In this document: piece by piece, positions 1 to 64,000 of the stretch
Numbering within the stretch: position 1 is the first letter of the stretch
Layout of the letters: every line of letters begins with the position of its first letter
Source of the DNA: Arctopsyche grandis
Lineage: Eukaryota; Arthropoda; Insecta; Trichoptera; Hydropsychidae
DNA length: 64,000 nt
Assembly: GCF_051622035.1 (NCBI RefSeq)
Contig: NC_135360.1
Span: 3,221,501-3,285,500 of the forward strand
Direction: 5' to 3'
Program-made: the position numbers and the translations under genes
Notes under the pieces: model-generated
What the model saw: the letters and a program-made list of their open reading frames with translations, nothing else
Told to the model about the DNA's origin: nothing
Databases searched by the model: none

Positions 1-1245
1 TGAAGTGAATGATTTTAAACAAACGTCACATTTGTGTGGTTTTACACCAGTATGAATTATCAAGTGTTTAAGGAGGTAAGATTTTGAAGTGAATAATTTT
101 AAACAAATGTCGCATTTGTGTGGTTTTACCCAACTATGAATACGCATGTGTTTACGGAGGTCAGTTTTTAAAATGAATGATTTTAAACAAATGTCACATT
201 TGTGTGGTTTTACACCAGTATGAATTATCATGTGTTTATGGAGGTAAGATTTTGAAATGAATAATTTTAAACAAATGTCGCATTTGTGTGATTTTACCCC
301 ACTATGAATACTCATGTGTTTACGGAGGTTAGATTTTGAAGAGAATGATTTTAAACAAATATCACATTTGTGTGGTTTTACACCAGTATGAATTATCATG
401 TGTATAGGAAGGTAAGATTTTGAAGTGAATAATTTTAAACAAATGTCGCATTTGTATGGTTTTACCCCACTATGAATAGTCATGTGTATACGGAGGTCAG
501 ATTTTGAAGTGAATAATTTTAAACAAATGTCGCATTTGTATGGTTTTACCCCACTATGAATACTCATATGTTTACAGAGGTCAGATTTTGAAGTGAATGA
601 TTTTAAACAAACATCACATTTGAACGAAATTTCTCTAGTATGGGATTTTAAATGTCTTGAAAGTGAAGATGTTTGAGCAAACGATTTTAAACAAACATCA
701 CATCTATGTGGCTTTACCCCAGTATGCATATTCATGTGTACATTGAGGTGGGCTTTTGAAGTGAATGATTTTAAACAAATATTACATTTGTGTGGTTTTA
801 CACCAGAATGAATTATCATGTGTTTACGGAGGTAAGATTTTGAAGTGAATAATTTTAAACAAATCTCACATTTATGTAGCTTTACCCCAGTATGAATACT
901 CATATGATCACGGAGACGAGATTTTAAAATGAATGATTTTAAACAAATGTCACATTTGTGAGATTTTACCCCAGTGTGAATATTCATATGTCTACATACC
1001 TGAGATTTTGAAGTGAATGATTTTAAACAAATGTCACATTTGTGAGATTTTACCCCAGTGTGAATATTCATATGTCTACATACCTGAGATTTTGAAGTGA
1101 ATGATTTTAAACAAACGTCACATTTGTGTGGTTTTACACCAGTATGAATTATCAAGTGTTTAAGGAGGTAAGATTTTGAAGTGAATAATTTTAAACAAAT
1201 GTCACATTTGTGTGGTTTTACACCAGTATGAATCTCATCTAAAGT
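1..1245 (-). repeat. 84-bp periodic zinc-finger coding array of gene A
   Basis: About 15 tandem 84-bp units each encode one 28-residue C2H2 finger. Two units at about 940-1100 are almost identical to each other over a full finger. An alternating two-finger pattern recurs between about 1 and 560: a unit with a KHMIIH-type helix end is followed by one with a MTIH or MSIH end. This suggests recent expansion by unequal crossing-over or gene conversion in blocks of one or two fingers. Confidence 0.85.
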
Positions 1246-1889
1246 TTTTCGTAATGGTAATTCGTCTGCTGGAGTGTTAATAATATGTATCGCTTCTGAG
1301 CTGATATCGTCTGAAGTAATTTTTCCTCTGTGTATCTATAAAATAATCCAAATATAATACATAATTATACAATAACATAATTGTACAGGTGAATTTATAT
1401 TTTCGATTGATTGAATGTTTTCTTTGGAATCGTTCGAACGCACTCGAATTCCATTAGCTTACCTCGCCATCGTCTGGGGAACTAGAAATGTTTGGCGGAA
1501 AATGAGCACTCGTTTCATCTTCCCATTTTAAATCTTCCAGCCAAATTTCCTCTGGCTTGATAGCCAAAGACTCGCCGATCTTTACTCTCGACGTTTTGTC
1601 ACTCCGAATACAAGCGTTTCGAAAGCTGTCGAGCAATTCCAAATTATTGACGCACGAAAGGCATATCATTTCTGGCAGATGGTCACCTTTTCTAACCTGC
1701 AAATGACAAAGGTATTGACAATTACGAGGACTAGCGAATAAACAATAGCAATGGTATAAGTGTAATGTTACTAACCGGCAGCTGACAGCAGGTCCAAATG
1801 CGTTGCGCCAAACGCGGTGGATGAGGGTACTCATGGATGGAGACGAAGGAGCCTGCTGGGGCAGACCAGAGACAAAGTCGGCACTCCAT
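1..1889 (-). CDS. ZAD C2H2 zinc-finger gene A (3' end beyond left edge)
   Basis: Probable nuclear DNA-binding transcription factor. Exon 1 is 1889-1776 (38 codons, starts MECRLC, ends CCQLP). Exon 2 is 1696-1463 (78 codons, contains MICLSC). Exon 3 runs from 1335 off the left edge. Introns are phase 0 with GT donors and AG acceptors (donor GTTAGT after 1776, GTAAGC after 1463; acceptors before 1696 and 1335). The ZAD zinc pocket is C3/C6 in exon 1 and the C-X2-C pair in exon 2. Exon 3 opens with IHRGKITSDD, then stays open through about 15 C2H2 fingers spaced 84 bp apart. Fingers are unusually alike, mostly CDICLKSFTSKS with HTGVKPHKC linkers. They differ mainly at helix positions that touch DNA (Y, D, Q, R, H or S at position 3). 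The start is the only ATG giving the family N-terminus. The stop is not in the window, so intactness is unknown. Confidence 0.88.
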
Positions 1890-2067
1890 CAGAACCAGTA
1901 AATAGAATAGTCCGACGGGATGTGCAAACACCAAGCCAGTAGACTAGAAACTAGAAACATTAGTAACATATAAATTGTTCGAATTCACCGAAACACCATT
2001 CACCAAATGCTATTCTACTAGTGACACGTTGTTGGAAAATCAGTAAATCGCGAGACGTATTTTTCGA

Positions 2068-2260
2068 GGTAAACGGGTTACTAGTCAAATGTGAACCATT
2101 AACAGGATAACCGGTCGCTCTGGATCGGTCACACGTGGTCACCCGTCGCACGAAAACTGGTCACACAGAAAAGTTGGTCACACGCAAAATGGTCACACAG
2201 AAAAATTGGACACACGCAAAATGGTCAAACAGAAAAATACTATATATTTACGAAATTTTT
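2068..2260 (+). mobile_element. Left arm of GGTAAACGG foldback DNA element
   Basis: This begins GGTAAACGGGTTACTAGTCA and continues with the family signature of repeated GGTCACAC motifs (CGGTCACACGTGGTCACCCG, then several TGGTCACAC units). The same arm is seen at 8386, 37129, 50495 and 58983. No matching right arm ending CACCGAACC lies nearby, so this copy looks truncated. Downstream sequence to about 2400 resembles, in reverse, the interior of the 50495-51578 copy. Confidence 0.6.
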
Positions 2261-2479
2261 ATTATTATCGACTATACATATGAGCTTCGCACGTCGATAC
2301 GGACAGTTGCCCTCGAGTAGCGAAGGTAATTCCAGGCGAGACTAGTTCTTCATGTTTGTACAAGAGCGATGATGATGCCATCGTAAGAATTGGGTATTTT
2401 TGTGAAATATATGAGATCACTGGCTTTCATTCGGAATAACGTTTGATTCAAATGTTGACTTTTCAATGGAAAGTCAACA

Positions 2480-3260
2480 TGTAAGTGAGTCAAAGTAAAA
2501 GTTCAATTAAAGGAAGCAGAATTAACAGATGTATACACAAGGAAAAAAGGCGACACGTATTTATATAATACGTATAAAGAAATTTTTTGGTCACTTTATA
2601 TCAAATTTAGTGAATTATATTTTGACTTTTAAATTTAACCATTTAACTGCTACGATTTTTTTCAAAATCCTAACGAGAAATGCTAAAATTGGTATGCTAA
2701 TTGTATATGTGTAAATTGTTTCATACCCCTGACGTATTGGCGCACAGAAAGTATTCGAATACGACCATTATGACATCAACAACGATCTTTGTTAGCAGTT
2801 TTCATAACAACGATATATCGTTGTTGTAGCAGTTAAAGGGTTAAATACTGATCAAAAAGGATTTTCTGTCACTGAAATTATAATTTTTGACAGCGCGACG
2901 CCCCACTACTGTCCATTCCCACTCTCTTCATGGTCCACACACTGTAATATCTATCCAAACACATCGTAATATATATATTTTTAAGTTTTATTTCATCAAT
3001 ATTTTCACAAAAAAAAAAAAAAAAAAATTCTCAGCAGCCAAAACTTATTTATTTTAAGGGTCAGGTTAGGTTAGGTTAAGTTCAGAAGTCCCAGAGAGTG
3101 GAGGTCGGGGGTGGGATTTAGCCGGTAAAAATCCGGCACTACCCTGCAGTTCGGACTGTAGGCTGTCTTCCGAAGATTCCCACCTCCAGCGCAGCGGAAA
3201 AAAAAGTTGGCCCTATTCATTTAAGACTAGGTTGTTAGGGTCAGTCCGAGGACCGAGGGG
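2480..3260. other. AT-rich intergenic stretch, no gene seen
   Basis: I see no coding exon here. It holds an A run at about 3010-3027, a short run of GGTTAGGTTAGGTTAAG at 3063-3080, and sequence related to the arm of the hairpin near 21687-21752 (AGCAGCCAA followed by the GGTTAGGTTAAG motif). These look like debris of one repeat family. Confidence 0.5.
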
Positions 3261-3263
3261 GAA

Positions 3264-4068
3264 TTAAAAATACGGAAATATTTAAAAACATTTTGTCCAT
3301 CATCCATAAGCTCCTTATACAGTGTCCAAAACTCTCCTTTGGTTTTTCTATTTTTTAACATGGGATGCACATCAAAACGCCTCCGTGCTTTTTTATTGCC
3401 TTCTTGAGCTTCTTCTTTCAACAAAAACGCGATTATACATAATTTTTCGTTCGATAAACACCGAAACATTTTTGCTGACTTGTATTCTGACGTATAGCTA
3501 CGAATGCACGTGTATGCATTCATATTGTAAGTACTCGACAATATATTGTAAGTACTCGACAATATCGAATACAAGCAATATTGCGCCGTATCTTCATGGC
3601 CTGTAATGTATAAGTAAGCCGATTTTGCCTTGCACTCGGCCAAAGTGATGTAAGCGTGACGTGACCGCGACGTGTAGGTAGATAAGAATTCTTCTTCTTT
3701 TTAATGCCTTGTCCGCATCCGGACGTTGGCGACCACCTCGTCGATTATTTGAATATATCCGCATCGGTCTTCGGCGGCTCGAAACAGATCTTCGGCGCTC
3801 ATATCGGTCCACATGCGCATGTTTCGAAGCCAAGATAACTTTTTCCTGCCAATCCATTTTTTCCTTCTATTTTCCCCATGGTTATCAAACGGAGAAATTC
3901 GTATTTTGGACCCCGTATCATGTGTCCGAGGTACTCCATCTTTCTCCGCTTGATGACAGAAACGAGTTCCCTGCCTCTCCCCATCATGCCGAGGACAGAT
4001 AAGAATAGAAATGTAATAAAATGACATATTTTAAACGGATTCGTGCAGTGCTGAAGTATGAACAGACC
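3264..4068 (-). mobile_element. PIF/Harbinger-type element remnant, interrupted by a LINE
   Basis: The segment is closely similar to the complete copy at 36034-36854. It ends at the right with GTATGAACAGACC, matching that copy's terminal repeat; the left end is missing. On the minus strand it encodes a short protein with RRRFDVHPMLKNRK, then GEFWTLYKELMDD and FKYFRIFN. This matches the N-terminal region of PIF/Harbinger nucleases, which typically carry a WVHP-like motif and later FxYFRMS. No catalytic region is present. A LINE fragment (3690-3996) sits inside with a 10-bp duplication. Confidence 0.7.
3690..3996 (-). mobile_element. 5'-truncated non-LTR retrotransposon insertion with TSD
   Basis: Minus-strand reading gives a typical LINE ORF2 C-terminus: RRKMEYLGHMIRGPKYE, then a lysine/arginine-rich WIGRKKLSWLRNMR and LFRAAEDR. 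It ends with an A/AAG-rich tail. The insert is flanked by AGATAAGAAT at 3680-3689 and 3997-4006. The paralogous Harbinger copy near 36760-36785 is uninterrupted at the same place, which confirms the insertion. The reading frame is broken, so this is dead. Confidence 0.8.
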
Positions 4069-4079
4069 TTTAGGGTGTA

Positions 4080-4480
4080 AAAACCAAATTGAAGGAGCGC
4101 GATGAACAAAGACCCACATTCGCAAGCGACTTTACTTTTAACTTCTAATTTCTAATGTTAAGCTCTGCACGTCATTTACTTAGAGCTTAACGGAGCTAAA
4201 ATAGAGCAGTACTTTTCCTGGATGGAAAGTAATGCTGTAAAATTTTGCGATGTTCCAATACGCCTTCAACGTGTTGTTAGCAATTTCAATAGTTGGGAAC
4301 ATTTAGATCATTTAGAAGGTTTAGCCCATCATTTTTTTTTATAATAGCCCGTCATTTTATTACGTCTTCTACGTCTTCCTCATCGTCCCTTCAGTTGGCA
4401 GCAATGCCAATGGTTAGGTTGGCATCCTGCTGTAAATAATTAAATTTGTAACGAACGAGTTTCCGCGGGCTCTCACGATG
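4080..4480. other. Intergenic, nothing recognised
   Basis: No exon, long open frame or clear repeat was recognised. Composition is AT-rich with a T run near 4332-4340. Confidence 0.4.
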
Positions 4481-4489
4481 GGAGGCCAG

Positions 4490-4683
4490 ATTCGAAGCAC
4501 TCGTCACAAAGTAACTAAAATCACTATAACGAAACATCTGGCAGCCGAAAACTCCATCATACTAACGATAGCTTGAGTGTCAAATATTGTGGATTCGCGA
4601 TTTTCATGGCAAAAATTGTTTTTGTGACCATCGCAATGCATCGCAATGTGACGAATAATCCAATTACTGGGCTCTCTGCCTGG
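4490..4683 (-). mobile_element. GGTTCGGTGATTAC-type MITE, degraded copy
   Basis: Carries the family core in this orientation: CATCTGGCAGCCGAAAA, then TCCATCATACTAACGA, then GCGATTTTCATGGCAAAAA, ending ATAATCCAATTAC. Matching copies with clean ends are at 45335-45525, 50165-50336 and 59516-59719. Termini here have mutated and I could not define a duplication. Confidence 0.65.
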
Positions 4684-4689
4684 GTGTTG

Positions 4690-5575
4690 CCATTCGAAAA
4701 AACTGGCAACCACTACCAACCGACGCACACTGGTTGAAATTGATAATGTATGTGTGCAAAAATCCAAAAAAAAGTAGATTTCAATCCCAATAATTGTTGC
4801 ATTTCTCAGTATGGAGAAAAAAAGAGGTTCCTGAGAAAGCATAATTTCTACGAGTATGTCTGCTCAATAAATAAAATACATATCGCTCATAAAAAAAGAT
4901 TTTGTGACGGCAATATTTGTCACCTGAATTAGTCTCGTTTTAAACGTTAAAATGAACGCACTGCTTTCAAAGTTTTTAAGTGATTTAAAACTCCGGAGTT
5001 TTCGTTTACAGGTATGTACTATTTCTTTGCACAACTTAAGTTTAATATTCATTGAGTCATTTTTATCAATAATTTTAGATATTTTGTATTTTATTTAGCC
5101 AAAACTTTCCATGTCCGCATACATCCAAGCTGGCATATATTAATTATACATTAAAGTATAAAACTCATACAAAATTATTTAAAAAAAATTGCAATGTCGT
5201 AAAATAAAACTATTCAAAGAAATTTAATAAAATGTTTATTATTTGAAACCACTAGTTCCATATAAAATTATTGAAACGCGATTCAAAAACGTGCAATTCA
5301 CATTCAAACATAAATGAAAGACTTAAAGCAGTTTATATATATTTTATTGGTCATATAAATTAGACGGTTGCTTTTGTTTAATTTTAGTATTTTATAATTT
5401 ATTGAACATCACATCATATTGTATCGAACTCAGGATCGTCTTTCGAACGAATCGAGCATTCTGTTGTTCCAAAACTGCGTAAGTAGTAAAAGAAATTACT
5501 AGAATCAGCATTTTAGAAGTTTCATTAGTTGAATGTATATAATTAGCTGCTTAGGGCGGTTCATTGTGAGCGATC
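4690..5575. other. AT-rich spacer
   Basis: No supported gene. Short open frames here have no family resemblance. It separates the Harbinger/MITE debris from the decayed finger tail of gene B. Confidence 0.4.
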
Positions 5576-5579
5576 AAGA

Positions 5580-6385
5580 GTAAAATCATTTACTGTAAGG
5601 TGAGATTTTTCAGATGATTCTAAACAAACTTCACATTTGTGTGGCTTTTCATTCCCCATTGTGAATACGCATTTGCCTACTAAGGAGAAATTTTGTAGCG
5701 AATGATTTTGGGCAAATGATACATTTCTACAGTTTTTCTGCAGAGTGGGATTTCATATAAGTCAGCAGTTTGGCTTAACGGTAGCTTATATATTGAGCAC
5801 CACTGTGATCGATGGTTCGACTCGTCAAACTGCTGGTTAGATTTGGGGGTTTTGTGACCCCAAATCGATCGTTTCTCTATCAGAGTTTGCCAATTTTATC
5901 TGATCATTGTTGAAACGGTTCCTGAAAATTGGTAATAGATCATTTCCTGCTGTCACAAAAATCTGTGTGTATAATTTGTAGAAATTATGCACAGAAATCT
6001 GAAATCTATAGATGTCTCTATAATTTCGTGTTTATTATGTGTATAAAAATTGTAATAATAATTGTGCACAAAATCTAAAAATAATCCATAGATGTCTCTA
6101 TGATTATTATTTCTGTACTTGATTAATTATTGTATTCGATGTTTATTCAACGTACTGTATACGTTGTCTGATCATTGTCGTACACTCGTCGCATTGGAGC
6201 GATCTGTAATGACGAGTGTACATTGATTGTAATAAAAATAAAAATAAAATATACCTTAAAGTAAAGCAATATCTACAACTGAATGATTTTGAACAAACTT
6301 CACATTTGTGTGGCTTTACTCCAGTATGCACATTAATATGTGTACCGAATTGAAATTTTCAAAGTAACGATTTTAAGCAAATGTT
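5580..6385 (-). pseudogene. Decayed zinc-finger tail of gene B, interrupted by a SINE
   Basis: Beyond the stop of gene B at 6386, minus-strand finger relics continue: HTGVKPHKCEVCSKSF near 6290-6330, and fragments around 5610-5755 whose plus strand still reads TTCACATTTGTGTGGC and GAATGATTTTGGGC. The relics are in several frames and are separated by unrelated AT-rich sequence. A SINE-like segment lies at 5765-5945. Gene B evidently once had a longer array. Confidence 0.7.
5765..5950 (+). repeat. tRNA-derived SINE copy
   Basis: The head carries an A-box-like TAGCTTATATATTGAGC and a B-box-like ATGGTTCGACTCG. A conserved body follows: TTTGTGACCCCAAATCGATCGTTTC, then TCAGAGTTTGCCAAT and a GAAACGGTTCC motif. 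The same body occurs at 28040-28190, 31735-31850 (minus), 8720-9130 (minus), 51835-53065 (minus, interrupted) and 55985-56260. Confidence 0.65.
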
Positions 6386-7566
6386 TCATTTGTGAGGCTT
6401 TACGCCTTTATGAATCTGCATGTGTCCACGAAGGCAACTTTTTGAAGAGAATAATTTTAAGCAAAACTCGCATTGGGGCAACTTTAACTTAATATGAAGT
6501 TTCATGTGTACATCCAAATATTGTTTCCTTTTTACTGATATTGAACAAATATCACATTTGAACGATTTTTCTTCAGAGTGACATTCCTTATGTTTAGTAA
6601 GGGCAAATTTGTGAAAGAATGATTTTAAACAAATGTCACATTTGTATGGCCTAACCCCAGTATGAATACTCGTGTGAACAATGAGACTAAATTTACGAGA
6701 AAATAATTTTGAACAAAAATCACATTTGAACGGTTCCCCCTCAAAGTGACATTTCAAATGTCTCTTGAGGAAATCTTTATGAGCGAATGATTTTAAACAA
6801 ATGTCACATTTGTGTGGCTTGGCCCCGGTATGATCCGTCATGTGTACAACGAGGCTGGATTTGTAAGTAAATGACTTTTGACAGATATCACATTTGAGCA
6901 GCTTTTTCTCAGTGTGAACGTTCATGTGTAATCGCAGGTTATATTTCATAGCGTAAGATTTTGAACAAACGTCACAATTGTACCGCTTTTTTCGAGTATT
7001 AGTATTAATTTTCCCCTCATGTATCTAAAACATAAATCAAATATATAATTTTACGTGTAGCATTTTCATATATGTCAATTAAAATTTTCGATTAATTGAA
7101 TTTTTTGCTTAAAATTGTTCAAAGCAACTCGAATCCCATTTACTTACTTCGCCATCGTCTTGTGGACTAGAAATGTTGGGTGGCAAATTAGTATTCGACT
7201 CATCTTTCCATATTAAATCATCTAGCATTACCTCCTCCGGCTTGACATTCAAAGACCCGTATAATTTAACCCTTGACGTTTCGTCACTCCGAAGACATGC
7301 GTTTCGAAAGCTGTTGAGCAATTCCAGATTGTTGACACACGAATGGCATATCATATCTGTCAGATGGTCATCATTATTAGCCTGCAAATGAGAAAGGTAT
7401 TGACGATTACGAGGTCTAGCGAATTAACAATAGCAATAGTAACCTAACTGACCCGCAGCTGACAGCAGGTCCAAATGAGTTGCTTCAAACGCGGTAGATG
7501 AGGGTCGTCATGGATGGAGATGAAGGACCCTGCCGGAGCAGAGCAGAGACAAAGTCTGCACTCCAT
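6386..7566 (-). CDS. ZAD C2H2 zinc-finger gene B, array cut by nonsense
   Basis: Exon 1 is 7566-7453 (38 codons, MECRLCLCSAPAGSF through CCQLR). Exon 2 is 7381-7148 (78 codons, MICHSC zinc pair). Exon 3 is 7024-6386. Predicted length is about 328 residues with 7 fingers, from YNCDVCSKS to PQCEFCLKL. All introns are phase 0; the donor after 7453 is GTCAGT and that after 7148 is GTAAGT. Exon 2 starts ANNDDHL where paralogues have VRKGDHL, so one basic surface patch of the ZAD is altered. Translation stops at KPHK because the codon for the first zinc cysteine of the next finger is TGA. The result is a clean stop at a finger boundary, with relics beyond. It may still make a functional shorter protein. 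The locus and its 5' flank are a segmental duplicate of D and E. Confidence 0.87.
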
Positions 7567-7855
7567 CGCTACTTGGGCAAGAGAAGCGCAAACCTCGGAG
7601 TGAAGAGTTGACGATGGATGGTTGCAGACGTTTCAGAGCAGTGGTTCCCAGTTATTATTATGACCATGGACCCCTGCTTAGAGCTCACAGATCGCGGGCT
7701 GAAGATCCTCTTCAGAACTTTAGAACTCTACCGTTGTGAGTGATTGCCACGATCTGACAGCTCTCTGTGTATGTTTTCAAGACAAAAACCTGACCATGAA
7801 TCCCTAGGTGAAATAACTGCATAATGGAATAATTATAATTTCTATCTACATAACT

Positions 7856-8652
7856 CAGTGGCGTAGCTACCGCGCCCGCAGACCCCGCAATGCGGGGGGG
7901 GCGCTGAGACCTGGGGGGCGCAACGAAGCGCGCCTTTTTCACTGATTTTTTAATTTGTTCCGTAATTTTTTTGAAATAACTTTTTTAAAAACTTCTCTTA
8001 TTTTTCAACCTATTTGTACTATATGTATGTTCATACATTATTATATATATTTTGAATTCATCCTCATTGTGTAATTGATCTATGCCAATAGGGCTAAAAA
8101 GACTGCCGTCTTTTTCCATCTTTTGAACGTCAGTGCCACTTTTCAACCTATTTGCTGAGAATTTTCTCTTATTCTTGCATATATTTGTTCAATGTGTAAA
8201 CAATAAAACAAAATTATATGATTAAAACCAATAAAATTTATGAATTTATACATTTTTCTCTTTCACCATTAACAGGTGGGAAGTTTTTAAAGAAAATTCA
8301 CCATCAGTTACTTTAAACAGATTGTGCACTGCTTGTTGGTCGTCCAGATTACACAATTAATGCACTTCGACATAAAGGTACATATGGTAAACGGACTACT
8401 AGTCATATGTGAACCAGTTACAGGACAACCGGTCGCTTTAGATCGGTCACACGTGATCACCCGTCGCACTAAAACTGGTCACACCCAAAATTTCGACCAA
8501 TTTTTAATTTTTGGGCGTGACCAGTTTTTTTGTGACCAATTTTCGAGTGTGATCAGTAAAAAAGGTATAAATTATTAATTTGAATATATGGGGGGGGGGG
8601 GGGGCTTAAAATATTTTGCGGAGGAGCACCAGGAATTCACGCTACGCCACTG
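7856..8652 (-). mobile_element. hAT-like element, CAGTGGCGTAG ends, 8-bp TSD
   Basis: Terminal inverted repeats are CAGTGGCGTAGC on the left and GCTACGCCACTG on the right. The 8-bp duplication ACATAACT lies at 7848-7855 and 8653-8660. Sequence just inside the left end (GCGGGCGC-type, GGGGTCTGCGG in reverse) matches the right end of the 24407-25698 element, so the two are the same family in opposite orientation. No transposase frame is seen. A GGTAAACGG foldback arm has inserted inside at 8386. Confidence 0.85.
8386..8572 (+). mobile_element. GGTAAACGG foldback element arm nested in hAT
   Basis: Starts GGTAAACGGACTACTAGTCA and has the arm sequence CCGGTCGCTTTAGATCGGTCA, then CACCCGTCGCACTAAAAC. 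A return strand TTTTTGGGCGTGACCAG gives a short imperfect hairpin. The canonical right end is missing, so the copy is truncated. It lies wholly inside the 7856-8652 element and is therefore the younger insertion. Confidence 0.65.
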
Positions 8653-8665
8653 ACATAACTGCATA

Positions 8666-9195
8666 GATTCGGTGATAATTGCAGCCGAAAAGTCCATCAT
8701 ACTAACGAGAACTCGAATGCCAAAATTTATTTTATTTTATTTTTACATACATATATACAAATATGTATAACAGGAAGCTCTAACAGGTAAACCACAATCC
8801 GCCTTCCTTATCAATTACAAACAATGCATCATTTTTATTGTGACACTGAAAACTTGAAATTAACGAAAAATCTATGAATTTGTACATACATTTTTATTGT
8901 ACATTAATTAATCATAGTGTATATAGCTATATAGTGGTGACATAGTAAGTAGGAAGGTTTTTAGCCAATTTAATAAGGAACTGTTTCAGCAATGAATCAG
9001 AAAGATTGGCAGGAAACTCTGATAGGAAACGATCGACCGGGAGTCACAAATATCAAAGTGTGACCAGCAGTATTACTGAAAATACTCAGAATAAATTCTT
9101 TTCAATGGAGTTCGATCGGGATCGAACTATTCCGTATTCGCGATTTTCATGGAAAAAATTGTCTTTTGGGCGATCGCAATGTGCATAATAATCCA
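8666..9195 (-). mobile_element. GGTTCGGTGATTAC MITE split by a SINE
   Basis: The left part at 8666-8721 reads GATTCGGTGATAATTG, then GCAGCCGAAAAGTCCATCAT and GAGAACTCGAATGCCAAA. The right part at about 9128-9195 reads TATTCCGTATTCGCGATTTT and ends TAATAATCCA. Joined, they match the 59516-59719 copy. Flanking duplication ACTGCATA is at 8658-8665 and 9196-9203. A SINE on the minus strand fills the gap at about 8722-9127. Confidence 0.72.
8722..9127 (-). repeat. SINE inserted in a MITE
   Basis: Reading plus strand: a tail CAGGAAGCTCTAACAGGTAA with CCGCCTTCCT, then TAGTGGTGACATAGTA, then AACTCTGATAGGAAACGATC and GGAGTCACAAAT, ending near GATCGGGATCGAAC (reverse of a B box). The same order of blocks occurs at 51835-53065. 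Orientation of the tRNA-like head is toward the right end, so the element lies on the minus strand. Confidence 0.65.
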
Positions 9196-9199
9196 ACTG

Positions 9200-10340
9200 C
9201 ATAATACAAAAATTATAATATTGATTTCAATTCCTTGAATGGTAAAATGATGGTGAAAATAAAATATAAATAAAACATTTTAATATTTAAAGTAGTATTT
9301 ATTTAAATTATAACTATTGTTTTAAAATACAAAAACACATTATTTATTTCTCAATGGGGCCCTGCTACACAGTCAATACGGATCACAATTCACAGGCGGG
9401 TTTTGAAATATCAATATTTTCGTCAAACAGGTCGTAAATTCAGCACCTCAGTGGCTGCCATATACATATAAATTCGCTCACCAGTTCAATAAAAACAAAT
9501 TAAGCTTTGGAAAAACAAAGTAAAATTCAGTTTAACAAAAAAAATGAGATTATGGATATGTTGCAACCCGAGATATCGGCCATAAAACCATCGGTTGGTC
9601 AGCGCTTCGCCGGTAAGCATTCACTTCCTCCCCGGCTGCCGAAATAAACAGTTGTGCATTACCAACACAATCGTCCCACACGTCCTACCCTCATAGACAC
9701 AGATTTTTTATTTATTAAGAATTTTTTGTTATTATTAGGATTCCATAATGACGGACATGTCTCGTAGGACAGAATAAATTGATGCAATTCCATGCCCGAC
9801 ACGGCCTATCACACATCCTAAAATTTAGTGTGACCAGTTTTGGTGTGACGGCTGATCACGCGTGACCGATCTAGAGCGACCGGTTGTCCTGTGACCGGTT
9901 CACAATAATTGACTAGTAATCACCGAACCCCTGAAATATCGTCGACATCGTTTGTAATTTATGCCACGACGTCTGGTTTCGTGGATTTGAAAACATTTTG
10001 ATACACCGCCATATTATCATAATTTCATATGCATACATATGTATATACATGTTTTAATTTTTCCAGATCCACATTCTTACAAGTATGTTGTAAATAATCC
10101 GTGTTTTGTGCCGAATTGGCGTTTCTCTCACATCCGAATATACTCAGGGCTTTGCGTATGCAATTCACTATCATTTGGATCCACAAAGTTGTCTTGGTGA
10201 ACCACAAATGTATACTGACATGACGGCTATGTTAGATTTTACATAAAATAATAATAGAAGCTACTCTAGAATTTTAACAAAAAAAATCCTTAAAATATAT
10301 GACCCAGGGCTTTTAATTAACGAGATGTTTTTTTTACATA
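9200..10340. other. Intergenic with one foldback right arm
   Basis: No gene seen. A right arm of the foldback family lies at about 9831-9929 (TGTGACCAGTTTTGGTGTGACG, ending AATCACCGAACC) without its left partner. The remainder is AT-rich and unremarkable. Confidence 0.5.
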
Positions 10341-10922
<582 letters not shown>

Positions 10923-10989
10923 GAGTGTCAGGTATTATTCAAATATATTCAACCGTACATTTGCATGTATGTACATACATACATATGTA

Positions 10990-11145
<156 letters not shown>

Positions 11146-11149
11146 TCGG

Positions 11150-11750
11150 CCTAGTTGTCTGTCGCTACTTTACTTTCTTCCCGCCCATCAGATTAAACAG
11201 TCGTGCCTTAAGACAGAGCATCGTAACCTCTGGATATTCGCGGCACACATTGTTTACGACTCGTAGAGTTTGTCAGCTGCGTACATACATATGTACTTCA
11301 TCGGCAGTCGCTAGTTATTCCGTATATGCATAGGTGACAAAACGCTAACTAACATCGGTTTTCTCCCTCACACGCGATCTCACTCGCACGCATTAGGCCG
11401 AAGTGCTGTTGTGCTATTAAGATGCTCTGCCTTAACATATCCGTCGTTTAACTCCATACGCCCCATAGTTACTAAAAATATTGAAATTTCAGTTGACAGT
11501 TGGATGATAGTGCGTCGCCGATACGAATCGCGCCACTCCAAGTCACAGCCCCGCTCCTGTCCATTCCCACTCTCCTCTGAACTGGAATTGAGGACAGGGG
11601 CTGTGTTTTTTTCCTTGTATGCAATTACAAAAAATTTTTCACAATTTATTTCTGTACAGTAATTTCTTACATCATTTACATCATTTCTTAATCATTTACG
11701 TTAAGGTGGGATTATACAGCAAATGACTTTAAACAAACCTCAGTAAAAGT
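11150..11750. other. Spacer between the AT tracts and gene C tail
   Basis: I see no convincing exon. The sequence is less AT-rich than its neighbours, but no conserved domain is recognisable in any frame. Confidence 0.4.
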
Positions 11751-11754
11751 AAAC

Positions 11755-12096
11755 TATTTTTTACAGTAAAATCATTTACTGTAAGGTGAGATTTTTCAGA
11801 AGATGATTCTAAACAAACTTCACATTTATGTGGCTTTTTCTTCCCCAATGTGAATAAGCATGTTCATACGAAGGAAAAACTTTATAACGAATGATTTTAG
11901 ATAAAGAATACATTTCTACAGTTGTTCTACAGAGTGGGATTCCATATGTTTCGAAAGGCAATATCTACGACTAAATGATTTTGAAAAAACGTCACATTCA
12001 AGCGTCTTTGCCTCAATATGAAGTTTCATATGTGCATCCATATATTGTTGGCTCTTTACTGATTTTGAACAAATATTACATTTGAACAGTTTTTCA
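11755..12096 (-). pseudogene. Decayed finger tail of gene C
   Basis: Plus-strand finger signatures continue past the gene C stop: TTGAACAAATATTACATTTGAA near 12063, GCCTCAATATGAAGTTTCATA near 12010, and weaker copies at 11810-11900. Frames are broken. They are the fingers lost after the 2-bp deletion that ends gene C. Confidence 0.75.
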
Positions 12097-13962
12097 TCAG
12101 TGACATTTCAAATGTCTCATAAGGGCAAATTTGTGAAGGAATGATTTTAAACAAATGACACATTTGTATGGCTTAACCCCAGTATGAATACGCGAGTGTA
12201 CAACGAGACAAGATTTGCGAGAAAATGATTTTGAACAAAAATCGCATTTGAACAGTTTATCTCCCGAGTGGCATTCCATATGTTTCTTAAGTTGATATTG
12301 TAAAGCAAATGATTTTAAACAAACGTCACATTTGTGTGGCTTTACCACAGTATGAATGCTCATATGTACTACGAGACTACATTTGTGAGAAAATGATTTT
12401 GAACAAATATCACACTTGAACGGTTTTTCTTTAGAGTGACATCTCATATGTCTCATAAGGGCAAATTGTCGAACGAATGATTTTAAACAAATGTCACATT
12501 TATGTGACTTGTCTACTGTATGCGAGTTCAAATGCTTTAAAAGTAAATATTTAGAAGCGAATGATTCTGGACAAAATTTACATTTAAGCGGCTTTACCCC
12601 AGTATGAACATTCATATGATCATTGATATGTTCTTTCCTTTTAAATGATTTTAAACAAATATCACATTGGAAGGGTCTTTCTTCAGAGTGACATTTCAAA
12701 TGTCTCATGAGGATACTTTTTCGAAAGAATGATTTTAAACAAACGTCACATTTGTGTGATTTAGCCTTAGTATGACTTTTCATGTGTACAGTGAGGTCAG
12801 ATTTGCAAAGAAATAATTTTAGACAAATATCACACTTGTCGTCTACAAGATGGGATTTCAAATGCTTTAAAAGTAAATATTTAGAACCCAATGATTCTAA
12901 ACAGAAGTCACATTTGAGTGAATTCGCCTTAATATGAATATTCATATGAACATCGAAGTATTGCTTCATTGTAAATGATTTTGAACAAATATCACATTTA
13001 AACGGTTTTTCTTCAGAGTGACAGTTCAAATGTCTCTTAAGGATACTTTTTCGAAAGAATGATTTTAAACAAATGTCACATTTGTGTGACTTAACCCCAG
13101 TATGATATCTCATGTGAACATTAAGATTAGATTTGTGAGAATATGATTTTGGACAAACGTCACATTTGTATGGCTTTATCCCAGTATGAACAAGCATATG
13201 TGAAGTGAGGTAAGATTTTCTAAAGAATAATTTAAAACAAATATCGCACTTGTGTAGCTTTTTCTCAGTATGAAGAATCATGTGTGAACCGAGGTAATTT
13301 TTCGTTGTATATGATTTTGAACAAACGTCACACGTGTAGAGCTTTTTTCGAGAAACAGATGTTGTATGTAACATTTCTGTTATCGTGTTATCGTTCGTAG
13401 TAACTTTTCCTTTGTGTATCTAAAAAATAAATCAATTATAGAATTTAACGTTTAACATTTGTATAGATGTGAATTTATATTTTCGATTAATTAAGTTTTG
13501 CCTAGAATTGTTCAAAGCCACTTGAATCCCATTTACTTACTTCACCATCGTCTGCTGGACTAGAAATGTTGGGTGGCAAATTACTAGCTGACTCATCTTC
13601 CCATATTAAATCATCCAGCAAAACCTCCTCCGGCTTGATATTCAAAGATTCGACGAATCTCGCCCTTGACGTTTCGTCACTCCAAAGACAAGCGTTTCGA
13701 AAGCTGTTGAGCAATTCCAGATTGTTGACACACGAATGGCATATCATATCTGGCAGATGGTCACCTTTCTTAACCTGCAAATGAGAATAGTATTGACGAT
13801 TACAAGGACTGAATAACTAAGAATAGTAATCAATAAAGTGTGACTGACCTGCAGTTGACAGCAGGTCCTTATGTGTTGCACCAAACGCGCTGGACGTGAA
13901 TCGTCATGGATGCAGACGAAAGCCTCTGCTGGCGCAGAGAACAAGCATAGTCTGCACTCCAT
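12097..13962 (-). CDS. ZAD C2H2 zinc-finger gene C, 15 fingers, frameshift end
   Basis: Exon 1 is 13962-13849 (MECRLCLFSAPAEAF to CCQLQ). Exon 2 is 13774-13541 (78 codons, VKKGDHLPDMICHSC). Exon 3 is 13419-12097. Introns are phase 0 with GTCAGT and GTAAGT donors. Predicted protein is about 556 residues. Exon 3 begins IHKGKVTTNDN and carries 15 fingers, from YTCDVCSKS to YKCVICLKS. One linker is shortened (HLVDDKCDIC), which may change finger spacing on DNA. The frame stops right after the last finger (HLKCH). Compared with equivalent linkers in this gene (CACTCTGAAGAAAAAC), two bases are missing (CACTGATGAAAAAC), and this makes TGA the next codon. The likely role is sequence-specific transcription control with ZAD-mediated pairing; targets are unknown. 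Confidence 0.9.
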
Positions 13963-14335
13963 CTCTACTTGGGCAAGAGAAGCACCAACCCCAGGAGAAT
14001 GGACAATGGATACTTAAGCAGTTACAGGCGTTTTAGATGTTCAGAGTCAATTGAGGGACTTAGACACGCATATAGTGCTGACGATCGGCTCGAGTAGGGC
14101 TGTCAAATAAATGGGCGACAAAATAATATGTAGATCAAATACACTGCTCACTGACAACTCCGCACATGGATCCTGGAATCACCCCAAACATTAAAGTTCT
14201 TAATTCACGCCAAGGGAAAGTTCGCCTGCCCACAAAGCAGCACCGACTGGAGGTTTTTCGGGGCCCTGGGGGTTATAGGTGGGGCCCTTAATTCTCAAAA
14301 AAAAATGTATATATACATATATAAATTATTAAATA
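13963..14335. other. 5' flank of gene C
   Basis: Just upstream of the ATG, the minus strand has GGTTGGTGCTTCTCTTGCC, the leader motif shared with other ZAD loci. Beyond that I see no gene. Confidence 0.5.
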
Positions 14336-14339
14336 GGAC

Positions 14340-14650
14340 GCGGGAAGGTGTATTGATTGTGTCCTATAGAAACACGTGTGTTTGGAAGAGGATCTTTATT
14401 GCTCAATTAATACAGGTGTGTTTGTTGGTATCCTGAAGCTCACTGGCATCCAGAGACAATGGCATTGTCACAATGCCCTGGTTTATATTGTAGGAATATA
14501 GCACGACTTGTGCTATTACGAATCAAAACCAGTGATCTCATCATCGATCCTGACAAACATGTATAACGCAAGGGCAACGTCCCCTTCGACCATTCCAGAA
14601 GAAAGTGTTCATCGCTCGATCGTAAAACGAATGAAACCCAACAGTGATGT
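14340..14650 (+). mobile_element. Older LTR remnant hosting the BEL element (left part)
   Basis: The segment from about 14488 to 14650 (TTGTAGGAATATAGCACGAC through AACCCAACAGTGATGT) is closely similar to 35507-35673, the 5' part of a solo LTR that starts TGTAGGAATCTA. The young BEL/Pao element interrupts it after GATGT. The 14340-14420 part contains the reverse of an LTR 3' end (AGAGGATCTTTATT). It is a degenerate, composite remnant. Confidence 0.6.
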
Positions 14651-15319
14651 TGTTCCGACCAAGTCTTCATGGTCAGCTTTCGTGGCGTTACGACCAAAGG
14701 AGCCGTTTTGGAGGGAGATCGGCGCCGAGCGCGCGTCCCCGCCTGCTATTTCGTTTTCCGCGTCGGTCGAGTGAACATCTCTGTTCGCTACCGAGTTGGT
14801 TCCCACCACCGAGTCCCGATCAGCTCAGCCTTGATCGGCAGACGATACTGGAAGTACAGCTTCAGTATACGTCCGGTGAGAAGTGAGGAATTCCTGGTCT
14901 CTCTTCGTCGAAGTCAGATCACGTAGCCACGTGGTTGAGTGAGGTTATCATAACCTCTTGAACACGTGCGCGCTAATTTCAAGTCGGACTCCCCCCCCCC
15001 CCCCCTTTTTTCTGTCCCCCCTGCTTGATATCTGTATATACATATATATATAAAATACAGTCACCATACAAACAGAATTATAACCTGTTTTCATTACTAT
15101 TCAATTTCCCGCCTTTGTCCCGTATCACCCTCACTTACGCACACTGTACGAGAGAGAGAGAGATATACATCGAGCCGAGCCGACAGCAGCAGAGACCAGA
15201 CCGCAGACGACGACCTGTAGATCCCTTGGAGGAAACCAGCCCCGCCCACGCTTACCACGAGCTTCTACGAAACCGACTTCCGGGGTGCTCTCGAGTTGAA
15301 CATCCCTGGAGTCTGTACA
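14651..15319 (+). repeat. BEL/Pao 5' LTR
   Basis: 669 bp, TG...CA ends. It contains a poly-C run near 14989-15005, and AATAC-rich sequence at 15030-15060. Near-identical to the 3' LTR. Confidence 0.95.
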
Positions 15320-15321
15320 TT

Positions 15322-15339
15322 TGGTCCTTCGAAAGAGCC
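15322..15339 (+). promoter_or_regulatory. BEL/Pao primer-binding site
   Basis: TGGTCCTTCGAAAGAGCC lies 2 bp after the 5' LTR. The TGG start is complementary to the CCA tail of a tRNA, as expected for a minus-strand primer site. I do not assign the tRNA. Confidence 0.7.
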
Positions 15340-15470
15340 GGATTTCTTCCAGAGCTGGTCTGTCAACGTCGTCTAATCTAGGTTGGTCGTAATTAGCATT
15401 TTTCTGTTGTTGTTGTGATTTATGGTCGCCATTTTGTTTCTTTTCCCGTGTCCATTGTTTATTTTTTGTC

Positions 15471-17768
15471 GTGTCCAAAATGGAAGCACTTCGGAATACG
15501 CGGAAAAGCATTCGCGCTCGGTTAACGAGAAATGCGAACCATTTGGAGGGGGATCTGAGTATTTCCATGCTCCAAATCAGACTCGAGATAATTAAACCTC
15601 TGTTGTCTGATTTCGAATCGGTCCAAGCTCAGATTGACGAGCTGGACGAAGCGGAGGCTCGGGCCTCCGAGTCCGTCATTGACGAGTTCGAGACGGAATA
15701 CTTAATCGCCCTCGAACGATGTATGGAAATGCTCAGATTGCGGGAGCTGCAACTGAGCGCGTCGCCGGTAGGTGGCGCTGCCGTCACGATTTCCGCTGTA
15801 TCGCAATCAAATTCGGCAATAAAATTGCCCCGTTTGGAGTTGCCCACCTTCGAAGGCAACGTCCAAAATTGGGCCCTTTTCTCACAACGCTTCTTGGTCG
15901 CTATGGCCGGCGAAACTTCTCAACTCGCCCGTTTCCAATACTTGTTGGCAGTCCTAAAAGGAGAACCCAATCGCGTAGTCAGTGGCTTAGAGTTATCTGA
16001 TGATTCCTTCTCCCGCGCTTGGTCCATTCTGGAGCAGCGCTACAACAATAAAAAAATTGTTGTTCAGTCCCACATTCGCGCAATATTGGACGCGGAACAA
16101 ATTGCGTCCAATAGTTACGCAAGTTTGCATCGCTGCATAGACGATTTTAACATGCACGTCCGTGCACTGGCCAACTTGGGCGTTCCGGTCGACACTTGGG
16201 ACGACATTTTGGTCATGTGCATCACTAGGAAGCTCGATCGATACACGGTTCGACAATGGGAGCTTCAAGCGCCAAAACATGAGGAGTGCACATTCCACAA
16301 ACTCATCGAATTTCTGACGCTTCAGTGCCAATCGATGGCAAATGCCGACTTCGTCTTAAAAGGCGAGTCGAATCCTCGACCAAGAACCATTACGGATCCG
16401 AAGGCAGCAGTTCTGCATGTGAGGAGGGAACGCCCCTCCTGCATCAGTTGCAGCGGAAGTCATTCTCTGCTAGCCTGTCCATCATTCCGCCAAATGAGCG
16501 GTGATGAGCGTAGGTCGAACGCCATAAAACGTCGACTATGTCTCAACTGCTTGAGACCAGGGCACATAGTTCACGCGTGCCAAACAAAGCAGAGATGCTT
16601 CAAATGCGGTCATGCCCATCACACCATGTTGCATGACTCAACTCCATACCAAACTTCGCCTTCAAATAAGGCCAAACATTATCGGAGCCCCAAGAAATCA
16701 GAGAACGCCAAACCCGTAAAATCATCGTTGGTTTTACACTCGGTGAGACGCGTATCGCCTTCTCACGCCCGAACTGTCCTGTTATCCACCGTGGAAGTAC
16801 AAGTTCGCGGCGGAGATGGGCGTTCGCACAAGGTTCGAGCATTGTTAGATAACGGCTCCGAACTCAACCTCATCTCTGAAGACTTAAGAAGGCGACTCGC
16901 CTTAAAGTCGAAAAGGATGGACGTCAACCTGGTAGGAATAGGTTCAAATAGGACGTCCATTACTAGTGGCGCGGTAATTCGAATTCTACCGCGCATCCCC
17001 AATCAGGGCTCCAGTGTTGATCTCGATTGCGCAATCATGCCCGAGATCGCGAATCAACTTCCATCGCGCAACGTGTCCGAGATTCGGAGCCATTTGCCGC
17101 TTCATCTCCCACTTGCCGATCCGTCTTTCGATATTCCCGGTACAGTGGATATGGTGATAGGCAGCGACACCTATCATGCGATATTACGCAATGGCAAACG
17201 TACCATTTTAGTTCCCTCCAAGTCACGCGGTGACAGAGGAGGACGCATCGCGATGATGAATACAGCTTTCGGCTGGATATTGGGCGGCTCTCTAGAAGCG
17301 CCCACAGTTTCAAGCGATTCTCGGAATTGCCATCACACAACGGGTCGTGATCCGTTATCTTTTTTTGGCGCGAGACGTCCAGTCAAGACAGTTACGCGTC
17401 CCCTGGACGAATCGCGTATTTCCGCGGTACGAAGATTCCGCTTGCCGAAGCGCAATGTACCCGCGCCCTTTAACCCTCACATCTTTCGACCTTCCCAACC
17501 CAGCTCCCATAACTCCTGGCCAGTTCCTAGTTGGCGCACCACTAGTTGCGCAACAGCAGGAGGATCTGGTCGATCAGCCCGGAGCGAGGGTGCTACCACA
17601 CCAGCACATGCAGCAGCGGCCCCTGGCAGACAGGGGCACAGGAGTAGGTCCTACTACTCCTCCATCAGCAACACCAAGCGAGTCCGGCGAGTAGCTCGAC
17701 TGCCAGTCGAGCAACAGTCGGTTAATTTGTGCAACGGAGTGGCGAACGTTCATAACGTCCCACATTAA
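15471..17768 (+). pseudogene. BEL/Pao gag-protease polyprotein with deleted pol
   Basis: A 765-codon frame. Residues 1-300 match the BEL/Pao gag region (DUF1759-type: IKLPRLELPTFEG, then WALFSQRF). A zinc knuckle CLNCLRPGHIVHAC and a second CFKCGHAHHTMLH follow near residues 345-385. The aspartic protease motif is LLDNGSELNLIS (DNG where DSG/DTG is usual), with FGWILGG downstream. After about residue 605 the frame loses homology. Around 17490-17560 the neighbouring plus frame encodes PITPGQFLVGAPL, the end-of-integrase signature of this superfamily. So a large deletion, with a frame change, joined protease to the integrase tail. The product could still assemble as Gag, but would need enzymes from a complete relative. 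The start ATG at 15480 (EALRNTRKSIRARL) is an equally good choice. Confidence 0.85.
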
Positions 17769-18191
17769 AGTTGGCGCGTTGTTTGTATCTGTGTTGTGGA
17801 TTCAGTTTATGTGTTTTAACTTAAGTTTTTGAGTTGCTTTTCTTTTATGCTTCTCTTGTTGGTTTGATTGGTGCTTTGTAATAGAGCTATCAGGATAGAT
17901 TGGGACATATAACGATTGAACAATATTGTTACCTAGCATTGGTGTTGGTTATTTGTTGGTGTTTTGGTTGTTTGTTTGTCTATTTTTTGTTTGTTTCTTG
18001 CCGGCTTAGTCAGCTGCTTATGTAGGATGGGAAATTGACGATGGACTAATGTTATTTTGTTTGCTGACTGGGTTATTTTGTTGTGTCGTTTTTTTGTTAT
18101 TTTTTTGCTTATTTGCTTGGTTTTTGTGTATTTCATTAGTCGCTTGTGCACCATTAATTCTTATTTGTTTTGGAATTCGATCCTCTGACTT

Positions 18192-18206
18192 CCAACGGGG
18201 GGAGTA
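18192..18206 (+). promoter_or_regulatory. BEL/Pao polypurine tract
   Basis: CCAACGGGGGGAGTA lies immediately 5' of the 3' LTR. It is the expected plus-strand primer region for the element. Confidence 0.6.
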
Positions 18207-18872
18207 TGTTCCGACCAAGTCTTCATGGTCAGCTTTCGTGGCGTTACGACCAAAGGAGCCGTTTTGGAGGGAGATCGGCGCCGAGCGCGCGTCCCCGCCT
18301 GCTATTTCGTTTTCCGCGTCGGTCGAGTGAACATCTCTGTTCGCTACCGAGTTGGTTCCCACCACCGAGTCCCGATCAGCTCAGCCTTGATCGGCAGACG
18401 ATACTGGAAGTACAGCTTCAGTATACGTCCGGTGAGAAGTGAGGAATTCCTGGTCTCTCTTCGTCGAAGTCAGATCACGTAGCCACGTGGTTGAGTGAGG
18501 TTATCATAACCTCTTGAACACGTGCGCGCTAATTTCAAGTCGGACTCCCCCCCCCCCCTTTTTTCTGTCCCCCCTGCTTGATATCTGTATGTACATATAT
18601 ATATAAAATACAGTCACCATACAAACAGAATTATAACCTGTTTTCATTACTATTCAATTTCCCGCCTTTGTCCCGTATCACCCTCACTTACGCACACTGT
18701 ACGAGAGAGAGAGAGATATACATCGAGCCGAGCGGACAGCAGCAGAGACCAGACCGCAGACGACGACCTGTAGATCCCTTGGAGGAAACCAGCCCCGCCC
18801 ACGCTTACCACGAGCTTCTACGAAACCGACTTCCGGGGTGCTCTCGAGTTGAACATCCCTGGAGTCTGTACA
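18207..18872 (+). repeat. BEL/Pao 3' LTR
   Basis: 666 bp, begins TGTTCCGACC, ends TGTACA, followed by GATGT. Differs from the 5' LTR by the poly-C length near 18547-18560, one base near 18588 and one near 18733. Confidence 0.95.
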
Positions 18873-18877
18873 GATGT

Positions 18878-19829
18878 CATCCTGTTGGGTTCGGTAATGC
18901 CCGTAAGCCAGTTATCGCGTGAGTGAAATTTCGTGCGCGTAACACCGTTGAGTGAAAGGTCCGAGAGCCAGTTGTCGTGAGACCGTAGCTATATGGTTAG
19001 ATCATCATCTCGAGGGTTTCAATGCTTACGGCCCCGCGGAGATAGAGGGCCATAAATCGACAAAATAATTGTTCAACTTAAAACACGTTTTGCGGGAATG
19101 TAGGTCGTGAAAAACTATTTTGGTTTTCTTGAACCTAGGAAAATTATTAATATACCAAGTACAGTTGTTTGGAGGGTGATTTTTCAGAAGTACATAAATG
19201 TATATACCGAATTCATGCTATTTTTACAAGCCTCATGTTAGGTTGTTACTCTTCCGGTAACTGTGGCTAGTGTAGAAAGAACATTCAATAAATTAAAAAT
19301 AATTAAAGATTACAAAAAAAATTCGATCGGTCCAACCAGACTCAATGGCTACGTCCACACATTTTCGAATTTTCCATATCCAGTTCCCATATTGCAACCT
19401 GTGATCGTTATGAAACGTTAAACATAATATGTACATCAATATACAGTGATAAAAATAAACATAAAACGTAATAGTTATTAAATATAATAGATGATCTTAA
19501 AAACAATACAAGTAATGATAAAACCCATGTCAAAATAACAATTTTAGCCAGTTTCATACCTATGCACCGGAAGACAAAAAGGATTAGTAAAAACCTTTTT
19601 AGAGATAGTGCACTTAAGGGAAAAACCACAAGTTCCTTTTTTACGGGATATGATAGGTAAAGTACATTCAGTCTTAGTTCAACTTTCGTTTAAAACATTC
19701 ATCCGTTATTTGTTTCATTTCATTCCACATTTATCCGGCCTGTTTTTTTTTTATTGATTCGCGACTATTGAACTTATCTACTTGACTTCCCGCTACACAT
19801 CTACAACCTGGACCGCCCTTGGATTCATC
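18878..19829. other. Older LTR continuation and hAT debris
   Basis: 18878-19060 continues the interrupted older LTR region. At about 19250-19345 the plus strand keeps a hAT C-terminal fragment (PVTVASVERTFNKLKIIKDY, then SIGPTRLNG). The rest to 19829 is AT-rich with no gene. TTTCCATATCCAGTTCCC near 19373 is the arm of the hairpin family found at 36874 and 37511. Confidence 0.5.
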
Positions 19830-20755
19830 TAATGGTGCGTACGCACCAAGCCAACGAACGGCCGACAGGCCAATTTTTAAAACCAGTAGCGTACAAAATA
19901 TCGAATTAAAAATTAAATTTAAAAATTGAAATAAAATATCAAAATTAAAACTATTATTATTATATTAAAATTAAATTCAAGTATCAAAATAAAATTATAA
20001 TCATTATATTAAAATTAAATATTGTAAGTTAAAACAGAACATGCACAATTTAAATAAATTTTCGAGATTGACCTAAAATTAGATCATCAACAATCACATA
20101 CAGGTAATCCTCGATTTTTGTTTGTCGAAGATGTTTTGACTTACGAAGATACGCACTAAGATCGAAAAAAAATTAAAGAATTATTATTTTTACTTCCCCG
20201 TAATGCGCAGTTACTGAGAATATATCATGTATTAGTATGGGTGATCCAACGATTTTTGCTAACCCGGGGTGCTGTCGGTCACATCAAACGGATTTTTTTA
20301 TTTTTCAATTGTTTCTCTCGTCGAAATAAATCAAGTAATTAAATCATTTCAGAGGTAAAATTTATCGGATAATGTGTGATTATTAATTTTATTTCGACGA
20401 AAGAAAAAAAACCCTTTGACAAATCACCGACATCCGACACCGCGTTTTTTTATGAATTGTTTTTTTTTTATCGATCATCGATGGTAGAAATACAGTAACA
20501 TCTCGTGACGACTTTAACAATATTTTTTTTCGCTCGTAAGCAGAGAAATTATAATATTTCTCTGGTTTTAAATGCGTATCGTCGTAATTCAAAACATCAA
20601 CGATGATCTAATTTTAGCTCAATCTCGCTCTTTAGCTTGATTTTGATATTTAATTTCAATTTTAAAATTTAATTTTTATTTCGATATTTTGTACGCTACT
20701 GCTGGTTAAAAAGTTGGCCCAAAATCGTCGTTGGTTTAGTCCGTAAGCACCATTA
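19830..20755. mobile_element. Long foldback DNA element, TAATGGTGC ends
   Basis: Left end TAATGGTGCGTACGCACCAAG and right end (reverse) TAATGGTGCTTACGGACTAAA. The arms pair over at least 90 bp, including AGTAGCGTACAAAATATCGA on both sides. Weaker pairing continues toward the centre (CGAAGAT near 20130 with the CATCAACGATGA side near 20600). No transposase frame is present. The target duplication is unclear. It is probably a non-autonomous DNA transposon. Confidence 0.7.
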
Positions 20756-21420
20756 GAGAGTGCAGTAATTAAATAAATGTATGAATATATTTAATTTTTC
20801 TTTTAATTAATCATTTTGAGATTTTTTATGTTGATGTGGTATGTGAAATCTTAAAATTAATTAATAATGGGTATCCTATTAAGTTTCACGTGTTTTGAAA
20901 TTAAAAAATACACTTACCTTGAACCCAACAATGAAATATCATGATATCATAAATTCTATTAGCACAATGATACATTAAAATATTGGAATTTCATTCGTTT
21001 TAAACCATGAATTTCGTATAATCACGACATTTGCTACACTATACTATTATATTTAGAATATGATCGATTACATTTTTTTTTTTTTTATATTTTTAGTGAA
21101 GGGTGTCACAAAAGAAAACATCGAAAGTTTGGGATCATTTCACACTGCTGCCAGTAGCGGGATTTCAAAGCATGCTGCGAAGTGTAAATCAGAAATAGCT
21201 GTTCAAAATTCAAGTAAATCAGCACTAATAAAGTATCTTAAAACACATAATATATATCCAAATGGAAAACGAGAGTGACACGTCAATTAATTCGGTTTTT
21301 ATCGCCTTTTACATAATAAATAATTTAAAATCTGGAAGATTTTGATTTTGGCCCCGGACCTGACGGGCTTTCAAAATATTGGACCCGGATCTGTCGGTTT
21401 TTCAGAAACCCTAGTTAGGT
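20756..21420. other. AT-rich spacer with a short unassigned frame
   Basis: A plus-strand frame at 21096-21280 reads GVTKENIESLGSFHTAASS and SGISKHAAKCKSEIAV. Base composition there is less AT-skewed than its surroundings, so it may be transposase or exon debris. I cannot assign it to a family. Confidence 0.35.
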
Positions 21421-21579
21421 TAAGTTAAGGTTGGTCCTTTAAAAAACAGAAATTATATTTATAGAGAAAAAAAATACACAATGATTACAAATTAAACTTT
21501 ATTTGTACATTAACGACGATAAATATCTCTTAACCAAATCTTAAATGAATAAATATCTCTTAACCAAATCTTAAATGAA

Positions 21580-21752
21580 TAGGGCCAACCTTAACTTAAC
21601 ATAACCTATCCTGACCCTTAGATAAATAGGTGTTGACTGCTAAGATATATTTTTTTTGTGAAAGTATTGATGAAATAAAAAAAAAAGATATCTTAGCAGC
21701 CAACACCTATTATTCAAAGGTCAGGATAGGTTAGGTTAAGTTAAGGTTGGCC
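21580..21752. repeat. Hairpin repeat with TTAGGTTAAG arms
   Basis: GGCCAACCTTAACTTAACAT through GACTGCTAAGATATA (21582-21646) pairs with TATCTTAGCAGC through AAGTTAAGGTTGGCC (21688-21750). Arms are about 65 bp around a 40-bp T/A-rich loop. A third, direct, copy of one arm lies at 21415-21440, and a relic at 3040-3085. Confidence 0.8.
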
Positions 21753-21904
21753 CTATAAAAAACAAAAATTACATTTATAGCGAAAAAAAATACACAATAA
21801 TTAAATAGTCGACTGCGATTCAAAGGTAGACCGCATACTAAACTAGCACCCCTACTCCTAACTTATATTTTCAAATATAGATTTAAAAAATCCATACTTT
21901 TATT

Positions 21905-21979
21905 TCATTCTTTGATTGGTGGTGTTTAAATATGTAACGTAAGGTGAGATTTTTTAGTAAATGATTTTAAACAAACTTC
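21905..21979 (-). pseudogene. Last finger of gene D, cut off by nonsense
   Basis: The minus strand after the gene D stop reads EVCLKSFTKKSHLTLHI in the same frame, then stops. This is most of a finger, missing its first cysteine and second histidine. It is no longer translated. Confidence 0.75.
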
Positions 21980-24204
21980 TCATTTTTGTGGCTTGACTCG
22001 AGTATGCACATTCATATGTGTAACAAGGTGAGATTTTCGAGTGAATGATCTTAAGCAAATATTACATTTGTGTGGCTTTACCCCTGTATGGATCTGCAAG
22101 TGTCGAAGAAGGCATTTTTTCGAAGAGAATGATTTCAAGCAAAGATTACATTGGAGCGATTTTGCATCAATATGTTGTTTCATGTGTTCATACATATTTT
22201 GTTTGCTTTTTACTGATTTTGAACAGACATCACATTTGAACGGTTTTTCTTCAGAGTGACTTTCCAAATGTCTCATAAGAGCATATTTTAGAACGAATGA
22301 TTTTAAACAAATGTCACATTTGTGTGGCCTTACTCCGGTATGCATACTCATATGTACACGGAGGTCCGATTTTCGGATGAATGCTTTCAAGCAAACGTCA
22401 CATTTGTGTGGCTTTACCCCTGCATGGATAGGCATGTGTCCACGAAGACTATCCTTTGAAGCAAATGATTTTAAACATACGTCACATTTGTGTGGTCCTT
22501 TCTCAGTATGACATTTCATGTGAACAATGAGGTCGCATTTGTAAACAAATGATTTTGAACAAATGATACATGTGTATGGCTTTATCTCTGTATGAACATG
22601 CACGTGTCTACGAAGATTGTCTTTTAAAGAGAATGATATTAAACAAATGTGACATTTGAAGGGTTTTTCTACAGAGTGGCGTTTCACATGTGTCTTATAG
22701 TAATATTTGGTAGAAAATGATTTTAAACAGATGTTACATTTGAACGGATTTTCCCCAGAGTGGCGTGTCATATGTGTCTTATAGTAATATTTGGTGGAAA
22801 ATGATTTAAAACAAATGTCACATTTGTGTGGCTTTACTTTATTATGAATTTGCATGTGCCTTCTAAAAGAATCTGTATCGGTGAATAATTCTGAACAAAT
22901 GTCACATTTATGTGACTCGTCTTTAAGATGGGATTTCAAATGCTTTAAAAGTATATATTTAGAAGCGAATGATTTTAAACAAAAGTCACATTTGAGCGAC
23001 TTTGCCTTCATATGAACTTTCATGTGTACAACCATATATTGTTTACTTTTTACTGATTTTGAACAAATATCACATTTGAACGGTTTTTCATTCGAGTGAC
23101 GTTTCAAATGTCTCATTAGAGCGTATTTTTGAACGAACGATTTTAAACAAATGTTACATTTGAACGGTTTATCCCCAGAGTGGCGTAGCATATGTTTCTT
23201 CAAGTCATATTTGCTAACAAAATATTTTAAACAAATATCACATTTGTATGGCTCTACCTTTGAATGAATATGCATGTGTCCACGAAGGTAATCTTTTGAA
23301 GAGAATGATTTTAAACACACGTCACATTTGTGTGGGTTTCTCTCAGTATGAACAATCATGTGTGATTGGAGGTTATATTTCCTAGCGTATGATTTTGAAC
23401 AAATATCACATATGAACGGTTTTTCTTCAGAGTGACATTTTAAATGTCTTTTTAAGGCAAATTTCAGGGCGAATGATTTAAAACAAATGTCACATTTGTA
23501 TGGCTTGACCCCAGCGTGATTGCCGATGTGTACAACGAGTCTACATTTGTGAGAAAACGATTTTGGACAAATGACACATTTGTACTGCTTTTTTTGAGTA
23601 TCACATGTTGAATGTAACATTTCTGTTGTGTTATCGTTCGAAGTAATTTTTCCTTCGTGTACCTAAAAAATCAATAAAATACATAATTTTACGTGTAACA
23701 TTTTCATATATGTGAATTTATATATTCGATTAATTGAATTTTTTGCTTAAAATTGTTCAAAGCCACTCGAATCCCATTTACTTACTTCGCCATCGTCTTG
23801 TGGACTAGAAATGTTGGGTGGCAAATTAGCATTCGACTCATCTTTCCATATTAAATCATCTAGCATAACCTCCTCCGGCTTGACATTCAAAGACCCGTAT
23901 AATTTCACCCTCGACGTTTCGTCACTCTGAAGACAAGCGTTTCGAAAGCTGTCGAGCAATTCCAGATTGTTGACACACGAATGGCATATCATATCTGGCA
24001 GATGGTCACCGTTTCTAACCTGCAAATGAGAAAGGTATTGACGATTACGAGGACTAGCGAATTAACAATAGCAATTGTAACCTAACTGACCCGCAGCCGA
24101 CAGCAGGTCCAAATGAGTTGCTCCAAACGCGGTGGATGAGGGTCGTCATGGATGGAGACGAAGGACCCCGCCGGAGCAGAGCAGAGACAAAGTCTGCACT
24201 CCAT
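21980..24204 (-). CDS. ZAD C2H2 zinc-finger gene D, 19 fingers
   Basis: Exon 1 is 24204-24091 (ends CCRLR). Exon 2 is 24019-23786 (78 codons, VRNGDHLPDMICHSC). Exon 3 is 23662-21980, starting VHEGKITSND. All introns are phase 0 (donors GTCAGT and GTAAGT). Predicted protein is about 676 residues with 19 fingers, the longest complete array here. Linkers alternate between HTGVKPHKC and HSEEKPFKC types. It ends KPQK because TGT for the first cysteine of finger 20 has become TGA. The locus is the fullest member of the B/D/E duplication group; E matches D finger by finger over its length. Its 5' flank carries three later insertions (24407-25698, 25720-26555, 26613-27720). Likely a nuclear regulator with an extended DNA target; function is inferred from family only. 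Confidence 0.92.
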
Positions 24205-24406
24205 CGCTACTTGGGCAAGAGAAGCGCAAACCTCGGAGTGAAAAGTGAAGAGTGAAGAGTGGACGATGGATGGTTGCAGACGTTTCAGAGCAGTGGTACC
24301 CTAAGTTATTGTGGCCACGGACCCCTGCTTAGAGCACACAGATCGAAGACTGGAGATCTGATTTAGAACTTTAGTGTTGAGAGTGATTGCCACGATCTGA
24401 CAGCTC

Positions 24407-25698
24407 CAGTGGCGTAGCGTGAATTCCAGGCGCCCCCCCGCAAAATATTTTAAGGCCCCCCCCCCCCCCCCATATCTTCATATTATTTCCTTACAGCAAA
24501 ATAACTGTCCAAATTACTAATCCATGTCTCTTTTACGTAGAAAAACTTTTTCTGGACTCATTGGCAAACACGACTATTTTGTTAAAATTTAATACTAATC
24601 ATTGCTAATACTTTAAGACGATGTTGTGACATAGTTGACCTTAAGTAATTTTTAATAAGTTTCAACTTGTGAACGAGCGCTCCGTAGTGGCTACAGTTAC
24701 CGGAAGCGTGAGGAACAAGATGATTTAAATGACGAATTTAAATTATAAAAATTACAAATGAAGAGCTTTGCCATATTATGAACACGTTGATCTTCTTTAT
24801 TTTTACAAGGTTTATTTTCTTTGAAGCACGAACGAAAATCAAGTATCTGATCAGGCAATGATTTGTCAAAATCATTGACATATTAGTTGGCTAGAGACAT
24901 AGCTTCATGATATACATATATACATACGTATATATATGTACATATATATAAATCGTCATCTGATAATTGTTTTGCAGGAAAGCGAACTTTGAAACAATGT
25001 TTAAATAACGTGCACTTAGGTTACGTTTAGTGCCGCATTAAAAATTGTTCAAAATTTCTTTTAATGGATCCTCGAATCGTATATCATGACTAAGTTCATC
25101 GAAATGCTTTTAGATTCAATTTTGGCTTCAACCCTAATATTGTTGAAATTGTTACGAATACTTCAATTTTATTTCTAAAATTACTGATCTCGCAATATGC
25201 ATTTCTAATCATAGACTGAGCACTGATATCATCAGCGTTTTTTGATTGAAGGAACTTTGAAACAAAGTTGAGAAACCGAAGAATTTTTCAAGATGCACGA
25301 GTAGGAGAATAAATTCGAAACTTTCCATTTTCTTTTTTAGTCACTTTTCTTTTGATTGTTCATCATTTATTTTACTTTTTAAAATTATTTCTAGATACAA
25401 ATTATTTTACAGCTAAAAATTTATAAATTTATAAATTTTTACGCCTCATATAATTTTATTTTATTGTTTTAACAAAAATATATACACGAATAAGAGAGAA
25501 TTTCAGCTATATGTAAATACAATAAAACGAGATGCAAATAGGTTAAAAAATAACAGAGGCTTTTAAAAAAATTATTGCAAAGAAATTACAGAACAAATTA
25601 AAAAATCTGCAAAAAAGGCACGCCGCTTTGCGGCGCCCCCCAAGCCTCGGCGCCCCCCCCGCATTGCGGGGTCTGCGGGCGCGGTAGTTACGCCACTG
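24407..25698 (+). mobile_element. hAT-like element, perfect 8-bp TSD
   Basis: Ends CAGTGGCGTAGCGTGAATTC and GTTACGCCACTG; duplication GACAGCTC at 24399-24406 and 25699-25706. The equivalent flank of gene E (about 33621-33650) has one uninterrupted GACAGCTC, an empty site. Minus-strand fragments such as LQSKNADDISAQSM and CEISNFRNK resemble the mid-region of hAT transposases of the ZMYM1-like type, but frames are broken. Same family as 7856-8652. Confidence 0.9.
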
Positions 25699-25719
25699 GA
25701 CAGCTCTCTATGTACGCTC

Positions 25720-26555
25720 TGTAGGAATCTCGTCATCGTCATCGTCATCGAAACATTCGAGAATATTCCACAACAACAAACCACATTCCTTGCAGAACTC
25801 ACCACACGTAAACAACACGTGCACTTCTTGGAATCAATCGCCAGTTCCTTCGAGAATGTTCCACCCCTCACACTCAAGCGGAACAAAACCAGTCGAAACA
25901 CACCTGCAGCCATTATATTAAACTCAAGCGGAACGCCCCTACCAGTCGAGCGGAACCAAAACGGTCGAAACACGCCGCCGCCATTTAACTACATCGAGCG
26001 GAACGGCGCCAATCGTTCCAGAAAAGTCCACCCCATCGACAAAAGCAAATTCCTCGCTTACGCATCAACAACCACCACCATCGGTCAGGTGATTCCAGAA
26101 ACACTATAAAAGGAGGTACAACCCAAACAACGCCAGTCGACCCACAGCAGCAAGCGTCGACACACAGCAACAGACCAGTCGACCCACAGCAGCAAGCGTC
26201 GACACACAGCACCAGACCAGTCGACATCCAGCTCCTGACCTGCCACCACAACACTACGCGGACTTGGAAGATCAACCAGCCGAACGAGCCAGCAACACAC
26301 TGCCGTATCCAGAGACCTTCTGCACATAGCCGAACAACGAGCCAACAACACACAGCCACATCCAGAGACCTTCTGAACATAGCTGAATGCCGAGCCAGCG
26401 ACACTCTACCATATCCAGAGACCGCTGAACGACATACTTTTGCCCAAATATAATACCTTTGTACAACCATAGGCAAACAATAAAACTTTATAAAACAAGC
26501 ACAACAGTGTTTCGTTAGGCTGGGATACGGTCAACACATACCTACCCCGCCTACA
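25720..26555 (+). mobile_element. Solo LTR, TGTAGGAATCTCG...CCGCCTACA
   Basis: An 836-bp TG...CA unit with 4-bp duplication GCTC at 25716-25719 and 26556-26559. It contains a TATA-like ACTATAAAAGGAGG near 26103 and AATAAAACTTTATAAAAC near 26480, as expected for promoter and polyadenylation parts of an LTR. It has no internal coding region. The matching site next to gene E (about 33645-33665) reads straight through (TACGCTCCATCAAG), so this is an insertion later reduced by LTR-LTR recombination. Another copy is at 52092-52919. Confidence 0.93.
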
Positions 26556-26612
26556 GCTCCATCAAGACAAAAACCTGATCATTAACCCCAAGTGAAATAA
26601 GTCTACATAACT

Positions 26613-26774
26613 GTATGGAGGATGAACGAATGAGACGACTGGCATGTTAATGCACGTGTTTATTATATGACAGCTGAAGACAGAGTGAGTAGCAGCTGTC
26701 CGAACCCAGCCGGGTTGGTCCCCACTCGCAGGAAGGCAACCAAACTCGACCATGTCGTATAAGCGAGCCGCCAC
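26613..26774 (-). repeat. TRIM 3' LTR
   Basis: 162 bp; minus strand begins GTGGCGGCTCGCTTATACGA and ends TCATCCTCCATAC. Same sequence as 27559-27720. Confidence 0.92.
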
Positions 26775-26901
26775 ATCACTCCCCCCCCAGCATCAGCGAT
26801 ACCAAAATTACAAAGAAACAAATTTTACAACAGAAAAAAAGTTATTGTTACACAAAAAGAAAAAATTATTACGTGGGGAGAAAAAAAAATGTTGACGTGG
26901 G

Positions 26902-27556
26902 TCATCCGCTGTGTACATAGGTGTACCGCCCTGAATGGTCGGTAGATTCGAGGGCGGTGACGTCGCGAGCAGGACGGTGGGTGGTCCGATGGTCGCGCCG
27001 ATCAATGCGATGCTGCGGCGGCGGCGCTCTTCCGAGGCTGATGTCGGTTGGTGGGGCGGCGGGGGCGGCAGGGGCATCGATGTGGTTGATGATACTCCGA
27101 GCTGGACTGTGAGTCGTTGTGGCTAGTGGAGGTGTTGTAGCGCTACCGCCCGTCTCGGCGTGACGACGCTCGTGGGGACGGACGGGGCCTTGATGATGAT
27201 GATGATGATGATGGTGCTGAGGTGGTGTATGTCTTGTGGTGCTGGATGACCGTTCTATGTGTAGTGGATCGCGCATGACTCCACATCCAGCTGTCACGAT
27301 CGTCGTCTCATTCGCTCCCCCATTTTTTAAAAGCACCTGTCGTCGACGTTGTGGCTGGACGTCGGTAGGTAGGTAGGTAGGTAGGTAGCCGTGTCTGCTC
27401 GTTTATTGTCACCCGCGGGCCGCGACGCGTGTTGATGGCGATGGGGGCGCGGCGGGTAGCTTCTCCCGCCTGACTCGGCGAGGCAGGGATGAGCGGCATG
27501 GGATGAGCGGCATGTTGAAATTGATCGAGGCTGCGTGGCTCGATGTCGGGGGTCAC
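26902..27556 (-). CDS. His/Pro-rich frames inside the TRIM element
   Basis: One frame runs 27556-27308, starting TPDIEPRSLDQFQHAAHPM, and overlaps another at 27336-26902. The second carries an H-run (QHHHHHHHHQG) made by a GAT/ATG microsatellite near 27190-27210. Between them a GGTA repeat (27362-27387) may have shifted a single original frame. The KKWGSE/KNGGANE overlap region fits that idea. This could be a worn Gag N-terminus or simply GC-rich non-coding filler. I see no zinc knuckle or protease motif. Confidence 0.35.
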
Positions 27557-27558
27557 CA

Positions 27559-27720
27559 GTATGGAGGATGAACGAATGAGACGACTGGCATGTTAATGCA
27601 CGTGTTTATTATATGACAGCTGAAGACAGAGTGAGTAGCAGCTGTCCGAACCCAGCCGGGTTGGTCCCCACTCGCAGGAAGGCAACCAAACTCGACCATG
27701 TCGTATAAGCGAGCCGCCAC
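27559..27720 (-). repeat. TRIM 5' LTR
   Basis: 162 bp, same as 26613-26774. On the minus strand the primer-binding site TGGTGACCCCCGACATC follows it. Confidence 0.92.
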
Positions 27721-27724
27721 AACT

Positions 27725-28918
27725 GCATAATAAAAAATATATAAATTTAATTTTAATATTGTTGCGCAGGGGTGGGTTCAGAATCCAGGTGAAAGGCCAA
27801 AGTCGCTTCACAGTATTTATTTAATGATTCAAAAGGTCCATACGGAACCATCTCTCACTCCAGAGTCGTTCATCACAAGTCCTTTCTCAGCACTTTTTTT
27901 TAATACATTATGTATATGGATAAATAGTAATAATGTAGAGATATATCGCATCGCGTACTTATTCACGATGCGGTGCAAACGATCGACAAGCGCCAGACAG
28001 ACTGAACCACAGATTAACGACACGTGTACCTTATGCGTGCGCACTGCTCAAGGAGAGTGGTCACGGTTCGACTACCAATAGTAGATGTTGGCCAGTCTTT
28101 GGTTTGTGACTCCAGGTCAAACGTTTCCTTTCAGAGTTTGCCAATTTTTCTGATTTTCATTGAAACTGTAAATTGGTATTTCCTTTACATAATATCAGCT
28201 GTTTGTACAAGTTTTTTGCTATCAATCTAGGACCAACTGGGCCAAGAAGAATGTATGAATACTTGAGACCAGTGGTTTCCAAACGTATTGCTACTAGGCT
28301 TTCCCTTTGAAAAAAATCTTAACCTGGTGCCTCCCCCCCCCCCCCTAACTATGTATTTGAAAAAATGATACAAACACATTTTGAAATTATAAACTTGTTT
28401 TGTGAAATTACGTTGCTTTTTCTTTCCAAATTTTCAATTTAATTGGCAATACCTACAAATTTGGAGTTCCAAATGTGCATCGTAAGGGGTAGTATTTACC
28501 GATGCGGTGCAAACGATCGACAAGCGCCAGACAGACTGAACCACAGATTAACGACACGTGTACCTTATGCGTGCGCACTGCTCGCACTTACACTAAGCGA
28601 AATCTATCCGAAGTCCCGACATACCTACCCTGTATACGTTCTGTGCTTCTGATACTTTAGTTCCGAATTTTGCCTTATTAAACTTGCCAGAAAGATCCAA
28701 CTCAATTTTAATAATTGCATCTGTGCACATCGAAAGGTTACTCGTCATCTGATGTGCAATCTATCATTCGTAAAGTCGAGAATTGCGTTTAAAGCAGCCA
28801 TCCAGTTAATCTGTGGTTCAGTCTGTCTGGCGCTTGTCGATCGTTTGCACCAAACCCACTTATTCATTATCGATGTCAATACACTCGCATACTCCCCCAT
28901 CACACAGAAGTCCGCACC
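27725..28918. other. Repeat-rich spacer with two copies of an 80-bp motif
   Basis: GATGCGGTGCAAACGATCGA through GTGCGCACTGCTC occurs at 27967-28050 and again at 28499-28583. An inverted part (TTAATCTGTGGTTCAGTCTG) lies at 28806-28850. A plus-strand SINE body is at about 28040-28190. A poly-C run is at 28328-28342. No gene is seen. Confidence 0.6.
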
Positions 28919-29273
28919 CAGAGAAATGTTATACTAATAGAAGTGGCTTTAGGCGTCATATTTTTGTCAAGTGACGATTGTCCACAGACAATCCTAAATA
29001 ATTTTAGCATCAGTCGTAGTTGATGCTTGGTAGTCGACGTATGTCCGATAAAAACTTCTCTGTTTGTTTATATTACTCGCAAGATGGGCAAGCATCGGTA
29101 AAAATTGCACAATGCATTCAAAAACGCACAATAAACAACACGGGATACATTTTTATAAGCAAATTGATCTGATTGTATTCCGTGCGTTGTAGCGTATTTA
29201 TGAGACGTGCCGCGTAATATTGACAACAATTATTTATTCGTAAGGGCCCTTCTATTATTATTACACATCTCTG
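28919..29273 (+). mobile_element. CAGAGAAATGT MITE, copy 1
   Basis: Starts CAGAGAAATGTTATACTAAT and ends ACACATCTCTG. It is about 95% like 45887-46246 by eye over its length, including GGCGTCATATTTTTGTCAAG and CTGTTTGTTTATATTACTCG. The terminal repeats are short and no transposase is present. The flanking duplication is not clear. Confidence 0.75.
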
Positions 29274-29545
29274 TCCGCACTCCTCTGGAATGCACTTCTA
29301 ATCAAGCAGAACAACTCTAGACAACGACAACTGCACGTGACCACGTGAATGACTGAAACAGATGCACTGGTGGACCAGAACCAAAGCTTCAACAGCATGG
29401 AACATGGCTCACTCCGCGAAGCAACATAAATTAATACAATACCAATTGTATTTATCGAGCAATAAAGATCTTCTTCCAAACTCAACTGAGTTTCCGTAGG
29501 CCGGGATACGGTCGAAACCTAAAACCCGCCCTATAATAATAATAA
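29274..29545 (+). mobile_element. Truncated LTR 3' part
   Basis: Ends with the family signature AATAAAGATCTTCTTCC, then AGGCCGGGATACGGTCGAAA and CCCGCCCTATA. This is shared with the solo LTR at 35509-36871 and, in reverse, with 33791-34190. Confidence 0.65.
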
Positions 29546-29574
29546 TATCATGACCAATGTGACCTTACAGAATT

Positions 29575-30010
29575 GTGCCCCAAATTATTAATATGCCGGA
29601 AACAGATTATCCAGACCATTGTTTGAATCTCAGAACAAAATATCCAGATGTTTTCTCAGATCAATTCGAATCTCAATTTACTCTTGTACTTTTATTAATA
29701 AAGAAAGATCTTTCTGAAACAATGACCATAAGGCATTTCAGAATTACTTATTACCAAGTACAGTTGTTTGGAGAGTGATTTTTCACAAGTATATACCGCA
29801 TTCATGTTATATTTTACTCTTCCGGTAACTGTGGCTAGTGTAGAAAGAACATTCAATAAATTAAAAATAATTAAAGATTAAAACAGAAATTCGATCGGTC
29901 AAACCAGACTCAATGAACTATCTTTGCTTACAATTGAGCCAAAATGGTCCTTAAAAAACCAATTTATGATTTTGCCAACAGTAAGGCTCGAAAGAAGAAA
30001 TTTTAAAATA
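29575..30010 (+). pseudogene. hAT transposase C-terminal remnant
   Basis: Plus-strand frames read YPDVFSDQFESQFT, then, after a frame change, LPVTVASVERTFNKLKIIKD, a stop, then SIGQTRLNELSLLTIE. This is the conserved hAT dimerisation region (usually LPVSxASxERxFSxLKxIK and RLxxLxxLxIE). A stop codon and frame breaks show it is dead. A shorter relative is at 19250-19345. Confidence 0.8.
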
Positions 30011-30019
30011 GTTGAGTTA

Positions 30020-31070
30020 GTGAGTTAGTCTGCATAAGGTCATCGACTTTAGAGAGTATTTAATTAATATTATGTATTAAATGTATTATGAGCATTATGT
30101 ATTAAATGTATTATTATGCTGTACATTAACATTAGAATAATATAATACTATGATTACTATCCAAATTAAATTAAATTGTAATATAGAAAATGATTAGTAG
30201 ATCAGTAGCTATTAAAATAGATATAATATGTATGGTGATCATAATTTCGTAATAATAAAAAGCATTTTAAAATCAAAATAATAGAAAATATAAAAAAATT
30301 GTCACTTAATAATTCCCAGGAATCACAGTTAATGGATAGAATTAATTACAGGAATTACATTTTGTTTTAAATGCAAAAAATTATGCAATCATAACAGTTA
30401 TATTAAAAGTAGATTTCCTAGCTTTTAACTCGTTTCAAAATGTGTTCCCCAGCTTTGCTTGATAAAAATTTCCTTAAGTCATTACAATTGCATTAATTCA
30501 GCTTCTACATTTTCTAACAATAATCTGTTTCTCTCCTTTTTTTCGAGGTTGCACTCATTAGACTAAATATTCTTTCACAAATTGCAATGGAATGTATAAT
30601 AGAATTGAGAGGATGTGGGCCACAATTTTATACAAATTATTCCAAGCGGAATGATCTTTAAGAAATGATATTTTAAAGATCATTATAAAAAAAATATTTG
30701 GTCAAGGACAAGACATTAATTTATTTAGTATTTATTTTTAATATGTACCAAGAAGGCCTAGCAGGTAAACCCAGTGCGCCTTCCTGGCCAGAAACATTTG
30801 ATACAAGTATTATCAGTGGCCGTCACTGCATCGAAAGTGACTTGAACAAAAGATCGAAATTTTTTCGCAATTTTTATGACGATGTATGAAATAGTCCGTT
30901 TACCTTGCATACATAAGAAAAGCTGGTAGTATATACAAATATAGTACCGTTTACCATGTATACATTCTTTTCGATTTTTTGACTTTCGTTCAAGTCACTT
31001 TCGATACAGTGACCCAGACCCAAGTATTATACAAAGTGAATACATATCAATAAACACCCAGAGACTTCTA
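30020..31070. other. AT-rich spacer with SINE tail fragment
   Basis: No gene. AAGGCCTAGCAGGTAAACCC with GCGCCTTCCTGGCC at 30752-30785 is the SINE tail block also present at 51840 and 58320. A direct/inverted pair around 30825-31015 (ATCGAAAGTGACTTGAAC and reverse) forms a small hairpin. Confidence 0.5.
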
Positions 31071-31077
31071 TGGTCAA

Positions 31078-31562
31078 CCCTTTGCCCGCGGCAATAAATA
31101 TAGCGAACAAGCCCTGTATGCGGCACCTTTTTTGCGAATTTGGCAATCGAGTTTTCGACCATAAATACAGATTTTAATATTTACTCAAGTAACCAGATAT
31201 GTTAATTAACACATAAAGTATTATTTTAAACAATAAAATACATAATATATCTCGTAGTTTTGGATTAATTGTCAAATAATCATTCATCATAATTGTATGA
31301 AGGCGTGACGTCACATAAACGAGGTTTCAGTATGGTTCCACAAAAAACTAATTTTTGACTGGTATATATTCATTTTAAGCAAATTGAATAGATGGCATTC
31401 AACTCTCAGTAATATATTCAACCAATTTTGAACCTTAAAACAGTTGAAATAGGCGCATATAAGGCTCAAAATCCCGTGCAAAGTTCAGAAATTCTATGGA
31501 AGACAGCCGCGCTACAGACTTGTCGCCCAAAGCTTCCATAGAAGACGGCCGCGGGCAAACGG
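31078..31562 (+). mobile_element. piggyBac-type MITE, TTAA site, GCCCGCGGC ends
   Basis: Begins CCCTTTGCCCGCGGC and ends GCCGCGGGCAAACGG, a 15-bp inverted repeat with one mismatch. It is flanked by TCAA (left) and TTAA (right), consistent with a TTAA target with one change. A second, inverted, copy is at about 60679-61140, and a short left-end fragment at 40793-40838. No coding capacity. Confidence 0.8.
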
Positions 31563-31734
31563 TTAAACAATTTAGCGAAATTCAGTAAATAAATATCAAT
31601 TCACATTCACAGATACATTTTATACAATTCAGCGAAATTCTAGATTGCTGAAAACTCGAGATTTGCTACAATATGGGTAAGGTTGCCAATTTGTTGGAAC
31701 CATTTCAATGAAAATCAAATAAATTGATAAACTC

Positions 31735-31850
31735 CGATAGGAAACGATCGACCTGGAGTCACAAATCCAAGGTCTGGCCAGCTGAAACCAGTGGGATTTG
31801 AACCCGTGAGCACTAAGCATTATATGCTAACCACTAGTCAATTCTACAGG
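31735..31850 (-). repeat. SINE head with intact tRNA-like promoter
   Basis: On the minus strand: TAGTGGTTAGCATATAATGC (A-box region), then CGGGTTCAAATCCCAC (B box, an exact match to GGTTCRANTCC), then the family body GGATTTGTGACTCCAGGTCG and ATCGTTTCCTATCGGAGT. It clearly shows the family's tRNA-derived promoter. Confidence 0.75.
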
Positions 31851-32029
31851 TTTAATGAATTGAAATTTGTTACTTTTGAAGTCAAACCATTTCTACTTCT
31901 ATACATTTTTGTACGTATGCAAATTTTGTGAAGAACGGATTTTCAGAGGCAATGCAGGACTTGGGATTTGTCTGTTGAACTCGGGACAGTCCCGCTCAAA
32001 TAGGAACATCTGGCAACCGTGGTCCACGA

Positions 32030-32326
32030 AGACTATCCTTTGATGCGAATAATTTTAAACGAACGTCACATTTGCGTGATCCATTCCCAGTATGAGGTTA
32101 CATTTGTAAACAAATGATTTTGGACAAATATTACATGTTTGTGGCTTTATCCCTGTATGAATATGCACGTGTCTACGAAGACTATCTTGAAAGAGAATGA
32201 TTTTAAACAAATGTCAAATTTGTGTGAATTCCCAATTCATTATGAATTCGCTTCTGCCTTCTAGGAAAATCTGTATCAGTGAATAATTTTGAGCAAATAT
32301 CACTTTTATGTGGCTTTAACACAATT
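32030..32326 (-). pseudogene. Decayed finger tail of gene E
   Basis: Aligns in pieces with gene D at about 22440-22920: TCCACGAAGACTATCCTTTGA, then GTATGAATATGCACGTGTCTA, then GCCTTCTAGGAAAATCTG. Large blocks are missing and frames are shifted. This is what remains of the D-like C-terminal array. Confidence 0.8.
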
Positions 32327-33441
32327 TCAATGGTGGGATTTCAAATGCTTTAAAAGTATATATTTAGAAGTGAATGATTTAGAACAAAAGTCACATTTGG
32401 GCGACTTTGCCTTCATATGAACTTTCATGTGTATAACCATATATTGTTTGCGTTTTACTGATTTTGAACAAATATCACATTTGAACGGCTTTTCATTAGA
32501 ATGACATTTCAAATGTCTCATTAGGGCGTATTTTTGAACGAATGATTTTAAACAAATGTTACATTTGAACGGTTTTTCCCCAGAGTGGCGTGTCATATGT
32601 ATCTTCAAGTGATATTTGTTAACAAACGATTTTAAACAAATGTTACATTTGTGCGCTTCTACTTCTGAATGAATATTCATGTGTCCATGAAGGTAATGTT
32701 TTGAAGAGAATGATTTTAAACAAATGTCACATTTGTGTGGGTTTTCCTTGGTGTGAACAGTCATGTGTAATCGGAGGTTATTTTTCCTAGCGTATGATTT
32801 TGAACAAATATCACATATGAACGGTTGTTCTCGAGTATCACGTGTTGTATGTAACATTTCAGTTGTGTTGTCGTTTGAAGTAATTTTTCCTTCGTGTACC
32901 TAAAAATTCAATAATACATATAATTTCACGTGTAACATTTTCATATATGTGAATTTACATATTCGATTAGTTGAATGTTTTGCTTAAAATTGTTCAAAGC
33001 CACTCGAATCCCATTTACTTACTTCGCCATCGTCTGGTGGACTAGAAATGTTGGGTAGCAAATTAGCATTCGACTCATCTTTCCATATTAAATCATCTAG
33101 CATAACCTCCTCCCGCTTGACATTCAAAGACCCGTATAATTTCACCCTCGACGTTTCGTCACTCTGAAGACAAGCGTTTCGAAAGCTGTGGAGCAATTCC
33201 AAATTGTTGACACATGAATGGCATATCATATCTGGCAGATGGTCACCTTTTCTAACCTGCAAATGAGAAAGGTATTGACGATTACGAGGTCTAGCGAATT
33301 AACAATAGCAATAGTAACCTAACTGACCCGCAGCTGACAGCAGGTCCAAATGCGTTGCGCCAAACGCGTTGGATGAGGGTCGTCATGGATGGAGACGAAG
33401 GAGCCTGCCGGAGCAGAGCAGAGACAAAGTCTGCACTCCAT
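32327..33441 (-). CDS. ZAD C2H2 zinc-finger gene E, truncated sister of D
   Basis: Exon 1 is 33441-33328. Exon 2 is 33256-33023 (78 codons, VRKGDHLPDMICHSC). Exon 3 is 32899-32327, starting VHEGKITSND. Phase 0 introns. Predicted protein is about 306 residues with 6 fingers, from FICDICSKS to PKCDFCSKS. Each finger has a counterpart in gene D, but the first two D fingers are absent. It ends HLKSHH where D continues, so at least ten fingers are lost. Several differences from D fall on predicted DNA-contact residues (for example ARKYN to ARKNN and VSKYD to VNKYH). Either a short functional factor or an early pseudogene; splice sites and ZAD cysteines are intact. Confidence 0.85.
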
Positions 33442-33790
33442 CGCTACTTGGGCAATAGAAGCGCAAACCTCGGAGTGAAAAGTGAAGAGTGGACGATGGA
33501 TGGTTGCAGACGTTTCAGAGCAGTGGTACCCTAAGTTATTGTGGCCACGGACCCCTGCTTAGAGCACACAGATCGAAGACTGGAGATCCGATTTAGAACT
33601 TTAGTGTTGAGAGTGATTGCCACGATCTGACAGCTCTCTATGTACGCTCCATCAAGACAAAAACCTGATCATTAACCCCAAGTGAAATAAGTCTACATAA
33701 TTGCATTAACCCCAAGTGTAGATATCGTTTGCAATCCAACTTTCGTGTGTGTACACGTGCTAGTCTCAAGAAGTTTTTGCTATCTATCTA
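33442..33790. other. 5' flank of gene E, empty-site reference
   Basis: Continuous copy of the flank shared with D (24205-26612 after removing insertions) and B. It contains uninterrupted GACAGCTC, TACGCTCCATC and CTACATAATTGC, the target sites of three elements found next to D. No gene. Confidence 0.8.
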
Positions 33791-34190
33791 TAGGGCGGGT
33801 GATAGGTTTCGACCGATTCCCGGCCTATAGAAACATTGTTTGTGTTTGTAAGAGGATCGTTTATTTATGTTCAGTTGTTACAATGGTAATTGTATGTACG
33901 AAGAAGTTGAGCTTCGGAGAAGTGAGCTGGCTGAATTTCAGATGTTCACTCTCGCGTTTGGAGCTGCTGCCTCGGTTTATATACGTTCTGGCTTGAAGCG
34001 TGCCGCGTGCAGATGCTTTGTCTTCGTTTCCAGGACACGTGTTGACCTGTTTTCGAGGCACGTGTGGTTTATAGCTATGGGGTCAGCGCCAGGACGTCGT
34101 TCGTTTGAGAATGGGGTCGTGTGCCACGCGTAAACGACTTTGTGGCTTGTGGAGTGCCGACGAGAGCGGACGAATAAAACGACTTCTACA
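33791..34190 (-). mobile_element. Solo LTR-like unit, minus strand
   Basis: Minus strand starts TGTAGAAGTCGTTTTATTCG, has GTATATAAACCGAGGCAGC (TATA-like) in mid-unit, AATAAACGATCCTCTT near the end, and finishes CGGTCGAAACCTATC and CCGCCCTATAG. From about 33800 to 34130 it is the reverse complement of 35690-36033. Exact ends and duplication are uncertain. Confidence 0.65.
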
Positions 34191-34439
34191 ACTCTTCTAC
34201 TTCTTTCTCCCCGATCCTGGAATTCCCCTCTTCACGTCCACGATGCAACAATATCAATGCATTTTTTGATAAAATGCCCTAGTTTTCAATTCGGTTAAGT
34301 CACCTTATTCAACAAACTCGAACTGCATATTGACGTCGACAATATTGACAATTCAAAACCCTCCGTCAATATCGTGAACTTGATGTAATACTATGCTACT
34401 AGAACTGTGATTCGTATTGACTCTAGCATGCGCCAATAG

Positions 34440-35165
34440 GTAAACGGATTTATGGGGACCGATCTAGTTGTGAAGGTGTTCTTCACCACCAGTCCGCCAT
34501 GGGTTTATAGACGGGTTCGTCTGAGTTTTAGTAGTTATTACTGCTGTTTGTTTTGGTAAAGTATTTTATTGTTTGAATATACAAGTGTATAAATATGTTG
34601 TTGAAGCGGCTGGAATCGTAGCGTTCTCGAGACGGCTATTGGCTGCTGACTGGTGTCGTGCGGACGCTGGATCTTGTAATGTGTCGTTGCTCTGGATCCG
34701 GCTGAGTTGCAAACGTTCTTCCATTGTAGGGTAGTTGGCTCGGCATTTGGCTATGTTCAGGTGTCTCTGGATGTGGCAGAGTGTTGCTGGCTCGGTAGTC
34801 GGCTATGTTCAGATGGTCTCTGGCTCATTTGCTGGTTGATCCTCCAGGTGAGCGTAGTGTAGTAGTGGCTGGTCAAAAGCTGGATGTTGACTGAAGTTTT
34901 CTTGTCAAAACTCCCTTTTATACGCTTTTGGCGTAAGCGAGTTGGTCGCAGGTGTGGTTTGCAGCTGTGGGCACACGTGGTCAAGTAAGCGAGCTTTGTT
35001 GCACGTGGTTGCAGCTGTGTGCACATGTGGTCAAGTAAGCGAGCTTTGTTGCACGTGGATTGCAGCTGTGTGCACATGTGGTCAAGTAAGCGAGCTTTGT
35101 TGCACGTGGCTTGTAGCTGTGTGCACACGTGGTCAAGTAGAGTGAGTGCGTGGTGCGTTGGCACT
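34440..35165 (-). mobile_element. LTR-like unit with internal 50-bp tandem repeat
   Basis: Minus strand shows GCGTATAAAAGGGAG (TATA-like), then CCAGCAAATGAGCCAGAG blocks related to the 25720 LTR. It has AATAAAATACTTTACC near its 3' end. Four 50-51 bp tandem units lie upstream of the TATA-like box. Ends are not defined, but promoter/polyA arrangement and block homology support an LTR of the same broad family. Confidence 0.55.
34961..35140. repeat. 50-51 bp tandem repeat, four units
   Basis: Units begin GCAGCTGTG at 34961, 35011, 35062 and a variant GTAGCTGTG at 35113. Each contains CACGTGGTCAAGTAAGCGAG or its CATGTGG variant. Repeated CACGTG and CAGCTG E-box-like palindromes occur in every unit. 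Confidence 0.9.
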
Positions 35166-35508
35166 TGTTAATTTATTTATTGTTTTAATCTCCACTTGAG
35201 CGAGATCGCTTTTTGATGAAAATAATCACCGAACCGCGCCAATATTATCCCGCGGTACATGCGTATCGTGTCTTGAAAATCAAATCTTGAAAATTTAATG
35301 AACTTTCATGTAATAGTGCCATGAGCGAAAAAAATTTTGGAAACCCGCTGTTCCAAAATTGGGTTAAAATAGCTACCCAAGCGCTTTCGTCACGAAAAAA
35401 AATGGGCGATGTCATCCAATATTAAAATAGTTTTCAAATATAACATAAATAGACACCACTGAAAGGGCGCCGTTGACACCAACAGTATTTACTAAAAATA
35501 CTTACAAT

Positions 35509-36871
35509 TGTAGGAATCTAGCACAACTTGTGCTATTACGAATCAAAATCAGTGATCTCATCCTCGATCCTGTACAAACACGCATAACTCAAGGGCGACG
35601 ACCCCTTCGACCATCTCAGAAGAAAGAATTCATCGCTCGATCGTAAAAACGAACAAAACCCAACAGTGATGTAATCAGGATACCCAAACACGTAAAAGTC
35701 AACGCGTGGCACATGCCCGCATTCTCAAACGAACGACGTCCTGACGCCGACCCCATAAACACACGCCTCGAAAGTAGGTCAACACGTGTGCCCAACACAC
35801 GTGACCTGGAAACGAAGACAAAGCATTTGCGCGCGGCACGCTCCAACCCAGAACGTATATAAAGCGACGCAGCAGCTCCAGACGCCAGATCACTCTGGAG
35901 TTCAACCAGATCACTTCACCGAAGCTCAACCTCTTCGTACATACAATAACCATTGTAACAATTGAACAACAATAAACGATCCTCTTTCAAACTCAACTGA
36001 GATTCCATAGGCCGGGAAACGGTCGAAACCTTAAAAGGTCTGTTCATACCTAGTCAGCACGTACCGACTTCAGCAGGTATCCGGCCGTACGAAAAGTATT
36101 CTTTGGTACATTTTGTATGGGTATATTCATATCAACCGTCACGTTTACGTCACGGCAGGCTTACAGCAGTACCCGACATTTCCTGTTCATACCTTACAGC
36201 AACATCCGTCAACGTATCGTATCCGTTTTTTTGGCCATCGTGGAAATATACACGCGAATTACGTGCCATGAGTCTGCCGCTTTGCTGTTTTGGACCAATT
36301 ATCGATAGTGACAGTTGACAGCTGTTCAATATTTCGATATGGTTTTGGCGCAAATATTTAAAAAAAATTTAAATTTTTTACGGAAATATTTAAAAAAATT
36401 TTGTCCATCATCCACAAGCTCCTTATACAGTGTCCAAAACTCTCCTTCGGTTTTTCTATTTTTTAACATGGGATGCACATCAAAACGCCTCCGTGCTTTT
36501 TTGTTGCCTTCTTGAGCTTCTTCTTCCAACAACAGCGCGATTATACATAATTTTTCGTTCAATAAACGTCGAAACATTTTTGCTGACTTGTATTCTGACG
36601 CGTAGCTACGAATGCACGTGTATGCATTCATATTGTAAGTACTCGACAATACGACGTAAGCAATATTGCGCCGCATCGTCATGGCCTATAATGTATAAGT
36701 AAGCCGATTTTACCTTGCACTCGGCCAAATTGCTGTAAGCGTGACGTGACCGCGACGTGTAGGTAGATATTAATAGAAATGTAATAAAATGACATATTTG
36801 AAACGGAGTCGTGCAGTGCTGAAGCCGTGCAGTGCTGTTAAGTATGAACAGACCTTAACCCGTCCTATACA
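35509..36871 (+). mobile_element. Solo LTR interrupted by a Harbinger element
   Basis: Starts TGTAGGAATCTAGCAC; contains GTATATAAAGCGACG near 35857 (TATA-like) and AATAAACGATCCTCTTTC near 35970. At GAAACCTTA (36033) it is broken by the 36034-36854 element and resumes as TTAACCCGTCCTATACA. Restoring the site gives the usual LTR end seen at 29274-29545. Both LTR halves together are about 540 bp. Confidence 0.75.
36034..36854 (-). mobile_element. PIF/Harbinger-type non-autonomous element, TTA TSD
   Basis: Inverted ends GGTCTGTTCATAC (36037-36049) and GTATGAACAGACC (36842-36854), with TTA on both sides (36031-36033, 36855-36857). TTA is the target type used by PIF/Harbinger. Minus strand at 36326-36682 encodes RRRFDVHPMLKNRK, GEFWTLYKELVDD and FKYFRKKF, the N-terminal piece of a Harbinger nuclease. 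The DDE core is absent. The host is the LTR at 35509. Confidence 0.85.
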
Positions 36872-36873
36872 AA

Positions 36874-36939
36874 ATTTTCCATATCCAGTTCCGAAATAGT
36901 AACCACTGGCTGCTATATAGGAACTGGATATGGAAAATA
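36874..36939. repeat. CCATATCCAGTTCC hairpin
   Basis: ATTTTCCATATCCAGTTCC pairs with GGAACTGGATATGGAAAAT around a 27-bp loop. The same hairpin occurs at 37511-37575 with a similar loop, and one arm at about 19373. Confidence 0.85.
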
Positions 36940-37087
36940 TTGTAAGTAAAACTGTTGTTTTCGCCGGCCCCTATAGGTCCATATCGTGATAATCAGTAGC
37001 GAATCCGGGCTGTTTTGAAATCTGCGATACTAGAATCACGATCCGTATTGATAGTGTAATACTCCCAATGTTTATGCTCATATTATA

Positions 37088-37613
37088 TGGCGCCGTCCAC
37101 ACACACGATATCTATATACGATATTTCCGGTAAACGGACTACTAGTCATATGTGAATCAGTCACAGGACAACCGGTCGCTCTAGATCGGTCACACGTGAT
37201 CACCCATCACACTAAAACTCGTCACGAGAAAACTGGTCACACCCTAAAATCGGTCACGTGAAAACTGGTTAACCGATTTTAGGGTGTGACCAGTTTTCTC
37301 GTGACCAGTTTTAGTGTGACGGGTGATCACGTGTGACCGATCTAGAGCGACTGGTTGTCCTGTGACCGGTTCACATTTGACTAGTGATCACTAGAGGTAG
37401 GATAGTCACAGTGCTATCTATTGTTCGGCAAACCTTTAACAATGCATTTACAACCTTTGAACAATACACGGCCCCCTCAGGCTCCGGTGACTAGTGATCA
37501 CCGAACCGATATTTCCATATCCAGTTCACATATTGCAACCTGTGGCTGCTATTTAGGAACTGGATATGGAAATATCGTATGTAGATATCGGTGTGTGTGT
37601 GTGTGGACGGTGC
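37088..37613. mobile_element. Outer palindromic element carrying a nested foldback
   Basis: Left arm GGCGCCGTCCACACACACGA, then CTATATACGATATTTCC (37089-37128). Right arm GGAAATATCGTATGTAGATA, then a GT run and GTGGACGGTGCC (37566-37612). The arms pair once the nested element 37129-37507 is removed. The core is the CCATATCCAGTTC hairpin. GCGTCCACACAC with GGATATCCACGAACGATATT at 50337-50372 looks like another left arm. Confidence 0.75.
37129..37507. mobile_element. GGTAAACGG...CACCGAACC foldback element, 9-bp TSD
   Basis: Flanked by GATATTTCC at 37120-37128 and 37508-37516. The two arms (37131-37260 and 37262-37390) are nearly perfect inverted copies: GGTCGCTCTAGATCGGTCAC through TGATCACCC and its reverse. 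The structure is almost loop-free. A 103-bp segment near 37391-37493 is flanked by GACTAGTGATCAC repeats and looks like a further insertion or duplication. The 9-bp duplication and long arms suggest a Mutator-like origin, but no transposase is present. Confidence 0.8.
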
Positions 37614-37619
37614 CTATGA

Positions 37620-37858
37620 CATCGCTAGTAAAATGAAATTAAAATTTATAAATTTTATTTTATTTTAATATTTATATATTTAATATAATCATAAATTAAA
37701 TGGTCAAATATTTTTCCAAGGGGGAGAGGGGGGGTTTCCGGTTTGACTTGAAAGAAGTCTGACAACCCTAATCAATGATCCTGAACTCCTCACGTCTACA
37801 TCTAAGCGTCCATTGTCAATTCCACTCCCCAGTAGTTTGTGCTTCAGCCGACGTAGCA
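37620..37858. promoter_or_regulatory. 5' flank and leader of gene F
   Basis: AT-rich up to 37700. Next to the ATG, TCCACTCCCC with AGTAGTTTGTGCTTCAGCC matches the leader of other ZAD loci (GTTTGTGCTTCT core). It is probably 5' UTR or core promoter; the transcription start is not defined. Confidence 0.45.
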
Positions 37859-39588
37859 ATGGAGTGCAGACTTTGCCTCTGCACTGCTCCACCGGAGGCT
37901 TTCGTCTCCATCCATGACGGACCTCATCCACGGCATTTGGTGCAACTCATTACGACCTGCTGTCACCTGCGGGTCGGTTACGCTTTAACCACCGCTGTTG
38001 TTAATTCGTTAGTCCTCATAATCATTAATTCAATTCTCATTTGCAGGTTAGGAAAGGTGACAAGCTACCAGATATGGTATGCCATTCGTGCGTCAACAAT
38101 CTGGCATTGCTCAAAACCTTTCGAAACAATTGTCTTCGGAGTGACAAAGCGGCGAGATTGCGGTCAAATGCATCTTTGGATATTAAGCCGGAGGAAGTTT
38201 TGTTGGAAGACTTAACATGGGGTGAAGAGTCGGATACTTACTTGTCACGAAATATTTCTACTTCACCTGACGATGGCGACGTAAGTCAATTAGACTAGAG
38301 TGCCTTGTTATTGATTAGTAAACATTTTATTGTTTTATCACTGGATCACAAATTGTTCATCGTAGAAAAAAGTTGGTCCGGAAATTGCATTTGTTCCTCC
38401 TAGTTAACAGAGACAATGACGTCTAATAACACTAGAAAATGATATATCGTTTGTTTTATGTTGTAGGTACATGGAGGAAAAATCACTTCAGATGATAACA
38501 TAACAGAAATGGTAGACCCCACTTCATGCTCTACACATTCTGAATTGGATCATAACATTGATTTCCAAGACGAATTATTTGTTCCTGGACGCAATCTTGT
38601 GACACAGGAAACTCCACACGCTCTTGGAAAGCTGCATAAATGCGACATTTGTACAAAGTCATTTAGTAGGAAACAATACCTGAATGCACACATGCTAATT
38701 CATACTTCGGAAAAGCCACACAAATGTGAAGTTTGTTTAAAATCATTTTCATTCAGATCGATTCTTGTACTGCATATGAGATGCCATTCCGAAGAGAAGC
38801 TATTCAAGTGTGATATTTGTTTAAAATCATTCACGACAAAGTCCAACCTCGGCATACATAAGAGTATTCATAGTGGGCTAAAGCCACACAAATGCGAGCT
38901 TTGTTTAAAATCATTTTCGGTGAAAGACACCCTTTTGAAGCATATGAAAATCCACTCTGGGGAAAAACCTTTCAAGTGTGTTATTTGTTATAAATCGTGT
39001 ACGTTGAAATCCAACCTTACGAAACATATGAAAACCCACTCGGGAGAGAAACCTTTCAATTGTGATATTTGTTCAAAATCATTCACTACAAAATCTGGCC
39101 TCGGCACGCATAAGAATATTCATAGTGGGCTAAAGCCACACAAATGTGAGTTTTGTTTGAAATCATTTATTTCGAAATTTAAACTCGGTGTACACATGAG
39201 TTGTCATAGTGGGGTAAAGCTACACAAGTGTGATATTTGTTTGAAATCGTTTAGGTTAAAAGAAAACCTGTCGAAACACATGAAAATCCACTCTGGAGAA
39301 AAACCGTTCAAATGTGATATTTGTTTAAAAGCGTTCAAGTTGAAAGAAAACCTGTCGAATCATATGAAAATCCACTCTGGAGAAAAACCATTCAAATGTG
39401 ATATTTGTTTAAAGGCATTCACGAAAAAGTTCAACCTCGGTACACATTTGCGTATTCATACTAAAGTAAAACTATACAAATGTGATATTTGTTCAAAATC
39501 ATTTACTAGGAAACAATATCTCACTGCTCACATGAATATTCATGGAGTAAGCCAGACAAATGACGCATTGCTTAAAATAATTTACTGA
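37859..39588 (+). CDS. ZAD C2H2 zinc-finger gene F, 11 fingers
   Basis: Exon 1 is 37859-37972 (MECRLCLCTAPPEAF to CCHLR). Exon 2 is 38047-38280 (78 codons, VRKGDKLPDMVCHSC). Exon 3 is 38467-39588, starting VHGGKITSDDN. Phase 0 introns with GTCGGT and GTAAGT donors. Predicted about 489 residues. A 55-residue acidic linker (HSELDHNIDFQDELFV) precedes 11 fingers, HKCDICTKS to YKCDICSKS. Linkers include canonical HSGEKPFKC, closer to the general C2H2 consensus than in the minus-strand group. It ends in a non-finger tail (GVSQTNDALLKIIY). The frame is intact and looks functional. Finger relics follow at 39600-39780. Confidence 0.92.
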
Positions 39589-39589
39589 G

Positions 39590-39790
39590 ATATCCAACCC
39601 TATGCAATATTTCGGATACCACTCTGGAGAAGATCCGTTATTATATTGAGTATTCATAGTTTGGTAAAACTGCGCAAATGTGACATTTGTCTGAGATCAT
39701 TTGTTAATTTTAAGACATTTAAAGGCACACGCTGGTGTCAAAAACCACAAAAAATGTGAGGTTTGTTTAAACTCGACTTTGTTTAAACTG
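39590..39790 (+). pseudogene. Finger relics after gene F
   Basis: CATAGTTTGGTAAAACTGCGCAAATGTGACATTTGTCTGAGATCATTT at 39655-39702 still encodes a finger start (KLRKCDICLRSF) out of frame with gene F. Partial copies occur to about 39780. This shows former array length beyond the present stop. Confidence 0.7.
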
Positions 39791-39799
39791 TGACAGTAT

Positions 39800-40660
39800 T
39801 AGTCCACTCTTTTTATTACTAGCTTGCTTTCGATTTTTTCGTCTGACAATATTTGGGTTCTTATCCACACTCTTCCGATCGTTTTCAAACTTTGCCATTG
39901 CTATTTAAACTTCATGCTATTTACATGTGATGATACAAATTTTGTCAATTTTATTTTAACACGTTCAACCCGGCGTGTACCACTGGTGGCCACGCGGATA
40001 GTGCTATAGCAGACTATAATTTTACGGTTCCACTTCATTGAGCACCTCAACACTAAAATTCCTATAAAATTCTAAAGATCTAGGGACAACTCATTATATA
40101 AAGTGATTTAATGACGTCACGCGTAATTGGGTGCCGATACGCGTGACAGTGCCGCCACATGGGCAAATGTATGAAATCATGCGCCGGGCTGGATTTGTTA
40201 AACAGATATTTATATATAAAACCGAAACGGCGTCTGTAATTCCTTTCTGATTGGCTGTCGTCAAAGTCGTTTCTGATTGGCTGTCGTCAAAGTCGTTTCT
40301 GATTGGCTGGATTGGGCAAAGACGTTTGTGATCGGTCGGTCGTTAGATAATTTTCGTTTTTTTTTTTTATTCAAATAAATTTAATAAATAAATAAATAGA
40401 GATTTTTTTCATGGTTCGACAGTATTCTCATGACTGGACTGCATTTCCTTATGCTGAGCGAAGCCGCGCAGAACCACTAGTGTTTTATAGAACAGGAATG
40501 TGTGTATTAGACCTGTTTCCGGGTCTACATATGTACTATGTAAGCTTGATTGAATTTTTTATGAGGATCTTTACATATTTGTTTTTTTTTTTAACAAAAT
40601 ACAATAAAAAATGTTATACAAAAATTATTTTTTAGTTTGTCTGTACACCATTGGGTTATC
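39800..40660. other. Intergenic with short tandem repeats
   Basis: A roughly 27-bp unit (TTTCTGATTGGCTGTCGTCAAAGTCG) is repeated about 2.5-3 times at 40244-40316. ATTGG (CCAAT-box reverse) recurs in it. No gene is seen. Confidence 0.5.
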
Positions 40661-40671
40661 CACATTAGAGC

Positions 40672-40921
40672 CAGTGGCGGATTTACTTACAGGCAAAGGA
40701 GGCGGCCGCCTCAAGACTAGCATTTATGATGAATTTTTATAGTTTTTATAGTCCAATAGGACATCATGAAAGTTGACTCACTTTCCTTAATAACCCTTTT
40801 CCCTCGGCAATAAATATAGCGAACAAGTCCTGTACTACTACAAAATCAAATATTCGGGGGGGGGGGGGGGGGGCAGACATTTGTAGCGCCTCGGGCCTCT
40901 AGCGAAGTAAATCCGCCACTG
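40672..40921. mobile_element. hAT-type MITE, CAGTGGCGGATTTAC ends
   Basis: CAGTGGCGGATTTACTT at the left and AAGTAAATCCGCCACTG at the right are a perfect 17-bp inverted repeat. Flanks ATTAGAGC and TTTAGAGT match at 6 of 8 bases, a worn 8-bp duplication. A G run (40856-40873) and a fragment of the TTAA MITE (CCCTCGGCAATAAATATAGC) lie inside. Confidence 0.82.
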
Positions 40922-41039
40922 TTTAGAGTACATACATATTTACAATCTACAACAGTGTACATTCATACTGCATGATATAATATTTATTTATTTATATATA
41001 TTTTAGCTATCAAGCTAATTTAAAAATACATCTTAATTA

Positions 41040-42470
41040 TTATACTTGACTCTAAAATTTATAATTAATTTATATGTACTGTGTGCGAAGAGACACCTCA
41101 CAGAGGTGTCTCTTCGCACCTCGCAGGAATGCATCCATGTTTTTAGCAGACCTGATGCACTCAGGGAGGGCATTATACATGAGCACACCCCTGTGAAAAA
41201 CACCCCCAGCCGTTTTATTCTTTCTTACTCTACCTACAACTAGTTTGTCCTTATTTCTAGTATAAAAACTATGTTTATCTCTATTCCTTATTATATAATC
41301 ATCAAAATACTTAGGTAATAACTTATGATCTAACTTATAAACAAAATACAATGTACTAATATTTAGACTAATTCTAATACTCATCCATCCTAATTCATCT
41401 AACATACTTCCAATACTCTTAAATCTACTCACATTCAAAATACCTCTCATAGCTTTATTCTGTATTTTTTGCATTTTTTCTAAATCTTGGCCACTAAACA
41501 AATTAAGCACAGTGGCACAATAAACCACATGTGGCAAGACAATTGAATTAAACACTAAAATTTTACTTTTTTTACTTAAAATATTTCTTAATCTACATAA
41601 TACACCAACTTTTCTAGCCATTTTTTTATTATATAGTCAGCGTGCATTTTAAAATTTAGTCCTGAATCTATGTATACACCTAAGTATTTTATATTTTCAA
41701 CTTTTTCAATTAACTTATCATCAATTCTAATTTCATTCAATATATTTTTATTTTTACCATTCAACCACATCATTTTTGTTTTATTCACATTCAACTTTAA
41801 TTTATTTTCACACAACCAGTCATTCACATAATTTAATTCTATATTTAAAATCTCAGACATTACATCAACATTCTTTCCAATTATATATATCAATGTATCA
41901 TCTGCAAACAAATGTATTTTACACATCTTAATTATCTTAACAATATCATTTATATATTATATAAATAATAAGGGTCCCAATTTGGACCCTTGCAGCACTC
42001 CATGAGGTGTTACAAATTCAGAGGATAACACCTTATCAATTTTTACTATTTGCCTTCTATTATTTAAGTATGATTGAAGCCACTTTAATACTATACCATT
42101 TATTCCTAACTTATATAATTTTTGTAATAAAATATTCCTATCTACTGTCTCGAACGCTCGCTTAAAATCTAGAAAAACTGCCCCAACAACCATGCTAGAT
42201 TCATCCATCGCTTCCATCCAATCAGCAACCACCAATTTGATAGCGGTTTCTGTTGAATGTTTCACTCTAAATCCAGACTGTTCCACAACCAAACAATCAT
42301 TTATACTAATGAACTCTTTCAATTGAATCATAACGATTTCCTCCAGCATCTTCTCAACAATTGGTAACATATTGATGGGCCTCATTTCACTGGCTTTATG
42401 TGTGCCAGTACAATAGTAGACACCTTCCATGCATCCGGGACGGATCCCACTTCTAACGATTCATTTATTA
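41040..42470 (-). mobile_element. Non-LTR retrotransposon (jockey/CR1-like), 5'-truncated
   Basis: Minus-strand reverse transcriptase in at least three frame pieces. 42430-41957: RPINMLPIVEKMLEEI, EQSGFRVKHSTETA, VFLDFKRAFETVD, then GVLQGSKLGPLLFI. 41926-41588: IHLFADDTLIY (catalytic box, F in place of the usual Y) and NKTKMMW. 41621-41070: the thumb and C-terminal region (VYCATVLNLF, RGILNVSRF), ending RGAKRHLCEVSLRTQYI. Order and motifs fit the jockey/CR1 group. The endonuclease and ORF1 are absent. Frame breaks make it inactive, though motif preservation suggests moderate age. Confidence 0.85.
41083..41119. repeat. Perfect 17-bp hairpin at the LINE 3' coding end
   Basis: GTGCGAAGAGACACCTC, loop ACA, GAGGTGTCTCTTCGCAC. 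It lies inside the last codons of the LINE frame (AKRHLCEVSLRT), so coding and structure coincide. Confidence 0.85.
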
Positions 42471-42479
42471 ATTTCAGTA

Positions 42480-43115
42480 ACAGGTCCAACCATGAATTGG
42501 ATGAAACACATTACATTGTACAGCATAAATGAAGTGAAATGAAATACACAGAACTAGGGTTGCCACCCCTACGGTTTTGACCCAGAGTCTCTGAATTTCA
42601 GCTAGTTGTACCTGGGCTCTGTGTTTGAGTATTAATTCTCTGGGTGTGTAGTGAATATCCCACAAAAATATAAACATAAATTAAATTGTATGTACATTAG
42701 ACATTTATAAGTTTTATGCAAAACGTATAAAGGACTTAAAGATGTCCATGGTGCATATATTCGTTACTGAAGCGAAGAAGGTATAAATAAAACCTATCGA
42801 TAAACTGGGTAATACTATATATAAAAATAATGTTTCGGTAAATATGTATATAAATATGTGACGGACAACGGGCGCAGTATGGGGAACCAATTATTTTTTT
42901 CATTTCGGAGCTGGGGGCGAAAGCCCCGGGGCGTCGGGGGCGCTAAGGGCGAAGGCCCCGGGGTGTCGGAAGCATCGGGGGCGCCAGAGGCGTCGACGGC
43001 GCTGGGAGCGAAGGCCCTGGAGCGTCGGGGGCGAAGGCCCTGGAGCGTCGGGGGCGAAGGCCCGGGGTGCTGGAAGCATCGGGGGCGCTGGGGGCAAAGG
43101 CGTCGGGGCGTCGGC
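42480..43115. other. Spacer and GC-rich minisatellite
   Basis: 42480-42850 holds no gene. 42905-43112 is GC-rich with repeated GGGGGCGAAGGCCC and GCGTCGGGGGCG blocks of about 24 bp. The spurious open frames on both strands come from this repeat. Confidence 0.6.
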
Positions 43116-43299
43116 GATGCACAAAACATAATTCGTCATTTCTAATTCGTGCATCAATTTCTTTCCGGAACCAGTCGTTTCAATTTCTTTAACTTTATTT
43201 TTATTCGTGTTTAATAATATCTTTATATAATATCAGAAAGAACAATAACATTTAGTACGCTTTATGTTTCTGAATATTTTTCGTTAAAAAATCTATTCT

Positions 43300-43375
43300 A
43301 GATTTTCGATCTTTGCCTTCCGATATTTGCGTTTTCGGGCGTTTCACTTTCGGTCCCGTGAGGGAGACCGCAAAA
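43300..43375 (+). mobile_element. Fragment of the CGATATTTGCGTTTTC foldback
   Basis: TTCCGATATTTGCGTTTTCG followed by TTTCACTTTCGGTCCCGT and GAGGGAGACCG matches the right arm of the 56290-56590 foldback. Confidence 0.6.
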
Positions 43376-43411
43376 ACCCTCATCTGAAAATGCGCTGAAA
43401 ATCTATCTAAA

Positions 43412-43866
43412 GATACTATGCGTCAAACGAACGATTCGACACTTCACAACAGTGTGCGACAATATTAGGTAAACTACACTTGAACGACAACGATGCGACA
43501 CTACGCAGTAAATTATGTTAATCATTCGTTCGGTACCTCGGAGCAAGATGGACGAAACGGGCGCTATTATAGTATCATTTATATGCGAGGAAGAAGAACA
43601 ATCGAGAAAAACCAAAAGATTATGGCTACATGCTATTTCAAAGTCACGATATGAAGAAGGAGAATAATTGTCGCAAGGCAACCCCCACTCAACGACACTT
43701 GCGTCAAAGTTGATCGAAAAGTGAACTTAGACGCACGGTGTCGCTCTACGTCATGCGACTTTCGCGCAGTGCGTTGTCTCATAAAATTTCATACAAACAA
43801 TATTTGGTCGCGTACTGTTGTGAAGTGTCGGATCGTTCGGTTGTCGCATAGTGCGGTCAGACCTTA
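43412..43866. mobile_element. Foldback DNA element upstream of gene G
   Basis: Left TACTATGCGTCAAACGAACG, then ATTCGACACTTCACAACAGT. Right, in reverse, is AAGGTCTGACCGCACTATGC, then ACCGAACGATCCGACACTTC and ACAACAGT. The outer AAGGTCTG resembles the Harbinger ends at 36034. It stops about 70 bp before the gene G ATG. Confidence 0.65.
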
Positions 43867-43936
43867 AGTACATGCATATCAATAGAGGCCCATTTTCCAC
43901 TGTCCAAACGTTAATGCTACTCTTGTCGAAGTGGCG

Positions 43937-45242
43937 ATGGAGTGCAGACTTTGCCTCTGCTCTGCTCCAGCAATGGCTTTCGTCTCCATCGATGAAGATC
44001 CTCATGCAGTGCATTTGGTGCAACGCATTTGGACCTGCTGTCAGCTGTGGGTCAGTTCATTCATTCATTGCTGTTTTTAATTCGTTAGTCCTAGCAGTCA
44101 ATACCTTGCTCCCTTGCAGGTTAGGAAAGATGACAAGCTGCCAAATCTGATATGCCACTATTGTGTCAACAATCTGGAATTGCTCGACAACTTTCGAAGT
44201 GATTGTCTTCGGAGTGACAAAGCGTCGAGATTGAGGTCAGATGAATCTTTAGGTGTCAAGCCGGAGGAAGTTTTGTTGGAAGATTTAACATGGGAGGACG
44301 AGTCGGGGGCCGATTTTTCACCAAATATTTCCAATACACCAGACGATGGTGAGGTAAGTAAATGGGATTCGCGTGCCTTAGAACGATTCCAAGCAAAACA
44401 TTCATATAAATGAATATTTACACTATGCAAAGGTTATATATATATATATATATATAAAAATTGTGTTTATATTATTTTAGATACACGAAGGAAAGATCAC
44501 TTCGGACGATAACACACCAGAAATGTTATATAAAACATGTGATACTCGAAGAAAGCCGTATAAATGTGACATTTGTTTAAAATCATTTACTAGGAAACAT
44601 TACCTTGGGGCACACATGAGTATTCACACTGGGGAAAAGCCACACAAATGTCATATTTGTTCAAAGTCATTTGTTCACAAATCTAACCTTTTTGTACACA
44701 TAGGTTGTCATACGGGAGTAAAACCACACAAATGTGACATCTGTTTAAAATCATTCCTTAGAAAATTTGATCTCAGTGCACATATTAGTATTCATACTAG
44801 CGTAAAGCCACACAAATGTGATACTTGTTCAAAATCATTTTCTCACAAATCTAATCTCGTCGTACACACGAGATATCATACTGGTGTTAAGCCACACAAA
44901 TGTGACATTTGTTCAAAATCATTCGCTCAAAAACCTTTACTGTCGAGGCATTTGAAGTCTCACGCTGGAGACAAGCCGTATAAATGTGATATTTGTTTAA
45001 AATCATTCACTACAAAATTTTCCCTCAATGCGCACACTAGTATTCATACTGGGGTAAAACCACATAAATGTAACATTTGTTTAAAATCATATACTCAAAA
45101 AATTGGCCTTTCAAGACATTTGAAATCTCACACCGGAGACAAGCCATACAAATGTGACATTTGTATGAAATCATTTCCTGAAAAATCTAACCTTGTGAAA
45201 CATATGAGATTTCACCCTGGAAAAAAACCGTTTGTTTCTTGA
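43937..45242 (+). CDS. ZAD C2H2 zinc-finger gene G, 8 fingers
   Basis: Exon 1 is 43937-44050 (MECRLCLCSAPAMAF to CCQLW). Exon 2 is 44120-44353 (78 codons, VRKDDKLPNLICHYC). Exon 3 is 44481-45242, starting IHEGKITSDDN. Phase 0 introns with GTCAGT and GTAAGT donors. Predicted about 369 residues. There is little linker before 8 fingers, YKCDICLKS to YKCDICMKS. The last is followed by FHPGKKPFVS and the stop. All ligand cysteines and histidines are present, so the gene looks functional. Intron 2 contains an (AT) tract of about 20 bp (44436-44455). A foldback element abuts the 5' side. Confidence 0.92.
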
Positions 45243-45334
45243 AAGTTTTTATGCCCCATTTGAAATCTCACAGAGACCGAACTCTAGAAATCTAACTTGT
45301 CTAATGTAAACTTATCTAACACCCATAAATGTTT

Positions 45335-45525
45335 GGTAATTGGATTATTAGTCACATTGCGGTGGTCACAAAGACAATTTTTGCCATTAAAATCGAGAAT
45401 ACGCACTATTTGGCACTCAAGTTCTCGTTACTATGATAGTTATCGTTAGTATGATGGGACTTTTCGGCTGCCAGATGTTCCGTTATAGAGATTTTAGTGA
45501 CTTTGTGACCAGTAATCACCGAACC
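45335..45525 (+). mobile_element. GGTAATTGG...CACCGAACC MITE, 8-bp TSD
   Basis: Duplication AAATGTTT at 45327-45334 and 45526-45533. Ends GGTAATTGGATTATTAGTCA and TGACCAGTAATCACCGAACC are imperfect inverted repeats. 191 bp with no coding capacity. Confidence 0.85.
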
Positions 45526-45540
45526 AAATGTTTATCTAGT

Positions 45541-45886
45541 TAACCCTTTGAATGCTGACCAACGTCGAACAAGTCCGTGAGCCGTTGTTTTTTGAGAATG
45601 TAAAAAATAAACAAGAATACTACCCGCTAACCCTTTCTAGGTAGCATTGATCATTGGTCGTGTATTCCATGTCAATGTTTATTAACACGCGTTTACACCG
45701 GAATTTCTGAATTTATAACCATAGCAGAATTACCCACAGAAATCCCTAACTGCTGAGTATTTTAGATTGTGAGCATTACATTTAACAACAATGAAGACGA
45801 TGGAAGTAGTTTTGGAAAAATACATTCATTAATATACTTCATCTGTTGTTTTTATATTGTTGCATGATATATTAGAGGGTCTAAAC
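45541..45886. mobile_element. TTAA-type MITE copy, CCCTTTGAATGCTGACC end
   Basis: TTAACCCTTTGAATGCTGACCAACG at the left is the reverse of the right end of 62557-63163. Much of the interior (ACCCGCTAACCCTTTC, TTTATAACCATAGCAGAATT) also matches that copy in reverse. Its right end is lost against the next MITE at 45887. Confidence 0.7.
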
Positions 45887-46246
45887 CAGAGAAATGTTAT
45901 ATTAATAGAAGTGGCTTTAGGCGTCATATTGTTGTCAAGTGACGATTGTCCACAGACAATCCTAAATAATTTTAGCATCAGTCGTATTTGATGCTTGGTG
46001 GTCGACGTATGTCCGGTAAAAACTTCTCTGTTTGTTTATATTACTCGCAAGATGGACAAGCATCGGTAAAAATTGCACAATACATTCAAAAACACAATAA
46101 ACAACATGGGATACATTTTTATTTTAAGTAAATTGATCCGATTGTATTCCGTGCGTTGTAGCGTATTTATAGAGACGTACCGCGTAATATTGACAACAAT
46201 TATTTATTCGCAAGGGCCCTTCTATTATTATTATTACATTTCTCTG
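45887..46246 (+). mobile_element. CAGAGAAATGT MITE, copy 2
   Basis: Begins CAGAGAAATGTTATATTAAT, ends ACATTTCTCTG (11-bp inverted repeat). Very similar to 28919-29273. TTACATTTCTCTGGGAA is repeated once more just outside (46259-46275), hinting at a small duplication at the end. Confidence 0.78.
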
Positions 46247-46279
46247 GGAATGAATGAATTACATTTCTCTGGGAAATGA

Positions 46280-46968
46280 TTTTTAGACAAATATTATCCA
46301 ACGTAATGCTGTCATTGTTTTAGCCATGAGGATAAATTTTGCACAGTAGTGGCCATTGAATCAAGTCAGAATTATATTGAAACAAGATTGTTTGACGGCG
46401 TTTTAAAATAATGTTAGTATGCTATAAACCATGTATAAATGGGAGAAACCATAGTCGTGGGGTTCTTTTCTTAAAAACATTGTTTTTAAATTTTAATTTA
46501 TAACTTTTTGTTCTAATATTGGATTCGAGTAAAGTTAAAATCATATTCGAGCTTTATAAAACTTCATTTACATACATACATATATTCAGAACTTTCAATA
46601 TTCATTGACAATTATTTTTGATACTCAACCATTCCTCAGCTGCCTTTGGTTTTCGGATTTAAATTAAAATAAAAGCCAGTTTATACTAATGAAATGGCAT
46701 TTATTTATATAAATACAAAAAAAAAAACAATTAACATTTGTAATATTTAAAACATTCATAACAAAAAAATATATATGCACATTTTGAACATTCAAAGTTA
46801 TTTACTAAATTTATATATACTGAAAATTTAAAAAAAATATTTAATTTACAAGAATTTTTTTTCCAATTAAGAAAAACTAATATAAAGTGAACTAACAAAA
46901 ATTCAAATAATACAATTCACATATGACTTATTGTAATTCTGATGGGATAAAATTTAATATAATACAAT
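46280..46968. other. AT-rich spacer
   Basis: Nothing recognised as a gene. The 46930-46976 part is duplicated at 49105-49142 (GGGATAAAATTTAATAT through TATTAGCAG). Confidence 0.5.
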
Positions 46969-46976
46969 ATTAGCAG

Positions 46977-47712
46977 CATTGGCGGATTAAACGTTTCGGA
47001 GGCCACAAGCGCAACGTAATTTTAAGCCCCCCCCACTAATCATAAAGTGACTTTTTTTTCAATTGTGAATCGTAGGTATGTATATTATAAAAAAACTTGT
47101 GTTATTTTGTATTTACAATTGTTTATTAAATAATATAAATATATAATATTTACAAACTTATACAAACAAAAAATATATATTATACAAATATATAAACAAT
47201 CAAGAAAAAAAGGAAAACATTTTAAATTGGTATTCTGGCCACAATGCTAAATCCATACTCATTGGGAGCCATTACAGTATCATTTTCACCTTTACTTTCT
47301 TCCTCATTTTCTTTTTCAGAAAATTGTTCTTCAGTCCTTTTAGGAGTCTGTTCTTCAGACGTTGTATGATGCTGCTCATTAATTTTTCCAAAGGGATCTT
47401 CATCAGTTCTTCTACAGGGCTGCTTTTCGATCCTTTCAGAAGACTGTTCTTCAAGATGTTCCGATATTCCGCCATTTTTAATGTAATTAGTTAGCGAATT
47501 CTTTTGTAGCAGTGAAATTTATCTAGAAAGGCCAAACAATCGACGACGGCGAGAGCAATTATCGCAGAGCTTTGTACTTTACATAAAAAAGTAGTCGTAA
47601 GCTCCAATATTTTATGGCAAAATGCATAGGAAGTTCCGAATTATAATTTTTCTCAGAACGATTTGGAGGCCACAGATATGCGCCAATTTTGCTGTTCGAT
47701 AATCCGCCACTG
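46977..47712. mobile_element. hAT-type element, CAKTGGCGGATTA ends, 8-bp TSD
   Basis: Left CATTGGCGGATTA, right TAATCCGCCACTG; duplication ATTAGCAG at 46969-46976 and 47713-47720. The same host sequence at 49111-49163 carries one ATTAGCAG and no insert. An internal minus-strand frame at 47475-47272 (lysine-rich, AEYRNILKNSLL) is unassigned. Confidence 0.88.
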
Positions 47713-47720
47713 ATTAGCAG

Positions 47721-48222
47721 TACTGTTCAGTGAGGACCACGAGAAAGAATGGAATACGAGAATAACATTAGTAAGAAAAAGTATTATTAAATACATAAAT
47801 TAAATATGCTCTATATAATATACAATACCACATATAAATTTTGTTATTTAACAAGTATGTAACACTTTCAAGGTTTCGTTTAGCTAAAGGGATAGCAATG
47901 GGGACTGGTGTTGGCCGGTGTGTCTGAGGTCGTCCTAGTAGCCTTAGATGGAGTAATCCTTCGCTTCTCAACCACAAACAGGCTCGAGAACGGTGGTGAA
48001 CACGTGTTAGAATGAGTAGTGTTTCGTTCCCTAGGTGCGACCGGAAATATTGAAACATATATCTAATACTAGCTGAACCCCGGCATGCGTTGCAATGCCA
48101 TAATAACGCATGCAATTCCCGTTCCTGTTCCCATTTGTCGGAAAAACGCAGGCAGCGAACACATGTGAAATTATTGCGTTGCAATGACACTCATTCTCGT
48201 TTTTCCCGTTTCCGTTTTTTTT
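47721..48222 (-). other. Spacer with arthropod LINE-type tail sequence
   Basis: AGCTGAACCCCGGCATGCGT with TGCAATGCCATAA at 48070-48105 resembles a tail motif common among arthropod interspersed repeats; I cannot place it in a family with certainty. The overlapping minus-strand frame has no recognisable domain. Confidence 0.35.
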
Positions 48223-50033
48223 TCACAGTAATCTTCCCGGACAAATTTCGTCGTCTTTTTTTTTCTTTTGAACACCCACCAATACGGGGCGTCCAGAAAT
48301 TAATCTTTTGTTACCTTTAGTAACGCCAGATCGCCTCCTGGCAACTGCTGTCGGTTGAACGTTTATTGGGGCTCTGTAATGCTTTCTAATTAGTTTTCTT
48401 TCTGAAATTGCATCTACTATTGCTATGTAATCTGATGGATTTTTGCATTTTTCAATTTCAGTTACAAGTTTTTTAAAATGATATATTGGTAAGTTTTTAA
48501 TTAATTTATCAATCGTTTCACGGTCCGAATTCAAAATTTCCTGATCATCTCGTACAGGTGCATTAATATTGTGAATACATTCTGAAGTGCAAGGAAGCAG
48601 TTCGACAAAAACACTTGAAGACAAAAGCTGTTGATTGGTAGTGGATGATGAAAATGAAAGATGTTCTGAATTAGGATTGTTTTCAAACGCATTATAAAAC
48701 TCCGTAGTATCAGCCTTGTCGCCCGACGGTAATACTGCAGTTGTATCGCTCAAATGTTTTTTTCTCCACTTTTCATGCCAATAGGCGACCTTCCTTGGTT
48801 TTGGATTGTAGTCTGCGTTGACCATTAATTTATCAACATCCCCAAATTGTTCTTTAAGAAATGCAGCATTCCGCCGAATTGCTTCCGCCACACTCATTTG
48901 GCTTTGAAAATAAAATTGAAATCTATCAAATGTGTCAGAAGACGGAGCTAACGAAGTAAGAGCTTTGCCACTCTCAGTATCATGGGAATGTTGTAAATTA
49001 ATGGTTATTATGGCAGGCAAATTTTCCTAAAATAAACAAAAAAAAAGTAAAAGTTAAAAAAAATTAGGCTTCTTTTCGTCAGTAGTGCTAAAAATTGTAA
49101 TTCTCAGTTGGGATAAAATTTAATATGATAAAATATTAGCAGTACTGTTCAGTGAGGATTTGACAAAATTTATTATGTTTACAACCTTATATCATGTTCA
49201 TTGCATTAAATTGTATTACCTTGATCATCCCAGAAGCAGTTGTATCGCTCAAATGTTTTTTTCTCCACTTTTCATGCCAATAGGCGACCGTCCTTGGTTT
49301 TGGATTGTAGTTTGCGTTGACCATTAATTTATTAACATCCCCAAATTCTTCTTTAAGAAATGCAGCATTCCGTCGAATTGCTTCCGCCACACTCATTTGG
49401 CTGTGAAAATAAAATTGAAATCTATCAAATGTCTCCGAAGACGGAGCTAACGAAGTAAGAGCTTTGGCACTCTCAGTATCATGGGAATGTTGTAAATTAA
49501 TGGTTATTATGGCAGGCAAATTTTCCTAAAATAAACAAAAGTAAAAGTAAATTAATTAATTTTTTTGAAATAAAAGTATTAAATATTATGTATTTTTTAC
49601 CTTGACGTGTTGGTATCGATATCTAGTATATTTATTAGTAAATTTCACTATAATGCTAATAGACGCTAAACAGTCAAAATTTCTTTTTTTCAACTTTTTA
49701 TTTGTACTGCTGAATTGGCATCTATAAAGTTTTCTGTACGAAAAACATTTTTTTCTTCAAAAAAAGGCATAAATAAGTAACGCTAACATTTGTATAGGCA
49801 TAGATGATAGGAACTTACCTGCAAACGTATTTTCCGCCATCGTCTCTCGACTGGGATACAATCCACCTCGAGTTCGTCAGTTGCGCATACAAAGAAACCC
49901 ATTCGACACAATTGTCAATGTCGTGGATTCCAGCAAAGAGTTTCACCGACAAACCATCGTCTGAGATCGAATCTACCTTATACCTATATTTGTCAGGAAA
50001 GTTGGTCATGTTGAGGTCTATGAAAATGAACAC
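48223..50033 (-). CDS. FLYWCH/MULE-associated-type DNA-binding gene with duplicated exon
   Basis: Exon-like pieces on the minus strand: 50033-49819 (DDGLSVKLFAGIHDI, WVSLYAQLTNSRWIV, KYVCR at the donor); 49665-49601 (SIIVKFTNKYTRYRY QHVK); 49525-49220 (ENLPAIITINLQHSHDTES, then FQFYFHSQMSVAEAI and AYWHEKWRKKH); and 49026-48223, a second copy of the previous exon extended to GRPVLVGVQKKKK. The HSH pair after a cysteine-bearing strand suggests a FLYWCH/WRKY-GCM1 type zinc domain, as found next to MULE-like transposases and in CARF-like proteins of arthropods. Splice sites are good, but the first exon joins one base out of frame with the rest. An exon is missing from my model, or this is a pseudogene. 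Function is unknown. Confidence 0.5.
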
Positions 50034-50039
50034 GCACTA

Positions 50040-50164
50040 TGTAGAGTAGTGACAGCAAAATAATCTTTCTCCCAATCGGTATGAGAGGTGAAATGCCCGA
50101 TTTCCACTTTGGCCGTTGGCATGTCAAATGACTGACAGCGCGCCACTAGAATGGCCGCGTCCAC
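50040..50164. other. 5' flank of the FLYWCH-like gene
   Basis: No element recognised until the MITE at 50165. GCGTCCAC at 50157-50164 is that element's duplicated target. Confidence 0.4.
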
Positions 50165-50336
50165 GGTAATTGGACTATTCGTCACATTGGGGTGGTCACA
50201 AAGACAATTTTTGCCATGAAAATCGAGAATACGCACTATTTGGCACTCAAGTTCTCGTTAGTATGATGGACTTTTCGGCTGCCAGATGTTCCGTTATAGA
50301 GATTTTAGTGACTTTGTGACCAGTAATCACCGAACC
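50165..50336 (+). mobile_element. GGTAATTGG...CACCGAACC MITE, 8-bp TSD
   Basis: Duplication GCGTCCAC at 50157-50164 and 50337-50344. 172 bp, same order of blocks as 45335-45525: GGTGGTCACAAAGACAATTT, ATGAAAATCGAGAATACGC, CGGCTGCCAGATGTTCC. The target is itself the end of another element (GCGTCCACACAC). Confidence 0.88.
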
Positions 50337-50494
50337 GCGTCCACACACAGGATATCCACGAACGATATTTACTAGGTCTAGTGAATAGCGTGAATCGTAC
50401 GCATGAGAGCGTTTGCACCCGCGATATATACCTCATTTACGGCCTTAGCACCTTGGTTAAGACCAGTACCTGGGGGGCTGCCATATATATTATG

Positions 50495-51578
50495 GGTAAA
50501 CGCTAAAGCTGGTCACACCCAAAAATTTAAAATTGGTCACACAAACAAAAATATTCTCAAATACTATTTGGTGTGATTTTTAAATGCTTTTTATTATTAC
50601 GAAATTATGTTCACAATACATATTATATCTATTTGAACAGCTACTGATCTACTGATCATTTTCTATTTTACAATTTTATTTTATTTGGTTAGTAATCATA
50701 GTATTATATTATTCTAATTTTAATGCACAGCATAATAGGAAAAAGAGCTCAAAAACCTATTTACAATTGAAAATATATTATAATATATAGATGACATATA
50801 GAAAATGTTATACAATGTAACAAAGATAAACAAATAATGTTACCGACGATTTATTTATGTAGATGAGATGTAACAAGTTGATTATAAAATGACGAATTCA
50901 CTTTAAGATACCGTCCATATTAAATATGAAGACGATGGCATAATCATCGCTCTTGTACAAACATGCAGAATGAATCTCTGGCAACGTCCCATTGGCTCCG
51001 AGGCTTTTTTTACATATAATTACTATTGTAACAAGTGAACATAAATAAAGGATCCTCTTAGTGTTAGTACACAATCAGTGTTTTCATAGACCTCCTGCGG
51101 TTCATTTAACGCGGTGAATTAAGATTAAACTTTGATTTGACATTCGAACTGTCAAAGTGAAATGAACGCAAAAGCGATTGCCAACCTTCTCTAGAGGCTA
51201 GAGGCTAGAGAGCGTCAGATGAGCTGACTGATGAGATGCCCGCGAAGACCACAAACAACGGCCACGGCCACGGCCACGAGGGTCTTTGGCTCGAACATAT
51301 GTCTAGTCGATAATAATAAAAATTTCGTAAATAAAAAGTATTTGAGAATATTTTTGTTTGTGTGACCAATTTTAAATTTTTGGGTGTGACCAGTTTTCTC
51401 GTGACCAGTTTTAGCGTGTGACCAGTTTTAGTGTGTGACCAGTTTTCTCGTGACCAGTTTTAGCGTGAGACTAGTTTTCTCGTGACCAGTTTTAGCGTGA
51501 CGGATGATCACGAGTGACCGATCTAGAGCGACCAGGTGTCCTGTGACAGGTTCACATTTGACTAGTAATCACCCAACC
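50495..51578. mobile_element. Long foldback element, GGTAAACG...CCAACC, 8-bp TSD
   Basis: Duplication ATATTATG at 50487-50494 and 51579-51586. The left arm GCTGGTCACACCCAAAAATT through AATATTCTCAAATAC (50508-50565) pairs with the right arm at 51340-51402. Outside the right arm are four GTGACCAGTTTT units in a row (51398-51495). About 770 bp lie between the arms, without a transposase I can recognise. They include an LTR scrap (AAATAAAGGATCCTCTTAG) near 51044 and a CGGCCACGGCCACGG repeat near 51259. It is the longest copy of the family and the most likely to retain ancestral interior. Confidence 0.82.
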
Positions 51579-51834
51579 ATATTATGGTTCGGTATTATAT
51601 GTATAAATTCGCTAACCAGTTCAATAAAAACAAAAAGCTTAAAATTAACAAAGTTCAGATAAAGTATGTGTTTTAAGAGTTCAAATAAATTAATACAACT
51701 TTGTAATAATTATAATCGATCTGTAATTGCTGCGTAAGCTGTTTATTTTATTTTTTATATCTTCTGTCGTCGCTTTCGGCTTGATTTCCTTGCAGCTTCG
51801 TAATTTTATTTTTTTTATTTTTTTACATATGTAT

Positions 51835-53065
51835 ATATCAGGAAGGCCTTACAGGTAAATCCCAATGCGCCTTCCTGGCCAATTACAAATACAAATGCAG
51901 CATTTTTATTACAAGTCGTTGAATTACGAGACACTGAAAAACACGCAAATTAACGAGACATCTACGAATTGTACATAAATTTTATTGTACATCAATCAAA
52001 CTTCAAATAGTGGTGACATAGTAGGTAGGAAGGATTTTAGCCAATTTTTTTTCCGGGAACCGTTTCAACAATGAAATCAGAGAAAATTGTCTGTAGGAAT
52101 CTCGTCATAGTCATCGTCATCGAAACATTCGAGAATATTCCGCAACAACAAACCACATTCCTTGCGGAACTCACACACGTAAACAAACATTCCCGAAAAC
52201 CAGACGTCGCACACCTGCAACCATTATATTAAACTCAAGCGGAACGCCCCTACCAGTCGAGTGGAACCAAAACGGTCGAAACACGCCGCCACCATTAAAC
52301 TACATCGAGCGGAACGGCGCCAATCATTCCAGAAAATTCTACGCCTCGACAAAAGCAAATTCCTCTCGTACGCATCAACAACCACATGCGCTTACGCATC
52401 AACAACCACTTCCATCAAGCATTCCAGAAAATTCTACGCCTCGACAAAAGCAAATTCCTCTCGTACGCATCAACAACCCCACCATCGATCAGGTGACTCC
52501 AGAAACACTATAAAAGGAGGTACAACCCAAACAACGCCAGTCGACCCACAGCAGCAAGCGTCGACACACAGCAGCAGACCAGTCAACATACAGCTCCTGA
52601 CCAGCCACCACTACACTACGCGGACTTGGAAGATCAACCAGCCGGACGAGCCAGCAACACACTGCCGTATCCAGAGACCTTCCGAACATAGCCGAACAAC
52701 GAGCCAGCAACACACTGCCGCATCCAGAGACCTTCTGAACATAGCTGAATGCCGAGCCAGCGACACTCTACCATATCCAGAGACCGCTGAACGACATACT
52801 TTTGCCCACAAATACCATACCTTTGTACAACCATAGGCAAACAATAAAACTTTATAAAACTAACACAACAGTGTTTCGTTAGGCCGGGATACGGTCAACA
52901 AACATGTACCCCGCCTACATGTCCAACTCTGATAAGGAAACGATCAACCTGGAGTCACAAATCCAGTTCTGACCAACAGCATACTCTGAAAAAATTATTT
53001 TCATTCGAGGCTCGATCCCAGGGATCGAACCCGGCGCCTTCTTGACGCTAAGCAGAAGCTTAACG
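51835..53065 (-). repeat. Full-length SINE split by a solo LTR
   Basis: 51840-52091: tail block CAGGAAGGCCTTACAGGTAA, then TAGTGGTGACATAGTAGGTA and GAACCGTTTCAACAATG. 52924-53060: body AACTCTGATAAGGAAACGAT and GGAGTCACAAATCCAG, then the head with GGGATCGAACCCGGCGCC (B box in reverse). The two halves join at GAAAATTG and CCAACTCTG once the LTR (52092-52919) is removed. Total length is about 400 bp. Confidence 0.8.
52092..52919 (+). mobile_element. Solo LTR, TGTAGGAATCTCG family, 4-bp TSD
   Basis: Duplication TGTC at 52088-52091 and 52920-52923. 828 bp, with ACTATAAAAGGAGG near 52505 and AATAAAACTTTATAAAAC near 52842. Same family as 25720-26555. Compared with that copy it has an extra partial duplication of the ATTCTACGCCTCGACAAAAG block (52334-52470). 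The open plus frame here is incidental. Confidence 0.93.
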
Positions 53066-53069
53066 ATAA

Positions 53070-54200
53070 TATGTAATATGTAGAACATCTAATATATAGA
53101 ACATCTAATATGTAGATCATCTAATATGTAGAACATCTAAGTATTATTTTTTTTTTACTTATTTAAATAATTAGTATCGTTGGGATTCCATAATGCTGGA
53201 TGTGTCATAGGATATAATGAATTGTTGTAAATCCGTGGCCGACAATATGGCCCCACCAATGTTTCGCCAATACAGGTCGTCAATTCGTCAATTCGTTAGG
53301 TTGTCAGTGGCCTTGAAAACAAGATATAGCGAACGCTGTCATTTGTATGTTTGCGTGCCAGTAGGTGTGGGGCAAAAGCAAGCTATGCGCCTCTGCCGGC
53401 CGCTCCGCGCATTCCCCCAATTTTTTATCAAAATCAAAGTTCATAATGACGATTGGCGAACCTTAGTTTAAAAACCCTGCATACGTAAAAGTTTGGATAG
53501 CTAAAAAACTATTTGAAAAAAAAAAATTGCTGCCCGGTTTAGAAACCCTGCTTAAAAATAAATTTTTGCGGCTTTAGTTGACAAACCCTGCTTTCGTATT
53601 TATATAATGTACACAATTAGCGATTTCAAAAGAGATCTTTATAACGAATTTCAAATATTGAAAAAGAAAAAAAATGTGTTTTAGCTAAGATGTATGTAAA
53701 TTTTTAATTCGCATTAAAATTTAGTCTCTTTACAAATCTTTCGCAAATTTTTTCGAGAATTGCCTCTGCGAATCGTACAGGATGTAATACTTAAATTATG
53801 AAAAAAAATATTCGATTTCCGCGAACGACTTATTTTATATCGGTGAACGAACGGTCTGTGAAAGAGATGGCCGCATACGTAATGCCTAGAGCGCTGCGTC
53901 AGTAAACGAGCTCTCGGTGAACGAACGGTCTGTGAAAGAGATGGCCGTATACGTAATGCCTGGAGCGCGTCCTCGGTTTAAAATACATAATGCATCTCAC
54001 TCTCTCACTATGTGCACGAGTGAGAGGTGTATATGAGTCGTAATTCTCACATGGGTTTCGGGAATATGATGCTCGTAAGGTCTGTGCGAAATGTCAAACG
54101 TTAGTTTCCATTAAACTTGTGTTGGTTCGCCTCGATGCTCCTTTATCGAAGTGTATCGAAGACCCCAACGAGCAACTCTATTTCTATGTACTCTATGTCT
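53070..54200. other. Intergenic with small direct repeats
   Basis: ATCTAATATGTAGAACATCT-type units of about 15 bp recur at 53085-53142. A 74-bp direct duplication (CGGTGAACGAACGGTCTGTG onward) begins at 53841 and 53915. AAACCCTGC is repeated at 53473, 53547 and 53585. No gene was identified. Confidence 0.6.
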
Positions 54201-54207
54201 AAACGTC

Positions 54208-54260
54208 CATTGTCTACCCTCCATTCTTTAGAGGTTTGTGCTTTTTCTGTCCAATTAGTG
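54208..54260 (+). promoter_or_regulatory. Conserved leader of gene H
   Basis: CCATTGTCTACCCTCCATTC followed by GAGGTTTGTGCTTTTTCTGT, ending just before the ATG. The GTTTGTGCTT core is shared with loci B-F and I at the same distance. Confidence 0.5.
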
Positions 54261-55936
54261 ATGGAGTGCAGACTTTGCCTGTTCTCTGCCCCAGCAGAGG
54301 CTTTCGTCTCCATCCATGACGATTCTCATCCAGCACGTTTGGTGCAACGCATTTGGACGTGCTGTCAGCTGCGGGTACGTTACACTTGCACACTGCTCTT
54401 GCTAACTGGTTAATCCTCCTAATCATTATTATCATTGTCTCATTTGCAGGTTAGGAAAGGTGACCGTCTACCAGACATGATATGCCGTTCGTGCGTCGAC
54501 AATCTGGAATTGCTCGATAGCTTTCGAAACACTTGTCTTCGGAGTGAAGAAAGTTCGAGGGTGAGATCTTCAAATGTCAAGCCGGAGGAAGTATTGCTGG
54601 AAGATTTAATATGGGAAGACGAGACGAATGCTAATTTGCCACCCAACATTTCCAATTCACCAAATAATGAAGTGGTAAGTAAACGAGATTCGGATCCAAG
54701 CATAACATTGATTAAATCATAAGGATATATAACACCAAGTTGACACGATACGAGATGCAGGTAAATTATATATGATGCAGATCTAGTACTGCAAGGTATA
54801 TGCGTTGATAAAAGACTTAGAAATTAATCGAACTCCCGAACTATGTCTATTATAAGGTTTATTCATACCTATCCAGCACGAACCGGTAGCAGCAGGTGTC
54901 CTGCAAGTACGGACAGTATTCTTTGGCATATTCTATACGCATCCTAGTATAATCATGGTCCGTGTAGACTCGGCTCAAATGTCAGCGAGTACGCTTGAAT
55001 CATCTGCTGCCGCGTTAAGAGTATCATTCGAGTGCAGCTGTATCATGTCAACCCGGTAAAATTCATCTATAAAATGATATACATGTTTTGTTTATTTTGT
55101 AGATACCAAGAGGAAAAATCACTCCAGACAATAATATATCAGTAATAGAGGATACTATTGAAATTGTGATAAAACGACACAAATGTGATACTTGTTTAAA
55201 ATCTTTCAATTCAAAATCTGAACTTAGTCGGCATATGAGTATCCATAGTGGGGTAAACCCGCTTAAATGTGACATTTGTTTAAAATCATTTACTAAAAAA
55301 TTTAACCTCGGTGTACATATGAATATTCACAATGGGGTTAAGCCACACAAGTGTAACGTTTGTCTAAAGTCATTCTCTCAAAAATCGTACCTTAAGGTAC
55401 ATGTGCTAACCCACTCCGAAGAAAAACCTTTCAAATGTGATATTTGTTTAAAATCATTCATGCTAAAATTTGGCCTAAGCGTACACATGAATATTCATAT
55501 GGGGGTGAAGCCACACAAATGTGACATTTGTCTGAAGTCATTTCTCCAAAAATATTACCTTGTGAGACATATGAAATACCACTCTGAAGAGAAACCGTTC
55601 AAATGTGACGTTTGCTTAAAATCATTCATTCAAAAATCTTTACTTGCAAGGCATTTGAAGTCTCACGCCGGAGACAAGCCACATAAATGTGATATTTGTT
55701 TAAAATCATTCCCTACTAAATTCACTCTCAATGGGCACATGAGAATTCACACTGGGGTGAAACCACATAGATGTGATATTTGCTCAAAATCGTTTTCTCA
55801 CAAATCTAACCTCATTGTACACAAGAATATTCATAGTGAAGTTAAGCCACACAAATGTGACTTTTGTCAAAAATCGTTCGCTCAAAAACGTCGTCTTGCA
55901 AAACATATGAGATATCACTCGGGAGAAACACCTTGA
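54261..55936 (+). CDS. ZAD C2H2 zinc-finger gene H, 9 fingers
   Basis: Exon 1 is 54261-54374 (MECRLCLFSAPAEAF to CCQLR). Exon 2 is 54450-54674 (75 codons, VRKGDRLPDMICRSC; three codons shorter than most paralogues in the RVRSSNVKPEE region). Exon 3 is 55103-55936, starting IPRGKITPDNN. Phase 0 introns (donors GTACGT and GTAAGT). Predicted about 390 residues with 9 fingers, HKCDTCLKS to HKCDFCQKS. It ends HSGETP at what would be the next linker. The frame is intact. Intron 2 is longer than usual (428 bp) because it holds a Harbinger-end fragment at about 54857-55000. Likely a functional nuclear factor. Confidence 0.92.
54857..55005 (+). mobile_element. Harbinger-like left-end fragment in intron 2 of gene H
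   Basis: AAGGTTTATTCATACCTATC with CAGCACGAACCGGTAGCAGC and GACAGTATTCTTTGGCATAT parallels 36035-36115 (GGTCTGTTCATACCTAGTCA onward). The right end is missing. Confidence 0.6.
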
Positions 55937-55959
55937 AAATGTGACCTCGCTGCACTCTA

Positions 55960-56260
55960 TCGACCGATGCGCACAGCTGCAAATATTCAACGAGGTGGTC
56001 GCCAACGTCTGGATGTGATTGCGCCAACAAGTGGTTGCGTTGATACTAAACACCGAGAGGTCGCTGGGTTCGATCCTGTTTGAAAAGCGATTCTGTGAAC
56101 TGCAATTGAAAAGATTTTATTCGGAGTATAATCTTTAATTCTGCTGGTCAGACTTCGATATTTGTGGCTGCTCCAAGTCGATCGTTTCTTATCAGAGTTT
56201 GGCAATTTATTAGATTTCATTATTGAAACGGTACCTCCATCAAATTGGCAAAAACTATCC
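55960..56260 (+). repeat. LINE scrap followed by SINE copy
   Basis: 55960-56020 (CGAGGTGGTCGCCAACGTCT) matches the 3' coding end of the LINE at 3690-3996. 55985-56250 has a SINE head (GTGGTTGCGTTGATACTAA, GGGTTCGATCCTG B box) and body (GATCGTTTCTTATCAGAGTT, TTGAAACGGTACC). Confidence 0.6.
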
Positions 56261-56289
56261 TACCCTCTCTATGTCACAAATGGATCTAC

Positions 56290-56590
56290 CTCACGGGTTG
56301 GAAAGTGAAATGCCGGAAAACGCAAATATCGGAAGGCAAAGATCAAAAATCGAAAGATCAAAAAAAAAGGGTGCATGGTAAACGGTACATACTCACTTAA
56401 TTTGCGCGAGCAGGATACAACAGGAACAAGAGGAACAGGCTTTTCCTCTTGTTCCTGTTGTATCCTGCTTGCGCAAATTAAATGAGTATGTACCGTTTAC
56501 CATGCACCCTTTTTTTTGATCTTTCGACTTAACATCTTTCGATATTTGCGTTTTCTGGCATTTCACATTCCGGCCCGTCACGGAGACCGG
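56290..56590. mobile_element. Foldback element with about 80-bp near-perfect arms
   Basis: The inner arms GGGTGCATGGTAAACGGTAC through GAGCAGGATACAACAGGAAC (56369-56430) and their reverse (56445-56510) meet almost without a loop. Outer arms carry GAAATGCCGGAAAACGCAAA and its mirror TTTGCGTTTTCTGGCATTTC. Related arm at 43320-43370. No coding region. The transcript would be a long hairpin. Confidence 0.82.
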
Positions 56591-56894
56591 TCACAAATAT
56601 CTGAATTTGATTTATTGTACAATATATAAGAATTTATGTACATGGATGGGTCTATGGATTAATTCATTAACCCGTTGGGTGCTAACGACTCGCCTGTTGT
56701 GATCACAAAATTTCTGTAGCCGCAAAGGTTCAAAATAAAAATACGCACTTGCTGTAGTTATGCGGGAAGCATTCCATTTTTTCGCCTAAAATCTCTATAC
56801 ACTCCATTTTAAATTTAATATAATGTTATTTACTGTTTCAACTGTCGTTTGAGACTTGAGTTTGTCGTTTGAGTTCTGAGACTCACGAAAAGCT

Positions 56895-57056
56895 GGACAA
56901 CTATTACAACAGTATTCCAAAAGTTTATGGACAACTATTACAACAGTATTCCAAAAGTTTATAGACAACCATTACAACAGTATTCCAAAAGTTTATGGAC
57001 AACTATTATAACAGTATTCCAAAAGTTTATGGACAACTATTACAACAGTATTCCAT
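56895..57056. repeat. 34-bp tandem repeat, five units
   Basis: Unit GGACAACTATTACAACAGTA plus TTCCAAAAGTTTAT, starting at 56895, 56929, 56963, 56997 and 57031; the last is partial. Units differ by one or two bases. Confidence 0.95.
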
Positions 57057-57164
57057 TGACGGAATCATTGTTAAAACAAAAAACCTATGTTACTGGAACA
57101 CTGAGGGCGAATCGGAAATATAATCCGATAGCGGTTGTAAATAAAAAAATGAATCTGTGATGCA

Positions 57165-57415
57165 ATATACTCCAGAAGGAATATGCATTCTTCTTCTTCA
57201 TGTGCCATGTCCTCCTAGAAAGTCGGCAACTAGATGTCCCATTCGTACTTTATCAATGGCTGCTCGGAATAGTGCTCGGGTGCTGAGGCCGTACCACTGC
57301 CGAAGATTCTTTAGCCATGATGTTTTCCGCCTGCCCCGACTGCGTTGGCCTACGAATATGCATTACCAAATGGAAAGATCGTTGAGAGATTTTGAAGATT
57401 TCCTCGTAATTTAAT
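57165..57415 (-). mobile_element. LINE ORF2 C-terminal scrap
   Basis: Minus strand reads RRKTSWLKNLRQWYGLS, then LFRAAIDKVRMGHLVAD and LGGHG. It is the same conserved LINE C-terminus as at 3690-3996, followed by an AAGAAGAAG tail on that strand at 57190. Confidence 0.65.
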
Positions 57416-57419
57416 GGGG

Positions 57420-58340
57420 TGTCTACAGAGATAACCAATCGCCGAGGCAATGTTGTAGAAAAATCCAATATGATAATTCAATATAATAAATTTATGGGGG
57501 GGGGGGGTAGATTACCACGATCACATGTTAGCTTACTACCCATGTAGGAGAAAAACTTTAAGATGGTACAAAAAATTGGGCATACATCTATTTCAGACAA
57601 TGTTATTAAATTCTTATTACATGTATTAATACGCACAATACCAAGAAAATGTCTTAGTCTAAAGATTTTAGGCTGCAAATAATAGAAAAATTAGTAGGGC
57701 CTCCCCCAAAACAAAATCTTCATCGCCATTATCTTCCCAGTTTTTGTGACAAAGACTAGCAGGGAAAAACGAAAAGAAGACGGTGCCACTATTGTTGGAG
57801 GGAAAAGCCACCCTCTTTTATTGTATGGAATGTACAAACCAGCCGGGTTTGTATCTAGATCCATGCTTTAGGTCGTATCACGACAAAAATTTTAATTACA
57901 TATAAGTTATTTATCATCATTTTATGCAATTTTTATTTAAAAAATATATTTGTTAAAACATAAATTAAAGTATTTTATTATTTTTAAATATCATTATATT
58001 ATTTGCTAATTATTATACGAACAAAAAATTTCCAGAAGTTTTTTTATTATGAAAATAATGAATAAATATATGTAGGTACTGTATAGCGTGCTTTATGCAA
58101 GGTGCAGGTAGACGCGCGTTCCAAGAACTGTCAAAACATTTGTGAGACAGAGCTATTTTATAAAACATCAGCATGGCACGAAAACAACAGATTCGGGCTC
58201 AGCATTGAAAGTGTTAATTGTTAATTTCGTGTTCTTCAAAATCTAAATGCCTCTAGAAATCCAACGATTTATGTAATAAAAAATTTTGCACTGTTCGTAA
58301 TTAATTTTCTAGGCAGGCGCATTGGGATTTACCTGTTAGG
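57420..58340. other. AT-rich spacer
   Basis: No supported gene. A G run lies at 57496-57507. Confidence 0.4.
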
Positions 58341-58357
58341 CCTTTCTGGTATATACG

Positions 58358-58564
58358 CAGTGCCGATCTTACAATCAATGGCGCCCTCGGGCAATTTTTT
58401 CTTAGAAAAAACTTTCGCCTGGCGCTATAATCTAAAATTTTGTACGGCTTTTTAGCGCTCTAATTTTTAATTTTAAAGCGCATTTGGCTCATCATGCTGC
58501 GCCCTAACTTATTTGGCGCCCTCGGGCACCGCCCGACCTAGCCCCCCCCCCAAAACCGGCACTG
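58358..58564. mobile_element. hAT-type MITE, CAGTGCCG ends, perfect 8-bp TSD
   Basis: Duplication TATATACG at 58350-58357 and 58565-58572. Ends CAGTGCCGATC and AACCGGCACTG. 207 bp with GGCGCCCTCGGGC repeated internally at 58381 and 58513. It sits inside a SINE tail block (GCGCATTGGGATTTACCTGT). Confidence 0.9.
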
Positions 58565-58574
58565 TATATACGTA

Positions 58575-58982
58575 CATATCTATGTAAAAATAAAAATAAA
58601 ATTTATTTGTGTGAATTGAAATTTGTTTGTATTTTTCTTCTCGTATTGAAATAAACCAAAAATATTCGAATGCGACCAATCCACGACTTTATTAATGTAT
58701 TTGAGGAATATAAGAAGTATCAAAAATAGAAATCGACAAACGTATAAACATTCACACTTGCTGTCTATGAGAACATTATCGTTACAAGTTTGAGCGTAAA
58801 ATACAAGCCTCTTTTTACTACTTAATATCACTACAATTATTATAAGCATAAAATATAAAGCAGACTCATAAAGTAATTTCAAAGGTCAAAATAAAATAAT
58901 GAAATATTGTTTTAAGAAAAATTACTACTTCCGGCTTACGAATTCTATCCAAAACCTTATCAGCTCTAAATTAGTGCGTAAG
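58575..58982. other. AT-rich spacer
   Basis: No gene recognised; open frames here are not family members. Confidence 0.4.
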
Positions 58983-59320
58983 GTAAACGGGTTTTTACGA
59001 GCTTTGGGCAGTTTTGAGCAATATTTGGGCAGTTTTCTGTACGACGAATTTTCGTGCAACAGGAGACCCGTACGAGCAATTTTCGTAGCGGTGGTTATCC
59101 TGGTAGCAATTCACCTGGTAGTCAAATGTGAACCGGTCACAGGACAACCGGTCACACTAAAACTGGCCACACCCGAAAATTAATCACGAAAAAACTGGTC
59201 ACACCCAAAAATTCGATCAATTTTTAATTTTTGGGTGTGACCAGTTTTAGTGTGACGGGTGATCACGTGTGATCGGTTGTCCTGTGACCGGTTCACGTTT
59301 GACTAGTAATCACCGAACCG
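58983..59320. mobile_element. GGTAAACGG...CACCGAACC foldback copy
   Basis: Left GGTAAACGGG at 58983, right AATCACCGAACC ending 59320. The arms CAAATGTGAACCGGTCACAG through AAAACTGGTCACACCCAAAA and the reverse form a compact hairpin at 59123-59300. The flanks GTGCGTAA and GCGCATAA differ at two of eight bases, a worn duplication. Confidence 0.72.
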
Positions 59321-59515
59321 CGCATAAAGAATACAAATATAAATTTTCAGCTCGATACACTTACATACATAGTAGTGTGGAAAAAATCCCACTTCCAGTT
59401 TATTAAATTGAATGATTTTTTTTATTCTCATATCATACCGATACAAGGATCATACTGGAATTTTCGTGTAGAGCACACGTATTTAAAGATAAAGTAAAAA
59501 GTAGTCAATTTGTAT

Positions 59516-59719
59516 GGTGCGGTGATTATTGCCCACAAAGCGCTCGCCCAAAAGTCACTAAAATCTCCATAACGGAACATCTGGCAGCCGAAAGGTCCAT
59601 CACACTAACGACGACTATCATACGAACGAGAACTCGAGTGCCAAATATTCCGTATTCGCGATTTTCGTGGCAAAAATTGTCTTTTGGGCGATCGGAATGT
59701 GCGTAATAATCCAATTACC
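59516..59719 (-). mobile_element. GGTGCGGTGATTATTG...CCAATTACC MITE, 9-bp TSD
   Basis: Duplication AATTTGTAT at 59507-59515 and 59720-59728. Same family as 45335 and 50165 in opposite orientation. 204 bp, with GGCAGCCGAAAGGTCCATC and GCGATTTTCGTGGCAAAAA blocks. Confidence 0.88.
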
Positions 59720-59915
59720 AATTTGTATTTATGGCAACTAACACGTATGGCAACCCTAACAATCGGCTGCTGCGAAAGATCGCCCGTTTGCAAGTGCTTC
59801 GTTAGTTTAGGGTAGTTAGTTGCCTCAAAACTTTGCCTCACGTGCCGAAATGTCTGGCCACCAGCTGTCCACTCCTCACTCTCCACAAGTTTGTGCTTCT
59901 CTTGCCGAAGGAGCG

Positions 59916-60370
59916 ATGGAGTGCAGACTGTGCCTTTGCTCTGCCCCACAAGAAACTTTCGTCTCCATCTATGGCGATCCACATCCACTGCGTTTGGTGG
60001 AACTCATTCGGACCTGCTGTCGGTTGCAGGTCAGTTACACCCAACTCATTGCCGCAAGTAATTCATTAGTCTTCGCGATCGTCACTCCCTTTCTCATTTG
60101 CAGGTTAAGAGAGATGACAAGCTGCCAGATATGATATGCCATTCGTGTGCCAACAACCTGGAACTGCTCGATAGCTTTCGAAACGCTTGTGTCCGGAATG
60201 AAGAAATTTCGAGGATGAGTTTGGGCGAGTTTTCGAATGTCAAGACGGAGGAAGTTTTGCTGGAAGACTTAATATGGAAAGATGAATCGACCAACATTTC
60301 TATTCCACCGAGCAATGACAAAGTAAGTAAATTTGATTCGGATCCAAACAAAACATTGATTGAGCCGTAA
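59916..60370 (+). CDS. ZAD gene I, no finger exon found
   Basis: Exon 1 is 59916-60029 (MECRLCLCSAPQETF to CCRLQ, donor GTCAGT). Exon 2 is 60104-60322 (73 codons, VKRDDKLPDMICHSC, donor GTAAGT). Both ZAD zinc pairs are intact, and the leader GTTTGTGCTTCTCTTGCCG precedes the ATG. Reading through the exon 2 donor adds KVSKFDSDPNKTLIEP, then stops at 60370, giving a ZAD-only product of about 126 residues. No finger array occurs between here and 64000. Instead a 2.65-kb hAT composite (60579-63228) begins 209 bp later. Either the finger exon lies beyond the window, was lost, or the locus makes a stand-alone ZAD protein that could pair with other ZAD factors. Confidence 0.75.
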
Positions 60371-60678
60371 TGCTGCATCTACACGATTCCAATTGTCAAG
60401 GTATTCTAGTAAGCCAAGCCAATATTGGCCTCGTGTATATAAGCATTCCGAAGCAATGGAATGTCCTCGAGCCATTTCGTTGTATTGTAGGGGTGGGCAC
60501 GTATTCAGGTTTTTTTTATGTATTATAAAGAGCCACACCATAATTACATACATTACATTACATGTCCTTACCGGTGATCAGGCCTGGCCCCGAGGGTATA
60601 TGGCATCCCTAGGCAGATTGGTTTCAGCACCCCCCCTCCCTTAAGTCCTTGAAGTTTTATGTTGAAAAGATTACAAAT

Positions 60679-61140
60679 CGTTTGCCCGTGGCCGTCTTCT
60701 ATGAAAGCTTTGGGCGACAAGTCTGTAGCAGTGCGGCTGTCTTCCATAGAATTTCTGAACTTTGCACGGGATTTTGAGCCTTATATGCGCCTATTGTAAC
60801 TGTTTTAAGGTTCAAAATTGGTTGAATATATTAATGAGAGTTGAATGCCATCTATTCAATTTGCTTAAAATGAATATATACCAGTCAAAAATTAGTTTTT
60901 TGTGGAACCATACTGAAACCTCGTTTATGTGACGTCACGTCTTCATACAATTATGAAGAATGATTATTTGACAATTAATCCAAAACTACGAGATATATTA
61001 TGTATTTTATTGTTTAAAATAATACTTTATGTGTTAATTAACATATCTGGTTACTTGAGTAAATATTAAAATCTGTATTTAAGGTCGAAACCTCGATTGC
61101 CAAATTCGCGAAAAAGGTGCCGCGTACAGGGCTTGTTTGC
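60679..61140 (-). mobile_element. GCCCGCGGC TTAA MITE, inverted copy
   Basis: CGTTTGCCCGTGGCCGTCTT at the left and GTGCCGCGTACAGGGCTTGT at the right match 31078-31562 in reverse. The far end is cut at GCTTGTTCAC, next to the Tc1 copy. Confidence 0.75.
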
Positions 61141-61189
61141 TTGTTCACAAATGCCTCTAGTTTCTTGCATGTGGCATCCGTCATTTCCT

Positions 61190-62360
61190 CAACGACATCC
61201 TGATTTTTTAATCGGCTGCAATTGTGCTATATTTTTAAAGTGATTTAAAGTTTAATAGTCTTCGGTGGAAAGAATTAAAAGCAAATTATCCGCCGGAATT
61301 GATCCCACCACAAACAACCGCTCAAATTCCGGTGACAAACGGAAATTTAGTTCACGTGTAGACAGAAAGATTGTGGGAATGGTAACCAGGAATCGATTTG
61401 TTACAAACAAATCCATTCGAGAAGAAATGGAAGTGGACGGGATCAAGATTTCGGAGCGAACAGTCCAACGACGGCTCGCTGAAGCTGGACTTCGTGCAAG
61501 GCGACCAGCAAAAAAAAACCAATGCTGACCCAAAAAATGCGGAAATCACGTATGAGTTGGGCCAAGCAACATCAAAACGTCACTTTAGATGATTGGAAGA
61601 TGGTTAATTATTTTTAACAAAATTATTGTGAGATTATTTTAAATTGACAAAAATAATTAGTATGTTCGCTAATTTTTTGGTACATTTCTCTGATGAATCC
61701 TCGATCCGGATGACAACGGAGAACCACCAGTTCGTTCGGAGAAGAGTGGGGGAAAGGTACAAAGAGGGGTGTACACAAAAAACCAGGAAGCATCCCCCAT
61801 TAATCATGGTATGGGCCTCAATAAGCATTGAAGGTCCGGGTCCCCTCTATTTTATAAATGGGACCATGAACAAAGAACAATACATAAAGGTATTAAGAGA
61901 TACTTTCTTACCCTCAATGCAAGTTAAAATAAATAATGGTGATAATTGGCACTTCATGCAAGATAATGCTCACTGCCACGCGGCCATATTTGTTAAAAAA
62001 AAATGATGTCTGACCACCAAATTCCTCTTCTTCAATGGCCAGGCAATTCTCCCGATTTGAATCCAATAGAACGTTTGGCATGTCCTAAAATGTAAAATTA
62101 ATAAGCTCCCGTGTTCCAATATATTCATTTTAAAACAAAATATCCTTTCAGTGTGGCAGGGAGACCCTGATATTAAAAAAACCATAATAGCTTGCATTGA
62201 GAGTATGCCTAAGAGAGTATCTCTTTGCCTAAAAAATAAAGGTGGCATCACTAAATATTTGTATTTGTTTTTAATTTGTAAACCCACTTCTGATAATATA
62301 CTAGTGTACGTAAAATTTATGAAATTTGCGAAGTGTCCCTAACACTTTGGCCGGGGACTG
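61190..62360 (+). pseudogene. Tc1-type transposase, broken
   Basis: 61265-61528 encodes the paired-like DNA-binding region (KIVGMVTRNRFVTNKSIREE, ISERTVQRRLAEAGL). After frame breaks, 61644-62006 gives the first catalytic region (VHFSDESSIRM) and the second (FMQDNAHCHAA). LLQWPGNSPDLNPIE follows near 62030, in a shifted frame, completing a D,D34E-type triad. The right end is CACTTTGGCCGGGGACTG before TA at 62361. The left terminal repeat is absent. Several frameshifts make it inactive. Confidence 0.85.
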
Positions 62361-62556
62361 TATATACATACGTATGTTTCAGCGGTATTTTATAAGAAAT
62401 AAAATTCAAAATTACCATTTGTACTGATCACAGTTTGCTATTTTACAAGTTTTATTTGTGAGTCGTTGATATTTGACAGTCAATTTCCTGCGTTCCTCAT
62501 AAATTATGATATTTTACAATCAGTACTGTTACTTCGAGTAGAAAAATTAAGTTCAA

Positions 62557-63163
62557 CCCTTTGAGTGCTGATGTAATTTCTGTTGAAAGCCTGCCACGCT
62601 GAAAATTTCGTCCACTTTTCCAACTGCATAGAATTATTTAGAAATCCAATAGAAAGTAGGTATAAAAATTACAGTTAATACAAACAAATCCTAGATCACT
62701 ATTCTAGATAACTACCGCTGAGGATTTAAAGTTTTATCAAGGTGTGTTTAGACTCCCTAATATATCTTGCAACGATATAAAATAAACAAAATAAGTCTAT
62801 TGATGAATGTATTTCTTCCTAACTAGTTCCATCTTCTTCATTGTTGTTCAAATGTAATGCTAGCAATCTAAATGCCAAGCCACAATCTCAAATACTCCGC
62901 AGTTAGGGATTTCCAGCGGGTAATTCCGCTATGGTTATAAATTCAGACATTTCGGTGTAAACGCGTCTTTATAAATGTAGACAAAGTAATTGTACGGATT
63001 ATACGACACATGTTCAATGCATTTTTATTTCAATGCTACCTGGAAAGGCTTAGCGGGTAGTATTCTTGTTTACTTTGCACATGCTTAATACACAACGCCT
63101 ATCAGCGTTTTTCAAGTCCATGAACTTGTCAACACCGATGGGCGTTGGTCAGCATTCAAAGGG
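62557..63163. mobile_element. piggyBac-type MITE, CCCTTTGARTGCTGA ends, TTAA site
   Basis: Left CCCTTTGAGTGCTGA after TCAA; right TCAGCATTCAAAGGG before TTAA. 607 bp, no transposase. The copy at 45541-45886 is a reversed part of it. Confidence 0.82.
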
Positions 63164-63604
63164 TTAATAATCAGAAAAAAGAAAAATGGGGGCGCCTCGC
63201 GGTCTGCTGCACCTTTGAGCTGGCCCTGCCGGTGATGTAAACACGGTCGACATTTACTCTAATTATGTGAATGTCTCTGTAAATATACTAAATACAGAGT
63301 TCATATTTTGGGTATTCCTCAGTAATACATTAATGTATTAGATAAAGTTTTTATAATATGCATGTATTTATCCGAGGCAACATAAAAAAATATTTTATCA
63401 AAGAATCGGGCATAAATTTAAATGTAAGAGTGTGTTGTGCCATTTCTTTTGTCATTCAGTTTTAAGATCGTGTACAGTGTGATCGGCAGTTCATTTGCAA
63501 TTCGCGATTATTATTTACGGTAATAATTGTTTTCATGTTGCTATGCTACTTTGTGTATTATATTTATATATTTTCAAAGACCGTTCTAATTTTAGACAAA
63601 AAAC

Positions 63605-64000
63605 ATGGCTGAAAGAAATATGATGAATGAAGAGGAATATGATAGCGATCTCGATTTCGAAATAAACGATAATTTAACTGATACGGAAGATTTTATTGAA
63701 GAAATGGAAGATTCAGATTCGGAATTAGAAGCCAGTGAAAATGAAGCTGAAGAAGAAATGTATACATCGAATCAAGGAGTTCAATGGAATTCATTACCAC
63801 CAACATCCGCAAGACGTAGACAGTGCAATATTGTCACCGAAAATGCAGGACTTATAAATGACAGTACTACTGTGAATACTATTGGAGAAATGTTCTGTTT
63901 ATTTATAAATTCCAATATGGTGAGAGAAATCTGCGAACAAACGAATCGTCAGTTAGATCGTACATCCACGACTAGGATCGAGCCGATATTGGCAGAGGAG
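63605..64000 (+). CDS. piggyBac-type transposase N-terminus (runs off right edge)
   Basis: An open frame of 132 codons to the window end, starting MAERNMMNEEEYDSDLDF. A strongly acidic N-terminal region is followed by GVQWNSLPPTSARRRQCNIV, then NTIGEMFCLFINSNMVREI CEQTN. This order (acidic head, W-x4-P, then a helix contacting 'N-x-x-TN') is typical of piggyBac-derived transposases and their domesticated relatives. The catalytic aspartates lie beyond the edge. The ATG follows AAAAAAC, a good insect start context. No stop or frameshift is visible, so it may be intact or domesticated. Confidence 0.6.
   Translation, partial: MAERNMMNEEEYDSDLDFEINDNLTDTEDFIEEMEDSDSELEASENEAEEEMYTSNQGVQWNSLPPTSARRRQCNIVTENAGLINDSTTVNTIGEMFCLFINSNMVREICEQTNRQLDRTSTTRIEPILAEE

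Follow-up and report, generated by a model that had tools for sequence, protein, structure and literature searches.

Block-copied fingers and fast-changing DNA-contact residues in a large ZAD zinc-finger family of Arctopsyche grandis

The question raised by this locus is whether a zinc-finger gene lying across the edge of a 64,000-nucleotide stretch of the Arctopsyche grandis genome (the window, C6:3221501-3285500) belongs among those genes in which the residues that read DNA are reshaped by selection. An earlier note made from the sequence had described the fingers of this gene, referred to here as gene A, as homogenised except at the DNA-contact positions, and had likened them to the PRDM9 and KRAB zinc-finger arrays where concerted evolution and selection alter specificity. 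Here we combine the window with the genomic region of gene A itself (L009), which was used to complete the gene, and with related arrays from the same genome, all of our family data coming from one 475.7-Mb assembly of 189 contigs.

Gene A is predicted to have three exons on the reverse strand. Exon 1 (1776..1889) holds the presumed start codon and the first half of a ZAD and ends in a phase 0 GTTAGT donor, and exon 2 (1463..1696) encodes the remaining half of the ZAD with a short linker and ends in a GTAAGC donor; both were positioned by tblastn using queries of 38 and 78 amino acids, respectively, which were the exons themselves. Exon 3, the finger exon, is a single open frame truncated by the window edge (1..1335) which continues beyond it to C6:3220271 (L009 3771), giving a total of 854 codons as judged from the open frames. 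Phase 0 is kept across exons 1–3, with the donors and acceptors read by eye and predicted from sequence. The earlier note had proposed obtaining the rest of the gene, and its completion from the same genome gives a predicted gene A of 38 + 78 + 854 codons with 29 fingers, to which additional exons may yet belong.

The joined exons 1 and 2 (116 amino acids) match the zf-AD domain PF07776 over residues 3–73 with 50.2 bits (cut-off 28), and the top PDB sequence match of the ZAD is a weak one to 7pok (E 0.12). With tandem C2H2 fingers placed C-terminally to this domain in the predicted exons, gene A falls among the ZAD-C2H2 (zf-AD) transcription-factor genes, which form a very large, clustered family in this genome. 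A Pfam scan of exons 1–2 and of the stretch of exon 3 inside the window gave no KRAB box and no PR/SET domain, and the remainder of exon 3 outside the window, which was read rather than scanned, consists of fingers only. Ten of the fingers have ZNF568 as their best PDB match by sequence, and PRDM9 fingers are also among the PDB matches. A short array of 32-bp units with GGTCACAC motifs lies upstream of exon 1 (2145-2238).

Inside the window the finger exon carries 14 complete C2H2 fingers and part of a fifteenth at an exact spacing of 84 bp, and as DNA it was reported by Tandem Repeats Finder as a tandem array of 14.7 copies in the window with 82% matches (1..1233). Fingers 1–13 form the first copy of a 1,092-bp block (115..1206, reverse strand) with zero mismatches at an offset of 1,092 bp, the second copy (fingers 14–26) begins at position 114 and exits the window, and the array ends with fingers 27–29. 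The head-to-tail duplication is mismatch-free over L009 6203-5072, which corresponds to window 1203-72; positions 1093-1203 are identical to positions 1-111, and finger identity at a lag of 13 is 0.961 (16 pairs). This duplication is known from one assembly and may be an assembly error. On a smaller scale, the twin fingers 2 (1122-1060) and 3 (1038-976), at 976..1122 on the reverse strand, differ at 1 of 84 bases, in agreement with the earlier observation that two neighbouring fingers are almost identical.

Copying of fingers is also seen across the ZAD family, where 25 of 51 arrays carry a copied run of at least two fingers, and where 434 of 781 fingers have their nearest relative within their own array (2.1% would be expected by chance). 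These two results indicate that the arrays turn over by block duplication. We also sought an array-specific homogenisation of silent sites in the framework of gene A and did not find it: the third-position distance is 0.330 on average to other arrays and 0.233 to the nearest of them (L052), and the distance of 0.250 within the gene is no smaller than the latter. As silent sites are no closer within the gene than to the nearest array, ongoing gene-specific conversion is unsupported, and the concerted evolution suggested for gene A therefore stands as block copying (13 fingers in gene A, and copied runs in about half of the arrays) but not as silent-site homogenisation.

The variability of the helices in gene A was assessed with fingers 1–13 and 27–29, leaving out the second block copy. 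Helix position 3 takes the residues Y, D, Q, H, S, R and N (the last of these having been missed earlier) and position 6 takes K, R, I, V and D, so that both positions are as variable as had been claimed. The view that variation marks the contact positions holds for these two, with entropies of 2.60 and 1.95 bits, respectively, but not for positions -1 and 2, which reach no more than 1.06 and 0.99 bits, and no codon is more variable than position 5 (2.73 bits). Helix position 5 is not a main base-contact position. Similarly, the frameworks are indeed alike in protein sequence, but with a framework pS of 0.38 the silent sites are incompletely homogenised.

Nonsynonymous diversity (pN) in gene A is 0.364 at positions -1, 2, 3 and 6 compared to 0.135 in the framework, and the equality of contact and framework rates, which the earlier note had named as the result that would overturn its claim, is thereby refuted. 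Contact variation above that of the framework is expected in any C2H2 array, so it is synonymous change against which the contacts have to be judged. By this measure gene A alone has a contact pN/pS of 1.21 (bootstrap 0.96–1.55), and its sister fingers have a contact N/S of 2.41 (0.85–4.56, 7 pairs at most 12 nt apart); as both intervals include 1, relaxed constraint could account for gene A alone, and we rejected the proposition that it shows selection by itself.

The wider family is both expanded and clustered: the 64-kb window has nine pairs of ZAD exons, and the genome yields at least 150 matches to zf-AD and at least 195 to the gene A fingers (the odorant-receptor family 7tm_6 has 57 matches there, as suits an insect genome). 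The ninth exon pair (59916-60313, forward strand) is not followed inside the window by any array of at least three fingers and may be a truncated gene; the frame that follows it (61632-62006) has a DDE_3 match below the cut-off (21.9 of 28.6 bits). An RVT_1 reverse-transcriptase fragment (59 bits) is found between ZAD genes at 41957-42460 on the reverse strand, and a retroelement-like stretch at 14977-18922 includes a frame matching DUF1759 (102.7 bits) between two other frames, 14977-15381 and 18533-18922, which are near-identical by eye and are perhaps long terminal repeats. The window also contains an AT dinucleotide repeat of ~800 bp (10338-11144, 92% matches) and two reverse-strand frames, 3227-3700 and 36326-36685, that look alike by eye and are perhaps copies of one mobile element; the first of these was scanned and has no Pfam match.

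Arrays for the family-level analysis were collected in two sets, the first from 20 regions of 10 kb around high-ranking gene A matches plus the window (34 arrays, 123 pairs of sister fingers) and the second from 20 further stretches fetched later (22 arrays, 77 pairs). Together these comprise 56 arrays, 44 of which yielded sister pairs, and 200 disjoint pairs; both sets were drawn from the best gene A matches and hence are not a random sample of the family. Arrays of fewer than five fingers were excluded from the first set, and those of fewer than seven from the array-wise pN/pS, third-position distance and copied-run analyses, and identical fingers in one array were counted once. We left out of the counts L021 (a copy of L020), the partial gene A of the window (kept as L009), and L029–L031. 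The ZAD regions of L020 and L021 and of L029 and L030, on contig C9, are 99.96% identical over 9,036 and 2,667 bp and represent either very recent segmental duplications or assembly duplicates, and such near-identical gene copies are of no use for dN/dS. Arrays in the family reach 40 fingers, and among the paralogous genes on C9 the main arrays have 14, 16, 19, 21 and 28 fingers. Another region, L032 (G000:C1:36084329-36085669), appears to be a nuclear mitochondrial insert with long ND2, COX1 and COX2 frames in the mitochondrial code.

Because saturation had to be avoided, we compared recent sister fingers, pairing each finger with its nearest relative in its own array, using each finger once and allowing at most 6 nt between the two (this threshold was set before the second set was fetched, with versions using 2, 3, 4 and 10 nt added later). 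Over all 200 pairs the contact nonsynonymous rate at -1, 2, 3 and 6 is 2.66 times the overall synonymous rate (2.06–3.46), which is the diversifying selection at contacts among recent copies looked for in a KRAB-type family. The first set gave a ratio of 3.51 (2.60–5.01), or 2.53 (1.78–3.68) without the C9 group, with each contact position singly above 1 and with values of 0.35, 0.81 and 1.23 for positions 1, 4 and 5 and 0.79 for the framework. The later-fetched set gave 1.80 (1.21–2.64), and 2.79 (1.30–5.59) for pairs at most 3 nt apart; taken one by one, positions 3 and 6 have intervals here that contain 1, and position 5 is at 1.55. When the 28 finger codons were ranked in the pooled set, positions -1, 6, 2 and 3 were the fastest four, followed by codon 18 (1.89), codon 1 (1.53) and helix position 5 (1.37), and codons 22, 21, 23 and 8 were likewise above 1 outside the contacts. 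A family-wide single-use pairing (221 pairs from 764 unique fingers, 152 of these pairs joining fingers of the same array) with resampling of whole arrays gave 2.10 (1.60–2.74), and 2.67 (1.79–4.03) for pairs at most 2 nt apart, with positions 1, 4 and 5 at 0.34, 0.54 and 1.33 and the framework at 0.70. In recent fingers of this family the four contact positions change at about two to three times the synonymous rate, and the framework taken together stays below that rate across the family.

The signal comes from many arrays. Contact nonsynonymous rates lie above pS in 36 of the 44 arrays with pairs and below it in 6, and among the arrays of at least seven fingers in the first set contact pN exceeds pS in 28 of 29, with a lower bound above 1 in 24. 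The strongest arrays are on contig C9 (L015, L016, L018, L020 and L023), where pS in the main arrays is 0.05–0.11 and the ratios are about 5 to 10.5. In the 91 distinct C9 fingers, both Cys codons, the Lys at codon 5 and both His codons are invariant even at silent sites; positions -1, 2, 3 and 6 carry 12, 9, 14 and 9 different codons, respectively, and position 5 is serine AGT in 80 fingers, unlike in gene A. The claim that selection reshapes specificity is thus upheld by the family as a whole and not by the gene for which it was made.

The alternative which survives best, though we consider it improbable, is that of relaxed constraint only, in which the fold holds the framework and the helix surface drifts freely with no positive selection involved. 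This would fit gene A, with its ratio of 1.21 and variable position 5, and most of the six tested among the seven neighbouring arrays in the window, which have ratios of 0.91–1.34 and a lower bound above 1 in two cases only, at pS values (0.52–0.69) that are near saturation. However, drift alone should leave nonsynonymous change at or below synonymous change, and neither the pooled ratio nor the lower array-resampled one (2.10), with intervals that both lie above 1, conforms to this; furthermore, helix position 1 stays at 0.34. Relaxed constraint is therefore disfavoured as an account of the family.

It is also unlikely that the contact differences were produced by gene-conversion shuffling, with old helix variants moved between homogenised fingers and no new mutations selected. 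Block copying is common in the family, the same helix codons recur across the C9 arrays, and more than one contact codon differs in 37 of the 200 sister pairs, all of which might be expected from such shuffling. Conversion tracts should nonetheless alter several contact codons together, and this is not the usual pattern, as 81 of the 118 pairs with a contact difference differ at a single contact codon (the other 82 pairs have none), and a single-base change accounts for 149 of 165 differing contact codons. The retention of helix variants amid silent-site homogenisation would, we infer, itself require selection. On the basis of these single-codon and single-base differences, conversion import was rejected as the main source of the contact differences.

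Localised mutation, in which the helix codons or their CpG sites mutate faster, seems to us very improbable. CpG changes make up 11 of 47 nonsynonymous differences at position -1, and in the C9 all-pairs table pS is high at positions 2 (0.353) and 3 (0.439), although this is perhaps an artefact of path counting between codons that differ by several steps. If the helix mutated faster, its silent sites should change more as well, but in the sister pairs synonymous change at the contacts (12.5 over 494.5 sites) is below that of the framework (97.0 over 2448.8 sites), and the +4 leucine codon, which sits between contacts, shows zero synonymous change in the 91 C9 fingers. Only 16 of 170 contact changes involve CpG, and 101 of the 170 are transversions, whereas transitions make up 85 of 122 synonymous changes. 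Hypermutation or CpG decay was consequently rejected as the main cause, given the low silent rate at the contacts and the small CpG share.

A role like that of PRDM9, with gene A or a relative placing meiotic recombination, is hardly to be expected, since although the long minisatellite-like array, similar frameworks, variable contacts and manner of finger evolution resemble PRDM9 in kind, the gene A model has a ZAD and fingers with no PR/SET or KRAB match in the Pfam-scanned parts, and the selection signal is spread over many genes rather than one. By its domain architecture, with a ZAD, gene A is of neither the PRDM9 nor the KRAB type to which the earlier note likened it.

We return to block copying with selection on the contact residues, and compare it with systems already described. 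Gene A shares the ZAD, the C-terminal tandem C2H2 fingers and membership of a large clustered family with insect ZAD-ZNF genes such as Drosophila Oddjob, Nicknack and Kipferl, and PMC7655104 describes the ZAD-ZNF family in the same terms, as a large and clustered one combining ZAD and C2H2 domains. The family examined here differs from the described insect ZAD-ZNFs in the size of its arrays, which reaches 40 fingers, and in their block duplications. It also differs in where selection falls, which is on the finger contacts here but mainly in the linker, and not primarily in the C2H2 region, in Drosophila ZAD-ZNFs according to PMC7655104, although the C2H2 regions of CG2712 and CG7386 nonetheless have p below 0.05 in a table of that paper.

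In the way its fingers evolve, the family resembles vertebrate KRAB and poly-zinc-finger genes, in which selection is also concentrated at the nucleotide-contact helix residues. According to PMC2604467, positive selection in expanded vertebrate poly-zinc-finger paralogues falls on -1, 3 and 6 and more rarely on 2 and 5, and the Drosophila and Anopheles expansions gave no evidence of it. Compared to KRAB genes, the present family has a ZAD and no KRAB, and position 2 keeps pace with -1, 3 and 6. The present genome thus differs in emphasis from both of these papers. Within the literature searched, which was only partly covered, we came across no description of selection on the contact residues of insect ZAD arrays.

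Through the in-frame duplication of 84-bp units, thirteen of them together, the finger exon of gene A has grown to 29 fingers. We propose that block copying of this sort would supply spare fingers, and that selection would then retune the bases which the copied fingers read. The ZAD family would in this manner serve as a renewable DNA-recognition repertoire, working like the vertebrate KRAB zinc-finger proteins, and might direct chromatin silencing to repeats by way of the ZAD and the proteins that partner it. We regard the evolutionary half of this explanation, the block copying of fingers and the retuning of their contacts by selection, as very probable, and the explanation overall as likely, with the silencing role being less likely than not. 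The ZAD-C2H2 proteins found here are most likely an insect counterpart of the KRAB zinc-finger proteins. PMC9531945 describes fly ZAD proteins that act in heterochromatin and in the definition of piRNA clusters, and suggests from the Kipferl study that an arms race with transposons may drive ZAD diversification; a role for the present family in silencing repeats is a tentative suggestion, made by analogy.

One periodic array in our collection bears on what such targets might look like. L012 has 40 recognised fingers (3272-6715) derived mostly from a four-finger unit, and in a run of 21 consecutive fingers each shares at least 97.5% identity with the one four places along; the unit has the contacts QSNQ-HSHQ-RYSS-RTDV and is repeated six times consecutively inside a 1,326-codon frame. 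As the array is itself periodic, we predict that it should prefer DNA with a 12-bp period and, if this is true, the 13-finger block of gene A would read a 39-bp period. A search of the genome with the predicted L012 target (three units with the 12-bp period) returned 0 matches with up to 3 mismatches allowed, a result that carries little weight because the recognition code used was rough. The furthest-reaching version of the proposal, with the ZAD family as a full analogue of the KRAB system, copied in blocks and retuned residue by residue in conflict with repeats, and with satellite DNA and the finger minisatellites co-evolving, seems to us unlikely.

A signal that falls foremost on the four DNA-contact residues suggests that in at least one insect lineage ZAD arrays serve as DNA readers that change fast, in a manner familiar chiefly from the genome-defence and recombination genes of vertebrates, and the A. 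grandis genome offers dozens of recent finger copies in which this can be tested.
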